Positions 1 through 64,000 of a stretch of DNA of 64,000 nucleotides are shown piece by piece. A program made the position numbers and the translations under genes. The stretch is taken from positions 1-64,000 of the forward strand of contig NZ_JAQITE010000007.1 in the NCBI RefSeq assembly GCF_028618595.1, given 5' to 3'. The notes under the pieces were generated by a model that ran no database searches, had not been told where the DNA came from, and saw nothing but the letters and a program-made list of their open reading frames with translations. Within the stretch, counting starts at the first letter, position 1, and each line of letters opens with the position of its first letter. The stretch is from Bartonella sp. AU18XJBT (GTDB lineage: Bacteria > Pseudomonadota > Alphaproteobacteria > Rhizobiales > Rhizobiaceae).

Positions 1-351
1 CTACGTGGTGTTGACCGTGAAGGGATTGAGCGTGGTCAAGTATTGGCGAAGCCAGGATCCGTTACGCCTCATACACGTTTTAAAGCAGAAGCTTATATTT
101 TGACAAAAGATGAAGGTGGGCGTCATACGCCATTTTTCACGAATTATCGTCCTCAGTTTTACTTCCGTACGACGGATGTTACAGGTATTGTTACGCTTCC
201 AGAGGGAACGGAAATGGTTATGCCAGGCGATAATGTTGCTATGGATGTTTCGTTGATCGTTCCGATAGCGATGGAAGAAAAACTTCGTTTCGCTATTCGT
301 GAAGGTGGTCGTACTGTTGGTGCCGGTATCGTCTCTAAGATCATTGAATAA
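1..351 (+). CDS. tuf: Elongation factor Tu, C-terminal part (5' end outside window)
   Basis: The reading frame is open from the first base and gives the last 116 residues of EF-Tu, the GTPase that brings aminoacyl-tRNA to the ribosomal A site. What is visible is beta-barrel domain II/III sequence: '[19 protein letters not shown]', then '[18 protein letters not shown]', 'MPGDN' and the terminal '[20 protein letters not shown]'. These are near-invariant in bacterial EF-Tu. The GTPase domain lies upstream of the window. It is followed by tRNA-Trp and secE, the order usual in proteobacteria, where this copy of tuf heads the secE-nusG-ribosomal protein cluster. Confidence 0.97.
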
Positions 352-399
352 ATAATGCTTGTTGAAGGGATGTTAAAAAGTGTTTTAGTTCTAAGAGTT

Positions 400-475
<76 letters not shown>

Positions 476-680
476 AAGGGGAATAGAGTTTTACATATGA
501 AGGGAGTGAGTTTTGCTGCCTTTTTCGCTTTTTTTGATATAGGGCTTGTTTTTTTGTGTGTGAAACGGTATTGAATAGGAAGTAAAGAAATTGCGTAAGT
601 CTGAAAGTTGGTTTTTGCATTTTTTCCTATTTATTTTGTTGTATAAAACACAATAGGGCTAGAGAGAGTATAGTGTGACG

Positions 681-893
681 ATGGCATCTAAAACCAATCC
701 GATTACCTTTTTGAAGCAGGTTTATGCAGAAGCAATTAAAGTGAAATGGCCTACACGTCGTGAGACGGTTATTTCTACTGTTATGGTTTTGTTGGTAACT
801 GCATTGGCTTCAGCTTTCTTTTTTATTGTGGATCAGGTTATGCATTTTGGTGTTTGGCGGGTTATTGATCTTCTGAAATATCTTTTTAGTTGA
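681..893 (+). CDS. secE: Preprotein translocase subunit SecE
   Basis: A 70-residue single-span SecE, the small essential clamp subunit of the SecYEG protein-conducting channel in the inner membrane. The N-terminal 'FLKQVYAEAIKVKWPTRRET' is the SecE amphipathic helix with the conserved K-W-P-[ST]-R-[RK]-E core. It is followed by one hydrophobic transmembrane segment (about residues 28-50). I chose ATG at 681 because the protein then starts MASKTNP, as in relatives. An in-frame GTG six bases upstream (675) lies closer to the purine-rich AGAGAGAG and cannot be excluded. The gene is followed at once by nusG, the usual partner. Confidence 0.93.
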   Translation: MASKTNPITFLKQVYAEAIKVKWPTRRETVISTVMVLLVTALASAFFFIVDQVMHFGVWRVIDLLKYLFS

Positions 894-913
894 GAATGTA
901 AGGAAGTGTGACT

Positions 914-1444
914 GTGGCGGCTCGTTGGTATATTGTTCAGGCATATTCGAATTTTGAAAAGAAAGTAGCGGAAGCTATTGATAAGGAGGCAAAGCAAAAA
1001 GGACTTGATCATCTTTTTGAAAAGATTTTTGTTCCAACGGAGCGTGTTGTAGAGGTTCGTCGTGGACGCAAAGTTGATGCTGAGCGAAAATTTTTTCCTG
1101 GTTATGTTCTTGTTCGTGCTGAGTTAACAGATGAAGTTTATCATCTTATTAAGAATACGCCTAAAGTAACAGGTTTTTTAGGATCGGATGCGCGTCCTGT
1201 TCCCATTTCTGATCGAGAGGTTGAGCAAATTCTCAAACAGGTTCAGGAAAGGGTCGAATCTCCAAAGTCCTCTGTATTGTTTGAGGTTGGAGAGCAAGTT
1301 CGCGTTGCTGATGGTCCTTTTGTTTCATTTAATGGAATTGTTCAAGAGGTTGAAGAAGAGCGCTCTCGTCTTAAGGTTGAAGTGCTTATTTTTGGGCGTC
1401 CTACGCCTGTTGATTTGGAATTTGGTCAGGTTGAAAAACTCTGA
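914..1444 (+). CDS. nusG: Transcription termination/antitermination protein NusG
   Basis: A 176-residue NusG, which binds RNA polymerase beside the RpoC clamp helices, increases processivity and links it to Rho or the ribosome. The N-terminal NGN domain is clear ('[19 protein letters not shown]', '[12 protein letters not shown]', 'TPKVTGFLG'). The C-terminal KOW domain reads '[21 protein letters not shown]'. The ribosome-binding site AAGGAAG (900-906) sits about 7 bases before GTG 914, but only 1 base before another in-frame GTG at 908, so 914 is preferred; the product then begins MAARWYI. It lies 20 bases after secE, as in most bacteria. Confidence 0.95.
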
Positions 1445-1470
1445 TTAAACTTAGAGTAGTTTTAATTACT

Positions 1471-1593
1471 TTAAGGAAGGAGTGGGAGGTGATTTATGGC
1501 TTTTGTCGGCTTAATGATCCGAACCACATGACTGCAGCGGGTAGCGGGCAAGATGGATTGTCAGTATACCAGTGAAATTAAAGGCAGATTGTT
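1471..1593 (+). promoter_or_regulatory. Candidate rplKA mRNA leader (L1 autoregulation site)
   Basis: The nusG-rplK spacer contains GTGGGAGG at 1482-1489. Its GTGG can pair with CCAC at 1524-1527, enclosing a short loop-rich element. This resembles the GTGGGAGG...CCAC type of L1-binding structure that represses the L11-L1 mRNA in other bacteria (known from the family, inferred here). Inside it an ATG at 1496 opens an 11-codon frame ending TGA at 1529-1531, which may be fortuitous. The binding function is inferred only from position and pairing. Confidence 0.45.
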
Positions 1594-2022
1594 ATGGCAA
1601 AAAAAAGTATAGGTCAGCTTAAGTTGCAGGTTCCTGCAGGAGCTGCTACTCCATCTCCACCGATTGGTCCAGCTCTTGGGCAACGTGGTATTAATATCAT
1701 GGAATTTTGTAAGGCGTTTAATGCAGCTACACAAGAAATGGAAAAGGGAGCACCGATTCCAGTTGTTATTACGTATTACCAAGATAAGTCTTTCACATTT
1801 TCTCTCAAGACGCCTCCTGTATCATTCTTTTTAAAGAAGGAAGCAAACCTGAAATCTGGTTCAAAAGAGCCTGGTAAAGTGTCTGTAGGAAGCATTTCTC
1901 GTGATAAAATTCGTTCGATTGCCGAATCAAAAATGAAAGATCTTAATGCGAATGACATTGAGGCAGCAATGCGTATGGTTGAAGGTTCTGCTCGCTCGAT
2001 GGGCTTGGAAGTGGTGGGCTAA
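1594..2022 (+). CDS. rplK: 50S ribosomal protein L11
   Basis: A 142-residue L11, the component of the GTPase-associated centre that binds the thiostrepton loop of 23S rRNA. The N-terminal domain shows the diagnostic '[30 protein letters not shown]' region (prolines of the thiostrepton-binding face). The C-terminal rRNA-binding domain has '[21 protein letters not shown]' and ends '[12 protein letters not shown]'. Length equals that usual for the family. It is separated by four bases from rplA, forming the L11 operon, which is regulated in other bacteria by L1 binding upstream. Confidence 0.98.
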
Positions 2023-2026
2023 TATT

Positions 2027-2731
2027 ATGGCAAAAGTAGCAAAAAGAATAAAAAATATCCGAAAAGATATTGATTTTAATGAACTTTACGCTTTAAAAGA
2101 TGCCGTTTCAATGGTTAAGGAGCGTGCAGTTGCTAAGTTTGATGAAACAATCGAAATTTCAATGAACTTGGGTGTTGATCCTCGTCATGCTGATCAAATG
2201 GTTCGAGGAGTTGCTCATTTGCCTAATGGAACAGGGAGAAATATTCGTGTTGCCGTTTTTGCCCGTGGGGATAAGGCTGAGGAAGCTAAGGCGGCAGGAG
2301 CTGATATTGTGGGTGCCGAAGATTTATTTGAAAGCATTAATGGAGGGACTATAGACTTTGATCGTTGTATTGCAACACCAGACATGATGCCTCTAGTTGG
2401 TCGTCTTGGTAAGATTCTTGGTCCACGGAGTTTGATGCCGAATCCAAAAGTTGGTACTGTAACACTTGATGTCAGCGGTGCTGTCAAAGCTTCTAAGGGT
2501 GGTGCTGTTGAGTTTCGTGTGGAAAAAGCTGGTATTGTGCATGCTGGTATTGGTAAGGCTTCTTTTGGTGTTGAAAAAATCGTAGAAAATATAAAAGCCT
2601 TTGCAAGTGCAGTTATTAAAGCCAAACCGCAAGGTGCAAAAGGTGAGTATATTAAGCGCGTTGCTGTTTCTTCGACTATGGGAATTGGTGTTAAAGTTGA
2701 TCCAGCAACGGTTCGTTCAGAGTTAGTGTAA
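2027..2731 (+). CDS. rplA: 50S ribosomal protein L1
   Basis: A 234-residue L1, the protein of the mobile L1 stalk beside the ribosomal E site and also a translational repressor of its own mRNA. Typical L1 segments are present: '[23 protein letters not shown]', 'LPNGTGR', '[26 protein letters not shown]' and, near the end, '[11 protein letters not shown]'. ATG 2027 is four bases after the rplK stop. A longer frame open further upstream overlaps rplK and is not a credible start. The next gene, rplJ, is separated by a long structured leader. Confidence 0.98.
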
Positions 2732-3087
2732 GCTGATTTATAATTTTGTTTTGGGGTATGTGAATGTCAAAATTCTACTTAAAATGCTGGTTTTGATCAG
2801 CATTTACCTATCTAAGCTTTATAGGGCTTAGGTTATACCGGGAGAAATTCCGGAATATCCTGTCCGAGATTGTAGGCGATGCTTTTAAGTATCTTAATCA
2901 AAAAACCTACATGAGACTGGGGTAAAAACTGAGAGTTAGAAGACTTAAAGGGTTTGAACCAAGGTTGCCTTTGAACGCTGTGCGTGAAAAAGGGGACAGG
3001 ATCCTCATCGGTGGCATGAAGTATTTTATGTTATCAAAGGTAACCAACAGGTTTGTTTTTAACAAATCTGTTAAATGGAGAGAGAAA
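2732..3087 (+). promoter_or_regulatory. Structured rplJL mRNA leader (L10 leader type)
   Basis: This 356-base non-coding stretch before rplJ folds back on itself. ATCCTGTCC (2857-2865) is exactly complementary to GGACAGGAT (2994-3002). Between them, TGTAGG (2871-2876) pairs exactly with CCTACA (2906-2911), followed by a GAGACTGGGGTAAAAACTGAGAG segment. Just before the ribosome-binding site a 12-base-pair hairpin (3046-3057 with 3061-3072, one G-T pair, TTT loop) could mask or expose initiation. This layout is that of L10 leaders, where the L10(L12)4 complex represses translation. The pairing is seen; the repression is known for the family and inferred here. Confidence 0.75.
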
Positions 3088-3606
3088 GTGAATAGAGCGG
3101 AAAAACGCGAATTTGTTACATGGCTTAACGAGGCTTTTCGGAAGTCTGGTTCTGTTGTTGTTGCACATTATTCCGGTCTGACAGTTTCACAGATGAATGA
3201 TCTGCGTTCGAAAATGGGTGAAGCTGGAGGTGCCGTTAAAGTCGCCAAAAACCGTCTTGCTAAAATCGCTCTTCAGGGCACGGAATCTGAATCAATAATG
3301 GGCTTGTTTACTGGACAAACACTTATTGCTTATTCAGAAGATCCAATCACAGCACCGAAAGTTGCTGTTGATTTTGCGAAAAGCAATGACAAATTTGTCA
3401 TACTTGGCGGTTCGATGGGTGCAACGAGTTTAACTGTAGATGCTGTGAAGTCATTGGCTTCATTGCCTTCATTAAACGAGTTGCGTGCAAAACTTGTGGG
3501 TATGATTTCTACCCCTGCGACCCGTATTGCACAGGTTGTTAATGCTCCTGCTGGTCAGGTTGCACGTGTCATTGGCGCATATGCTCAGGAGGATAAGGCG
3601 GCTTAA
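3088..3606 (+). CDS. rplJ: 50S ribosomal protein L10
   Basis: A 172-residue L10, the stalk base that anchors L7/L12 dimers on the ribosome. The N-terminal rRNA-binding domain reads '[20 protein letters not shown]', '[18 protein letters not shown]' and '[11 protein letters not shown]'. The C-terminal helix ends with an alanine-rich tail. GTG at 3088 is chosen because it has a purine-rich GGAGAGAG 3-10 bases upstream and gives the family's usual start. A longer in-frame extension from 2965 would run through the structured leader and is not plausible. Confidence 0.96.
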
Positions 3607-3707
3607 GGCTGTTTGTATTCACATTTATGGAAGAGCGTTAATGCTTTTCTGTTTTTTTGGATAAGATTTAATAATGGTTCAAATCTTTTAATTGAAGGAA
3701 TTTAAAA

Positions 3708-4079
3708 ATGGCTGATCTAGAGAAGATCGTAGAAGACCTTTCTAATCTAACCCTTTTGGAAGCCGCTGAGCTTTCTAAGTTACTTGAAGAAAAGTGGGGA
3801 GTTTCGGCTGCTGCTCCTGTGGCTGTCGCTGCTGTTGCTGGTGCTGCTGCTCCAGCTGCTGAAGAAAAAACAGAATTTGATGTTATTCTTGTTGAAGGTG
3901 GCGCGCAAAAAATTAATGTTATTAAGGAAGTTCGTGCTCTTACTGGACTTGGTCTTAAAGAAGCTAAGGATCTGGTTGAAGGGGCACCTAAGCCTATTAA
4001 AGAGGGTGCTTCTAAAGAAGAAGCAGAAAAAATTAAATCTCAACTTGAAGCTGCTGGTGCTAAAGTAGAACTTAAGTAA
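3708..4079 (+). CDS. rplL: 50S ribosomal protein L7/L12
   Basis: A 123-residue L7/L12, the flexible stalk protein that recruits translation GTPases. The N-terminal dimerisation domain '[25 protein letters not shown]' is followed by an alanine-rich hinge (about residues 34-52). The globular C-terminal domain has '[42 protein letters not shown]'. Length and composition match the family. It has a good ribosome-binding site (GAAGGAAT) before ATG. A hairpin-T-run follows the stop, so much of the transcription probably ends here, giving more stalk protein than RNA polymerase. Confidence 0.98.
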
Positions 4080-4090
4080 ATTTAATTTTA

Positions 4091-4122
4091 TCGGCGGGCA
4101 TTTATGTTCGCCGATTTTCTTT
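4091..4122 (+). terminator. Intrinsic terminator / attenuator between rplL and rpoB
   Basis: TCGGCG (4091-4096) pairs exactly with CGCCGA (4109-4114) over a 12-base loop and is followed by TTTTCTTTCT. It lies 11 bases after the rplL stop. In other proteobacteria an incomplete terminator at this point lets only part of transcription continue into rpoBC; the same role is inferred here. Confidence 0.8.
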
Positions 4123-4369
4123 CTCTTAATACAAAGAGGAAAAATAATGAGTAAAAAACCTTTCCCCAACGGTTTCGTAACAGTAATGGGATAGGTTTGT
4201 ACTACCCATCCCTTCATCATAGAGACAAAGAAATGAATGGCTTATGTTGGTGGGGAAAGTTAAAGATGCTCATTATTGAGTGTCAAGTGAACTGGTCTGC
4301 ATATGCAGGTTAATGATATAAGGCTTTCAAGGTTGGTCTACCTTGAAGAGTAAAGATCAAGGAGCGACG
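4123..4369 (+). promoter_or_regulatory. rpoB leader with long-range pairing and a 15-codon frame
   Basis: After the terminator, a purine-rich GAGGA (4136-4140) precedes an ATG at 4147 that opens a 15-codon frame (MSKKPFPNGFVTVMG) ending TAG at 4192-4194. CTTTCCCC (4160-4167) within it is exactly complementary to GGGGAAAG (4252-4259). The end of the small frame overlaps a second hairpin (GGGATAGGT with ACCCATCCC, one mismatch). Alternative pairing and a small translated frame would suit attenuation or translational control of rpoB, but this is inference from the sequence only. Confidence 0.4.
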
Positions 4370-7300
4370 ATGGCTCAGACTCACGCAATGATGTCTCAAT
4401 TCAATGGTCGTAAGCGCGTACGCAAATTTTTTGGTAAGATTCCTGAAGTAGCAGAAATGCCGAATCTTATTGAGGTTCAAAAAGCGTCATACGATCAGTT
4501 TCTCATGGTTGAGGAACCGAAAGGTGGACGACCAGATGAAGGTTTGCAAGCTGTTTTTAAATCGGTTTTTCCTATTTCAGATTTTTCCGGTACAGCTATG
4601 CTTGAGTTTGTTGGTTATGAATTTGATTTACCAAAATTTGATGTTGAAGAGTGCCGTCAACGTGATTTAACTTATGCTGCCCCATTAAAGGTCATATTAC
4701 GTTTGATTGTTTTTGATGTTGATGAGGATACTGGCTCTAAAGATATCAAAGACATTAAAGAGCAAGGCGTTTATATGGGCGATATGCCTTTAATGACAAC
4801 AAATGGTACCTTTATTGTTAATGGTACGGAACGTGTTATTGTTTCGCAGATGCATCGTTCTCCTGGTGTCTTTTTTGATCATGATAAAGGAAAGTCCCAT
4901 TCGTCGGGAAAGCTTCTTTTTGCTGCTCGTGTTATTCCTTATCGTGGTTCTTGGCTTGATATTGAGTTTGATGCTAAGGACATCATTTATGCACGTATTG
5001 ATCGACGGCGCAAGATTCCTGTTACGAGTCTTTTGATGGCACTAGGTATGGATGCGTCGGATATTTTATCGACGTTTTATGATAAAGTGACTTATGAGCG
5101 TGATGGAGAAGGATGGCGAGTTCCTTATTCTGTTGATCGCTTTAAAGGAATGAAGCTCATTTCTGACCTTATAGATGCAGATAGCGGTGAAGTCGTTGCG
5201 GAGGCTGGTAAAAAATTAACAGTTCGTACTGCGAAGTCTTTAGCAGAAAAAGGACTTAAAGCGGTTAAAGTTAGTGAAGATGATTTATTAGGTTGTTATC
5301 TAGCCGAAGATATCGTCAATTACGAAACAGGTGAAATCTACCTTGAAGCTGGTGATGAAATTGACGAAAAAGTATTAAAGGTTTTGCTTGATGTTAGTGC
5401 TGATCAAATCAATATCCTTGATATTGATCACATGAATATTGGCGCTTATATCCGCAATACTTTAAAGGTGGATAAAAATGAAAGTCGGCAGGATGCGTTA
5501 TTTGATATTTACCGCGTGATGCGTCCAGGTGAGCCCCCAACAATCGATACAGCAGAAGCAATGTTCCATTCATTGTTTTTTGATCCAGAGCGTTATGATC
5601 TTTCAGCTGTTGGGCGTGTTAAAATGAATTTGCGTATGGATCTTGATTGTCCAGATACAGTTCGCATTTTACGCCAAGAGGATATTCTTGCGGTTGTTAA
5701 GATGTTGGTTGAATTGCGTGATGGTCGTGGTGAAATTGATGATATTGATAATCTTGGCAACCGTCGCGTTCGTTCCGTTGGGGAGTTAATGGAAAATCAA
5801 TATCGCATTGGTCTTCTTCGTATGGAACGTGCGATAAAAGAACGTATGTCATCGGTTGAAATTGATACAGTTATGCCCCAGGATTTGATCAATGCAAAGC
5901 CTGCTGCTGCAGCAGTTCGTGAGTTTTTTGGGTCTTCACAATTGTCGCAGTTTATGGATCAAACCAATCCATTGTCGGAAATTACCCATAAGCGCCGTCT
6001 TTCTGCTCTTGGTCCAGGTGGTTTGACTCGTGAACGTGCGGGGTTTGAAGTCCGTGACGTGCATCCTACGCATTATGGTCGTATTTGTCCGATTGAAACA
6101 CCAGAAGGCCCCAATATTGGTCTGATTAACTCCTTAGCAACATTTGCACGAGTTAACAAATATGGTTTTATTGAAAGCCCATATCGAAAAATTATTGATG
6201 GTAAAGTTACAAAAGAAGTCATTTATCTTTCAGCGATGGAAGAAGCAAAGCATTACGTCGCTCAAGCGAATTCTTCATTAGATAGTGAAGGTCGTTTTAT
6301 AGAAGAGTTTGTTGTTTGCCGTCATGCTGGTGAAGTTTTAATGGCGCCGCGTGATCATGTTGATTTGATGGATGTTTCACCAAAACAGTTGGTTTCAGTT
6401 GCAGCAGCGCTTATTCCTTTTTTAGAAAATGATGATGCGAATCGTGCGCTTATGGGATCAAACATGCAACGTCAGGCAGTTCCTCTTGTACGTGCTGAAG
6501 CACCATTTGTTGGGACGGGAATGGAATCCATAGTTGCGCGCGATTCAGGAGCTGCTGTGAGTGCAAAACGTAGTGGTGTTGTTGATCAAGTCGATGCTAC
6601 CCGTATTGTTATTCGTGCAACAGAAGATTTAGATCCTTCAAAATCAGGCGTTGATATTTACCGCCTACAGAAATTTCAGCGTTCTAATCAGTCCACTTGT
6701 ATTAATCAGCGTCCTCTTGTACATGTCGGTGATAGGGTAGAGAAAGGTGATATCATTGCAGATGGTCCGTCCACGGATCTTGGTGATTTAGCTCTTGGGC
6801 GGAATGTTCTCGTGGCCTTTATGCCTTGGAATGGATACAATTATGAAGATTCTATTTTGTTATCCGAGCGCATTGTTGCTGATGATGTGTTTACTTCAAT
6901 TCATATTGAGGAATTTGAAGTTGCAGCACGCGATACAAAACTTGGTCCGGAGGAAATTACGCGCGACATTCCTAATGTTGCGGAAGAAGCGTTGAGAAAT
7001 CTTGATGAAGCTGGCATTATTTATATTGGTGCTGAAGTTCAACCAGGTGATATTTTAGTTGGAAAGATTACCCCAAAAGGTGAAAGTCCCATGACGCCGG
7101 AAGAAAAGCTTCTGCGTGCAATTTTTGGGGAAAAGGCATCCGATGTTCGTGATACTTCTATGCGTATGCCACCTGGGACTTTTGGTACTGTTGTTGAAGT
7201 TCGAGTTTTTAATCGCCATGGTGTGGAAAAAGATGAACGTGCGATGGCAATTGAGCGTGAAGAAATTGAGCGTTTAGCAAAAGACCGTGATGATGAACAG

Positions 7301-8518
7301 TCTATTCTTGATCGCAATGTTTATGCGCGCCTTACCGATATGTTGACAGGTAAAGTTGCTGTAGAAGGTCCAAAAGGCTTTGCGGGCAGCAAAAAGCTTG
7401 ATAGTACTGTAATGGGAAATTATCCACGATCCCAGTGGTGGCAATTTGCTGTTGAGGATGAAAAGCTTCAAAATGAAATTGAAGCTTTGCGCAAGCAATA
7501 TGATGAATCAAAAGAAGCATTACAACGTCGCTTTATGGATAAAGTTGAAAAGGTCCAAAGAGGTGATGAAATGCCTCCTGGTGTTATGAAAATGGTAAAG
7601 GTTTTTGTGGCTGTGAAGCGCAAAATCCAACCAGGTGATAAGATGGCGGGACGTCACGGGAATAAGGGTGTTGTTTCACGTATTCTTCCCGTAGAAGATA
7701 TGCCCTTTCTTGAAGATGGGACCCATGCTGATATCGTCTTGAATCCACTTGGTGTGCCTAGTCGTATGAATGTTGGACAAATTCTTGAAACGCATCTTGG
7801 TTGGGCATGTGCAGGGATGGGCAAGAAGATTGGTGATTTGTTAGAGTTGTATCAAGAGACTGGGGATATATTACCGTTGCGTCAGCGTATTGAAAATCTT
7901 ATGCCTGATGATAATCATAATGAACCAGTCCGTCAGTATGATAATGAAAGCCTTTACAAATTAGCATTACAGATGAAAAAAGGGGTTTCAATTGCAACGC
8001 CTGTTTTTGATGGGGCACATGAGTCTGATATTAACATGATGCTGGAAGACGCAGGCTTAGATAGTTCGGGGCAGGTTACACTTTATGATGGTCGTACTGG
8101 GGAACCTTTTGATCGTCCAGTAACGGTGGGATATATTTACATGTTGAAATTGCATCACCTTGTTGATGATAAGATTCATGCACGTTCTATAGGTCCCTAT
8201 TCACTTGTTACGCAGCAGCCACTAGGAGGTAAGGCGCAGTTTGGTGGTCAGCGTTTTGGTGAAATGGAGGTTTGGGCACTTGAAGCTTATGGTGCTGCAT
8301 ATACTTTGCAGGAGATGCTAACAGTAAAATCAGATGACGTGGCTGGTCGAACAAAAGTCTATGAGGCGATTGTGCGTGGTGATGATACATTTGAGGCGGG
8401 TATACCCGAAAGCTTTAATGTGTTGGTAAAAGAAATGCGTTCACTCGCTCTTAATGTGGAGCTTGATGATGCGCGTGAACTTATTGCACAGCGGGCATTG
8501 TCTGATACGGCAGAATAA
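4370..8518 (+). CDS. rpoB: DNA-directed RNA polymerase subunit beta
   Basis: A 1382-residue beta subunit, which with RpoC forms the catalytic cleft. Rifampicin cluster I (about residues 520-550) reads '[20 protein letters not shown]' and then [11 protein letters not shown]. The positions matching E. coli D516, H526 and S531 are wild type, so no classical rifampicin resistance change is seen. Other landmarks are '[13 protein letters not shown]', '[20 protein letters not shown]', '[15 protein letters not shown]' and the C-terminal '[20 protein letters not shown]'. The start at ATG 4370 follows AAGGAG at 4359-4364. A frame reaching back to 4343 lacks support. rpoC follows after 173 bases. Confidence 0.98.
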
Positions 8519-8691
8519 TAATTCAAGGAGCGCACCGGAAAAAAGGCTGCGCTCTGATTACTTTAAGAGGCTCAATAACCTTATTAAGGTTGTACAGGTC
8601 GTTTTTAAAAGTAAATGTCTTTTAAAGAAGATTTGTTATAAAATAAATGAGATATTACAACAGGTTCTAAGAATCTTTGAAGGAGAACAGC

Positions 8692-11600
8692 ATGAACCAC
8701 GAGGTCATGAATCTTTTCAATCCTCAAGCGCCAGCGCAGACATTTGACTCTATTCGTATTTCCATTGCGAGTCCTGAGAAAATTTTGTCCTGGTCGTATG
8801 GTGAGATTAAGAAGCCTGAGACTATTAATTATCGGACTTTTAAACCAGAGCGTGATGGTCTTTTTTGTGCACGTATATTTGGCCCTATTAAGGACTATGA
8901 GTGTCTATGTGGCAAATATAAGCGCATGAAATACAAAGGCATTATTTGTGAAAAATGTGGTGTAGAGGTTACTCTTTCGCGCGTACGCCGTGAGCGTATG
9001 GGGCATATTGAACTTGCTGCACCTGTTGCACATATATGGTTTCTTAAATCACTACCAGGTCGTATTTCTACACTTTTAGATTTAACTTTAAAAGATATTG
9101 AGCGGGTTCTTTATTTTGAGAATTATATTGTAACCGAACCAGGATTGACATCTCTTAAGCTTCATCAGCTTCTTTCTGAAGAAGAGTATATGCTTGCTAT
9201 TGATGAGTTTGGAGAAGATCAGTTTACAGCTATGATTGGCGCTGAAGCTATTTACGAGCTTTTAGCTAGTATGGAGTTAGATAAAATCGCTAATGATTTG
9301 CGTCTTGAATTAGCTGAAACAACTTCAGAGTTAAAGCAGAAAAAATTAATTAAACGACTTAAAATCGTTGAAAATTTTCTTGAATCTGGAAATAAGCCAG
9401 AGTGGATGATTATGAAAACAATTCCGGTTATTCCACCGGATTTGCGTCCATTGGTTCCGCTTGATGGTGGGCGTTTTGCGACATCAGATCTGAATGATCT
9501 TTATCGGCGTGTTATTAATCGTAATAACCGCTTGAAACGGCTGATTGAATTGCGTGCTCCTGGAATTATCGTGCGCAATGAAAAGCGTATGGTACAAGAA
9601 GCTGTTGATGCATTGTTTGATAATGGACGGCGTGGGCGTGTGATTACTGGAGCCAATAAACGTCCTCTCAAGTCTCTATCAGATATGTTGAAGGGCAAGC
9701 AAGGACGTTTTCGTCAGAACTTACTTGGGAAGCGTGTTGATTACTCAGGGCGTTCTGTTATCGTGACGGGGCCTGAGTTAAAATTGCATCAATGTGGTCT
9801 TCCCAAAAAAATGGCTCTTGAATTATTTAAGCCTTTTATTTATGCGCGGCTTGATGCAAAAGGCTATTCATCAACGGTAAAGCAGGCAAAGAAGCTTGTT
9901 GAAAAAGAACATCCAGAAGTTTGGGATATTTTGGATGAGGTTATTCGTGAACACCCTGTTTTACTCAACCGTGCGCCAACATTGCACCGTTTGGGGATTC
10001 AGGCTTTTGAACCTATCTTAATTGAAGGCAAAGCTATTCAGCTTCATCCACTGGTGTGTACTGCTTTTAATGCAGATTTTGATGGTGATCAGATGGCTGT
10101 TCACGTTCCGCTTTCTCTTGAAGCACAGCTTGAAGCCCGTGTTTTGATGATGTCGACCAATAATATTCTTCATCCGGCCAATGGTGCCCCCATTATTGTT
10201 CCCTCACAGGATATGGTTCTTGGTCTTTATTATCTTTCAATTGTTTCTGAAAAAGAACCAGGTGAGGGAATGGCTTTTTCTGATATAGGTGAGCTTTATT
10301 ATGCCTTGGAAAATAAGGTTGTAACGCTTCATACGAAAATTAAAGGCCGTGTTAAGAATATGGGGAAGGATGGAAAAGAAGTTTCTAAACTTTATGATAC
10401 GACACCTGGTCGTTTGATTATTGGTGAGCTTTTGCCAAGAAATTCGGATATCTCATTTGATATTGTCAATCAAGAAATGACGAAAAAGAACATTTCTAAG
10501 ATGATTGATCATGTTTATCGGCACTGTGGACAAAAAGAGACGGTTATTTTTTGTGACCGTATCATGCAGCTTGGCTTTTCTTATGCTTGTCGTGCAGGAA
10601 TTTCATTCGGTAAGGATGATATGGTTATTCCTGATAGTAAGTTGCGTTTAGTTGCAGAGACAGAAGCTTTGGCTAAGGAGTACGAACAGCAATATAATGA
10701 TGGTTTGATTACACAAGGTGAAAAATACAATAAGGTTGTAGATGCTTGGGGTAAATGTACAGATCGCGTTGCAGATGAAATGATGAAACGTATTCAAGCC
10801 ATCGATTTTGATCCTAAAACAGGTCGTCAACGGCCGATGAATTCGATCTATATGATGTCGCACTCTGGTGCACGTGGTTCTGCTAACCAGATGAGACAAT
10901 TGGCCGGTATGCGTGGATTAATGGCAAAACCATCGGGTGAAATTATTGAAACCCCCATTATTTCAAATTTTAAAGAAGGTCTAACTGTTAATGAATACTT
11001 CAATTCCACGCATGGTGCACGTAAAGGACTTGCTGATACTGCGTTAAAGACGGCGAACTCTGGTTATTTAACACGGCGTCTTGTTGATGTTGCACAGGAT
11101 GCTATTATTTCAGCAGTTGATTGTGGTACCGCAAAAGGGCTTACCATGCAGCCAATTGTTGATGCAGGACAAATTGTTGCCTCCCTTGGGCAAAGAATTC
11201 TTGGTCGTACAGCGCTTGTTGATATTCTACATCCTGTCTCTGGAGAGGTTATCCTTGAAGGTGGAGAAATGATTGAGGAAGCTGATGTCGCGAAGATTGA
11301 AGAGGCTGGGATTCAATCTGTTCAAATTCGTTCTGCTTTAACATGTGAAACACGTCTTGGGGTTTGTGCAAAATGCTATGGTCGTGATTTGGCGCGTGGG
11401 ACACCTGTTAATCAGGGAGAAGCCGTTGGTGTTATTGCTGCTCAATCCATTGGTGAGCCGGGAACACAGCTTACTATGCGTACTTTCCACTTAGGAGGAA
11501 CTGCGCAGGTTGTTGATTCATCGTATTTAGAGGCATCTTATGAAGGTAAGGTGGAGATTCGTAATCGTAATGTGGTTCGTAACTCTGAAGGCCATTTGGT

Positions 11601-12903
11601 TGTTATGGGGCGTAATATGGCTATCCTTATCAAGGATGAGTTAGGAAAAGAGCGCGTTGTACATCGCGTTAGCTATGGTTCCCATATTTTTGTTGATGAT
11701 GGTGATGTGGTTAAACGTGGCCAACGTATAGCAGAATGGGATCCTTATACACGTCCAATTTTAACGGAAGTTGAAGGCTATGTAGGTTTTGAAGATATGA
11801 TTGATGGTTTATCTGTTACTGAAACAGCTGATGAATCTACAGGTATTACAAAGCGTTTGGTGATTGATTGGCGTGCTAATCCACGTGGTGCGGATCTTAA
11901 ACCAGCTATTATTATTCACGCAGATAAAGAAGGTGAATCCATTGCTAAATTGTACAAGGGAGGTGAGGCCCGTTATATGATGTCAGTGGAAACTATTCTT
12001 TCTGTTGAGCTTGGTGCTCATGTTAAGGCTGGTGATGTTATTGCTCGTTTGCCAATGGAAAGTGCCAAGACAAAAGATATTACGGGTGGTTTACCACGTG
12101 TAGCTGAGCTTTTTGAAGCGCGTCGTCCAAAGGATCATGCGATTATTGCCGAAGTAAGTGGCACGATTCGATTTGTCCGTGGTTATAAGAATAAGCGCCG
12201 TATTATCATTGAACCAAATGATGAAACTCTTGAGCCAGTAGAATATTTGATTCCAAAGGGTAAGTTGTTTCACTTCCAAGAAGGCGATCAAATTGAAAAG
12301 GGAGATTATATCCTTGATGGTAATCCAGCACCCCATGATATCTTGGCGATTAAGGGGGTTGAAGCTTTGGCATCTTATCTTGTTAATGAGATTCAGGAGG
12401 TTTATCGTTTGCAGGGAGTTCTTATTAATGATAAGCACATTGAAGTGATTGTTCGTCAAATGTTGCAAAAAGTTGAAATTACTGAATCTGGAGATTCTGG
12501 TTATATTCCAGGTGATCATGTTGATCGTATTGAACTTGATGAAATCAATGATAATTTGATTGCAGACGGGAAGAAACCTGCATCTGGTAATCCCATTCTT
12601 CTTGGAATTACAAAAGCTTCTCTTCAAACGCCTTCTTTCATTTCGGCGGCATCGTTTCAGGAAACAACACGTGTTCTTACTGAAGCAGCAGTTTCTGGTA
12701 AAATTGATACTTTGCAAGGTCTTAAAGAGAACGTTATTGTCGGTCGTCTTATTCCAGCAGGTACGGGTGGTACGATTTCTCAAATCCGTCGTATTGCTGC
12801 AGTTCGTGATGATTTGATTGTAGATGAGCAGCGTAAGTCTAGTAATAATGAAGCGGCTAAGGCAATGTTGACAAATATGACAACCGGCGCCGTTGCTGAA
12901 TAA
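8692..12903 (+). CDS. rpoC: DNA-directed RNA polymerase subunit beta'
   Basis: A 1403-residue beta' subunit, carrying the active-site magnesium. The N-terminal zinc site is visible ([19 protein letters not shown], about residues 70-88). The catalytic [12 protein letters not shown] is at about 459-470. The second zinc site has [17 protein letters not shown], and the bridge/trigger region has '[21 protein letters not shown]'. ATG 8692 is chosen because AAGGAG (8680-8685) sits six bases before it; an in-frame TTG at 8677 overlaps that site. A strong terminator follows, and rpsL-rpsG-fusA, which follow rpoC in many relatives, are absent here. Confidence 0.98.
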
Positions 12904-12927
12904 TTTAAATACAATATCACATAATAT

Positions 12928-12962
12928 AAAAACGTCTGAATAGAAAATTCAGACGTTTTTTA
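12928..12962 (+). terminator. Intrinsic terminator of rpoBC
   Basis: AAAACGTCTGAAT and ATTCAGACGTTTT form a perfect 13-base-pair hairpin around a five-base loop (AGAAA) and run into a T tract. It lies 25 bases past the rpoC stop and closes the ribosomal-protein/RNA-polymerase transcription unit. Confidence 0.92.
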
Positions 12963-13446
12963 TCTCGAAATGCAGAAGTTGCATACTCTCCTGAAAAATA
13001 TCAAAAATTATAAGGCAATAGTTATTTTAAATATTTAGTAGCTTATTATTTTATAATGATGCTTATCTTTTTTGTTAGTTTATTTTAAAGTTTTTTAATT
13101 TCTAAAAGCAGTATAGAGTTTTTCTAAAAGATGTGAAACTCAAAAGTCATATTCAAGGAAAAGAGTTGATTATCTACAAATCAAATAATGATTGTTTTTG
13201 AATTTTAGAAAAATTGCTGATTGATATCTTCTGTAAAGATTTAAAAAGACTTATAATGAAAGATTAATAGTCTTTTCTGTAATCTAAAAATAATTGATTT
13301 TCTACTATACAATACTTGTATGACAAGAATGTATTTTCTTCTAAATTAGAATGCAGGAAAGTAGAGATTATGGTGCTTAACTGAAGTGTTATAAAAAATA
13401 GACATATTTCTTATAACAATGTGATCTATGCAGACAGAATGATAAA
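12963..13446. other. AT-rich spacer between rpoC and the MerR-type gene
   Basis: No credible reading frame is seen on either strand in these roughly 480 bases, which are very AT-rich. The only notable structure is the pair of overlapping inverted repeats at 13307-13327, listed separately. It may be remnant DNA from the loss of the rpsL-rpsG-fusA block that follows rpoC in related genera (inference). Confidence 0.6.
13307..13327. promoter_or_regulatory. Overlapping inverted repeats upstream of MerR-type gene
   Basis: ATACAA-TAC-TTGTAT (13307-13321) is a perfect inverted repeat. It overlaps a second one, CTTGT-ATG-ACAAG (13315-13327). The pair lies about 120 bases before the regulator's start. 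MerR-family proteins bind dyads of this kind within their own promoters, so this is a candidate operator; nothing beyond symmetry and position supports it. Confidence 0.35.
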
Positions 13447-13833
13447 ATGTACGAATATTATTCAATTGGAAAATTAACACGTGAGTTTTCAATAACAGCT
13501 CGGACTTTGCGTTATTATGAAGAAGAGGGACTTCTTATTCCTTTTCGGCGTGGAAATACACGGCTTTATACACAAATGGATCGTCATAAGTTAAAACAAA
13601 TACTGCGTGCTAAAAGAGTTAAATTTTCGTTGTCCGAAATATCTGATATATTGACAATGGTTGGAAAACCACCTGATGATGAGAAAAAGCTTAAGAAATT
13701 AATTGCAGGAATTCATAAAAAACGAGCTGATTTAAAGCAGATGCAGCGTGATATTGATGATCTTCTACGAGATTTAGAACGCATTGAGGAGAGTTTTTTT
13801 GAGAGCTTAGCGGAGTTGGGGGTTAATCATTGA
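13447..13833 (+). CDS. MerR family transcriptional regulator
   Basis: A 128-residue protein with the MerR winged-helix DNA-binding domain at the N-terminus (residues 5-75): 'YSIGKLTREFSITARTLRYYEEEGLL' followed by 'RLYTQMDRHKLKQILRAKR'. It ends with a long dimerisation coiled coil (about 80-120). There is no ligand-binding domain and no cysteine cluster of the metal-sensing type, so the inducer cannot be guessed. Relatives of this size occur in rhizobia near fatty-acid or amino-acid catabolism genes, but here the neighbours are rpoC and a nitroreductase. The ribosome-binding site is weak. Confidence 0.85.
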   Translation: MYEYYSIGKLTREFSITARTLRYYEEEGLLIPFRRGNTRLYTQMDRHKLKQILRAKRVKFSLSEISDILTMVGKPPDDEKKLKKLIAGIHKKRADLKQMQRDIDDLLRDLERIEESFFESLAELGVNH

Positions 13834-14041
13834 TTATAAAATTTATTTCATCTTCTTTTAGACAATTTTCTTTCTATTAAAAGAGGTAGATTATACTATC
13901 TCTAAGGGAAATCTTTAACACTGCGTGAAATGTGTAAGTCATTTAAAGAAATAGAGTGTTTGAAAAAAGCTGCAAAGGTATTTTCGCAGTATATCGTCTT
14001 TGATAAGCAAAAAAATTCTTTTCATAAAGAAAGTAAAAACA

Positions 14042-14731
14042 ATGACAGTTTCTCCTATGAGTGTTTTTCAATCTATTTTGTCACGAAAGTCAATTCGCGC
14101 TTTTACTGATCAGCCAGTTAGTTTGGAAACAATCAAAGAAATCTTAAAACTTGCAGCACGTGCACCATCTGGAACAAATATTCAGCCATGGCAAGTGATT
14201 GTGCTTACAGGAAGTGTATTACAGAAAGTAGGGCAAGAGCTTTCACAACTTGTGCTTTCAGGTGTAAAAGGAGAGCGTGAATATAGTTATTATCCACGTC
14301 AGTGGCGTGAGCCTTATATTTCAAGGCGTCGAAAAGTTGGTTTAGATCTTTATCAGAGTCTTGGAATTCAAAAAGGTGATGAAGAAAAAATACTTCATCA
14401 AAAGGCGCGAAATTTTTTATTTTTTGATGCACCTGTAGGACTCTTATTTACAATGGATCACGACATGGAAATGGGGAGCTGGCTTGATTTGGGTATGTTT
14501 ATGCAGACTATTATGTTAGCTGCACGTGGATTTGGATTAGATACCTGTCCTCAAGCTGCTTTTGCTGATTATCATAAACAGATTCGTACGCTTTTATCTA
14601 TTCCTTCTGATCGCCATATTATCTGTGGTATGGCACTTGGTTATCGCGATATGACTGCTCCAGAAAACAATTTTGAGACAGAACGAGAATCGTTAGAAAA
14701 CTTTGTACGTTTCATTGAAACATACCCATAA
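14042..14731 (+). CDS. Nitroreductase family protein (FMN-dependent)
   Basis: A 229-residue member of the nitroreductase fold, which uses FMN and NAD(P)H to reduce nitroaromatics, quinones or other acceptors. The family signatures are at the N-terminus ('SRKSIRAFTDQPV', with the FMN-phosphate-binding R-K-S-x-R, and 'AARAPSGTNIQPWQ') and near the C-terminus ('CGMALGYRD'). ATG 14042 gives the family's usual beginning; an upstream TTG at 14000 would add 14 lysine-rich residues and has no ribosome-binding site. The physiological substrate is not evident. It appears to be a single-gene unit between a MerR-type regulator and sdaA. Confidence 0.88.
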   Translation: MTVSPMSVFQSILSRKSIRAFTDQPVSLETIKEILKLAARAPSGTNIQPWQVIVLTGSVLQKVGQELSQLVLSGVKGEREYSYYPRQWREPYISRRRKVGLDLYQSLGIQKGDEEKILHQKARNFLFFDAPVGLLFTMDHDMEMGSWLDLGMFMQTIMLAARGFGLDTCPQAAFADYHKQIRTLLSIPSDRHIICGMALGYRDMTAPENNFETERESLENFVRFIETYP

Positions 14732-14906
14732 AATATTTAATTTAACGTACGTTTTGAAGAACTTGGTGCATTATGAAAAATATTTCCGATAAGAATTTCT
14801 CATCCTTATTGAATTTTAATATTGCATATTAACACTTATTTTACTACGTTTGGAACATTAAGAGCGATGGCTCTAGGGGCATTGTCTGTTTTTTGAAGGT
14901 TGGCTA

Positions 14907-15002
14907 ATGGAAAACACTATAGAAAGAAAGTGTTGGGTGGTAGCAAGGCGAGCGACATTCGTGTTTATTGTTGTCATTTTTTTAGTTTATCTCGCAATTT
15001 GA
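14907..15002 (+). CDS. Putative 31-residue single-span membrane peptide
   Basis: A short frame begins at ATG 14907, six bases after GAAGGT. It encodes MENTIERKCWVVARRA followed by TFVFIVVIFLVYLAI. The first half is charged (RKCWVVARR) and the second half is one continuous hydrophobic stretch of about 15 residues ending at the stop, the pattern of a small membrane-anchored peptide. I do not recognise it. Coding status rests only on the ribosome-binding site and the clean charged/hydrophobic layout; chance occurrence in AT-rich DNA is possible. Confidence 0.35.
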   Translation: MENTIERKCWVVARRATFVFIVVIFLVYLAI

Positions 15003-15029
15003 TTTTAAACAGGACAAACGTTATGAAAA

Positions 15030-15041
15030 AGCATATATGCT
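15030..15041. promoter_or_regulatory. 12-base perfect palindrome before sdaA
   Basis: AGCATATATGCT is a perfect palindrome 29 bases upstream of the sdaA start, inside the 14-codon leader frame. It could be an operator or form a weak hairpin; symmetry and position are the only evidence. Confidence 0.25.
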
Positions 15042-15070
15042 CAAGCTGTACTATAGTTTTGAGGTGATAC

Positions 15071-16462
15071 GTGTTTCTATCTGTTTTTGAACTTTTTAAA
15101 ATTGGAATTGGTCCTTCTAGCTCACATACAATGGGGCCAATGACCGCTGCTAATATGTTTTTGAAAAAGATAGAAGATTTTTCTCAGTCGTCTGATATTC
15201 AAGTTTCTTGTATACGTGTTTACCTTTATGGTTCTTTAGCTTTCACGGGTATTGGTCATGCAACAGATAGGGCTATCATATTAGGACTTTTAGGAGAAAA
15301 AGCTTCTACTGTTGATCCTGATAGCATGGGGGTTTTGTTAGAAAAAGTTATACGTGAAAAAAAAGTGCAACCAGAAGGACATCCCGCTTATTACTTTGAT
15401 GTGCAACGTGATCTTGTTTTTGAACGAAAGAAAATCCTCCCTGGACATACAAATGGACTAGCTTTTGAAGGACTTAATACTGATGGGAATGTTCTGTTGC
15501 GGCAGATTTATTATTCTATCGGTGGAGGCTTTGTTGTGACTGAGGATGAATTAAGCCATATGAATGATAATATACAACCAGAAGCATTTGATGTACCATA
15601 TCCATTTGATTCTGCTTGTACAATGTTATCAATGGCAGAAAAATCAGGACTTTCCATTGCTGAAATGAAGCGCTTAAATGAAGAAATAAAGATAGAGCGT
15701 TCTTCTCTTGATACAGGGCTTGATGAAATTTTTTCAGCGATGACAAATTGCATCGATAGAGGTCTTTCACAAGAAGGAGAGCTTCCTGGTGGATTGCGTG
15801 TTCTAAGGCGCGCTAAAAAGCTGCATGAAATGCTTTTGAAAAATCAAAAGAAAAATCACAATTATCCACTTTGGTCAAATGATTGGCTTTCGGTATATGC
15901 CATAGCAGTTAATGAGGAAAATGCAGCAGGTGGTCGTGTTGTTACAGCACCTACAAATGGAGCAGCAGGTGTTATACCAGCAGTTTTGCGTTATTATCTT
16001 CAATTTAATGATGATTCAGATCGAGAGGGAATACATAATTTTCTATTAACGGCAGCAGCTATAGGCGGTGTTATCAAACATAATGCCTCTATTTCTGGTG
16101 CAGAAGTTGGGTGTCAAGGTGAAGTTGGAACGGCGTCTTCAATGGCCGCGGCAGGGTTGACCGCAGCGTTAGGTGGAACACCGGCTCAAATTGAAAATGC
16201 GGCAGAAATTGCGCTTGAGCATCATTTGGGAATGACATGTGATCCTGTTGCAGGTCTTGTACAAGTTCCTTGTATTGAGCGTAATGCAATGGGAGCTGTT
16301 AAAGCGGTAACGGCTTCTTCTCTTGCATTATATGGTAATGGAAATCATTTTGTTTCTCTTGATGCTTGTATAGAAACAATGCGCCAGACTGGTCATGATA
16401 TGAGTGAACGCTATAAAGAGACAAGTAAAGGTGGTCTTGCAGTCAATGCAATCTCTTGTTAG
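15071..16462 (+). CDS. sdaA: L-serine dehydratase (iron-sulfur, single chain)
   Basis: A 463-residue L-serine ammonia-lyase that converts L-serine to pyruvate and ammonia using a [4Fe-4S] cluster. The beta domain starts '[23 protein letters not shown]'. The alpha domain carries '[18 protein letters not shown]' and the cysteines expected to bind the cluster in '[11 protein letters not shown]', '[15 protein letters not shown]' (about residues 348, 390 and 401). Both domains are fused, as in E. coli SdaA. The start is GTG, with GAGGTGA just upstream. Conversion of serine to pyruvate would feed the TCA cycle in an organism that lives on amino acids (inference). Confidence 0.95.
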
Positions 16463-17104
16463 GAGCTGGAACGTTTTTTAATCCATAACTGGACTTTTTG
16501 AGAGGGATCGTATTTCCTGATAAAGCTTATGTTTTTTGTTCCTTATAAATCAAAACTCCAATTTAATTCAGCAGCATGCTTAAAATAAATTTAAGATGGG
16601 CTCGGTGCTTTCTTAATGAATAATAGCTGTTGCATGCAAATTTTGAGGCAAAGTATTGTTGATATCTGTCTGATTTGTCTCTAAAATGGGAAAAAAGTTT
16701 AATTTGGAAAAAATAAAAGAGCGTAAAGTAAAATTAGTAATCAATTTACCATTATTTTTTTAGCTGGATTTTATGGCTTTAAAAAGTTTCCATAGCCATA
16801 TCTTTTAAGCACTGGAAGATTATACTTGAGTATTCAAGGAAAATTTGTTTTAAATCTGAATAATTATGATGAAGAGAGAGAGTTTTAAAGATTTTAATTT
16901 TTTAAATGTGAAGTTCTTTGCTACCTAGTATGGTAAAAAATACCTTGAAAAGAAACGCTAATTTACAATAATTAAGAGATATATTGGAAATATCTTTTTT
17001 ACTTATAAATTCTGTATTGATAAAAAATTAAAATAAATAATAACGTATACATTAAAAAATATTTATAAAAATTCTCATGAGAATAGAATGCACACAATAG
17101 AACA
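16463..17104. other. Non-coding AT-rich spacer after sdaA
   Basis: About 640 bases without a supported gene on either strand. A seven-base inverted repeat TATGGCT...AGCCATA is at 16772-16800, too weak to call a terminator. The stretch separates sdaA from the degraded restriction-modification island and may be part of the same decaying region. Confidence 0.55.
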
Positions 17105-18034
17105 TTATCGCGTTACTCGTTCGTGAATTTGTTTTAAAGAAACATCTCGCAACGCACCCAAGCCCATTTCACGATAGCATCTGTGAATGGCATCACGCCT
17201 CTGTAAACCAGCTGTTTTACTTTCTTCTGTAGAAATTAAAAATAAATGGGATTGTTTCTTATTTTTATCTTTTAAAGATTCAGTATCTTCGTAAAAATAT
17301 CTTGGAAAGCATTGTCCTTTTTCTATTGTATCTAGATTAGGCAAAGCTTTATTCATTAAGACAGAAAAACCACTTGCTCCTATACCTGTAACTTGTATCA
17401 CCCTATTATTAACCGCTTGTCCCATAGGACATATACGCGGCATTTGGAAAACTCTATGATTAAAAACACGATTGTAATAGAGCCACTGTTTTGTAAAAGG
17501 ATGATAAAGGCTTTGAATTAAGCAATCACTCTTAAATTCGGAAAACTTTCCCCTTACAATTTCTTCTTTCAGACTACTACTCCAACTAATTTTTGTAACA
17601 TCAATATTAACAAAATTATCTACAGATTTGATACGTACTTTACGGTCAGCATGCGCATAAGCATTATTAAAACGTTCTACTTCACTGTTATAGAACGTAA
17701 TCATATTAATCATGTTTTTAGCTAAAACTTTACGACTTGAATTATATACCCAAGCATCACGATTGGTTTTTAGACCACAAGAATAAATCTCAAATATTTT
17801 TTTTTCATGCCCTTTTTTATCACCTGATACTAAAAATGCTTTGAAACTATCATCACGTTGCCTAAGCCAATCACCATGCTTATCTGGTGTAATCATTTGC
17901 CAGCTTTGTTTATGTGTAATACCACCAACACTACCAAAGTATTGGAGTCTCTCAAGTTTTTTCGGTAGAAAGATTATTACCAATATCATGATAATAAATT
18001 TTACACTCTCCAGAAGCATTAGAATTTTTGACAA
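17105..18034 (-). pseudogene. Type ISP restriction-modification enzyme, C-terminal fragment
   Basis: This frame matches the target-recognition and C-terminal part of type ISP (LlaGI-like) restriction-modification enzymes, single large proteins with nuclease, helicase and N6-adenine methylase domains. Recognisable blocks are 'WQMITPDKHGDWLRQRDDSF', 'GLKTNRDAWVYNSSRKVLAKNM' and 'YHPFTKQWLYYNRVFNHRVF'. The first 25 or so residues are out-of-frame read-through. The true continuation of the upstream frame enters near 'KLERLQYFGSVGG', after a slip in the T6 run at 17957-17962. The end departs from the family: the terminal 'KEDIFYYVYG'-type block is missing. With nuclease, helicase and catalytic methylase parts gone, it cannot be active. 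Confidence 0.8.
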
Positions 18035-19043
18035 ACAATGTTACAGCAATACCAGTCATACTACCATTGCCAAAGACATTCTCTCCTTCTTGAGTTGCTC
18101 CATTGCTTAACATATTTTTGCGAATATCCCCCCGTAAATTAAGTACATAAATACTTGTAAACTCTTTGGCTAAAGATTTTCGTAAACCGTTCATAGAATA
18201 TCCATTGATAAAACTTCCATTTGTGACAAAGCCGATTATCCCAGCATTATCAATACGGTCACTAGCCCAGCGGATTGCACGGATATAGCTATCATAAAGC
18301 GCTTGCCTAAGATTTGCTTTTGAATGAGCGGCATAGGTTTCACGAATACGGTTATCTAGTATGAGATAGAGGTACATCTCTGTAACACCAGCTTTTTGAA
18401 GAGTTTGAGCATAATACATTAATTGAGAAACGCCAGAATTTTTGTAATCTGCTGTGGGACTTTTAAACTCTATTAAAACAGCACGGTTTCCGTTATCAGA
18501 ATCAAAATACAAAGCTATGTCAGGTCGACTCCGTAATTCCTTATTATCTTTCTCAGAAGCGGGCAAAAGTAACTTAACCTCTGAAATAAATGCTTTTATT
18601 CTCTTCTCACTTTGTAAATAGCTGTAGCTCATTAAGTTGTCATCAAGTATCCACAAATTATTATTTTTCAGTGGTAAGGGTAAGGTTTTATCAGCAGTGC
18701 AGTGTTGTGGAATAAATAAATTATGAATTTCTTTTTCTAGGGTTGTAGGTGTTAATAATTTAGAGAACTCATTCAGAATATTATCTCGGAATTGAACGTA
18801 TTGAGTTAATTCCAGACTAGCAAAGTTTTGTGCTTTTTGTAAATTTTCTTTTGGCATCCCTTTGCCTTCACGAAGAGTTTTTCTGAAGGCTAGTTTTCTT
18901 TTTGAATATTTTTTTTCGGCGTTTTCAATAAATGAATCTTCTTTGAAGATGCCCCCAATTACATCTTTTGTGTCTAGAAAGTCTACTAAATAAGGATATT
19001 CTTCAACAATTTTTTTTGAGAAGAGTACTCTTTTTTTCTTCAA
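17952..19043 (-). pseudogene. Chimeric frame: PD-(D/E)XK nuclease part joined to type ISP methylase part
   Basis: One 363-codon open frame joins two unrelated genes. Residues up to about 227 belong to the upstream ATPase gene and include a PD-(D/E)XK-like core (RPDIALYF...AVLIEFKSP, with D and E-x-K visible). From about 18353 downwards it switches to type ISP methylase sequence ('NRIRETYAAHSKANLRQALY', 'SYIRAIRWASDRIDNAGIIGF'). The join falls near 18350-18375, within 'YLYLILD-NRIRETY'. The ATPase gene's own 3' end and the type ISP gene's 5' two thirds are therefore missing, most simply through a deletion between two neighbouring genes. The upstream end is broken by a slip in the T7 run at 19031-19037. 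Confidence 0.75.
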
Positions 19044-20047
19044 TTTCTGGAAATCGGATATTAATTATTTCATCTAAGATTATCTCTAGTTTTTGATTAA
19101 TGTTCTCCCAAGTCAGTCGGGTTTCTAAGTCAGGATCTTTTTTATTAATCTCAAAATCATTCCGTTCGTCGTTAACATACTTATCCAAAACAGACGATTC
19201 TAATAAAAATATCATCATCACATTATTTATTGGATTGATATTTATAAACTTTGAAAAAGGCATAACAGTACGATTATTAGCACAATAGTAAGCCTCTATT
19301 TTAGTATTAGAATTTGTGTTCTCTTCAAAATAATAAGAAAGGGTAAAGGGAATATTTAAAGGACCAATTTTTAGAGTTTTATTTTCTAAGTAAGGTAAAT
19401 CTTGCGTATTGATTGTTCTTTTCTTTAAGCTTTCTACGTCTTCTAAATTTTTACATCCCTTAAGTTATTTACATCTTCTAAATTTTCTACATTATGTACA
19501 TAAAAGTTAATTTGGATATTTTCATCTTTCTTTAAAAAGAGTAAAGGAAGAAGATGATAATAAATTTCATTATGAACTAGGTTTATATTTAACACATTTT
19601 GTTTATAATGTCTTTCAAAATATAAATATGTATTCCACCATTTATCTTTTTGGCCATTTTCTTTTTTAAAAGAATCTTGTGTAAACTGTGGAGTGAAATT
19701 TGAGCATTATGCTCATCTTTGCTAAAATTAACAGTTTTAACTTCCTCGAATATTTTCAAGTAAGTAATACGTCCAACCCCTTTATATCCTTCTCGAATTT
19801 TATAGTCACTTTTATAGGTAGAGAAAGATTTGATATTCTCTTCTGTAAATCCATCTCCATTGTCAAAAACGCTTATAGAAAAAACTGGTTGATTCCCCCA
19901 CAAATCTACATTGCCATGAAGTTGGAATAAAATATCAATTTTTGTTGCATGAGCTTGTATAGAGTTAACGATAGATTCCTTAAGAACTGTAACGATATTC
20001 GTTTATGAAGAAAGATCGCGGATTATAGCATTAAGATTGACAAGCAT
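19003..20047 (-). pseudogene. GHKL-type ATPase gene, N-terminal part, multiply broken
   Basis: Read from ATG at 20047, this encodes the start of a GHKL (Hsp90/MutL-like) ATPase: N box 'VLKESIVNSIQAHATKIDI', G1 'VFDNGDGFTEENI' and G2 'GYKGVGRITYLKIFE'. Breaks seen: an in-frame TAA at 20003-20005 after codon 14; a frame change near 19617-19626; a missing base in the T5 run at 19448-19452; another near 19417-19427; and the slip at 19031-19037. Around 19430-19490 the frame, once corrected, gives tandem five-to-six-residue repeats (NLEDV, NLRDV, NLEDV). GHKL ATPase plus a nuclease-like domain is a layout seen in several defence proteins; I cannot name the family. Confidence 0.7.
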
Positions 20048-20294
20048 GGGTACACCAATATGTTTTATTTATATATCTCGTTGTGATATTTAAATTTTAT
20101 GATGATATTAAACGCACTATTTCTGATGAAAATTAATAACTTCTTACCGTAATAGATATTGTATATGCTTGATAATGGTTTTTATATAGAGGTATTGGAC
20201 AAGATCTCCACACACTAAAAATAATGACTAACCAAAATTTGAAAAATTTTATTAGAATCAGAAGAAATATTTCTTCTCTAACAGGAGTTTCTAG

Positions 20295-20624
20295 ATGCTT
20301 ACATCCTTTGGTAAAATTTTACGGAAACTTCGCATTGATCGCTCAGAACGCCTCTCAGATATGGCTAAGAAATTAGACATATCTGTGCATTTTTATCTTC
20401 TGTAGAGTGTAGGACTGGAGGAAAAGATAATGGAACTCTATGCGTTAGATCAAGAGGTAGTAGAAATTTTGAGAAGAGAATCGGATGCTTGTTGCAAAAG
20501 TTTTACAATCAAGACTTCTGATCCGTTGAGGCGTGTAGCTGTTGGTGAGTCTGTTAGACTGATAAACATTATTTCATAAGAAGATTTAGAACTATTAAAA
20601 AAATTATTAGAGATAAGCTGGTAA
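20295..20624 (+). pseudogene. XRE-family (helix-turn-helix) regulator relic
   Basis: ATG 20295, preceded by CAGGAG, opens MLTSFGKILRKLRIDRSER then LSDMAKKLDIS, the first helices of an XRE/HigA-like helix-turn-helix. The frame hits TAG at 20403-20405 after 36 residues. It stays readable in the same frame (SVGLEEKIMELYALDQEVVE, then DPLRRVAVGESVRLI), hits TAA at 20577-20579, and ends at TAA 20622-20624 after 'EDLELLKKLLEIS'. Two in-frame stops plus loss of the usual 'FLSxIExG' recognition segment mark it as dead. Antitoxin-like XRE proteins often sit in mobile or defence islands, matching the neighbouring relic. Confidence 0.65.
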
Positions 20625-20742
20625 AAAGAATGCGCTTTGTAAAGGAAAGTGTGAAAATCCTATTCCCTTAACTTGATTAAAGAATCTCTCAACTTAAAAA
20701 ATACATTAAAAATCAATAATTTAACAGGAATATAAAGCTATA

Positions 20743-20818
20743 TGGTGGGCGATGAGAGACTCGAACTCCCGACATCCTCGGTGTAAACGAGGCGCTCTAC
20801 CAGCTGAGCTAATCGCCC
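20743..20818 (-). tRNA. trnV: tRNA-Val (anticodon TAC)
   Basis: Read on the minus strand it forms a complete cloverleaf. GGGCGAT pairs with ATCGCCC, the D arm has TAGCTCAGCTGGTAGAGC, the anticodon loop has TTTACAC with TAC, and the T arm has GGAGTTCGAGTCTC. Discriminator A and an encoded CCA end it. The 3' end points toward the degraded defence-gene island, a common place for integrated elements. Confidence 0.96.
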
Positions 20819-20924
20819 AATGCAATGATTAGCAATTGAGTGAGAACTCTTTAAGGAAAAATTTTTCTAAACGCAAGAATAAAGATGGTATTTGATAATT
20901 TTTTTTAAAAATGCATAATCCTTC

Positions 20925-20953
20925 TTGACATAAACGCATGAACCCCTTACACG
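20925..20953 (+). promoter_or_regulatory. Candidate promoter of tRNA-Asp
   Basis: TTGACA (20925-20930) is a perfect -35 box. After 16 or 17 bases comes TTACAC or TACACG as a modest -10. Transcription would begin about 30 bases before the mature tRNA-Asp, a typical distance. This is based on the consensus match alone. Confidence 0.4.
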
Positions 20954-20991
20954 ACCGCTTGTGCCAAATTAAATTGGTTCGAAAAAAATGC

Positions 20992-21068
20992 GCGGGTGTA
21001 GCTCAGTTGGTTAGAGTGCTGGCCTGTCACGCCGGAGGTCGCGGGTTCGAGCCCCGTCACTCGCGCCA
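20992..21068 (+). tRNA. trnD: tRNA-Asp (anticodon GTC)
   Basis: The acceptor GCGGGTG pairs with CACTCGC (one G-T pair). The D arm has TAGCTCAGTTGGTTAGAG, the anticodon arm GGCCTGTCACGCC carries GTC at 21026-21028, and the T arm has GCGGGTTCGAGCCCCGT. Discriminator G and CCA are encoded. The 77-base length and sequence are those of alphaproteobacterial tRNA-Asp. Confidence 0.96.
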
Positions 21069-21369
21069 TTCATTTTATGATTCCTTATGAAATTTCCTTT
21101 TTAAAATACCCATATGCTATGAGTGAGGTGTGGAGTACTTGATTGGGGGATAAATATGTTTTTTCTTTCTTTTTATATGGTTTATAAGAATAGGGCTTGC
21201 GTCTTTCTTTGCTCTGCGTTACCTATGCCGATAAGAAAAGTATCGCTCTGTATGCCTTTGAAGCAGTATGAATAGAGCTAATAGAGCGATTGTTAAATTT
21301 GTCTGTTTGGTCTCGCAATATTGAATCATTGTGTTAAACTCAGGCATTTCGTTACGATGGAAGAGGGTT
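21069..21369. other. Spacer between tRNA-Asp and nuoA
   Basis: About 300 bases with no supported gene. It must contain the nuo operon promoter, but I see no convincing -35/-10 pair. A short frame that overlaps the start of nuoA in another phase is a shadow. Confidence 0.5.
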
Positions 21370-21735
21370 ATGGCTTATTTATTGAGCTCTTATTTGCCAG
21401 TCTTGATTTTCATTATTGTGTCAGCGGTTATTGCTGGAGTTTTGTTGATTACACCTTACATTGTAGCATATCGTTCCCCCGATCCCGAAAAGTTATCGGC
21501 TTATGAGTGTGGGTTTAATTCATTTAGTGATGCACGCATGAAGTTTGATATTCGTTTCTATTTGGTATCAATTTTATTTATCATTTTTGATCTTGAAGTT
21601 GCTTTTCTTTTTCCTTGGGCTGTTTCATTCGAATCAATAGGTATGTTTGGCTTTTGGTCAATGATTGTGTTTTTAGCGATTTTGACTATTGGATTTATAT
21701 ATGAATGGAAAAAAGGAGCCCTTGAATGGAATTAA
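21370..21735 (+). CDS. nuoA: NADH-quinone oxidoreductase subunit A
   Basis: A 121-residue membrane subunit of complex I, located at the junction between the quinone site and the membrane arm. It has three transmembrane helices (about residues 8-30, 62-84 and 90-110). The conserved loop is '[20 protein letters not shown]', with the Cys implicated in active/deactive conformations of related enzymes, and '[14 protein letters not shown]'-like sequence follows. ATG 21370 is chosen because GAGGG lies just upstream and the length is the family's usual one. The gene overlaps nuoB by ten bases, so the two are translationally coupled. Confidence 0.96.
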
Positions 21736-22307
21736 GATCTAATAATTCAACGATTGCAGCTCCAAAACCAAAAGGAATCATTGATCCAAATACTGGTGGG
21801 CTGATAGGATCTGACGATAAGTTTTTTCGTGATATTAATGCTGAATTATCAGATAAGGGTTTTTTAGTTACCTCGGCAGATGCTTTGATTACTTGGGCAC
21901 GTACCGGTTCTTTAATGTGGATGAGTTTTGGTTTAGCTTGTTGTGCTATCGAAATGATGCAATGCTCAATGCCTCATTATGATAATGAGCGTTTTGGATA
22001 TGCACCACGAGCTTCACCCCGTCAGTCAGATGTGATGGTGGTAGCAGGTACTCTAACAAATAAGATGGCTCCTGCTTTAAGAAAAGTGTATGATCAGATG
22101 CCAGAGCCACGTTATGTGATTTCTATGGGATCATGTGCAAACGGTGGGGGGTATTATCATTATTCCTATTCAGTAGTGCGTGGATGTGATCGTATTGTGC
22201 CTGTCGATATATATGTTCCAGGGTGTCCACCTACAGCAGAGGCATTATTATACGGCATATTGTTGTTACAGAAAAAAATCCGTCGTACCGGATCCATAGA
22301 GCGATAG
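21726..22307 (+). CDS. nuoB: NADH-quinone oxidoreductase subunit B
   Basis: A 193-residue peripheral subunit that binds cluster N2, the last iron-sulfur centre, which hands electrons to quinone. The four ligands are visible: C72 and C73 in '[11 protein letters not shown]', C137 in 'MGSCANGGG' and C167 in '[11 protein letters not shown]'. The N-terminal extension of about 35 residues is usual for alphaproteobacteria. It overlaps the end of nuoA by ten bases and is followed by nuoC 14 bases later. Confidence 0.98.
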
Positions 22308-22321
22308 AGAGTCTTCTTGTC

Positions 22322-22933
22322 ATGGTGGATGAAACATTAGTTGAACTTGCTGCTTATTTGGAAACCAAGTTAAAAAATAAGCTTGAAGAGACAGTTCTTG
22401 CTTTTGGTGAATTGACCATTGTGGCACGTCTTGATGCAATTATCGATGTCTTAATGTTCGTTCGTGATGATTCTCGCTGTCAATTTATTAATCTTACAGA
22501 CATTAGTGGCGTGGATTATCCGTCTCGCGATAAGCGCTTTGATGTTTCTTACCAATTGTTATCTCCTCGTGAGAATTTACGCTTACGTGTAAAAGTTCGT
22601 ACGGATGAAAATACTCCTGTTGCTTCAGCATGTACGGTTTATCCTGGCGCAGAGTGGTATGAACGTGAAACGTATGATATGTATGGGATTTTATTTTCAG
22701 GACATCCGGACTTGAGGCGGATTTTAACAGATTATGGGTTTGAAGGATATCCTTTACGCAAAGACTTTCCTGTGACGGGATTTGTTGAATGCCGTTATGA
22801 TAATGAGGCAAAGAGGGTGATTTATGAGCCTGTTGTTTTGCGCCAAGAGATGCGTAATTTTGATTTTCTTTCTCCTTGGGAAGGAGGACAGTATACTTTG
22901 CCATGTGATGAAAAAGCAGATGAAAAAAAATAA
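22322..22933 (+). CDS. nuoC: NADH-quinone oxidoreductase subunit C
   Basis: A 203-residue 30-kDa-type subunit of the complex I connecting module. The signature is '[33 protein letters not shown]' followed by '[10 protein letters not shown]', and 'DISGVDYP' lies upstream. ATG 22322 gives the usual length; the frame is open further back into nuoB, but a start there would overlap it and has no support. It is a separate gene, not fused to nuoD as in enterobacteria. Confidence 0.96.
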
Positions 22934-23053
22934 TATTGGTTTTGATAAGGCATTATATTAGAGTGCTGTATTTCTTAAATAATTAAATATTTTTTAGCGT
23001 GATAGATTTTTTGATATTTGATATGAAGTTTTTAAAAAAGCAAGGGGTTGATT

Positions 23054-24244
23054 GTGGCTGAGGTCAATGTTCGAAACTTTAATATCAATTTTGGTCCGCA
23101 GCATCCTGCAGCGCATGGGGTTTTGCGCATGGTTTTGGAGTTGGACGGTGAAGTTGTTGAACGTGTAGATCCACATATTGGGTTATTGCATCGCGGTACC
23201 GAAAAATTAATGGAAACAAAAACTTATCTTCAAGCAGGTCCTTATCTAGATCGTTTGGATTATGTTGCTCCTATGAATCAGGAACATGCTTTTGTTCTTG
23301 CTATTGAAAAATTATTAGATATTAAAGTTCCTAAAAGAGGGCAATTAATACGTGTTTTGTTTTCTGAAATTGGGCGTATTCTTAATCATTTGCTTAATGT
23401 AACGACACAGGCAATGGATGTTGGTGCTTTAACGCCACCGCTTTGGGGATTTGAGCAACGTGAAAGATTGATGATTTTTTATGAGCGTGCCTGTGGTGCT
23501 CGTCTTCATGCAAATTATTTTCGTCCCGGTGGTGTGCATCAAGATTTACCAGAATCTTTAGTTGAAGATATTGGTAATTTTATTGATCCTTTTCTTGTTT
23601 CTCTCGGGAAACTTGATGCGCTTGTAACGCCAAATCGGATTTTTAAGCAGCGTAATGTGGATATTGGCGTGGTAAGTATTGATGAAGCTTGGGCGCGTGG
23701 CTTTTCTGGGGTTATGATTCGTGGAGCTGGTGTGCCATGGGATTTACGTAAAAGCCAACCTTACGAATGTTACGATGAAATGGAATTTGATATTCCTATA
23801 GGTAAAAATAGCGATTGCTATGATCGTTATCTTATTCGTATGGAAGAAATGCGTCAATCAGCAAAAATTATGCGCCAATGTGTAGAGCGTTTACTGAGTA
23901 CTGAAAAAAATGGACCAGTTTCGAGCTTGGATCGCAAAATTGTGCCTCCAAAGCGATCTGAAATGAAAAGCTCGATGGAAGCACTGATTCATCATTTCAA
24001 GCTTTATACGGAAGGTTTTCATACGCCTCCTGGAGAAGTATATGTTGCGGTGGAAGCTCCGAAGGGTGAGTTTGGTGTTTATCTTGTTTCTGATGGAACC
24101 AATAAGCCTTATCGTGTAAAGTTGCGTGCTCCTGGGTTTGCTCATCTCCAAGCTATGGATTTTTTAACCAGAGGTCATATGCTGGCCGATGCTACAGCTA
24201 TTTTGGGTTCGATTGATATTGTTTTTGGGGAGGTTGATCGCTAA
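23054..24244 (+). CDS. nuoD: NADH-quinone oxidoreductase subunit D
   Basis: A 396-residue 49-kDa-type subunit that forms most of the quinone pocket with NuoB. The N-terminal '[21 protein letters not shown]' contains the quinone-contacting histidine loop. Further marks are '[18 protein letters not shown]', '[16 protein letters not shown]' and the end 'DIVFGEVDR'. GTG 23054 is preferred because AAGGGG lies about six bases upstream and the protein then begins [12 protein letters not shown] 23048 is possible but poorly spaced. The stop codon overlaps the nuoE start by one base. Confidence 0.97.
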
Positions 24245-24897
24245 TGTCCGTACGCCGTCTTGCCGATGATGTTTATCAGCCCGCTGAGTTTTCTTTTACA
24301 AAAGAAAATCAGATATGGGTAAAAAATACCATAAAAAAATATCCTGTAGGGCGTCAGCAGTCTGCTGTAATTCCATTATTAATGCGTGCTCAAGAGCAAG
24401 ATGGTTGGGTGACACGTGCCGCGATTGAGCATATTGCTCAGATTCTTTCCATGGCTTATATTCGTGTTCTGGAAGTTGCAACTTTTTACACTCAGTTTCA
24501 GCTTAAGCCTGTTGGAACAAAAGCGCATATTCAAGTTTGTGGTACGACTCCTTGTATGTTACGTGGATCTGGTGAATTAATTAAAGTTTGTCAGAAAAAA
24601 ATTCATCATGAACCTTTTGCGACCAATCAGGATGGAACCTTATCATGGGAAGAGGTGGAGTGTCTTGGTGCTTGTGTTAATGCTCCCATGGTTATGATTT
24701 TTAAAGATACTTATGAAGATCTTACAGCTGAGCGTCTTGAAGAAATTATTGATGCATTTGAAGCTGGGAAAGGTTCTGAGATAGCGGTTGGTCCGCAAAG
24801 TAGCCGTAAATCGTCGGAACCGATTAGTGGTTTAACTTCTCTTATTGATGATGAGAAAGAAAAAAAGATTTCTCAAGTCTTCACCAAAAAAGGATAA
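24244..24897 (+). CDS. nuoE: NADH-quinone oxidoreductase subunit E
   Basis: A 217-residue 24-kDa-type subunit of the NADH-oxidising module. It carries the [2Fe-2S] cluster N1a with ligands C99 and C104 in 'VCGTTPCMLRG' and C140 and C144 in 'VECLGACVNAPM'. The thioredoxin-like domain is preceded by a helical bundle of about 85 residues. The tail after about 175 is charged and probably disordered, as in rhizobial relatives. Its ATG overlaps the nuoD stop (TAATG), indicating translational coupling. Confidence 0.97.
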   Translation: MSVRRLADDVYQPAEFSFTKENQIWVKNTIKKYPVGRQQSAVIPLLMRAQEQDGWVTRAAIEHIAQILSMAYIRVLEVATFYTQFQLKPVGTKAHIQVCGTTPCMLRGSGELIKVCQKKIHHEPFATNQDGTLSWEEVECLGACVNAPMVMIFKDTYEDLTAERLEEIIDAFEAGKGSEIAVGPQSSRKSSEPISGLTSLIDDEKEKKISQVFTKKG

Positions 24898-25063
24898 GGA
24901 TAAGAATGGGAACATAATTAAGTATTTTTCTTGAGAAAATATTTTATTATTCTACCCATGATGGCAACATTTAACGAAAAGTAAGAAGTCTTGAAAAGAT
25001 ATTTAAAAATTGCATTTGAGGAAAAGCGGAAAATGCTATGGGTAATAGAAAAAAAGGTGGGGT

Positions 25064-26371
25064 ATGCTAGCTGATAAAGATCGTATCTTCACCAATATTT
25101 ATGGTTTAAAAGACAAATCATTAAAGGCTGCGATGTTGCGTGGGCATTGGAATGGTCTGAAAGAGATGATTGACAAAGGCCGTGATTGGATCATTGATGA
25201 GGTGAAGGCATCGGGTTTACGCGGTCGTGGTGGTGCTGGTTTTCCTACCGGAATGAAGTGGTCCTTTATGCCAAAGCAGAATGATGGGCGTCCTCATTAT
25301 TTGGTTGTCAATGCCGATGAATCTGAACCTGGAACTTGTAAAGACCGTGATATTTTACGTCATGACCCCCATACTTTGATTGAAGGATGTGCAATCGCTA
25401 CTTTTGCTATGGGAGCCAATGTTGCTTTTATTTATATTCGTGGTGAATATATTCGTGAACGTGAAGCGCTTCAAGCTGCCGTTGATGAATGCTATGATGC
25501 AGGTTTACTTGGCAAAAAAACGAAATATGGGCATGCTTGTGATATTGTTATTCATCATGGAGCTGGTGCTTATATTTGTGGTGAAGAAACAGCTCTTCTT
25601 GAAAGTCTTGAGGGAAAAAAGGGACAACCTCGGCTTAAACCACCATTTCCTGCCAATATGGGGATTTATGGCTGTCCAACAACAGTAAATAATGTAGAGT
25701 CTATTGCCGTTGTTCCAACGATTTTGCGGCGGGGTGCTTCGTGGTTTTCATCAATCGGGCGAGCAAATAATGTTGGAACGAAATTATTTATGGTTTCAGG
25801 GCATGTTAATGCACCTTGTACATTTGAAGATGCTCTTGGTGTTTCATTCCGTGAATTAATTGAAAAACATACGGGTGGTATTCGTGGTGGATGGAATAAT
25901 CTTTTAGCAGTTATTCCAGGGGGAGCTTCTTGTCCAGTCGTTCGTGGTGAGGATATGATCGATGCAATCATGGATTTTGATGGGATGCGAGATGTTGGGT
26001 CTTCTTTTGGTACAGGGGGAATGATTGTTATGGATAAATCAACCGATATTATTAAGGCAATTTGGCGTATAGCTGCCTTTTTCAAACACGAGAGTTGTGG
26101 TCAGTGTACACCGTGTCGTGAGGGGACCGGATGGATGATGCGTCTTTTAGGGCGTATGGTTGAGGGAAGAGCGCAAAAACGCGAGATTGATCTTTTGTTT
26201 GAAGTGTCTAAACAGGTTGAAGGACACACTATTTGTGCTCTTGGTGATGCTGCTGCATGGCCTGTACAAGGGTTGATACGTAATTTTCGTCCGGAAATCG
26301 AGCGTAGAATTGATGAATACACGCGAAATGTAGTCCAAAGCAAAAATATTGCTTTGGAAGCAGTGGGATAG
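25064..26371 (+). CDS. nuoF: NADH-quinone oxidoreductase subunit F
   Basis: A 435-residue 51-kDa-type subunit that binds NADH and FMN and is the entry point of electrons. The FMN/NADH loop '[13 protein letters not shown]' is at residues 54-66. '[20 protein letters not shown]' and '[19 protein letters not shown]' follow. The [4Fe-4S] cluster N3 ligands are in '[16 protein letters not shown]' with a fourth Cys in '[13 protein letters not shown]'. It is separated from nuoE by about 165 bases without another gene. Confidence 0.98.
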
Positions 26372-26434
26372 AAAATTTTTTAAAGAGCAACCGAATGCAA
26401 ATTTTAAGTGGGTTATCCACAGGTTGGATGGGTG

Positions 26435-28504
26435 ATGATAAATATCAAAGTTGATGGCAAAGAGATTGAAGTTCCTGATTACTACACGTTGCTTCAGGCT
26501 GCTGAGGCGGCGGGTGTTGAAGTGCCACGTTTTTGTTTTCATGAATCTTTGTCAATTGCTGGAAATTGTCGTATGTGTTTGGTTGAGGTTAAGGGTGGTC
26601 CTCCAAAACCTCAGGCTTCTTGTGCTATGGGGGTTCGTGATTTACGATTAGGGCCTAACGGTGAAGCACCTGAGATTTTTACCAATACGACGATGGTAAA
26701 AAAAGCACGTGAAGGTGTTATGGAATTTCTTCTCATTAATCATCCTTTGGATTGTCCAGTGTGTGATCAAGGGGGGGAATGTGATCTTCAAGATCAAGCA
26801 ATGCTTTATGGGCGAGATTGCTCTCGTTATACAGAAAATAAGCGTGCTGTAGAAGATAAATATATTGGACCTCTTGTCAAAACTGTTATGACACGGTGTA
26901 TTCATTGTACACGGTGTGTTCGTTTTACAACAGAAGTTGCAGGTATTTCTGAGCTTGGTTTGATCGGTCGTGGTGAAGATGCTGAAATTACGACGTATCT
27001 TGAAAAGGCTATGACATCTGAATTACAGGGAAATGTTATTGATCTTTGTCCTGTAGGAGCTTTAACTTCAAAACCTTATGCGTTTCATGCTCGTCCGTGG
27101 GAATTGGTAAAAACGGAATCGATTGATGTGATGGATGCGCTTGGTAGTGCGATCCGTATTGATAGCCGTGGCCGTGAAGTTATGCGGATTATGCCGCGTA
27201 CGAATGAAGATGTAAATGAGGAATGGATCTCTGATAAAACGCGTTTTATTTGGGATGGATTACGGACTCAGCGGCTTGATAAACCATATGTACGCAAAGA
27301 TGGAAAGCTTCAACCTGTCAGTTGGACAGAAGCTTTTGCAAAAATTAAAATGGTGATTTCTAAAATTTTTCCCGAAAAAATTGGAGCCATTGCTGGAGAT
27401 CTTGCGTCTGTTGAAGAAATGTATGCTCTTAAAGCATTATTGAGCTCTTTGGGCTCAACACTTTTTGATTGTCGCCAAAGAGGGGGGGCTTTATCGCCTG
27501 AGTTTGGGCGTTCGAGTTATATTTTTAATCCGACGATTGCAGGTATTGAACAGGCTGATGCATTGCTTATTGTGGGATCTAATCCACGTCATGAAGCGGC
27601 TGTTTTAAATGCGCGTATTTTAAAGCGCCAACGAATGGGAAATTTTCCTATTGCATTAATTGGAGAGAAAGTCGATTTACGTTATCCTTATTCTTATCTT
27701 GGATCTGGGAGTGATACATTAACGACACTTATTCGTGGAGAGGATGTTTTTTTTAATGTCTTAAAAGAAGCAAAGAGGCCCCTTATTCTTATTGGAGAGG
27801 GAGCGGTTTCAGGAAATGAAGGTTTATCTGTTTTAAAAAGTCTTGCTAAATTAGCTGATAATATTGGTGCTCTTAGTGAAGAATGGAATGGATTTGGAGT
27901 TCTTCATAATGCAGCATCAATTGTTGGAGGGTTGGACATAGGCTTTACTTCTAAGCTTGGGGTTGCAAATATACTTAAAACCTGTGAAGTTTTATTTTTG
28001 CTTGGTGCTGATGAAGTAGAATTAGCCAATACAAAAGCTTTTACAATTTATATTGGGAGCCATGGTGATAATGGTGCACATGCTGCTGATGTTATTTTGC
28101 CTGCATCTGCTTACACTGAAAAATCAGGGCTTTATGTGAATACAGAAGGACGTGTTCAAATGACAAATCGGGCTGGTTTTGCTCCAGGTGAAGCAAAAGA
28201 AGATTGGGCTATTTTGCGTGCTTTATCGGATATTTTAGGACAAAGGCTCCCTTTTGATTCTCTTTCTCAATTAAGGCAATGCTTGTTTAATGATTATCCA
28301 CACCTTTGTGCTGTTGATGATATAGTGCCTTCTGATATAAGTGGACTTAAGGCACTTGGTTCAAAAATGGTTTCTCTAGAGAGTCAAACATTTACTTCTA
28401 TGGTTAAAGACTTTTATTTAACAAATCCGATAGCACGTGCTTCTGCTGTTATGGCTGAATGTTCATCTCTTGCAAAAAACCACGCTACGCAAACTGTAAA
28501 GTAA
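26435..28504 (+). CDS. nuoG: NADH-quinone oxidoreductase subunit G
   Basis: A 689-residue 75-kDa-type subunit carrying several iron-sulfur clusters. The N-terminal ferredoxin domain has C34, C45, C48 and C63 (N1b). The His-Cys motif is H102, C106, C109 and C115 ('[18 protein letters not shown]'). The next block is '[12 protein letters not shown]' with the later '[17 protein letters not shown]'. The rest is a molybdopterin-oxidoreductase-like domain without cofactor role. ATG 26435 gives the family start [10 protein letters not shown]; the in-frame GTG at 26408 would add nine untypical residues. Confidence 0.96.
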
Positions 28505-28523
28505 GGGCAAAGGAAAAGAAATA

Positions 28524-29573
28524 ATGATGTATGATTTCTTTATGACTTGGCTGTTGCCATTACTCATTATAATCGGAAAAACCCTTCTTCTTTTGGTTAT
28601 TCTTTTGATCTTAGTTGCTTATCTTCTTTACGCAGACAGAAAGATTTGGGCCGCTGTACAATTGCGTCGTGGACCAAACGTTGTTGGTCCATGGGGTTTG
28701 TTACAGTCTTTTGCAGATTTAATTAAATTTGTTGTTAAAGAGCCTATTATTCCTGCAGGTGCAAATAAGGGTGTTTTTCTTTTGGCTCCTTTTGTTTCAG
28801 CGACACTTGCTTTATCAACTTGGGCTGTTATTCCTGTCAATGAGGGCTGGGAGGTTGCGAAGATTAATGTTGGCTTGCTTTATATTTTAGCTATTTCATC
28901 TCTTGAGGTTTATGGTGTTATTATGGGGGGATGGGCATCAAATTCAAAATATCCTTTCTTAGGAGCTCTTCGTTCGGCGGCACAAATGGTTTCTTATGAA
29001 GTTTCCATTGGTTTTGTGCTTGTGACTGTCATTTTAATAAGTGGTTCGTTGGATCTCACAACAATTGTTCATAAACAAAGTTCTGGAATTGGTACAACTC
29101 TTGGTCTTCCTTTTAACAGTTTTCTCGATTGGAATTGGTTGGTCCTTTTCCCAATGTTTATTATATTTTTTATTTCTGCGCTCGCAGAGACAAACCGTCC
29201 TCCATTCGATTTGGTGGAAGCAGAATCTGAACTTGTAGCTGGTCATATGGTAGAATATTCTTCAACACCTTACATGCTCTTCTTTCTAGGTGAATATGTT
29301 GCGATTGTTTTAATGTGCGCATTAACAACTATTCTATTTTTGGGCGGTTGGTTGCCTCCCTTAGATGTTTGGTGGCTTAACTGGGTTCCTGGTGTCATTT
29401 GGTTTGTTTTAAAAGTCTGTTTTGTGTTTTTTTGGTTTGCTATGGTTAAAGCATTTGTTCCACGTTATCGCTATGATCAGCTCATGCGGCTTGGTTGGAA
29501 GGTTTTTCTTCCTCTCTCACTAGCAATGGTTGTGATAACTGCTGCTTTTTTAAAGTTTACGGATTTCGTTTAA
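28524..29573 (+). CDS. nuoH: NADH-quinone oxidoreductase subunit H
   Basis: A 349-residue membrane subunit with about eight transmembrane helices, which connects the quinone cavity to the proton-pumping arm. Diagnostic loops are '[20 protein letters not shown]' (quinone tunnel entrance), '[20 protein letters not shown]', '[19 protein letters not shown]' and '[14 protein letters not shown]'. AAGGAAAAG precedes the start; ATG 28527 is an equally possible first codon. It lies 19 bases after nuoG. Confidence 0.97.
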
Positions 29574-29587
29574 GAGGAGATTTTACG

Positions 29588-30079
29588 ATGTCAGGTTTTA
29601 TTCAGGCGGCAAAGTCACTTCTTCTATTGGAATTTGTGAGTGCTTTTTTCTTAGCTATGCGTCAATTTTTTTCACCAAAGCCCACAATTAATTATCCTTA
29701 TGAAAAAGGTTTTGTATCTCAACGTTTTCGCGGTGAACATGCATTGCGTCGCTATCCAAATGGTGAAGAACGGTGTATTGCTTGTAAATTATGTGAAGCA
29801 ATTTGTCCTGCTCAAGCGATTACAATTGAAGCTGGACCGCGGCGCAATGATGGTACGCGTAGAACTGTCCGTTATGATATAGACATGGTTAAGTGTATCT
29901 ACTGTGGTTTTTGTCAAGAGGCTTGTCCGGTTGAAGCTATTGTCGAAGGTCCAAATTTTGAGTTTGCGACGGAAACACGTGAAGAACTTTATTATGATAA
30001 AGAAAAGCTTTTATTGAATGGAGATCGCTGGGAGCGAGAAATTGCTCGAAATATATTGATGGATGCGCCTTATCGCTAA
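29588..30079 (+). CDS. nuoI: NADH-quinone oxidoreductase subunit I
   Basis: A 163-residue ferredoxin-like subunit with two [4Fe-4S] clusters (N6a and N6b), which carry electrons from NuoG to NuoB. The ligands are C63, C66, C69 and C73 in '[12 protein letters not shown]', and C103, C106, C109 and C113 in '[12 protein letters not shown]'. An amphipathic N-terminal helix probably lies on the membrane. ATG 29588 follows AGAGGAG and starts [10 protein letters not shown]; the frame is open back into nuoH, but that overlap is not a credible start. Confidence 0.97.
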
Positions 30080-30173
30080 GTGTATCGTTAAATGAGGTGT
30101 CGGATATTTTTCCGATAAATTGTAATCTGGTATGAAGTTTATACCAATTGTTTGAATAATTAAGGAGAAGCCT

Positions 30174-30794
30174 ATGCTAACAGATCTAGCGGCGGCATTT
30201 TTCTATTTGTTTGCTTTTATTATGCTAACAAGTGCAGTTATTGTTATTACGGCACGCAATCCAGTACATTCTGTTTTGTTTTTAATTCTCGCATTTTTTA
30301 ATGCCGCAGCTTTATTTTTGCTTGCAGGAGCAGAGTTTTTAGGGCTTATTCTGCTTGTTGTGTATGTTGGAGCTGTCGCTGTTTTATTTTTGTTTGTCGT
30401 TATGATGCTTGACGTTGATTTTGCTGAGTTAAAGAGTGGAACTCTTCGGTATGCTCCTATTGGAGCTCTTATTGGTGTTATTATCGCTGTAGAATTGATT
30501 GTTGTTTTTGTGAGTAGCTATTTTTCTCCAGTATTGAGAACGCATGTTACGCAACCAATGCCAGATTTAGCGCAGCGAACAAATACACAAGCATTAGGTG
30601 ATATTCTCTATACGGATTATGTTTTCTATTTTCAAATTGCTGGAATGATTTTATTGGTTGCAATGATTGGGGCTATTGTTTTAACACTTCGTCATAAATT
30701 AGGAGTAAAGCGGCAGTCTATTGCGGAGCAAGTTTCTAGAACGGTAGAAAGTGCCATTGAAATCAAACAAGTTGAATCAGGCAAAGGTATGTAA
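30174..30794 (+). CDS. nuoJ: NADH-quinone oxidoreductase subunit J
   Basis: A 206-residue membrane subunit with five predicted helices. The third contains 'FLGLILLVVYVGAVAVLFLFVVMML', the conserved helix with the pi-bulge that couples quinone chemistry to proton movement. The C-terminal 40 residues are hydrophilic. It has a good ribosome-binding site (AAGGAG, 30162-30167). A spacer of about 95 bases separates it from nuoI. Confidence 0.96.
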   Translation: MLTDLAAAFFYLFAFIMLTSAVIVITARNPVHSVLFLILAFFNAAALFLLAGAEFLGLILLVVYVGAVAVLFLFVVMMLDVDFAELKSGTLRYAPIGALIGVIIAVELIVVFVSSYFSPVLRTHVTQPMPDLAQRTNTQALGDILYTDYVFYFQIAGMILLVAMIGAIVLTLRHKLGVKRQSIAEQVSRTVESAIEIKQVESGKGM

Positions 30795-30810
30795 GGGGGG
30801 GGCTATGTAG

Positions 30811-31119
30811 ATGTATATTGATATTACACATTATCTCACTGTTTCTGCTTTGATGTTTACAATTGGTATTGCTGGAATTTTTCTCAACAGAAAAAACGTG
30901 ATTATTATCTTGATGTCCATTGAGCTTATATTGCTTTCAGTTAATCTCAATTTTGTTGCATTTTCAGCATTTCTTCATGATCTTGTTGGTCAGATATTCG
31001 CTTTATTTGTCTTAACCGTAGCAGCTGCTGAAGCTGCCATTGGTTTAGCAATTCTGGTCGTTTTTTTCCGTAATCGTGGTTCCATTGCGGTTGAAGATGT
31101 TAATGTAATGAAAGGCTAA
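30811..31119 (+). CDS. nuoK: NADH-quinone oxidoreductase subunit K
   Basis: A 102-residue, three-helix membrane subunit related to MrpC. The family glutamates lie in the membrane: one in helix 2 ('[20 protein letters not shown]') and one in helix 3 ('[17 protein letters not shown]'). Both are used in proton transfer in characterised enzymes. It sits 16 bases after nuoJ, behind a G-rich ribosome-binding site. Confidence 0.97.
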
Positions 31120-31125
31120 CCAGTG

Positions 31126-33090
31126 ATGTATTATATAATTGTCTTTCTTCCGCTTTTGGTTTTTTTAATTGCTGCACTAGGTGGAAAAACGATAGGAGAT
31201 CGTGCGAGTGAATTGATAACATGTAGCTTTATGGTTGTTGTTGCCATATTATCGTGGATAGCATTTTTCAGTGTTGCACTTGGCCATACTCCAGCGATTG
31301 ATGTATTGGTATTACATTGGCTTGACGTTGGTGGTTTAACTTTTGATTGGGCTTTGCATATTGATACATTAACAGCTGTTATGCTTATTGTTGTAAATAG
31401 TGTTTCGGCATTAGTGCATATTTATTCAATTGGTTATATGCACCATGACCCTTCAAGGTCTCGTTTTTTTTCTTATCTTTCTTTGTTTACATTTATGATG
31501 CTTATGTTGGTGACCTCCAATAATTTGATCCAGATGTTTTTTGGATGGGAAGGTGTGGGGCTTGTTTCTTATTTACTTATTGGTTTTTGGTTTCAGCGCG
31601 ATTCTGCTAATAAGGCCGCAATGAAAGCTTTTGTAGTTAACCGTGTTGGAGATTTTGGTTTTCTCCTAGGTATATTTAGTATTTTTGTTTTATTCCAATC
31701 GGTTGATTTTGCCTTTATTTTTGCAAAAGCTGCAAACAATAGCTTTATACAAAATATGACATTTTTAGGTTGGCAATTTGATGGGCAGACGGCAATTACC
31801 ATTACATGTCTTTTATTATTTATTGGTGCGATGGGAAAATCAGCACAATTTCTTTTACATACTTGGCTGCCTGATGCAATGGAAGGGCCAACCCCCGTAT
31901 CAGCGCTTATTCATGCCGCTACAATGGTAACGGCTGGTGTTTTTATGGTTGCGCGTATGTCGCCAATTTTTGAACTTTCTTCGACTGCTTTGACCGTGAT
32001 TATTATTGTTGGTGCAACAACAGCGTTTTTTGCAGCAACTGTGGGGTTGGTGCAGAATGATATTAAACGTGTTATTGCTTATTCTACATGCTCTCAACTT
32101 GGTTATATGTTTGTGGCATTAGGTGTTGGAGCTTATGGCGCTGCTGTCTTTCATCTTTTTACGCATGCTTTTTTTAAAGCCTTATTGTTTCTTGGTGCAG
32201 GTTCTGTGATTCATGCTGTATCTGATGAACAAGATATGCGAAAAATGGGTGGGTTACGCAAACATATAAAGGTCACATATTGGATGATGATGGTCGGGAC
32301 CATTGCATTGACCGGTGTTGGAATTCCAGGAACACTTTTCGGGACTGCAGGTTTTTTCTCAAAAGATGCGATTATAGAGTCTGCTTTTGCATCCCATAAT
32401 ATTGCTTCAGGATATGCTTTTTATCTTCTTGTTTTTGCTGCCTTTTTAACAAGTTTCTATTCATGGCGGCTTATCTTTATGACATTCCATGGTAAACCAC
32501 GGGCAACAGTTGATGTTATGCATCATGTTCATGAATCGCCCCCAGTTATGTTGATTCCACTCTTTCTTTTATCTATTGGAGCAATATTTTCTGGTGTCGT
32601 TTTCCAACCTTACTTTTTTGGTGACTTGTATAATTCTTTTTGGAAGGGAGCATTATTTACAAGCAGCCATAATCACATTCTTCATGATGCCCACCATGTT
32701 TTTAATTGGGTAAAATGGTCGCCATTTATAGCGATGGTTCTTGGGTTTCTCTTAGCTTATTTATTTTATGTTTCTATTCCATCTCTTCCCAAGAAAATGG
32801 TTCGTATTATGCCAAGAGCATATAACTTCCTTTACCAAAAATGGTATTTTGATCAATTATATAACTTTTTGTTTGTTCGTCCTACCTTTAGAATTGGTTC
32901 TTTTCTTTGGAAAGTGGGAGACGGTAAGATTATTGATGGTTTAGGTCCTAATGGTATCGCAGCGCGTGTTGTTGATATTACAAATAGAGTTGTTAGAATG
33001 CAAACAGGCTATCTTTACCACTATGCATTTGCAATGCTTATCGGTGTTGCATTACTCATTACATGGATGATGATCGGGGGCGTAAACTAA
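31126..33090 (+). CDS. nuoL: NADH-quinone oxidoreductase subunit L
   Basis: A 654-residue antiporter-like proton-pumping subunit at the distal end of the membrane arm, with about 16 transmembrane helices and the long lateral helix near the C-terminus. Family marks are '[20 protein letters not shown]' (key Glu), '[20 protein letters not shown]' followed by '[12 protein letters not shown]', and '[20 protein letters not shown]' (key Lys). ATG 31126 is preferred over GTG 31123. Its stop overlaps the nuoM start by one base. Confidence 0.97.
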
Positions 33091-34559
33091 TGACCGATTG
33101 GCCTATTCTTTCTACGGTTACATTTTTGCCACTTGTTGGTGTGCTTCTGATTTTGTTTATCAAAGATGATAGTGAAGTAGCACGCCATAATATACGTAAT
33201 GTCGCATTTTTTACGACTCTATTTGTTTTTATTATTTCTTTAATTATTTGGATAGGATTTGATTCTAGTAACCCAAATTTTCAAATGGTTGAAAAATCCA
33301 GTTGGTTAGGGGGTGGCATTAGCTATCATATGGGGGTTGATGGTATTTCTATTCTTTTTGTTGTTCTCTCGGCTTTCCTTTTGCCTTTCTGTATTTTAGC
33401 AAGTTGGGAGAATGTTAAAGAGAGATTAAAGGCTTATATGATTGCGTTTCTTCTTCTAGAAGTTGCGATTATTGGCGTTTTTTGTGCTCTTGATGCAATG
33501 CTGTTCTATGTTTTTTTTGAAGGCAGTCTCATTCCAATGTTTATCATTATAGGTGTATGGGGTGGAGCACGTCGTGTTTATGCAAGTATAAAGTTTTTTT
33601 TATATACTTTACTTGGTTCAGTGCTTATGCTGGTTGCTCTTATGGCTATGTATTGGCAGGCTGGGACGCTTGATATACCAACTTTACTCAATTACCAGTT
33701 TCCTGCTCATATGCAAATATGGTTATGGCTTGCATTTTTTGCTTCTTTCGCAGTTAAAATGCCAATGTGGCCGGTTCATACATGGCTCCCTGATGCTCAC
33801 GTAGAAGCACCGACAGCGGGTTCCGTTATTTTAGCTGGTGTCTTACTCAAATTAGGTGGGTATGGTTTTCTTCGTTTTTCTTTGCCTATGTTTCCTATCG
33901 CTTCAGCGGATTTTGCACCTTTGATTTTTACATTATCGCTTATCGCTATTATTTATACGTCATTGGTCGCACTTGTTCAAAATGACATCAAAAAACTTAT
34001 TGCTTATTCTTCAATAGCGCATATGGGGTATGTGACAATGGGTATTTTTGCTGCGAATGAACAAGGAATACAAGGGGCTATTTACCAGATGCTATCCCAT
34101 GGAATTGTTTCAGCAGCGTTGTTTCTTTGTGTTGGGGTTATTTATGATCGCTTGCATACACGTGAAATTTCAGCGTTTGGTGGTTTAGTGAATAATATGC
34201 CTAAATATGCTGTTGTTTTCTTAATTTTCACTATGGCAAATGTTGGTTTGCCTGGAAGCTCAGGATTTTTGGGTGAATTTTTAACCTTAATAGGTGTTTT
34301 TCAAGTCAATAAATTGGTTGTTGTTTTAGCAACAACAGGTGTTATCTTATCGGCAGCCTATGCCCTTTATCTTTATCGGCGTGTGGTTTTTGGTTCCTTG
34401 GATAAAGAGAATTTAAAAGTATTAATAGATCTTTCTCTAAGAGAAAAATTTCTCCTCTATCCAATGGTTATTCTTACAATATTCTTTGGTATCTATCCAA
34501 CGCCTATTCTTAAGGCAACGGCGTTTTCCGTAGAAACCCTCATCAATAAACTGCACTAG
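33090..34559 (+). CDS. nuoM: NADH-quinone oxidoreductase subunit M
   Basis: A 489-residue antiporter-like proton-pumping subunit with about 14 helices. '[20 protein letters not shown]' carries the key glutamate. '[20 protein letters not shown]' and '[16 protein letters not shown]' are classic NuoM sequence. '[20 protein letters not shown]' contains the pumping lysines. The start ATG overlaps the nuoL TAA (TAATG). A longer frame back to 33063 would overlap nuoL and is rejected. Confidence 0.97.
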
Positions 34560-34576
34560 ATAAGGGAAGAATGCAC

Positions 34577-36031
34577 ATGCAAACTGAAATAATAGCGCAA
34601 TTAGTCTTAATTCTTCCAGAGCTTTTAATTGCATTAGGAGCTGTCGTGTTGCTTGTGATTGGTGTTTATTCCAATACACGTGCTTCTTTAACAGTGACAG
34701 GTTTAGCCATGGCGATTTTTATGGCAACCATTATTATTCTTATAGTTTTTCCGAAAAATGGTTCATTTCAAACCAATGCGCTTATTATAGATTCTTTCGG
34801 TCGTTATATGAAAATTTTAATGCTTATTGGTGCACTCTTTTCTCTTATCATGTCTGTTGGTTTTGCTAATGCACAAAAGTTTAATATATTTGAATTTCCA
34901 GTGCTTGTTCTTTTAGCAACCCTTGGAATGATGTTTATGATTTCAGCGGGTAACATGCTGTCGCTTTATATGGGGTTAGAACTGCAATCTTTAGCTTTAT
35001 ATGTTTTAGCAGCGATTAATCGTAATAATGTAAAATCTTCTGAAGCCGGCATAAAATACTTTGTTTTAGGGGCATTATCTTCAGGGTTGCTGCTTTATGG
35101 TATTTCTTTACTTTATGGTTTTACCGGTCAAATTGGTTTTCACGAAATTGCTCTTGCTTTAAAAGGTAAAAATGTACAATTGGGGGTTATTTTTGGAATT
35201 GTCTTTATTTTAGCTGGTTTGGCTTTCAAAATTTCTGCTGTTCCATTTCATATGTGGACACCTGATGTTTATGAAGGAGCACCAACACCGATTACAGCAT
35301 TTTTTGCTGGTGCCCCTAAAGTTGCTGCAATGGCTTTAATCATCCGTATTATTGTGATGACATTTATTCCCTTAGGACGTGTTGATAATGTGATGCCTGC
35401 ATGGCAACAAATTTTGATCTTCATGGCGATTGCATCAATGATACTGGGTGCATTTGCTGCAATTGGTCAAAATAATATTAAGCGCTTGATGGCTTATTCG
35501 TCGATCAGTCATATGGGCTATGCACTTGTTGGTTTATCTGCTGGAGATATGCTAGGAATAAAAAGTGTTATTCTTTATATGACGATTTATCTTGGAATGA
35601 CGATTGGCTCGTTTGCTTTTATTCTTGGAATGCGCTCTCAGAATGGCAATGTTGAAAATATTTATGATCTTTCAGGGTTAGTAAAGACAAATCCGTTTAT
35701 GGCTATTGTGATGACAATACAGCTGTTCTCTTTAGCAAGTATACCTCCTATGGCTGGTTTTTTTGGGAAGTGGTATACATTTTCTGCGGCTGTCCATGCT
35801 GGTCTGACGCCACTTGCAGTCGTTGGGATGATAGCGTCTGTCGTTGGGGCTTTTTACTATTTGCGAGTCATTAAAATTATGTGGTTTGATGACGTAAAAG
35901 CGCATTTTGTTGCTTTATCGAATGAGCTTCAATTTTGTCTTGGTCTTTCTGCATTGTTTATTTTATTTTACGCGCTTTTTGGAGTTTGGTTCGCTGAGCT
36001 AGCAGAAAAAGCAGCAGCAGCATTGTTTTAA
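34577..36031 (+). CDS. nuoN: NADH-quinone oxidoreductase subunit N
   Basis: A 484-residue antiporter-like proton-pumping subunit, last of the nuo genes. Recognisable blocks are 'MGLELQSLALYVLAAINRNN', 'AFKISAVPFHMWTPDVYEGA', 'PTPITAFFAGAPKVAAMAL' and 'NNIKRLMAYSSISHMGYALV'. ATG 34577 has AAGGGA nine bases upstream; ATG 34571 lies only three bases after it and is less likely. The stop overlaps the birA start by one base, so birA is translationally coupled to the complex I operon. Confidence 0.96.
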   Translation: MQTEIIAQLVLILPELLIALGAVVLLVIGVYSNTRASLTVTGLAMAIFMATIIILIVFPKNGSFQTNALIIDSFGRYMKILMLIGALFSLIMSVGFANAQKFNIFEFPVLVLLATLGMMFMISAGNMLSLYMGLELQSLALYVLAAINRNNVKSSEAGIKYFVLGALSSGLLLYGISLLYGFTGQIGFHEIALALKGKNVQLGVIFGIVFILAGLAFKISAVPFHMWTPDVYEGAPTPITAFFAGAPKVAAMALIIRIIVMTFIPLGRVDNVMPAWQQILIFMAIASMILGAFAAIGQNNIKRLMAYSSISHMGYALVGLSAGDMLGIKSVILYMTIYLGMTIGSFAFILGMRSQNGNVENIYDLSGLVKTNPFMAIVMTIQLFSLASIPPMAGFFGKWYTFSAAVHAGLTPLAVVGMIASVVGAFYYLRVIKIMWFDDVKAHFVALSNELQFCLGLSALFILFYALFGVWFAELAEKAAAALF

Positions 36032-36840
36032 TGAATATGGTTTATACTTTATCAGATTTTGCACAAAAACAGGGATACACTATTGAAGCGTACGATAGTG
36101 TTGATTCAACAAATCTCATTGCACAACGAAAAGCACAAGCTGGTCATCAAGGTAATCTTTGGATTGTTGCACAAGAACAATCACAGGGAAGAGCAAGAAG
36201 AGGGAGAACTTGGTCTAGTCCAAAAGGGAACCTTTATTCTAGTCTTTTATTAATTGATGATATTGTTCATCAAACTGCAGCTCAACTTGGTTTTGTTGCT
36301 GGAATAAGTGTGGCAGAGGCAATAAAACAATTGATAGAAGAGGACAAGCAGACAAACAATATTGTGAGTTTAAAATGGCCAAACGATATTTTGCTCAGAG
36401 GAGCAAAAAGCTCTGGAGTTTTGCTTGAGATTTTAAAATTGTCATCACAACAATATGCCTTGGTTATTGGTATTGGAATAAATGTGAAATATAATTATGA
36501 AGATGCACCCTATCCCACTTCAAGCTTAAAGAATATCGGTTTGCATATTGAAGCAGAACAATTATTTACGGTTTTGACGGACTGTTTTTCTAAAAATTAC
36601 TTTCTTTGGAAACAACCAAAAGGATGTGAAACAATCCGAAAAAAATGGCTTTTATATTCTGCTCACCTTGGAAAACATGTCAAAGTGGTGAATGATGAAA
36701 AAGTCATTGAGGGTGTTTTTGATGGTCTTGATAGTGATTTTAACTGCATTATAAAGCAAAAAAATGGTCAGATAGCCGTTATAACAGCTGGAGATGTTCA
36801 TTTTGGTTCTGCTGCTTCTATTAATGCAGGTCGTTATTAA
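36031..36840 (+). CDS. birA: Biotin--[acetyl-CoA-carboxylase] ligase
   Basis: A 269-residue biotin protein ligase, which makes biotinyl-AMP and transfers biotin to the carrier domain of biotin-dependent carboxylases. The biotinyl-AMP loop 'GRARRGRTW' is at residues 53-61, 'SLKWPNDIL' (with K115 W P N D) at 113-121, and 'VIGIGINV' follows. There is no N-terminal helix-turn-helix, so this is the monofunctional class I enzyme, not a repressor of biotin genes. It starts in the stop codon of nuoN and is followed by rnj, an order conserved in rhizobial relatives. Confidence 0.95.
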   Translation: MNMVYTLSDFAQKQGYTIEAYDSVDSTNLIAQRKAQAGHQGNLWIVAQEQSQGRARRGRTWSSPKGNLYSSLLLIDDIVHQTAAQLGFVAGISVAEAIKQLIEEDKQTNNIVSLKWPNDILLRGAKSSGVLLEILKLSSQQYALVIGIGINVKYNYEDAPYPTSSLKNIGLHIEAEQLFTVLTDCFSKNYFLWKQPKGCETIRKKWLLYSAHLGKHVKVVNDEKVIEGVFDGLDSDFNCIIKQKNGQIAVITAGDVHFGSAASINAGRY

Positions 36841-36886
36841 AAAATTATTTTACCATCAGATGCCTTAATGATTTTGGGAGATGTTT

Positions 36887-38563
36887 ATGGTTGCAGCCAA
36901 TAAGAATGAATTTGTTTTTTTACCTCTGGGAGGTGTAGGTGAAATAGGGATGAATTTAGCTGCTTACGGATTTGGTCCCAAAAATCTTCGTGAATGGCTG
37001 CTGGTTGATATGGGGATTAGTTTTGCTGGTTCTGAATTACCAGGAGTTGATCTTGTTTTGCCTGATATTCGTTTTTTAGAAAGTGAAAAACATAATATAC
37101 GGGGTCTTGTTTTAACGCATGCACATGAAGATCATTATGGGGCCGTTCTTGATTTATGGCCAAAGTTACAAGTGCCAATTTATTGTACGCCTTTTACGGC
37201 AGGATTATTGGAAACTAAAAAACAATTAGATTTTGAATCTCAAAAAATTTTACTCAATATTTTTCAAGCTGGTGATTGTTTTCAGGTAGGTGCCTTTGCT
37301 GTAGAGGCTATAGCTGTTAACCATTCAATACCAGAATCTGTATCTTTAGCAATTACAACCTCTTTGGGAACTGTGATTCATACGGGTGATTGGAAAATTG
37401 ATCACACTCCTTCACTCGGGGCTGTGACGGATGAAAAAAGATTTCGTGCTTTAGGCAAAAAAGGTGTTTTAGCATTACTTTGTGATTCCACAAATGCATG
37501 TCGGGATGGTATATCTCCATCAGAGCAGCAGGTTCAAGCCAGTCTTTCTGAGATTATTTCCAAAGCTGAAGGGCGCGTTGCAATAGCAACTTTTTCTTCT
37601 AATATTGGTCGGATACGTTCTATTGCTCTTGCAGCTGAAGCTGCTGGACGTAAGGTGCTTGTCATTGGGCGTTCCCTTAAGCGAAGTATTATGGTTGCAC
37701 AAGAGCTTGGTTATATGAATGGTTTAGCGCCATTTGTAACGGAAGATGATTATGGTTACATCTCGCGAAAAGATCTTGTTTTAATTGTCACAGGGAGCCA
37801 AGGTGAGCCGTGTGCTGCCTTGGCTAAACTATCACGTGATGGAATGAGAAATATTGCACTTTCTGCTGGTGATACCGTTATTTATTCATCACGAAGTATT
37901 CCAGGAAACGAAAAAGCGATTATTGAGGTACAAAATCGTTTCATTGATTTGGGTATTGAAATTATCACGAATGAAGATGCACTTGTTCATGTTTCAGGCC
38001 ATCCCCGTCGTTCAGAACTTTTACAGATGTATGATTGGGTAAAGCCACAGATACTTGTTCCTGTACATGGGGAAGCAATACATCTTAAGGCTCAGGCAAC
38101 TTTAGCGCGTCAAGCGGGTATTAAAATTGTTACAGATATCAGAAATGGACATATGTTACGTTTTGCACCAGAGCCTGTAGAAGTTGTTGATCAAGTTCCT
38201 GTCGGCCGCATCTATAAGGATGGTTGCCTAATTGGAGATGAAAATGAACTAGGGATTCGTGAACGTCGCAAACTAAGTTATGCTGGTCATGTTACTATTT
38301 CTCTCCATATAAATAGTAAGCATGAATTATTAGGGGATATAGGTCTAACAACATTCGGGTTACCTGAAAGTAATGGAAAAGGGGAAAGTTTAAAAGATAT
38401 TCTTTTAGATATTGTAGAAAATACAGTTTACAGTATCCCACGCATGAAACAGAAAAATAATGAACTTATTCGAGAGGCAACACGACGTGCTGTGAGGGCG
38501 GCTGTTTATGAAATTTGGCAAAAAAAACCTATCTGTACAGTTTTTTTACATCGGTCAAAATAA
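36887..38563 (+). CDS. rnj: Ribonuclease J
   Basis: A 558-residue metallo-beta-lactamase/beta-CASP ribonuclease of the RNase J family, with 5'-exonuclease and endonuclease activity on RNA; in alphaproteobacteria it matures 23S rRNA 5' ends. The metal site 'THAHEDHYGAV' gives H78, H80, D82 and H83. 'NHSIPES', 'TGDWKID' and the beta-CASP 'SGHPRRSELLQMYDWVKPQI' with 'VPVHGE' follow. ATG 36887 has GGGAG six bases upstream; ATG 36881 directly abuts that site. Presence of both RNase J and RNase E in this window fits the mixed RNA-decay machinery of alphaproteobacteria. Confidence 0.95.
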   Translation: MVAANKNEFVFLPLGGVGEIGMNLAAYGFGPKNLREWLLVDMGISFAGSELPGVDLVLPDIRFLESEKHNIRGLVLTHAHEDHYGAVLDLWPKLQVPIYCTPFTAGLLETKKQLDFESQKILLNIFQAGDCFQVGAFAVEAIAVNHSIPESVSLAITTSLGTVIHTGDWKIDHTPSLGAVTDEKRFRALGKKGVLALLCDSTNACRDGISPSEQQVQASLSEIISKAEGRVAIATFSSNIGRIRSIALAAEAAGRKVLVIGRSLKRSIMVAQELGYMNGLAPFVTEDDYGYISRKDLVLIVTGSQGEPCAALAKLSRDGMRNIALSAGDTVIYSSRSIPGNEKAIIEVQNRFIDLGIEIITNEDALVHVSGHPRRSELLQMYDWVKPQILVPVHGEAIHLKAQATLARQAGIKIVTDIRNGHMLRFAPEPVEVVDQVPVGRIYKDGCLIGDENELGIRERRKLSYAGHVTISLHINSKHELLGDIGLTTFGLPESNGKGESLKDILLDIVENTVYSIPRMKQKNNELIREATRRAVRAAVYEIWQKKPICTVFLHRSK

Positions 38564-38764
38564 AGAACTTTCATATTACGTTATTTAAAAAGAGAAGAGC
38601 ATTTTTATTTTATGCTAAATAAGAAAAATAGAGAATGAAGCACAATAAATTTTTAAATAATAAGGTCGTTATATTTGCAAGTATTCAGAATGCGGCTATA
38701 GATGAGTAGAGGGTGTGATAAATTGTTCCGATATGATAGGTCTGATTAGGAGTTAATTATTTCA

Positions 38765-40090
38765 ATGCGTCTTTCTCAATATTTCCTTCCACTTTTAAAA
38801 GAGAATCCTAAAGAAGCAGAAATTGTTTCTCATCGCTTCATGTTACGCGCTGGAATGATTCGACAACAAACATCAGGAATTTATTCTTGGCTTCCTTTGG
38901 GAAAAAAAGTGCTTGATAAAGTTTGTAAAATTATTCGTGAAGAGCAAGAACGTGCGGGTGCAATAGAAATATTGATGCCTACAATTCAGTCTGCTGATCT
39001 TTGGCGTGAAAGCGGTCGTTATGATGATTATGGTTTGGAAATGCTTCGCATTAAAGATCGTCAAAAGCGTGATTTACTTTATGGTCCAACCAATGAAGAG
39101 ATGGTAACAGATATTTTTCGCTCATATGTTCGTTCTTATAAAGATCTTCCGCTTAATTTGTATCACATTCAATGGAAATTTCGTGATGAAATTCGTCCAC
39201 GTTTTGGTGTGATGCGGGCACGAGAATTTTTAATGAAAGATGCTTATTCTTTTGATCTTGATTATGAAGGCTCTAAAACATCTTATAATCGTATGTTTGT
39301 TGCTTATTTACGCACTTTTTCTCGCCTTGGCTTAAAAGCAATTCCTATGCGTGCAGATACAGGTCCAATAGGGGGGGAGCTCAGTCATGAATTTATCATT
39401 TTGGCTGAAACAGGAGAGAGCGCTATCTTCTGTGATAAACAATTTCTTGAACTTATCGTTCCCGATAGTTCAATTGATTTTAGTGATAAAGCTGCTTTAG
39501 ATGATATTGTTAAACAATGGACATCTTTTTATGCAGCAACGGAAGAAATGCATAATGAAGAGGAGTGGGCTAAAGTTTCTGATCATAATTGTCTTTCAGC
39601 GCGTGGTATTGAAGTCGGACATATTTTCCACTTTGGCACGAAATATTCTGCTCCAATGGGAGCAAAAGTTATGGGACAAGATGGAAAAGAGCATGTGGTC
39701 TCTATGGGATCTTACGGTATTGGACCTTCACGTCTTGTTGCGGCCGCTATTGAGGCTTCTCATGATGAAAATGGTATTATTTGGCCAAAGTCGATGGCAC
39801 CGTTTGATTTTGGGATTATCAATATGAAACTCGATGATGAAAAATGCACACAGGCGTGTGAGTTTCTCTATCAGGGATTAAAGGAGGTTGGTTTTGATCC
39901 GTTATTAGATGATAGAAATGAACGTCCTGGATCAAAATTTGCAACAATGGATTTGATTGGTTTGCCAACGCAAATCATTGTTGGTCCTAACAGCATTGCA
40001 CAAAATGAAGTTGAAATTAAAGATCGCAAAACAGGAATAAAAAAATCTCTAAAGGTTGAAGATGTGCTCAGCCAACTTTCTATAATTTAA
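38765..40090 (+). CDS. proS: Proline--tRNA ligase
   Basis: A 441-residue class II aminoacyl-tRNA synthetase that charges tRNA-Pro. Motif 1 and 2 regions are '[14 protein letters not shown]', '[20 protein letters not shown]' and '[20 protein letters not shown]'. Motif 3 is '[16 protein letters not shown]'. A C-terminal anticodon-binding domain follows. The editing insertion of the longer E. coli type enzyme is absent, as expected for the short alphaproteobacterial form, so mis-charged Ala-tRNA-Pro would need a free-standing editing protein (family knowledge). AGGAG precedes the start. Confidence 0.96.
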
Positions 40091-40101
40091 TAGGAAATGT
40101 T

Positions 40102-41370
40102 ATGAAGAGGCTGAAAAACAAATGGTTTTCATCTTATGAGTGGATGATCGCTTTTCGTTATATGATCCCCAATAAAAAACATGTCGTTGCATCTGTTATT
40201 TCAATTATTTCTCTTATTGGGATTATGTTGGGCGTATTTGCTCTGGTTGTTGTTATGGCGGTGATGAATGGCTTTCGTACAGAACTTCTCAATCGTATTC
40301 TTGGTATGAATGGGCATCTTATTATTCAAACAGTTGATTCTAGTTTTTCTGATTATAAGACTCTTATTTCTTCTTTAGAAGCTACAAACGGTGTGAAGTT
40401 TGCTTTACCTGTTATTGAAGGTCAAGCGCTTGTTCAAGGTGAAGTTCAAGGTGGCTCTGGCGCGTTAGTTCGTGGTATGCGCAAACAAGATCTAGAAAAG
40501 CTTAAAACAGTCTCTCAAAACATTAAATTAGGATCGATTTCTCGGTTTGATCAAGAAGAAGGTGTTGCAATTGGAAGTGGCTTAGCAGAAAAATTGGGAC
40601 TGACAGTTGGAAGAGATATTCGTATTATTACTCCAGATGGTGACGAGACTCCTTTTGGCGTTACCCCACGTGTGAAATCTTATAAAGTCGTTGCTATTTT
40701 TGAAGTTGGTATGTCTGAATATGATTCAATATTTATCTTTATGCCTCTCCATGAAGCACAAATGTTTTTTAATTTAGGAGATAAGGTTCAGTCTTTAGAA
40801 TTATTTCTAAATGATCCGGATGCGGTTGATCAAATAAAACCTGTTGTAGAAAAAGCAGTTGATCAACAGGTCTATTTAATTGATTGGCGGACACGCAATC
40901 AGGCTTTTTTTTCAGCCTTACAGATTGAACGAAATGTTATGTTTTTCATTCTTTCTCTAATTGTTCTTGTTGCTGCTTTAAATATTATTTCAGGGTTGAT
41001 TATGCTTGTAAAAGATAAAAGTCATGATATTGCAATTTTACGCACGATGGGGGCTCAACAGAGTGCGATTTTGCGTATATTTATCATTACAGGGATGATG
41101 ATTGGTTTTATTGGAACTATATTGGGTTTAGTTTTAGGTGTTATCGCGACCGCGAATATTAATCATATCCAAGACTTTATATCTTGGTTATTTAATGTCG
41201 ACGTTTTTAATCCTCAACTTTATTTTTTAACAAAATTGCCTGCACAAATTGAGTGGAAACAGACCATCTTGGTTGCTATGATGGCTTTATTCTTGTCGTT
41301 TCTTGCTGCTCTCATTCCGGCATGGCGTGCTGCTAAGCTAGATCCCGTACAAGCTTTGAGGTATGAATAA
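40102..41370 (+). CDS. lolC: Lipoprotein-releasing ABC transporter permease (LolC/LolE family)
   Basis: A 422-residue inner-membrane permease that, with LolD, extracts lipoproteins from the inner membrane for transfer to the carrier LolA. The topology is typical: one N-terminal helix (about residues 27-55), a large periplasmic domain, then three helices (about 275-410). '[23 protein letters not shown]' and '[17 protein letters not shown]' are family sequence, and the end '[16 protein letters not shown]' is diagnostic. One permease gene only is present, as in other alphaproteobacteria, where it probably works as a homodimer. It overlaps lolD by one base. Confidence 0.93.
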
Positions 41371-42050
41371 TGACAGCTATTTTAGAGCTTGTAGAGATTG
41401 AAAGACGCTTTTTCGAGAGTCATAAACCGCTTATTGTTTTAGATAAAGCGAATTTTATTCTTAATCGTGGAGAGCTTGTTGCACTTGTTGCACCATCTGG
41501 TGCTGGAAAATCAACACTTCTTCATATTGCTGGATTATTAGAAAAACCAACAGCTGGTGATGTGATGTTACGGGGGGTTTCTTGTGCAAAGCGCTCTGAT
41601 AGTGAGCGAACAGCTATAAGACGAAATGATATTGGTTTTGTTTATCAATTTCATCATTTACTTCCAGAGTTTACGGCATTAGAAAATGTCATGATACCGC
41701 AAATGATAGCAGGATTAAAAAAATCCATAGCGGAAGATCGTGCGCGCAAATTATTGACGTATCTGCGTGTTTCTCATCGTGCTGATCATCGTCCCTCAGA
41801 GTTATCGGGAGGAGAACAACAACGTGTTGCTATTGCACGTGCCGTAGCAAATGGCCCTTCGGTTCTTTTAGCTGATGAACCTACAGGAAATCTTGATCCC
41901 GTAACTGCAGCTTACGTCTTTCAAGCTTTATCTATCCTTGTTCGTCAATCTGGTCTTTCTGCTCTTATTGCAACACATAATTACGCTTTGGCTAAGCAAA
42001 TGCATCGACGAATTACACTTAAAGAACAAAAGATTATAGAACTTCCTTAA
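41370..42050 (+). CDS. lolD: Lipoprotein-releasing system ATP-binding protein
   Basis: A 226-residue ABC ATPase that powers lipoprotein release with the preceding permease. Walker A 'APSGAGKST' is at 41-49, the LolD-type Q-loop '[17 protein letters not shown]' at 91-107, the signature '[14 protein letters not shown]' at 145-158, and Walker B '[12 protein letters not shown]' at 165-176. ATG lies within the stop of the permease gene (ATAATG), so the two are coupled. No lipid-export or drug-export partner is nearby, which supports the Lol assignment. Confidence 0.95.
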
Positions 42051-42116
42051 AAGCAAGGTAAAAATTTTATACGATTAATTGAATAGTTTATATTACTTTA
42101 TTCAAGGAGATTTTTC

Positions 42117-42404
42117 ATGACAGTTTTTGTCGTTGACAAAAATCAATTAGATGTACGTCGTCGTCGATTGATTTTTCGTGCATGGCATCGCGGTATTCGT
42201 GAAATGGATTTCATTTTTGGACATTATGTCGATGCCCATATTACTGGAATGAATGATAAAACACTCTCTGAACTTGAGTATATTATGTCTTTTGATGATC
42301 GTGATTTACTCATATGGATTACTGGAGAAATTTCGCCACCCTCTGAAGTTGATAGTCCACTTTTTCGTGATATTGCCAATTATCGTACTTTCTTAAGTTA
42401 TTAA
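42117..42404 (+). CDS. sdhE: FAD assembly factor SdhE (YgfY family)
   Basis: A 95-residue protein of the SdhE/Sdh5 family, which promotes covalent flavinylation of succinate dehydrogenase. The hallmark RGxxE motif is R25-G-I-R-E29 within 'LIFRAWHRGIREMDFIFGHY'. 'LSELEYIMSFDDRDLLIWITG' is also typical. AAGGAGA precedes ATG. It sits six bases before mfd, an arrangement shared with rhizobia; recG, which usually lies on the other side there, is absent and lolD takes its place. Confidence 0.92.
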   Translation: MTVFVVDKNQLDVRRRRLIFRAWHRGIREMDFIFGHYVDAHITGMNDKTLSELEYIMSFDDRDLLIWITGEISPPSEVDSPLFRDIANYRTFLSY

Positions 42405-42409
42405 TCCCG

Positions 42410-45400
42410 ATGCCTATATTTAAAAAAATTGTTATTCCCCCAAATAATTCTGTTCGTATGATTTTAGATGGAGTTATTGATGGATTTGAAGCCTTTGCGC
42501 TTGCTAAATTAAGTTCAGAAATTGCACAAGGTAAACCGCTCATCTATCTTGTCCGCGACGGAACAAAAATTGTGCATTTACAACAAGTTTTAAATTTTAT
42601 TGAGCCCAATTTACCCGTACTTCAATTTCCTGCATGGGATTGTTTGCCTTATGATCGTGTGTCACCAGGAATTGCTGTTATGGCACGTCGACTATCAGCA
42701 TTGGCACACATAGCAAATTTACGTAAAGATCCACATCCTGCAATTATATTAACAACAGCAAATGCGATTATGCAAAAGTTGCCTCCTCGTGAAATGATAG
42801 AAGCTCAGCTTATTCACGCATGTGTTGGCCAGCGCAATAACATGGGAAATCTTATTCAATTTCTAGAAACCAATGGTTTTGAACGCGTTACGGTTGTCCG
42901 TGATGTTGGTGAGTTTGCTGTAAGAGGAGGAATACTTGATATCTTTTCTCCGATGGATGTTGAACCTTTACGTCTTGATTTTTTTGGAGATACCCTAGAA
43001 AGTATCCGCGTATTTGATCCAGAAAGTCAAAGGACAACACGCCAAAAAACTGAACTTTTATTACAGGCAATGAGTGAGGTTGTTCTTACACCAGAATGCA
43101 TCAGCCGTTTTAAAAGCAATTATACCCGTACATTTGGCGTATCACAAAAAAATAACATGCTTTATGAAGCAATTGCTCAAGGTCGGCGCTTTTCCGGTAT
43201 GGAACATTGGCTTCCATTTTTTTATGAAAACCTTGATAGTTTTTTTGACCATTGTGGCAACGTACCGATCGTTTTTGAGCATCTTATAGAAGAAGTCTTC
43301 ATTGAGCGCTATCGTCTTATTGAAGACTATTATAACGCGCGCAAAGAGCACGAAAATGATGAAAAAAATTCTACTTCTTATCATCCAATAGATCCTAGTC
43401 TTTTCTATTTAACGCCAGAGCGTGTTTTGAAAGATGTACAACAATCTTCACAGCGTATTGATTTTTCGCCTTTTAATATTCCACAAAGTCTAGAACAAAC
43501 TGTTATTCATACCAATATTAAACAGGGATATGATTTTGTAAAAGAGCGTAATGCGCAGGAAAAAAATGTTTTTTCAAGTGTTATTGATCATATCGCATCT
43601 TTACGCACTGCTGGTAAAAAAGTGCTTTTAGCGTGTTGGAGTGAAGGATCTCTCAATCGTTTGCTACAAGTTCTCGACGAGCATGGATTGAAAAAAATAG
43701 ATGTTGTAAAATCCTTGCAAACTGTCAAAGCAACCCCACGAGATCGCATATTAGCAGCTATTATCATGATAGAACATGGTTTTGAGGCTGAAGATTTAGC
43801 GGTTATAGCAGAGCAAGATATCCTTGGCGATCGTTTTATAAGATCGCCAAAGCGGCGTAAAAATAATACAAATTTTATTTCTGAAATTTCTGCTTTAAAT
43901 TCTGGTGATATTATTGTGCATATCGACCACGGTATTGGACAATTTGTTGGTCTTAAAACCATCAAAACCACTGGAATTTTACGAGATTGCCTTGAAATTA
44001 GATATGCTGGAGGTGATTTACTCTTTTTACCTGTTGAAAATATTGAACTTCTCTCACGTTATGGCTCAGAAGGAACAGAGGTAACTTTAGATAAATTAGG
44101 GGGTGTTGCTTGGCAAACACGTAAAGCTAGGCTTAAAAAACATTTATTGGAAATGGCAGGGCAATTAATCCGTATAGCTGCAGAGCGTATGACTCGTGCT
44201 GCGCCTGCTTTACTTCCACCAGTTGGACCATTTGATGAGTTTGTTGCTTGCTTTCCTTATGAAGAAACGGAAGATCAAATGAATGCAATTGATGCTGTTT
44301 TAGACGATTTAGCCTCAGGAAAGCCTATGGATCGCTTGATATGCGGTGATGTTGGTTTTGGAAAAACCGAAGTAGCTATTCGAAGTGCTTTTGTCGCAGC
44401 ATTAAATGGATATCAGGTTGCTGTTGTTGTACCGACAACCTTGCTTTCACGTCAACATTACAAAACATTTATTTCGCGTTTTCAAGGATTACCGGTTAAA
44501 ATTGGACATGCTTCAAGGCTTGTAAAAGCGAAAGAACTTGCACGAGTAAAAAAAGGTCTTTCAGATGGTACAATCGATATTGTCATTGGAACTCATGCAT
44601 TATTAAGTGGTGCAGTTAATTTTTTACGGTTAGGCCTTCTCATCATTGATGAGGAGCAGCATTTTGGTGTCAAACACAAAGAGCGTTTAAAAGAGCTTAA
44701 AAGTGATATTCATGTTCTCACACTTTCAGCAACTCCCATACCGCGCACTTTAGGGTTAGCATTATCGGGTGTACGTGAACTTTCATTGATAACAACACCT
44801 CCCATTGATAGAATGGCGGTTCGTACTTTTATTTTACCATTTGATGCACTTGTTATACGAGAGACCCTGCTTCGAGAATACTATCGTGGTGGACAAAGTT
44901 TTTATGTTTGTCCACGTATTTCTGATTTGGCTTTTGTAGAAGAATATCTCAAAACACATGTACCAGAACTGAAATTCGTTGTAGCTCATGGACAAATGCC
45001 GGCAGGACAACTTGATGATATCATGAATGCATTTTATGATGGACAATATGATGTACTGGTCTCAACAACCATTATTGAATCAGGTCTTGACATTCCAACA
45101 GCCAATACCCTAATTGTGCATCGCGCTGAGATGTTTGGCCTTTCTGCCCTTTATCAGTTACGTGGTAGGGTAGGGCGTTCAAAACAACGTGCTTATGCTC
45201 TCTTTACATTTCCTGCTGGTAAAGTTTTAACAGCTGCTGCTGATCGTCGTCTTAAAGTTTTACAATCTCTTGACACCTTGGGGGCTGGTTTTCAATTGGC
45301 AAGCCATGACATGGATATCCGCGGTTCAGGCAATTTTTTAGGTGAAGAGCAATCAGGGCATATCAAAGAAGTTGGATTTGAACTTTATCAAAAAATGCTT

Positions 45401-45910
45401 GAGGATGCTGTTGCTGAATTAAAAGACGGGGAGCTAAATGAAGATAAGCAGTGGTCTCCTCAAATTTCACTTGGTACAACAGTGATGATACCAGAAAGTT
45501 TCGTGCCTGACTTGCCATTACGTATGGGGCTTTATCGTCGTTTAACAGAACTTGATGATTTAGAACAAATTGATGAATTTGCAGCAGAGTTAATTGATCG
45601 CTTTGGTCCTTTACCGCTTGAAGTTCAACATCTCCTTAAAGTCTTTTATATTAAAACATTGTGTCGAAAAGCACATGTAGAAAAATTAGATGTTGGACCA
45701 AAGGGTATTGTTATACAGTTTCGCAATAACTATTTCGCAAATAGTGTTGCTCTTGTTCAGTGGGTGGGAAAACAAGGTTCAATGGCAAAAATTCGACCAG
45801 ATCAAAGTATTGCTCTCATTCGTGATTGGTTCACAGCGGATGAAAGGCTTGTTGGAGCAGCGAATATTATGACACAGCTTGTCGAAATGGCAGAACAACA
45901 TTCTGTTTAA
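42410..45910 (+). CDS. mfd: Transcription-repair coupling factor
   Basis: A 1166-residue DNA translocase that removes stalled RNA polymerase from lesions and recruits UvrA. The N-terminal third is UvrB-like (YLVRDGTKIVHLQQVL, 'FPAWDCLPYDRVSP', 'RGGILDIFSPM'). The RNA-polymerase-interacting domain covers roughly 495-570 ('GDIIVHIDHGIGQFVGL'). The motor has Walker A 'CGDVGFGKTEVAIRSAF' near 645 and DEEQ ('IIDEEQHFGVKHKE') near 746. 'TLSATPIPRTL', the 'LIVHRAEMFGLSALYQLRGR' helicase motifs and the TRG region follow. Length is normal. Confidence 0.97.
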   Translation: MPIFKKIVIPPNNSVRMILDGVIDGFEAFALAKLSSEIAQGKPLIYLVRDGTKIVHLQQVLNFIEPNLPVLQFPAWDCLPYDRVSPGIAVMARRLSALAHIANLRKDPHPAIILTTANAIMQKLPPREMIEAQLIHACVGQRNNMGNLIQFLETNGFERVTVVRDVGEFAVRGGILDIFSPMDVEPLRLDFFGDTLESIRVFDPESQRTTRQKTELLLQAMSEVVLTPECISRFKSNYTRTFGVSQKNNMLYEAIAQGRRFSGMEHWLPFFYENLDSFFDHCGNVPIVFEHLIEEVFIERYRLIEDYYNARKEHENDEKNSTSYHPIDPSLFYLTPERVLKDVQQSSQRIDFSPFNIPQSLEQTVIHTNIKQGYDFVKERNAQEKNVFSSVIDHIASLRTAGKKVLLACWSEGSLNRLLQVLDEHGLKKIDVVKSLQTVKATPRDRILAAIIMIEHGFEAEDLAVIAEQDILGDRFIRSPKRRKNNTNFISEISALNSGDIIVHIDHGIGQFVGLKTIKTTGILRDCLEIRYAGGDLLFLPVENIELLSRYGSEGTEVTLDKLGGVAWQTRKARLKKHLLEMAGQLIRIAAERMTRAAPALLPPVGPFDEFVACFPYEETEDQMNAIDAVLDDLASGKPMDRLICGDVGFGKTEVAIRSAFVAALNGYQVAVVVPTTLLSRQHYKTFISRFQGLPVKIGHASRLVKAKELARVKKGLSDGTIDIVIGTHALLSGAVNFLRLGLLIIDEEQHFGVKHKERLKELKSDIHVLTLSATPIPRTLGLALSGVRELSLITTPPIDRMAVRTFILPFDALVIRETLLREYYRGGQSFYVCPRISDLAFVEEYLKTHVPELKFVVAHGQMPAGQLDDIMNAFYDGQYDVLVSTTIIESGLDIPTANTLIVHRAEMFGLSALYQLRGRVGRSKQRAYALFTFPAGKVLTAAADRRLKVLQSLDTLGAGFQLASHDMDIRGSGNFLGEEQSGHIKEVGFELYQKMLEDAVAELKDGELNEDKQWSPQISLGTTVMIPESFVPDLPLRMGLYRRLTELDDLEQIDEFAAELIDRFGPLPLEVQHLLKVFYIKTLCRKAHVEKLDVGPKGIVIQFRNNYFANSVALVQWVGKQGSMAKIRPDQSIALIRDWFTADERLVGAANIMTQLVEMAEQHSV

Positions 45911-46002
45911 AATTTTTTTATTGATTTAGAATTATTACTTATTTTTATAAAAATGAATTTATAATAAAGGAAATCCTTATATATTGATTTTGAGTTTTTG
46001 TA

Positions 46003-46014
46003 CAATACGTATTG
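46003..46014. promoter_or_regulatory. 12-base perfect palindrome upstream of the orphan exported protein
   Basis: CAATACGTATTG is perfectly palindromic and lies about 107 bases before the next start codon. It shares the string TACAATAC with the inverted repeat in front of the MerR-type gene. Whether it is bound by a regulator is unknown. Confidence 0.25.
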
Positions 46015-46120
46015 ATACAGTGAAGAAAATAGATTAGATGGCGTAACTGCAATGAATAGCACTTGCATACAATAAGCTTCTGTAAATTTTGTAAAAAACA
46101 AAAATTTAGGTAAAGATAGC

Positions 46121-46960
46121 ATGCTTTCTTCATTACAAAAGTGTCTAACTATCGTTTTTTTATTACTCACTTTGATGCATGGCGTAAAAAACGCTCACGC
46201 TGAGTTGTTTTCTGAGGAACAATACCAACATTTAAAAAACAAAAGAAAGAATATTAAAGAGAGAATACAATTTATTGAAGAAAGTATATCTCATTTAGAT
46301 ATTTGGGAAAAAAATATTTCTAAAGCAGAATACTATGAGCGTTTGCGGGAACAGAATAAGTTGTACAAAAAACTGAAAACTATGAAGGATGAATATTATA
46401 ATCTTGGTTCGAAATTACAGGATCTATTTGAAAAAAAACAAAAAATTATCTCTAGGATACATATAGCGAGAGAGTACGAAGTAGGGGAGTATGAAGAAAA
46501 GTTGATTAAAACAAAAGACTATTTAAAAAAAACACAAATGTTTAATGAATGGGGAATGAATGAGAACAGTGGAAGTGATGATGAGATAATGAAAAATTAT
46601 CTCATGTTTATTATTGCTTGCAACACGTTAGCGGATACACTGCAAAGTGATATAGGTGCTATTTTGCGCAAAGATTTTGATTGGAAAGATAAAGATTTTA
46701 GTTGGGCAAAAGACGCAAACCATTCAATAAGTCCTAATTTAGTCAGGGATATTAAAGAATTACTAACAGATGGCTCTTATAGTTATGAAAAACAAATATT
46801 TGACGATATAAAAAATAGTCTTACAGGAGATAATTGGTTTGTGAAAAATGCACCTGTGTTTTGCAGAACCATTAAGGAAGTACATAATATAATGCTTCCA
46901 AACAAGAGAAAGAATATTATAGATCGTATGCGTTCTCATGTTGAAGAATTATTCAATTAA
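46121..46960 (+). CDS. Exported coiled-coil protein of unknown function
   Basis: A 279-residue protein I do not recognise. Residues 1-27 are a clear signal peptide (positively charged start, hydrophobic core 'TIVFLLLTLMHG', cleavage expected after AHA). Residues about 30-125 are charged and heptad-like ('QYQHLKNKRKNIKERIQFIE', 'YERLREQNKLYKKLKTMKDE'), suggesting a coiled coil. The C-terminal half is mixed, with single cysteines at about 170 and 246 that could form a disulfide. It has high Lys and Ile content, is flanked by AT-rich DNA and has no operon partner. A secreted or periplasmic lineage-specific protein is plausible, perhaps related to host interaction, but this is a guess. Confidence 0.7.
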   Translation: MLSSLQKCLTIVFLLLTLMHGVKNAHAELFSEEQYQHLKNKRKNIKERIQFIEESISHLDIWEKNISKAEYYERLREQNKLYKKLKTMKDEYYNLGSKLQDLFEKKQKIISRIHIAREYEVGEYEEKLIKTKDYLKKTQMFNEWGMNENSGSDDEIMKNYLMFIIACNTLADTLQSDIGAILRKDFDWKDKDFSWAKDANHSISPNLVRDIKELLTDGSYSYEKQIFDDIKNSLTGDNWFVKNAPVFCRTIKEVHNIMLPNKRKNIIDRMRSHVEELFN

Positions 46961-48588
46961 AAAGTATTGTTTGATTTATGTAGAAATGTGTTAAAAATAG
47001 AAAAATATTTAATTTTCTTAAAATTGTAGTTTAGACACTTCATGAAGAATAATGCTATAAGAATATCCTATTAAAAATTTACTCAGATAAATACAGATAA
47101 ATTAAGATGATATACTAAACAATAGTGAAAATAGTCTAGTGATAATATATTTTTAATTTTTTAAATTATTATTTATAATAAAATAATTTTATACATATAA
47201 GATATTACTATTATATCATATAAGATACATATTAAGTAATAATCTTATATATCTTTTTTATGCTTGTTTTTTGTGTTTGTATATTTTTATCTGATTATTA
47301 TTTTAATAAGGATACATCTCATATCATAAATCATATTTCGTTAATACAATAAGAAAGATATTTCACTGTTTTATATAAGAAAACAAAATGATATTTTGAA
47401 TTCATTTTTGCTTAAAATTTAAATCATTGACGATTTGTATCTTTGATGTTGTGAAAGATGAAAAAATTATAGGAATTTATCATTTTAACAAATTCTTTTA
47501 TTTGAGAAATAACTTAAAATAAATTGATAAAAGCTATATTTTTTATTCACGTTATAAAGCTGAGAGATAATATTTGTACAGAGCTGTAATATATAAATGT
47601 TTAATATATGAGCATAAATTTATTATGCCTTTGGGCACGTAAGATGATTCATAGAGGGTATTTTTATTCCTTTATTCAGTAGTTTTATCTATAAAACTAA
47701 CTCCTCTTGTGATGTGCAAGTGGATAAATTTTATTGTTTCAATATAAGAGAAGTTTACGCTATTAGGATCTTTCATACAATATAGAAAAAAGATAAATTA
47801 TTATTATAAATTAATATGTTATTATATTTTAAGGAAGTTTATTATAAATAAAATATTTTCAGCAGTTATAGATTTTTTCTCTAAGAAAATGTGTTGTTTA
47901 ATTAAGAAAAAAGCACTTCTTTAGTAGCTTATTTTTAAACTAAACTTTTTAGTTAAAAGCTATGGAATATAAAATTTTTATTACAAAAGCGTATCACCAT
48001 TGTTTTGTAAACAAGGGCAGAAGATTGTCCATTACCAAAAAGTTCTCTTACAATTATGCAGAAATTTTAGACAATAAGTGGCTTTAATTCATCCAATGTT
48101 TCAATAATACCGTAAATGATTTTGTTTTTGTGTATTACACGAGGCACATAAGAAAAACAGTAAAATTTACCTGATATTTTGGAGATTCATGCATTGCAAC
48201 ACCTATTGCTAAGGCTCCATAAGCTTAACATGAAGAGTAATAAATGTAAAAAGTTTAATTAGTAAGATTTTTAGAGTAGTATTGAAGTTTATTTTAATTA
48301 ATATTGCAATATTGATTCGTTTGTGTAATCTTAATTGGAATGCACAGAGGTGTTTTATGGATAGATTGCATCAAATACCAATGTGATGAAGAGGGGAATT
48401 ATATGGGTGTATAAAAATTAGAATGGCTCATCGTAGTTTTTTCTCTAAATTTGACTTTTTTTTATATATTGAAGTAAAAATAGTAAAATTAATTGTTATT
48501 TCATTATAATTTAATAAATTTAAGTTGGAATTATATTTAATATTTTTTTGAAGTTACTTAAGAGCGCGTTGAAAGGATTAACTTAATC
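46961..48588. other. 1.6 kb AT-rich stretch without a convincing gene
   Basis: No frame of useful length with a ribosome-binding site is visible on either strand. The composition is extremely AT-rich, with runs such as those around 47150-47240. The only readable trace is on the minus strand around 48067-48240, where two overlapping short frames give AYGALAIGVAMHESPKYQ and, in another phase, VPRVIHKNKIIYGIIETLD followed by a stop. This looks like a decayed gene, but the family cannot be named. The last 100 bases must contain the promoter of the IalB-family gene. Confidence 0.55.
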
Positions 48589-49200
48589 ATGTCGCATAAA
48601 AATGTTTATTCTGCTGTTTCAGTATTAGTTGGAGCAGCTGCCCTTTTTCTTATAGCTGGTATTTCTGCAAATGCGCAAACTTTATCACAAGGTTGGTACA
48701 AAGTTTGCAGTAAGCAGCATGATGTTGATATTTGTAATACAATGAATACTGTATTATCGAATACGGGACAACCTTTAACGGCTTTTAATCTTGTTGAAAT
48801 AAAAGGGAAGCAAAATGAAAAACGTATAGGTATTCAAGTGCCTACAGGTCGTTTTTTGCCAGAAGGTGTTCAAATTAAAATTGGTGATGACTTCTCTAAA
48901 AAAATTCCTTATATTATTTGTAATGGACCAAGTTGTATTGCCAATGATGTCTTAGATGATAAGCTTATAGCAGCTATGAAAAGTGGTACAAAAATGGTTG
49001 TAACCACAGTTAATTTCCGTGGTTCAGCTAATCCTATTGAATTTTCTCTTAATGGATTTACAGCAGCCTATACCGGTCCTGGTATGGAGGAAAAAGATTT
49101 CCAACAAGAACAAATAAAGCTGCAGCAAGCAATTCAATCAAATCAAAAAGAAATTGAAGAACGTATGCGGGTTGAGCAAGAAAAAGCAAAACAAAAGTAA
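48589..49200 (+). CDS. Invasion-associated locus B (IalB) family exported protein
   Basis: A 203-residue protein with a signal peptide (residues 1-29, cleavage after ANA). It continues as an IalB-family domain: 'GWYKVCSKQHDVDICNTMN', 'RIGIQVPTGRFLPEGVQIKI', 'PYIICNGPSCIANDVLDDKL' and 'SGTKMVVTTVNF'. The four cysteines (two pairs) are those expected to form disulfides in the family. The founding member, next to ialA, promotes erythrocyte invasion in Bartonella bacilliformis; this copy is a paralogue in another context. The last 35 residues form a Glu/Gln/Lys-rich helix not typical of the core domain. A terminator follows. Confidence 0.88.
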   Translation: MSHKNVYSAVSVLVGAAALFLIAGISANAQTLSQGWYKVCSKQHDVDICNTMNTVLSNTGQPLTAFNLVEIKGKQNEKRIGIQVPTGRFLPEGVQIKIGDDFSKKIPYIICNGPSCIANDVLDDKLIAAMKSGTKMVVTTVNFRGSANPIEFSLNGFTAAYTGPGMEEKDFQQEQIKLQQAIQSNQKEIEERMRVEQEKAKQK

Positions 49201-49250
49201 TAAACTCACATCATAGAATTGGTTGAATTGTTTTCTATTATTGTTTATTT

Positions 49251-49283
49251 AAACCGCCGCAGTTTTCTGTGGCGGTTTTTTTA
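49251..49283. terminator. Intrinsic terminator after the IalB-family gene
   Basis: AAACCGCCGCAG and CTGTGGCGGTTT form a 12-base-pair hairpin (one G-T pair) with a TTTT loop, followed by a T tract on the + strand. It lies between two convergent genes. The T tract favours the + strand; use by rne on the minus strand is possible but weaker. Confidence 0.88.
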
Positions 49284-49287
49284 ATTC

Positions 49288-51918
49288 TTAGTTTTTCGAA
49301 GGAATTCTTCGTTTCCACCAACCAATACGTTCGGTTTTAGAAGAATCATTAGGTGTTGATGAAATAACAACGGGTTGATTAATTGTTTCTTCAATTTGGA
49401 AAGGAGAGGTTTCGATAACTTCCTCTATCTCGGTTACAGTTTCTTTCTCTAATATTTTTTGTATTTGCGTTGCCTCTTTAGAAGATGATTTTTTACGTGT
49501 TCCACGTGTTGATTTTTTACTGTTTTCAAGAGTTTTATCTTCTACCTCATGAATAGATTTATCTACTTTTTTTGTTTTAGCTTTACGTATCGAACTGGTT
49601 TTAGTTTTTTCTTCAAGAGATTTTTGTTCTACGACATTTTGATCATTCTCTAAAGAAAGTTGATTTTCTGCTACTTTTGAAGAACGTGCTTTACGTTTTT
49701 TAGGTTTAATACTTGTATCAATTTTTTTAGACTCACCCTGTTGTTGTATATCTAGAGCTTGTGTATTATTTTTTGTTTCTTCAAGTTCAAAAGGTTTAGC
49801 AGATGAAGCACGACGTTTGCGATGTTCTGCTTTAATTTCTGCTAAAGCCTGCTTAGCAAAATCTCCCACTGGTTCTGCGTAAGGAACGCGAATCTGATGA
49901 AAACTATTATCTTGATTGCGTCGACCACCACGACGTCCTCGACGACGTCCTCGACGATAAGAATCATCATTTAAGGTATCTTCTTTTTTATGAACGTTAG
50001 AGAGAGAGGGATCAGCAGTTTCACCGTGACGATTTTTGCGCTGACGCTTTTGATTTGTTTCAACGGGAGAAGGATTTTCAATAGATTCACTCTTTATGAA
50101 AATAGAATCTTCAATTTCTTGCTTATTGGCATCTTCCAATGAAGGTCGAGAAATGCTCTCTGCTATTGATCCTTTAGAAATAACAAGATGTTGCGTTCCA
50201 ATACTATCATCTGCTTCAATACTAATATTAAGCTTAAAGCGAGCTTCTAAATTAACAAGAATGTTGCGTTTATGATTTAATACATAAAGTGCCGTTGCTA
50301 CGGGTGTGCGCACGATAATATTATATTGCGAATTATGAAGAAGATATTCTTCAATTGAGCGCATGACATGTAACGCAATTGATGATTCAGAACGTATATT
50401 TCCTGTTCCTGCGCAATGCGGGCAGGGCTGTGTTGTACTTTCTAAAACCGATATGCGAATACGTTGACGACTCATTTCTAAAAGGCCGAAGTGTGAAATA
50501 TGACCTACTTGAATACGAGCACGGTCATTTTTTAAACAATCTTTTAATTTTTTTTCGACCAGCTTCACATTACGTTCTTCTAGCATATCAATAAAGTCAA
50601 TCACGATTAAACCAGCAAGGTCACGCAAGCGTAATTGACGCGCCACTTCTTCAGCAGCTTCAAGGTTAGTTTGTAAGGCTGTCTTTTCGACAGAGAATTC
50701 TTTCGTAGAGCGGCCAGAATTTACGTCAATAGCAACAAGTGCTTCTGTTTGATTAATAACAAGATAACCACCAGATTTCAAAGAAACCTGTGGTTGCAAC
50801 ATTTTATCAAGTTGAATTTCAATATTATTTCTTGCAAAAATGGGTGTAGGATCACGATAAGGTTGCACAACTTTTGCATGGCTTGGCATAAGCATACGCA
50901 TAAAGTCTTTCGCTTCACGATATCCTTGGTCTCCAGAGACAAGAATTTCACTAATGTTCTTATTGTAAAGATCTCGTATAGAACGCTTGATGAGATTACT
51001 TTCTTCATGGACAAGGCACGGCGCCGTTGATTCGAGTGTCAAAGTGCGAATAGTATCCCATAACCGCATAAGATATTCATAATCACGTTTAATTTCAGCT
51101 TTTGTTCTATTGGCACCAGCAGTTCGTAAGATAACGCCCATACCCTTTGGAACTGCTAATTCTTTTACGATTTCTTTAAGACGCTTACGATCTTGTACAT
51201 TCGTAATTTTTCGTGAAATACCACCACCACGTGCTGTGTTGGGCATTAGAACAGAGTAACGACCTGCTAGAGACAGATATGTTGTAAGGGCAGCACCCTT
51301 ATTACCACGCTCTTCTTTGATGACTTGTACCAACAAAATTTGACGTCGTTTAATGACTTCTTGAATTTTATACTGACGCCCTTGTTTTCTTTGATAAATT
51401 GGGAGCTCTTCACGAATGTCCTCAGCACCGACCATTTCGATCTCATCATAAGAGATATCGGCATTTAATGCTTCTTCTGTAGTATCAATTATTGTCGTTT
51501 CAGATGTGATATCATTTTCAATATCGGCAGCTATGACTTTGTTTTTTCCATTTTTTTTTGTTCTTCTGGAGCGTTTTTTATTGTTAGTTGCTTCTTCCGT
51601 AAAGGCATCTACAGAATTCTCTCCTACAGCGGCTTTTTCTTCTTCTTCAAGAAGAGCAAGACGATCCGCAATAGGAATTTGATAGTAATCAGGATGAATT
51701 TCAGAAAATGTTAAAAAACCATGTCGGTTTCCACCATATTCAACAAAAGCTGCTTGGAGAGAAGGTTCTACACGCGTAATACGCGCAAGATAAATGTTCC
51801 CCTTGAGCTGCTTTCTATGCTCTGATTCAAAATCAAGTTCTTCAATTTTGTTGCCGTGAACAACAACAACACGTGTTTCCTCCGGATGGGAGGCATCTAT
51901 AAGCATTTTGTTTGACAT
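49288..51918 (-). CDS. rne: Ribonuclease E
   Basis: An 876-residue RNase E/G family endonuclease, the scaffold of mRNA decay and rRNA processing. The S1 domain begins 'KGNIYLARITRVEPSLQAAF' at about 39 and is split by an acidic/basic insertion (about residues 90-190) before resuming at 'RRQILLVQVIKEERGNKGAA'. Catalytic aspartates are D398 ('ALVAIDVNSGRST') and D441 ('GLIVIDFIDMLEERN'). The zinc-link is C499-P-H-C502. The C-terminal 340 residues are charged and disordered, with an arginine-rich segment (RRGRRRGRRGGRR) likely to bind RNA. A split S1 domain and a short scaffold tail are usual for alphaproteobacteria. It diverges from amiC. Confidence 0.96.
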   Translation of the reverse strand: MSNKMLIDASHPEETRVVVVHGNKIEELDFESEHRKQLKGNIYLARITRVEPSLQAAFVEYGGNRHGFLTFSEIHPDYYQIPIADRLALLEEEEKAAVGENSVDAFTEEATNNKKRSRRTKKNGKNKVIAADIENDITSETTIIDTTEEALNADISYDEIEMVGAEDIREELPIYQRKQGRQYKIQEVIKRRQILLVQVIKEERGNKGAALTTYLSLAGRYSVLMPNTARGGGISRKITNVQDRKRLKEIVKELAVPKGMGVILRTAGANRTKAEIKRDYEYLMRLWDTIRTLTLESTAPCLVHEESNLIKRSIRDLYNKNISEILVSGDQGYREAKDFMRMLMPSHAKVVQPYRDPTPIFARNNIEIQLDKMLQPQVSLKSGGYLVINQTEALVAIDVNSGRSTKEFSVEKTALQTNLEAAEEVARQLRLRDLAGLIVIDFIDMLEERNVKLVEKKLKDCLKNDRARIQVGHISHFGLLEMSRQRIRISVLESTTQPCPHCAGTGNIRSESSIALHVMRSIEEYLLHNSQYNIIVRTPVATALYVLNHKRNILVNLEARFKLNISIEADDSIGTQHLVISKGSIAESISRPSLEDANKQEIEDSIFIKSESIENPSPVETNQKRQRKNRHGETADPSLSNVHKKEDTLNDDSYRRGRRRGRRGGRRNQDNSFHQIRVPYAEPVGDFAKQALAEIKAEHRKRRASSAKPFELEETKNNTQALDIQQQGESKKIDTSIKPKKRKARSSKVAENQLSLENDQNVVEQKSLEEKTKTSSIRKAKTKKVDKSIHEVEDKTLENSKKSTRGTRKKSSSKEATQIQKILEKETVTEIEEVIETSPFQIEETINQPVVISSTPNDSSKTERIGWWKRRIPSKN

Positions 51919-52505
51919 AAGTTAATATCCTGAAGGCGACATGCACAATTTTATTCAAACGAACACTATAACTATTCGTAAACATAAAAGGCTGTCTGCC
52001 GTAAAAGGGAAGTACCAGAAAAACAGGACGGAACACCACGTGCAGAGGCATGACTGCATTTACACCATTTCTCATCTTTATTTCCATCTGTTTTTTATGA
52101 CTCATATTTCTTAAAAGTCTCCGGTAAAATAATCTTTAAAACAGTTCGGATATCCGAACCAACGAATCTTAAGTAATGCAATCCTAATGTTATAACATAG
52201 AAATTTTTCATCCATAAAAAAGTCTCAACACATAATAGGCAAAAAACCTCTAAAGACAACTTAATATGAGTTACAGATAATTTAGATGACTATTATTAGC
52301 TAGGAAGCATAAATATTCTTTTATGTTGATATCATGCGTTTGGCAAGTAACAATGTAAATCATGTATAATGATAATATCTTTATGACTTTAATTTTGTTT
52401 TTGGGTGTTTATTTAGCTTTTAGTGAAAAATAGAGAATAAATTGGTGTATCGTTTTTATATAACCAAGATAAATTATTACAAATGTAATGTAGAGTATTT
52501 TGCTT
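51919..52505. other. Divergent rne-amiC intergenic region
   Basis: About 590 bases between two divergent genes, without a supported coding frame. It includes the rne 5' untranslated region and the promoters of both genes. A perfect 16-base palindrome is at 52144-52159 (separate entry). An 87-codon minus-strand frame that overlaps the rne start in another phase has no family resemblance and is not called. Confidence 0.5.
52144..52159. promoter_or_regulatory. 16-base perfect palindrome in the rne-amiC region
   Basis: GTTCGGATATCCGAAC is identical to its reverse complement. It lies about 225 bases before the rne start and about 345 before amiC. It could be an operator for a dimeric regulator or, in the rne leader RNA, a hairpin. 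RNase E autoregulates through its 5' leader in other bacteria, which makes the second possibility worth testing. Confidence 0.4.
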
Positions 52506-53735
52506 ATGATAAGAGTTTTTTTTACCAAAAAGCTGAAAACAGCTTATGGGGATGTTATTGTGCTCGTCACATACTTTTTATTATGTTTTTTGCTATTCCA
52601 AACCAGTGTTCAAGCCGCAGATCCTTTGAGACTTGTTAATTTTCGAACCATTGGTGATAGTGTTCATACGCGTATTATTGCGGTTTTCAATTCAAAACCA
52701 AATGTTCGTTTACAGACTTTGGACAGGCCAGCACGTTTGGTCATCAATTTACCTACAATTGACTTTTCGATGCAAAATACGCCTTTAAAGAAACAGAATA
52801 CATCAACTGTTATGCTTTCAGATGTGCGTTATGCTTTCTCTGACATACAGACTTCACGCATTATTTTGACAAGTAAAACGGTTTTTGTTGTTGAAAAAAG
52901 TGTCGTAAAAAAATTAAATAATGGTTTATGGCAGTTGCTGATTGATATTCGTAAAAGTACACAAGAAAAATTTGATGAGATATTAAAAAAACAGCAAAGG
53001 GCCAATTTTGATACAAAAACACAGTTAATACCAGCATATAATTTCCGAGTTGTTCTTGATCCTGGTCATGGTGGTATTGATGGTGGTGCACGGGGTGTTA
53101 CTGGAATTTTAGAAAAAGATGTGACTTTAGACTTTGCACGTGCATTGCGAGACGAATTACAAAAGGATTCTCATATTACTGTTGCTTTAACGCGAGATTC
53201 CAATATTTTTTTAAGACTAAGTGAAAGAGTTAAAAAAGCGCAAGAGTTTGATGCTGATCTTTTTATATCTATTCACGCAGATACGATTGATCTACATTCT
53301 CTTCGCGGTGCCACCGTGTATACCATATCAGATAAAGCCTCTGATGCCATTGCAAAATCTTTAGCTGAAAATGAAAATAAAGTTGATTTGCTCGATGGTT
53401 TGCCTGCAGATGAAACACTCGAAGTTACAGATATTTTGATGGATCTTACACGACGTGAAACACATACATTTTCGGTTAATTTTGCAAATAGTGTTATTTC
53501 AAGTTTATCAAAAAATCATATTAACTTGATTAATAACCCACATCGGTATGCTAATTTTCAAGTTTTAAGAGCTTCAGATATACCCTCCGTCCTGATAGAG
53601 ATAGGTTATTTATCCAATAAAGAGGACGAAAAGTTATTAAATGATCCTCATTGGAGAAAACAAATGGCAGCCTCTATTGCTCATTCTATTCGTCAATTTG
53701 CTGATTATAGGCAGAAAATGATACAGCCTCTTTAA
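52506..53735 (+). CDS. amiC: N-acetylmuramoyl-L-alanine amidase (AmiC type)
   Basis: A 409-residue periplasmic zinc amidase that cleaves the amide bond between MurNAc and the peptide stem, needed for daughter-cell separation. A signal segment (about residues 16-37, ending SVQA) is followed by an AMIN domain (about 40-150) that targets septal peptidoglycan. An Amidase_3 domain (about 180-400) ends the protein. Zinc ligands are H188 in 'VLDPGHGGIDGGARG', E203 in 'LEKDVTLDFA' and H257 in 'FISIHADTID'. The catalytic Glu is in 'VLIEIGYLSNKEDE'. ATG 52506 is used; a TTG two codons upstream is possible. mrcA follows, so the unit serves wall remodelling. Confidence 0.94.
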   Translation: MIRVFFTKKLKTAYGDVIVLVTYFLLCFLLFQTSVQAADPLRLVNFRTIGDSVHTRIIAVFNSKPNVRLQTLDRPARLVINLPTIDFSMQNTPLKKQNTSTVMLSDVRYAFSDIQTSRIILTSKTVFVVEKSVVKKLNNGLWQLLIDIRKSTQEKFDEILKKQQRANFDTKTQLIPAYNFRVVLDPGHGGIDGGARGVTGILEKDVTLDFARALRDELQKDSHITVALTRDSNIFLRLSERVKKAQEFDADLFISIHADTIDLHSLRGATVYTISDKASDAIAKSLAENENKVDLLDGLPADETLEVTDILMDLTRRETHTFSVNFANSVISSLSKNHINLINNPHRYANFQVLRASDIPSVLIEIGYLSNKEDEKLLNDPHWRKQMAASIAHSIRQFADYRQKMIQPL

Positions 53736-53876
53736 ATTTGTGAGAAAATAGGGTATCAATATGGGCTTCTAGTATACCCTAGTATAAATAAAAGATAGAA
53801 AACAAATTCTCTTGATCTCAATCTTGTGGTGATATCCACTTGGTGTATTGGAAGTAACGTATTTTTTCTTTGATTA

Positions 53877-56369
53877 ATGCTTAAGAAAGCGATAGCCGTT
53901 TTTATGATGATTTTTTTAAGATATCTTCTTCGTTTTTTTGTTGCTATTGGACTTTTTGGTGCAATAACGTGGGGTGTTATGACCAGTGGTCAAGCAAATG
54001 CACTGCCTGATTATGAAGTTCTTTCACTTTATGAGCCGCCGGTAATGACTCGCGTCCATGCTTCTGATGGCCGTCTTATGGCAGAGTTTGCAACAAAACA
54101 TCGCCTCTATTTACCGATTCAATCAATACCAAAGCTTGTTATAAATGCTTTTATTTCGGCTGAAGATAAAAACTTTTATCATCATTTTGGTTTAGATCCC
54201 GAAGGACTTTCTCGAGCTTTGATCAATAATATTCGTAATATTGGTTCTGGAAGACGTCCAGAGGGTGCATCAACTATAACGCAACAAGTCGCTAAAAACT
54301 TCCTTTTAAGTTCAGAAACAACGTTAGAGCGTAAATTTAAGGAAGCTATTTTAGCAATGCGTATTGAGAAAACTTATTCAAAAGAGCATATTCTCGAACT
54401 TTATCTCAATGAAATTTATCTGGGTCGTGGTACCTATGGTATAGCAGCTGCTTCTTTGACCTATTTCAATAAATCCGTCAATGATTTGACACTAGAACAA
54501 TGTGCTTATTTGGCTGCTCTTCCAAAAGGACCAGCAAATTATGATCCATTTAAGAATACACAACGTGCTATTGATCGGCGCAATTGGGTTATAGATCGGA
54601 TGATTGCAAATGGATATGTAACGCGTGAACAAGGTGAAAAAGCGAAAACTAAACCTTTAGGAGCGACAATACGTGGAAGTGATAGCTATGTTTTTGCGGC
54701 TGATTATTTTACTGAAGAAGTGCGGCGTCGTTTAATACATCGCTATGGGGCTAAAACACTTTATGAAGGTGGGCTTTCCATTCGTACAACGCTTGATCCG
54801 CATTTACAACTTATTGCGCGACGTGCTTTGCACGCTGGGTTAATTAGATTTGATCATTCGCAAGGATGGCGTGGAGCTTATGCACATATTGATGAGAAAG
54901 GTGATTGGGGGATAGAACTTGCAAATATCACGGGACTAAGTGATGTTCCTGAATGGCGTTTAGCTGTTGTTCTTTCTACTAATCCCAATAAAGTAGAGAT
55001 TGGTTTACAGCCACAGCGCGAAGCTTCAGGTATATTATCAAAAAAACGGGAAATTGCTATTTTATCTGAATCTGATTCAAAATGGGCACTGCATGTTGTA
55101 AAAGAAAATGGTTATCGAAAAACTGTTCAGAACTTATCTCATGTTCTGCAAGTTGGGGATGTCATTTTTGTTGAAAAACTATCCAATACAAACAACACTT
55201 ATCGCTTACAACAAATTCCAAAGGTTGAAGGTGCAATTGTTGCTATGGAACCTCATACAGGGCGCGTTCTTGCTATGGTGGGAGGATTTTCTTTTGCCGC
55301 ATCTGAATTCAATCGTGCAACCCAAGCTTATCGCCAACCGGGGTCTGCTTTTAAGCCTTTTGTTTATGCAGCAGCTCTTGATAATGGGTATACACCAGCA
55401 TCTGTTGTTTTAGATGGCCCCATTGAAGTTCGTCAATATAATGGTGAAGTTTGGCAACCCAAAAATTATGGAGGTACCTTTGCAGGACCTTCAACGTTGC
55501 GGTATGGTATTGAGCGTTCTCGTAATCTTATGACAATACGGCTTGCCAATGATATGGGAATGCCTCTTGTCGCTGAATATGCAGAACGCTTTGGCGTAGT
55601 GGATAAATTGCAGCCCTATCTTCCCATGGCTTTAGGAGCTGGTGAAACAACAGTATTACGAATGGTTACAGCTTATTCAGTCATTGCCAATGGAGGGCGC
55701 TCTATTAAACCTTCTCTGATAGACAGAATTCAAGATCGTTATGGAAAGACAATTTATCGTCATGATGATCGTATTTGTGAAAATTGTAATACGCATTCAT
55801 GGAATAATCAACGTGAACCCACATTGATTGATGAGCGAGATCAAGTTCTTGACCCTATGACGGCTTATCAGATTACATCCATGATGGAAGGGGTTGTTCA
55901 GCGTGGTACTGCAGCACGTTTACGTTATCTTAATCGACATATTGCTGCTAAGACAGGGACAACCAATGACTCTAAAGATGTATGGTTTATGGGATTTACT
56001 CCTGACATTGTCGTTGGTATTTTTATCGGCTACGATCAACCTGCTCCGTTAGGATATAATGGAACCGGAAGTTCATTAGCTGCACCTATTTTTGGTGAGT
56101 TTATGGCAGATGCTCTTAAAGGGAAGCCAGATGTTCCCTTTAAGATGCCGAAGGGTATGATTTTAATGCCAATTAATCGGAAAACAGGAATGCTTGCAGA
56201 AAGAGGAGATCAAGATGTCATTATAGAAGCATTTAAACCAGGAACTGGTCCTGCTGATATATATCAAGTTATTGGGGGTACAAATTCTTTTCAAGAAGGT
56301 GTTCCAGCAGTAACGACTTCTCCACAAGTCAATAAAGCCCTTGAAAGTGGGACAGGTGGGTTGTATTAA
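53877..56369 (+). CDS. mrcA: Penicillin-binding protein 1A (bifunctional)
   Basis: An 830-residue class A PBP that polymerises glycan strands and cross-links peptides. It has an N-terminal membrane anchor (about residues 14-36). The glycosyltransferase domain has 'FISAEDKNFYHHFGLDPEGL' (catalytic Glu near 95) and 'GASTITQQVAKNFLL', followed by 'EIYLGRGTYGIAAAS'. The transpeptidase domain has SxxK 'PGSAFKPFVYAAAL' (Ser near 489), SxN 'ERSRNLM' and KTG 'AAKTGTTNDSKDVWFMG' near 691. An OB-like insertion lies between the domains, as in Gram-negative PBP1A. It is downstream of amiC after 141 bases. Confidence 0.96.
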   Translation: MLKKAIAVFMMIFLRYLLRFFVAIGLFGAITWGVMTSGQANALPDYEVLSLYEPPVMTRVHASDGRLMAEFATKHRLYLPIQSIPKLVINAFISAEDKNFYHHFGLDPEGLSRALINNIRNIGSGRRPEGASTITQQVAKNFLLSSETTLERKFKEAILAMRIEKTYSKEHILELYLNEIYLGRGTYGIAAASLTYFNKSVNDLTLEQCAYLAALPKGPANYDPFKNTQRAIDRRNWVIDRMIANGYVTREQGEKAKTKPLGATIRGSDSYVFAADYFTEEVRRRLIHRYGAKTLYEGGLSIRTTLDPHLQLIARRALHAGLIRFDHSQGWRGAYAHIDEKGDWGIELANITGLSDVPEWRLAVVLSTNPNKVEIGLQPQREASGILSKKREIAILSESDSKWALHVVKENGYRKTVQNLSHVLQVGDVIFVEKLSNTNNTYRLQQIPKVEGAIVAMEPHTGRVLAMVGGFSFAASEFNRATQAYRQPGSAFKPFVYAAALDNGYTPASVVLDGPIEVRQYNGEVWQPKNYGGTFAGPSTLRYGIERSRNLMTIRLANDMGMPLVAEYAERFGVVDKLQPYLPMALGAGETTVLRMVTAYSVIANGGRSIKPSLIDRIQDRYGKTIYRHDDRICENCNTHSWNNQREPTLIDERDQVLDPMTAYQITSMMEGVVQRGTAARLRYLNRHIAAKTGTTNDSKDVWFMGFTPDIVVGIFIGYDQPAPLGYNGTGSSLAAPIFGEFMADALKGKPDVPFKMPKGMILMPINRKTGMLAERGDQDVIIEAFKPGTGPADIYQVIGGTNSFQEGVPAVTTSPQVNKALESGTGGLY

Positions 56370-56529
56370 TCAACAAAATCTCCTTTTGTCATAAGCTATG
56401 GTTTTTTTACAGTGTTGGTCCTGTAAATAGAATGATAAATCCATGCTATTTCCTCACAGAAGCTATCAAATTTGTATAAGATTCTAGGGACATAACCAGA
56501 AAGAGTGTTTAAAAATACGGTGTTAAATT

Positions 56530-57658
56530 ATGCGAGCAGAAATAGAAACATTAGTTGATGAAATCCAGAAAGCAATTCAATTGCTAAGGGGGCATCTTTG
56601 ACTGGGATCAATCACTAAAGCGTCTCGAATATCTTAATCAAAAAGCGGAAGATCCGTCATTATGGGATGATGCACAACAAGCACAGGATATGATGCGTGA
56701 GCGTCAGCGTCTTGATGATTCAATCAATGGTCTTTTATCATTTACAAGAACACTTGAAGAATGCATTGAGCTTATCGCGATGGGTGAAGAAGAAAGCGAT
56801 GTTGAAATTATCGCTGATGCAGAAAATTCAATACGCAATCTTAAAAATGAGATCGATAAAAGGCAAATTGATGTACTTCTTTCAGGAGAGGCGGATCCGA
56901 ATGATACCTATTTAGAAGTTCATGCTGGAGCAGGGGGAACAGAAAGCCAAGATTGGGCTTCTATGCTCTTACGTATGTATATGCGCTGGGCTGAACAGCA
57001 TGAAATGAAGGTTGAAATTTTAGAAATTCATGATGGGGAAGAAGCAGGGATAAAGTCAGCGACTATTCTTGTAAAAGGGCATAATGCTTATGGAATGTTA
57101 AAAACAGAATCAGGCGTTCATCGCTTGGTGCGGATTTCTCCATTTGATTCGAATGCAAAGCGCCATACCTCTTTTGCGAGCATTTGGGTTTATCCAGTTA
57201 TTGATGACAATATTGAAGTTGATGTTTCAGAGGCAGACGTGCGTATTGATACATATCGTGCATCGGGCGCAGGAGGACAACATGTTAACACGACAGATTC
57301 CGCTGTTCGCATCACACATATAAAAACGGGTATTGTTGTTCAATGTCAAACAGAGCGTTCTCAACATAAAAATCGCGCTACGGCTTGGTCGATGTTGCGT
57401 GCACGGCTTTATGAAGAAGAGCTTAAAAAAAGAGAAGAAGAAACCAATGCTGCTGAATCTTCTAAAACAGAAATCGGGTGGGGACATCAAATTAGATCTT
57501 ATGTTCTTCAGCCCTATCAGCTTGTCAAAGATTTGCGTACAGGGATTGAAAATACGGATCCACAATCCGTACTTAATGGTAATTTAGATGCATTTATAGA
57601 GGCAGCACTTGCACGGCGCATTTATGGAAAAGACAAAGAAATTGAGGATATTCGTTAA
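56530..57658 (+). CDS. prfB: Peptide chain release factor 2 (programmed +1 frameshift)
   Basis: Release factor 2 recognises UGA and UAA. The first 23 codons (from ATG 56530) end at an in-frame TGA (56599-56601) within AAGGGGGCATCTTTGAC. This is the classic frameshift site: a Shine-Dalgarno-like AGGGGG three bases before CTT-TGA-C. Slipping one base to read GAC from 56600 continues for 352 codons, giving 375 residues in all. The second part carries the stop-codon-recognition tripeptide SPF ('RLVRISPFDSNAKRH') and the GGQ loop ('RASGAGGQHVNTTDSA'). Low RF2 raises frameshifting, so the factor regulates itself. This is a functional arrangement, not a pseudogene. Confidence 0.96.
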
Positions 57659-57989
57659 TTATATACTCTTCCTTCAAGCCATGTAGATTTTTTCTTAAGC
57701 TGTTCGTTTGTTATGATGTTATGATAGCCTTTGATACTTTAAAGGTTCAAAGAGGGGAGGGTTTGTTCCTTTCTTCAATTTTTTCTCACACGCCAATCCT
57801 GCTTTATGATATTGCAAGTGATAGGAAGAATCTGAAATAAGAAAAATTTGCGATATTCGGAGCACTAATATAAATATAAAACAATTATTATCCTTATAAA
57901 TCAATATATTGTAAAAATTGAATCCGTTGAAAACCCAAAATCAATTCAGAGGATAATTTTTGCTTTTCAAGGCAAATCAAACACTCAAT
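57659..57989. other. Spacer between convergent prfB and bcp
   Basis: About 330 bases with no convincing gene. A 39-codon + strand frame (57721-57840) and a 61-codon minus-strand frame over the same bases lack ribosome-binding sites and recognisable sequence. No strong terminator hairpin is visible for either convergent gene. Confidence 0.5.
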
Positions 57990-58475
57990 TTACAAATTAC
58001 CATTATGATGTAAAAGTGTTGCTGTAGCTAAAACATTTTCAGCATGCCCTGATACGCTTACTTTGCGCCATTCTTCTGCTATTATTCCATTTGCATTAAT
58101 TAAAAAAGTACTCCGTTCAACTCCCATATATTTGCGTCCATACATGCTTTTTTCAACCCAAACACCATAAGCTTCGAGGGTTGTTTTTTCTTCATCAGAA
58201 ACCAAGATGACATCAAGTTCATGTTTTACTTTAAATTTATCATGTTTTTTTACATTATCTGGAGAGATTCCAATAACAGCAACACCGATTTCATCAAATT
58301 TCATCTTTAATTTTGTGAAATCAAGTGCTTCGATTGTGCAGCCACTGGTGTCATCTTTTGGATAAAAATATAAAACAACAGGTTTTCCTTTAAAGTCAGA
58401 AAGACACACTGTCTCTCCTCCATCGCGCGGCAAATTAAAATCAGGAGCAAGAGCACCTTTCATTGGTCTTGTCAT
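57990..58475 (-). CDS. bcp: Thioredoxin-dependent thiol peroxidase (BCP/PrxQ type)
   Basis: A 161-residue peroxiredoxin that reduces hydrogen peroxide and organic hydroperoxides. The active site 'YPKDDTSGCTIEALDFTKL' contains the peroxidatic Cys46 with the conserved P-x-x-x-T-x-x-C. The usual BCP resolving cysteine five residues later (GCTxEACDF) is replaced by Leu51. Cys24 is the only other cysteine, so this is a 1-Cys or atypical form that may rely directly on another thiol. Length is normal. A separate minus-strand unit, it lies 190 bases beyond the tyrS stop. Confidence 0.93.
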   Translation of the reverse strand: MTRPMKGALAPDFNLPRDGGETVCLSDFKGKPVVLYFYPKDDTSGCTIEALDFTKLKMKFDEIGVAVIGISPDNVKKHDKFKVKHELDVILVSDEEKTTLEAYGVWVEKSMYGRKYMGVERSTFLINANGIIAEEWRKVSVSGHAENVLATATLLHHNGNL

Positions 58476-58665
58476 TTTTTTCGTCTTTCTTTCTTGTATA
58501 ACAGGTAAAAGATATCAGAGTACACACAAGAAAAGAACTATTCAACTCTCTAGAATATTATTGTTTTGAAGAGATCTTTATTTTCCTAACAAAACTCACC
58601 CTATCACAATGATTGGATTGAAAGAACAAGGTCGACGTTAACAACATAAACAAAACAACAAAAGA

Positions 58666-59919
58666 TTATACTGGTTTCATCACAACATGTTTTTTCTTAC
58701 CGAAAGAAAGTTTAATGATTCCTTCTACACTGACATCCTCTCCAATAATAAGATGTGTTTCATCTTCAATAATTTGATCATTGACACGCACACCTCCACC
58801 TTGAACGTGTCTGCGTGCCTCACTATTAGATTTAGCGAGTCCTGCTTGTACTAAAAGAGTGAGCAATCCAACACCTTTTTTTAATTCTGAGGCATTAATT
58901 TCAACAGTTGGAAGATTTTCTCCCAGAGTTTTTTCTTCAAACGTTTTGCGAGCAGTTTCTGCTGCAGCATTGGCGAGAGCACGTCCATGCAACATTGCTG
59001 TAACTTCTGTTGCAAGAATTTTTTTTGCTTCGTTAATTTCTGTTCCTTGTAATACAGAAAGTTTAAGAATCTCATCCATTGGCAATGGGGTATAGAGCTT
59101 TAGAAATCGTATTACATCAGCATCTTCTGTATTACGCCAATATTGCCAAAATTGATAAGGTGAAAGCATATCCGCATTCAGCCATACAGCTCCATTCAAC
59201 GATTTACCCATTTTGGCACCGGAAGAGGTTGTCAGCAATGGTGATGTTAACGCATATAATTGTGGTGTTCCTAAACGATGCCCTAATTCGATTCCGTTAA
59301 TAATATTGCCCCATTGATCAGAGCCCCCCATTTGCATACGCAACCCATAACGTTTATAAAGTTCAACAAAGTCATAAGCTTGCAGAATCATATAATTAAA
59401 CTCTAAGAATGACAAAGAATGCTCACGCTCAAGTCTCAGTCTGACAGAATCAAATGATAACATACGGTTGACAGAAAAATGTTTTCCTACATCACGCAAA
59501 AATTCTAAGTAGTTTAAATTACATAACCATTCAGCATTATTCACAATACACGCATCAGTTTCTCGGTCACCGAATGTCAAATAGTTAGCAAATACCTTTT
59601 TAATACTATCAATATTTGCAGCAATATCATCTTGTGTCAAAAGGCGTCGCGCTTCATCTTTGAAGGAAGGATCACCGATCAATCCGGTCCCTCCGCCCAT
59701 TAAAGCAATGGGGCGATGACCCGTTTTTTGTAACCAATAAAGCATCATAATTTGAAGAAGACTTCCAGCATGTAAACTCGATGCTGTTGGATCAAATCCA
59801 GTATAAGCGCTTACAGTTTCTTTTGAGAAAAGATCATCTAAGCCTTTTTCATCTGAAATTTGGTGGATAAAACCACGTTCGCTCATAATGTGTAAAAAAT
59901 CAGATTTAAAGGCAAACAC
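58666..59919 (-). CDS. tyrS: Tyrosine--tRNA ligase
   Basis: A 417-residue class I synthetase that charges tRNA-Tyr. The HIGH signature appears as H50-A-G-S53 in '[19 protein letters not shown]', the KMSKS loop as K236-M-G-K-S240, and the tyrosine-binding region has '[19 protein letters not shown]'. A C-terminal S4-like RNA-binding domain (about 345-410) reads '[20 protein letters not shown]'. GTG 59919 is taken as the start because the protein then begins like rhizobial TyrS ([10 protein letters not shown]); ATG 59886 would trim conserved residues. Confidence 0.96.
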
Positions 59920-60234
59920 AGATTCAATTTCCTAATTTAAGAGTGCATTCATTTCATATAATAGGTGATTATATAATGAGCGTTATCTATCATAACTGAT
60001 GCACACATCACAAGAGAAAGAGACATATCAATAATATAAAGATAAATAATACAGGTATTATTTGCTTTTTACGCTAAAAAAGAAACTATCTCAGTGATAG
60101 AAAAAAGATATTTTGTTATTCTCATTTCTATTCTGAAATAAAATTTAGAAAAGCTCTAAATACAGACTAAAAAATTACTTTGTTATGATCAGAGACGATT
60201 TTCGCTGATTTTTTTATAAATCTATCCTGTTTTC
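59920..60234. other. Spacer between the hydrolase gene and tyrS
   Basis: About 315 AT-rich bases on the 5' side of tyrS. No gene is visible. A weak hairpin (ATCAG...CTGAT, 60189-60210) lies just past the hydrolase stop and might act in its termination, but it has no T tract on that strand. Confidence 0.45.
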
Positions 60235-60915
60235 CTAAGTTAGTGAAAGTATTTCAGGAGGAGGAGAGAGAAGTTCATTGGTGATATGGTTATCCAAATA
60301 GTGAGCACATCGTTCAATAAGTTCTTCATGACATCCACTGAAAAAGTGATTAGCCTCTTCCAATATTTCTTGTGTGATGATGATACCTTTTTGTGTTTTC
60401 AATTTATCGACAAGTATTTGAACATCTTTTTTCGGAGCAACTTTATCGATACCGCCATGAATGATAAGTCCAGAGGAGGGACAAGGTGCAAGAAATGAAA
60501 AGTCATAAACATTAGGCTGAGGCGCAACAGAGATAAATCCCTCAATTTCCGGTCGGCGCATTAAAAGCTGCATACCAATCCATGCTCCAAATGAATATCC
60601 TGCTACCCAACAATTTTTAGAGTCTGGGTGTTGTGTTTGCACCCAATCAAGAGCAGCAGCAGCATCTGAAAGTTCTCCTATTCCATAATCAAATTCACCC
60701 TGACTACGACCAATACCACGAAAGTTAAAACGTAAAGTTGTAAAGCCACGTTGCTGGAACATATAAAAAAGGTCATAGACAATTTTATGATTCATAGTTC
60801 CACCAAATTGTGGATGAGGATGCAAAATGATCGCAATGGGGGCATTTTTTTGTTGTGAAGGTTGATAACGCCCTTCGAGTCGACCCGCGGGACCGTTAAA
60901 AATAATTTCTGGCAT
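60235..60915 (-). CDS. Alpha/beta hydrolase (COG2945-like)
   Basis: A 226-residue alpha/beta-hydrolase-fold protein. The nucleophile elbow 'VAGYSFGAWIGMQL' places the catalytic serine at S108. D157 ('IHGGIDKVAP') and H190 ('EEANHFFSG') complete the triad. The oxyanion strand 'LHPHPQFGGTMNHK' and 'LRFNFRGIGRSQGEFDYG' are characteristic of this small, widespread bacterial subfamily. The substrate is unknown. It is divergent from the cysteine desulfurase gene, an arrangement kept in rhizobial genomes, but no functional link to iron-sulfur assembly is established. Confidence 0.85.
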   Translation of the reverse strand: MPEIIFNGPAGRLEGRYQPSQQKNAPIAIILHPHPQFGGTMNHKIVYDLFYMFQQRGFTTLRFNFRGIGRSQGEFDYGIGELSDAAAALDWVQTQHPDSKNCWVAGYSFGAWIGMQLLMRRPEIEGFISVAPQPNVYDFSFLAPCPSSGLIIHGGIDKVAPKKDVQILVDKLKTQKGIIITQEILEEANHFFSGCHEELIERCAHYLDNHITNELLSPPPEILSLT

Positions 60916-61076
60916 AAAATGCTCCTTAAATGCAATAAAAGGCGTTCATTGACCTTGGTCGACTTTTACCATAGAATCTCTTAAATAATTATTAGATATT
61001 CTTTTTTTAGTGCACTTTTCAAGAAAATTACGCTATTTTTTTAATCAATTCATAAGATTAATGATTGCGATGTAAA

Positions 61077-62237
61077 ATGGTTATAAAACGCCGATATTTT
61101 GATCATAACGCAACAACACCGCTCAAAAAAGTGGCACGGATGGCGTTACTGGAATCTTTAGAGATATTTGGTAATCCATCATCGGTTCATAAGGAAGGGC
61201 GTGCGGCTAAAACTTTGTTACAAAAGGCACGTCGACAAATCGCTGAAAATCTAAAAACAGATCCAGATCACGTGGTATTTACCTCTGGTGCGAGTGAAGC
61301 AGCAATGACTTTGTTAACACCCTTTTATAATATGGGGAATGCAAAAGTTCAATTTTCCCATCTTTACCTTGGAGCGACTGAACATCCCTCTGTTGCTGAG
61401 GGAGGGCGTTTTTCTAAAGAATTGATAAGCGTCATTGCTGTTGATCAAGATGGGCTCATTCAACAAGATAAATTAATAACACTCTTAACAGCTCACGATA
61501 AAACAAAAGGTTTACCTCTTGTTGCTATTCAAGCTGCAAATAGTGAAACGGGTGTTATTCAACCGTTAACAGAAATCGCCGCTATTGTTCGGGCTTTAGG
61601 AGGCACTCTTATTGTTGATTTGACACAATATGTCGATAAAAATTTCGTGGATATTAATCAGCTAGGAGGAGACTTTTTTATACTGTCTGCACATAAAGTT
61701 GGTGGTCCTAAAGGAATTGGTGCTTTTGTTTCATGTGGTAATCTTCTCATGCCACACCCTCTTATTATTGGGGGAGGACAAGAAAAAGGTCTCCGTGGAG
61801 GAACAGAAGCATTACCCCTTATTGCTGCTTTTGGGGCAGCAATGGCTGATTGTTTTACACAAGAGGAAATAAGACAGTTAATATATTTACGCAATAAATT
61901 AGAAGATGGACTACAAAAAATAAGTAAAAATGTTGAGATTTTTGGCAAAAAAGTTCAACGTTTGCCAAATACAACTTACTTCACCGTGAAAAATATAAAA
62001 GCTGAAACAATGCAAATTGCCTTTGATTTAGAAGGATTTTCTATATCAGCCGGCTCAGCTTGTTCTTCGGGAAAAGTAAAACAAAGCAAAGTGTTGGAGG
62101 CAATGGGGTATCATATTCCAAATGGTGCCATTCGCATTTCGCTAGGACGGGATACAACTCCTGAAGATATTGATGATTTTCTATCGTTTTTTTCTCAAAT
62201 TATAAGCAGGAAAAAAGAGGAAGATTTCACATCATAA
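61077..62237 (+). CDS. Cysteine desulfurase (NifS/IscS-like) of the suf cluster
   Basis: A 386-residue PLP-dependent class V aminotransferase that removes sulfur from cysteine as a persulfide for Fe-S cluster assembly. It begins 'RRYFDHNATTPLKKVARMAL'. The PLP lysine lies in 'FILSAHKVGGPKGIGAFVSC' (about residue 206), and the catalytic cysteine loop in 'SAGSACSSGKVKQSKVLEAM' (about 328). Loop length fits group I (NifS/IscS) enzymes. ATG 61077 is used; the upstream TTG at 61065 has no support. A four-codon frame (61061-61075) ends two bases before the ATG. In rhizobia a second enzyme, SufS, lies later in the same operon. Confidence 0.92.
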   Translation: MVIKRRYFDHNATTPLKKVARMALLESLEIFGNPSSVHKEGRAAKTLLQKARRQIAENLKTDPDHVVFTSGASEAAMTLLTPFYNMGNAKVQFSHLYLGATEHPSVAEGGRFSKELISVIAVDQDGLIQQDKLITLLTAHDKTKGLPLVAIQAANSETGVIQPLTEIAAIVRALGGTLIVDLTQYVDKNFVDINQLGGDFFILSAHKVGGPKGIGAFVSCGNLLMPHPLIIGGGQEKGLRGGTEALPLIAAFGAAMADCFTQEEIRQLIYLRNKLEDGLQKISKNVEIFGKKVQRLPNTTYFTVKNIKAETMQIAFDLEGFSISAGSACSSGKVKQSKVLEAMGYHIPNGAIRISLGRDTTPEDIDDFLSFFSQIISRKKEEDFTS

Positions 62238-62392
62238 CGTTATAAAAATTAGAATTATTTTAAAAATAAGGTAAGTTTGATTGAAATTTTTGCACTTTAC
62301 CTATAGCCTAGAAGATAACTTGCTTACTTTAATCTTGGGAAAAACGAGACTTTTAGTTACCGGTTTTTGATGCCAAAAAATGGAGAAAATTT

Positions 62393-63904
62393 ATGCCGGC
62401 AGTACAAGAAACAATACGCCAAGTACGTGAAATAGATGTTGACCAATATAAATATGGTTTTGAAACTAATATTGAAACAGATAAAGCTCCAAAAGGCTTA
62501 AATGAGGATATTATCAAATTTATTTCTGCTAAAAAACATGAGCCTGAATGGATGCTAACATGGCGCTTAAAAGCTTACCGCCGTTGGCTGACAATGCAAG
62601 AGCCTCATTGGGCGCGTCTTGAATATCCTAAAATTGATTTTCAGGAGCTTTATTACTATGCTGCTCCCAAAAATCATACGGGACCAAAATCTTTGGATGA
62701 AGTGGATCCTGAGTTGTTAGCAACGTACGAAAAACTTGGCATTCCCCTTAAAGAGCAAGAGATTTTGGCAGGAGTGAGAAAACAGTCTGATCCCTCTACT
62801 TTTGATAACGGTATGTCTGTATCGGGGCAGGTGGCTGTTGATGCAGTTTTTGATTCTGTTTCTGTTGTAACAACATTTAAAAAAGAGCTGGCACGTGCTG
62901 GTGTGATTTTTTGTTCTATTTCAGAGGCGATTATTGAACATTCTGAGCTTATTAAGGAATATTTAGGAACAGTTGTACCTATAAGTGATAATTATTACGC
63001 GGCCTTAAATGCTGCTGTCTTTACAGATGGTTCATTTGTTTACATTCCCAAAGGGGTTCGTTGTCCTATGGAGCTTTCAACTTATTTTAGGATTAATGAA
63101 CGCAACACTGGCCAATTTGAACGAACATTGATTATCGCCGCTGAGGATTCCTATGTTTCTTATCTTGAAGGGTGTACAGCACCCCAACGTGATGAAAACC
63201 AACTTCATGCTGCTGTTGTTGAGCTTATTGCTCTTAAAAATGCAGAGATTAAATATTCTACAGTACAAAACTGGTATCCTGGTGATAAAGATGGAAAGGG
63301 TGGTATTTATAATTTTGTGACGAAGCGTGGAGATTGTCGAGGTGATAACTCTAAAATTTCATGGACACAAGTTGAGACTGGTTCTGCGATTACTTGGAAA
63401 TATCCATCCTGCTTACTTCGTGGTGATAATACGCGTGGAGAATTTTATTCTATTGCTGTTGCAAACGGTCATCAACAAATTGATTCTGGTACAAAAATGA
63501 TTCATTTGGGAAAAAATACATCCAGTCGTATTATTTCCAAAGGCATTTCTGCAGGTTTTTCAAATAACACTTATAGAGGACAAGTCACAGCACATCGAAA
63601 AGCACAAAATGCGCGTAATTTTACGCAATGTGATAGTTTGTTAATCGGGAATGATTGTGGTGCGCATACAGTTCCTTATATTGAAGCAAAAAATGCAACA
63701 GCTCAGTTTGAACATGAGGCCACAACATCAAAAATTTCTGATGACCAACTTTTTTATGTTATGCAGAGAGGAATTCCCGAAGAAGAAGCTATCGCATTAA
63801 TTGTAAATGGTTTTGTAAAAGAGGTCATTCAAAAACTTCCCATGGAATTTGCTGTTGAAGCACAAAAGCTTATTGGTATTAGCCTTGAAGGTAGTGTTGG
63901 ATAA
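62393..63904 (+). CDS. sufB: Fe-S cluster assembly protein SufB
   Basis: A 503-residue SufB, the scaffold subunit of the SufBC2D complex on which iron-sulfur clusters are built. Marked stretches are '[20 protein letters not shown]', '[20 protein letters not shown]', '[20 protein letters not shown]', '[20 protein letters not shown]' and the end '[20 protein letters not shown]' with '[13 protein letters not shown]'. The ribosome-binding site is GGAGA. It follows the cysteine desulfurase after 155 bases. sufC and the rest of the operon would lie beyond the window; complex I and aconitase-type enzymes are likely clients. Confidence 0.97.
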
Positions 63905-64000
63905 TTTTATTTAATGAGATAAATAGAAGACTTGATGCAAAAATGCTGTAACAGTAGCAAATAATGCTAAAAATGACCTCTATGGTAATTGCAAAAGTAG
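63905..64000. other. Spacer after sufB to window end
   Basis: The last 96 bases contain no recognisable coding start. The next gene (expected to be sufC) must begin beyond the window. Confidence 0.5.

What the first reader, a model, noticed from the sequence alone, without database searches (positions are those of the whole stretch)
46121..46960. Orphan exported coiled-coil protein in an AT-rich accessory pocket
It has a clean signal peptide, a charged helical N-terminal half and two lone cysteines, no recognised domain, no operon partner, and flanks that look like decaying DNA. An IalB-family protein lies about 1.6 kb away. Lineage-specific exported proteins of this kind in host-restricted bacteria are often host-facing.
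Basis: partly seen in the sequence, partly recalled or inferred. Interest (0 to 1): 0.5.

Follow-up and report, generated by a model that had tools for sequence, protein, structure and literature searches.

The report
Swapped-allele exported protein of Bartonella
A real, intact gene for an exported helical protein belongs to an apparently undescribed, Bartonella-only protein family that also travels on prophages, and its variants have been swapped between Bartonella species, as expected for a protein on the front line with a host or with phages.

Summary
The ORF at 46121-46960(+) is real: 279 aa, signal peptide (AHA|E), helical hairpin, and a helical C-terminal domain with two cysteines. It is neither orphan nor debris. 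By my count 35 of 71 Bartonella genomes hold it or its remains between mfd and ialB (14 intact, 21 decayed); 108 other genera sampled gave none. It evolves under purifying selection but much faster than its neighbours (dN/dS 0.26-0.66 against 0.02-0.16). Two deep allele classes conflict with the flanking genes' tree (AU p<1e-8). Against one close relative identity is 93-97% in mfd, 53-69% across the ORF, and 82-99% in the downstream gap: a swapped allele at a fixed site. The C-terminal domain is shared with a second Bartonella family (profile E 4e-13): chromosomal putative lipoproteins (15 of 20 keep a lipobox-position cysteine) and prophage cargo beside terminase (0 of 18). No library or fold search matched convincingly. 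Host-facing is plausible but unproven; superinfection exclusion is the main rival. The IalB neighbour is a core gene and says nothing about function.

The parts
46121..46960 (+). ORF, 279 aa exported protein
   Evidence: orthologues; dN/dS
46121..46201 (+). signal peptide, residues 1-27, cleavage predicted after AHA
   Evidence: read from sequence; A27 invariant in the 13-row alignment A2
46202..46474 (+). N-terminal charged helical hairpin, residues 28-118 (mostly an extension relative to the paralogues)
   Evidence: AlphaFold; coiled-coil-type structural matches only; alignment A3
46577..46954 (+). C-terminal all-helical domain, residues 153-278, shared with the paralogue family
   Evidence: profile A1 hits window 46460-46906 at E 4.3e-13; hhalign 98.9%; AlphaFold
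46619..46621 (+). Cys167 codon, invariant in the rows compared
46862..46864 (+). Cys248 codon, invariant in the rows compared; disulfide with Cys167 inferred, not shown
45911..46120 (+). conserved AT-rich leader; promoter assumed; weak ribosome-binding-like sequence at 46108-46115
   Evidence: alignment A5; promoter-like sites not above shuffles
46150..46900 (.). allele island: identity to relative G052 is 53-69% here, with 83-97% just upstream and 82-99% in the gap downstream

Best explanation
The gene encodes a Sec-exported envelope or secreted protein, not a pseudogene. Shown by sequence: it belongs to a Bartonella-restricted superfamily with a helical C-terminal domain and two conserved cysteines; it occupies a fixed chromosomal site between mfd and ialB-rne; intact copies evolve under purifying but fast selection; deeply different alleles conflict with the flanking phylogeny, best read as exchange between species; and the gene is decayed in many genomes. 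Inferred: the cysteines form a disulfide that staples the C-terminal domain outside the cytoplasm, the helical hairpin is a stalk or oligomerisation arm, and the variable surface binds a partner that differs between strains or hosts, so that swapping whole alleles is favoured. The partner I judge most likely is a mammalian host component (antigen- or adhesin-like protein); a phage component is the main alternative.
For: Locus copies: 14 intact and 21 decayed of 71 genomes by my count. dN/dS 0.26-0.66 in 78 pairs, against 0.05-0.16 (mfd C-terminus, 36 pairs) and 0.02-0.13 (ialB, 36 pairs). Allele exchange: G000-G052 ORF dS 0.81 with flank dS 0.17 and 0.09, and the reverse for G066-G052 (ORF dS 0.17, mfd 0.54, ialB 0.19); tree conflict, AU p 9e-52 and 3e-9; identity drop confined to the ORF. 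Genus restriction: 0 of 108 other genera in a 247-genome family sample. 15 of 20 chromosomal paralogues have a cysteine at the lipobox position, suggesting membrane-anchored relatives.
Against: No evidence here of surface exposure, expression or host binding. Decay in 21 genomes shows that the gene is dispensable. Many relatives ride in prophage cargo slots, which points at least as much to phages. Whole-gene dN/dS never exceeds 1; sub-region values above 1 (1.16 and 1.48, N-terminal part, two pairs with low dS) do not prove positive selection.
Confidence: 0.45

Rival explanations
1. Phage-facing: the superfamily are superinfection-exclusion or immunity proteins. Prophages carry non-lipidated exported versions as independently transcribed cargo; the mfd-ialB copy is a chromosomal version that blocks phage or gene-transfer-agent particles at the envelope, and alleles differ in what they exclude.
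For: 15 of 35 full-length relatives lie within 2.3 kb of a terminase-large gene or gene fragment, all 15 on the strand opposite to it. In four other prophages the same slot holds different cargo: an exported protein, an exported and membrane-spanning protein, a polytopic membrane protein and a ribbon-helix-helix protein (the last on the terminase strand); a PemK-like gene lies beside one slot. Full-length terminases fall in two groups, 84-99% (prophage class) and 68-76% identity to the query.
Against: PADLOC gives one weak match for the window protein (LmuB, E 5e-4, 16 bits, over the helical region) and none for two relatives. One prophage-borne relative searched by tblastn found no record in the phages collection. 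Prophage cargo can equally be host-directed. The locus copy has no phage neighbours.
Confidence: 0.3
2. Ordinary periplasmic structural or stress protein under weak constraint: fast divergence and loss reflect low importance, and the allele conflict reflects background recombination.
For: 21 of 35 loci holding the gene are decayed; dN/dS is raised but under 1.
Against: Weak constraint alone does not explain ORF dS below flank dS for one pair and far above it for another, a divergent segment confined to the ORF, or the conserved leader. Background recombination was not measured at other genes, so this is not excluded.
Confidence: 0.18
3. Two old tandem paralogues at the site with differential loss, rather than allelic exchange.
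For: G053 holds an inverted intact copy and a second, decayed copy in the same gap.
Against: The alternative alleles are collinear with the same leader and start, and G052-G066 ORF dS (0.17) is lower than their mfd dS (0.54), which differential loss does not produce. Both G053 copies fall in allele class A.
Confidence: 0.07

Closest known systems
Variable Bartonella lipoproteins VblA/VblB (PMC11466379; section 11 and passages read)
   Same: Bartonella-specific, exported, unknown function, variable; lipoproteins, as the chromosomal paralogues here appear to be
   Different: Reported with variable poly-G tracts (8-11). No run of six or more G or C lies inside the window ORF or 13 relatives. In the wider loci the decayed G040 locus copy does hold runs of 7 and 8 G, and the decayed G023 copy a run of 6. 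Whether Vbl is the same family is untested: no Vbl sequence was available.
IalB family (PF06776), neighbour at 48589-49200
   Same: Exported, 1.6 kb away
   Different: The ORF has no IalB match; the neighbour is a core gene
Superinfection-exclusion lipoproteins of temperate phages, such as Ltp of Streptococcus phage TP-J34 (PMC3952083; start of abstract in a search listing only)
   Same: Small exported proteins carried by temperate phages; some relatives here look like lipoproteins
   Different: No convincing sequence match to any family searched; activity untested; the window gene is chromosomal
BaGTA and Bartonella prophages (PMC3610622, section 9 and passages; PMC2697382, passages)
   Same: The cargo slot lies beside portal, terminase-large and small genes in an order like that tabulated for BaGTA
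   Different: Slot-bearing copies belong to the other terminase group; 'lipoprotein' and 'mfd' do not occur in the main text of either paper

Membership tests
Two-cysteine exported Bartonella superfamily (defined here) | C-terminal helical domain recognised by the paralogue profile | tested here: met
   E 4.3e-13 with a profile that held no locus-family row; hhalign 98.9%
Two-cysteine exported Bartonella superfamily (defined here) | Two conserved cysteines in that domain | tested here: met
   invariant in 13 locus rows, 10 paralogue rows and the joint 7-row alignment
Two-cysteine exported Bartonella superfamily (defined here) | Disulfide bond between them | not testable with these tools
Putative-lipoprotein branch of that superfamily | Cysteine at the lipobox position | tested here: not met
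   window has AHA|E; 15 of 20 solo paralogues have the cysteine (8 by pattern, 7 by eye), 0 of 18 prophage-slot ones
VblA/VblB lipoproteins | poly-G tract of 8 or more in the gene | tested here: not met
   none in the window ORF; a decayed orthologue (G040) has runs of 7 and 8 G
VblA/VblB lipoproteins | sequence homology | not tested
IalB family | PF06776 match | tested here: not met
   not among the ORF's matches at E<=1, while the neighbour matches
VirB5/TrwJ minor pilin (considered for size and helices; recalled) | match to a type IV secretion Pfam model | tested here: not met
   no such model among matches at E<=1 of the ORF and seven paralogues
Superinfection-exclusion prophage cargo | gene carried by a prophage in a cargo position | tested here: not met
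   window copy is chromosomal between mfd and ialB; 15 of 35 relatives meet it
Superinfection-exclusion prophage cargo | blocks phage entry | not testable with these tools
   needs experiment

The most novel reading that the evidence does not exclude
The superfamily is a Bartonella arms-race system in which chromosomal lipoproteins are the exposed targets (phage or gene-transfer-agent receptors, or host-binding antigens) and prophages carry soluble, lipobox-free copies as decoys that change who can enter the cell; the mfd-ialB gene is a soluble copy fixed on the chromosome, joined to a helical stalk and kept diverse by allele swapping, perhaps through the genus's own gene transfer agent.
Probability: 0.12. 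Interest if true: 0.75.

Novelty: new variant of a known kind. Interest (0 to 1): 0.45.

Why it matters
It turns an apparent orphan into a testable family: one locus, two allele classes, 14 intact and 21 broken copies in 71 genomes, and mobile relatives on prophages. If host-facing, it is a candidate for host specificity in a genus known for host restriction; if phage-facing, it would be an unrecognised envelope exclusion family in bacteria that exchange genes through a gene transfer agent. Either way, allele exchange confined to one gene marks a place where selection probably acts.

Tried and rejected
Pseudogene fragment: rejected, since full-length homologues exist and dN/dS is below 1. Housekeeping periplasmic family: no convincing match in Pfam, NCBIfam, PHROGs or PDB sequences; I read the weak matches (best E 0.0046 for the single protein; 0.0011 for the profile, a chain named sc-CC-8-58) as coiled-coil noise. 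Fold search: the listed rows for the window model mostly cover its residues 1-113, so its C-terminal domain was barely tested there; the paralogue model gave no Foldseek row at E<=0.001 in PDB or BFVD and VIA-align Z at most 3.3. That model has mean pLDDT 69.7, so the absence says little. Phase variation by homopolymer slippage: in two class-B copies with one main frame break (G055, G067) the break is not in a long homopolymer; other broken copies were not examined this way, and the decayed G040 copy does hold G runs. Collections: one prophage-borne relative had no match in phages, the ORF none in plasmids; the reverse searches were not made. Viral contigs: none with the locus profile A2, three with the paralogue profile. 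Promoter scan: 16 sites against 22.4 expected. Literature: no description of the gene seen in the listings of six searches of the open-licence library (one search asked only for Vbl); other papers were not searched, and only three papers were opened. PMC6257571 is not held.

Choices and dropped rows: the 35 'full-length' paralogues are my selection from the listing (near-complete, open); the 19 terminase places used for distances were typed from the listing, which was itself cut, and each paralogue's end was taken as start plus 610. G020 is absent from A2 and from the dN/dS set (recognised as intact). The mfd and ialB comparisons each hold 9 of 13 genomes, because the script dropped short stretches and those with stops. 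The tree used 35 paralogues, 3 viral contigs and 14 locus proteins cut to residue 96 onward; UViG_L112 is identical to a genome row and UViG_L080 nearly so, and rows are related, so slot and solo counts are not independent. The tool warned that long branches meet there. Allele classes were named after seeing the trees, so the AU p-values are descriptive.

Full report
The observation. The ORF at 46121-46960(+) is present exactly as stated, 279 aa, ATG start. Gene order is lolD, sdhE, mfd, the ORF, a 1.6-kb gap, an IalB-family gene, and rne on the other strand (the names lolD, sdhE, mfd and rne are my reading of the proteins, not a library result). The ORF is 30.0% GC against 37.2% for the window; leader and downstream gap are 22%. 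The signal peptide, read by eye, ends AHA|E at residue 27. Cysteines are C8 (in the signal peptide), C167 and C248.

Sequence libraries. No match of the ORF reached a curated cut-off in Pfam or NCBIfam; PHROGs gave weak matches (best E 0.0046); PDB sequences gave E 0.015 at best for the single protein and 0.0011 for the 13-row profile, to a chain named sc-CC-8-58; PADLOC gave one weak match (LmuB, E 5e-4, 16 bits). I read these as coiled-coil noise.

Orthologues. The five named relatives are all Bartonella: B. queenslandensis (two records), strains AU16XJBT and MM73XJBT.G, and B. grahamii; the last two copies are broken. In the whole-genome search 43 of 71 Bartonella genomes had some match at E<=10. 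From these matches, their position next to ialB or mfd and inspection I count 14 of 71 genomes with an intact locus copy, 21 with decayed remains and 36 with neither; 8 of those 36 had only weak matches or matches of the paralogue type. Of the 21 decayed copies 18 lie on the same contig as ialB, within about 3.3 kb; G028, G067 and G068 do not; G067 lies next to mfd, the other two were not checked further. Among the 14 intact, G035 and G051 lie next to mfd with ialB on another contig. In family-wide samples of 247 genomes (109 genera, four listed genomes of the window's genus) only the window's own genome matched the paralogue profile or the locus profile at E<=0.01.

Selection. In 78 pairs of 13 intact copies dN/dS is 0.26-0.66, against 0.05-0.16 for the mfd C-terminus and 0.02-0.13 for ialB (36 pairs each, 9 of 13 genomes). 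So the protein is maintained but changes several times faster than its neighbours. No pair exceeds 1 over the whole gene; the N-terminal part exceeds 1 in two pairs with low dS.

Allele exchange. Close relatives can carry very different copies: G000 and G052 differ at dS 0.17 (mfd) and 0.09 (ialB) but 0.81 in the ORF. Conversely G052 and G066 are closer in the ORF (dS 0.17) than in mfd (0.54), with ialB at 0.19. In trees the ORF splits into two deep classes, whose carriers are mixed on the flank tree, with 7 changes of class on 21 rows. Holding six class-B rows together is rejected on the flanks (AU p 9e-52), holding G000, G052, G040 and G021 together is rejected on the ORF (p 3e-9), and so is holding the 13 rows of the main flank clade together (p 1e-53). 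In 150-base steps G000-G052 identity is 93-97% in mfd, 90% and 83% across its end and the leader, 53-69% from 46150 to 46900, 82-99% in the gap and 97-99% in most of ialB. Relative G066 shows the same drop (50-70%) between more diverged flanks; G021, G040 and G054, which carry class A, do not; G021 and G040 lack parts of the gap. I read this as replacement of the ORF by homologous recombination. Tandem copies with differential loss is less likely, though G053 holds a second, decayed copy.

The wider family. Weak C-terminal matches led to exported proteins of about 200 aa. A profile of ten of them (A1), without any locus row, finds the window ORF at E 4.3e-13; profile-profile comparison gives 98.9%; both cysteines align. 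In the tree the 14 locus proteins form one group (100/100) apart from 38 paralogues. Of 35 full-length genomic paralogues that I selected, 15 lie within 2.3 kb of a terminase-large gene or fragment, 13 of them at 516-569 bases, and all 15 on the opposite strand. Full-length terminases group at 84-99% and 68-76% identity to the prophage query; I take the second to be the gene-transfer-agent copy (gene order of BaGTA from PMC3610622 section 9), but did not verify it gene by gene. Four other prophages carry different cargo in the slot: a 177-aa exported protein (L134), a 140-aa exported and membrane-spanning protein (L136), a 212-aa membrane protein (L137), all opposite to terminase, and a ribbon-helix-helix protein on the terminase strand (L139); a PemK-like gene lies beside the slot in L112. 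Of 20 solo paralogues 15 keep a cysteine at the lipobox position (the script's pattern flagged 8; I added 7 with F-G-C or W-G-C by eye); of 18 slot members, three of them viral contigs, none does.

Structure. AlphaFold with a seven-row alignment gives pLDDT 78.6 and pTM 0.65: a helical hairpin up to residue 118, then a helical domain at 153-278. The paralogue model has pLDDT 69.7 and a similar order of helices. No informative structural match.

Function. Shown: export signal (by sequence), family, conservation, fast evolution, allele conflict, decay, prophage-borne relatives. Inferred: disulfide, stalk, variable binding surface. The partner is unknown; I put host first (0.45) and phage second (0.30). 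The host preference rests on genus restriction and general knowledge of Bartonella; the phage reading has the more direct neighbourhood evidence for the relatives, but none for the locus copy itself.

Literature. PMC11466379 (section 11 and passages) names variable Bartonella lipoproteins VblA and VblB, possible relatives. No G or C run of six or more lies inside the window ORF or 13 relatives; the decayed G040 copy has runs of 7 and 8 G and the decayed G023 copy one of 6. PMC3610622 (section 9 and passages) and PMC2697382 (passages) describe BaGTA and prophages. I saw no description of this gene in the listings of six searches.

Noticed in passing
L067, L068, L080, L103, L111, L112, L133-L137, L139: Variable cargo slot in Bartonella prophages, about 0.5 kb upstream of terminase-large, mostly on the opposite strand, holding unrelated exported or membrane genes, or a ribbon-helix-helix gene, in different prophages.
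   Followed up: partly
L149:6798-8713 (G053): Two copies of the locus gene: one intact and inverted relative to mfd, one decayed in mfd orientation; both in allele class A.
   Followed up: partly
L114:8435-9172 (G000 contig C13): The only other family member found in the window's genome, a 245-aa lipoprotein-like protein, with a DnaJ-like gene nearby (L114:6354-6869), as also in L070.
   Followed up: no
L027, L029, L030 (G010, G042, G037): In three genomes the decayed locus copy is followed by a solute-binding-protein-like gene on the opposite strand before ialB.
   Followed up: no
L074:2711-3232 and L134:444-977: A second exported family (FCCSKE stretch, about 175 aa) occurs both in the prophage slot and close to a chromosomal paralogue.
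   Followed up: no
L012:1854-1869 (G040): Runs of 7 and 8 G lie inside the decayed locus copy, unlike in the intact copies tested; slippage there was not examined.
   Followed up: no
window 26771, 27482, 30795, 39371: G tracts of 7-8; the first two lie in a respiratory-complex-I-like gene and the third just after another; the last was not looked at.
   Followed up: partly
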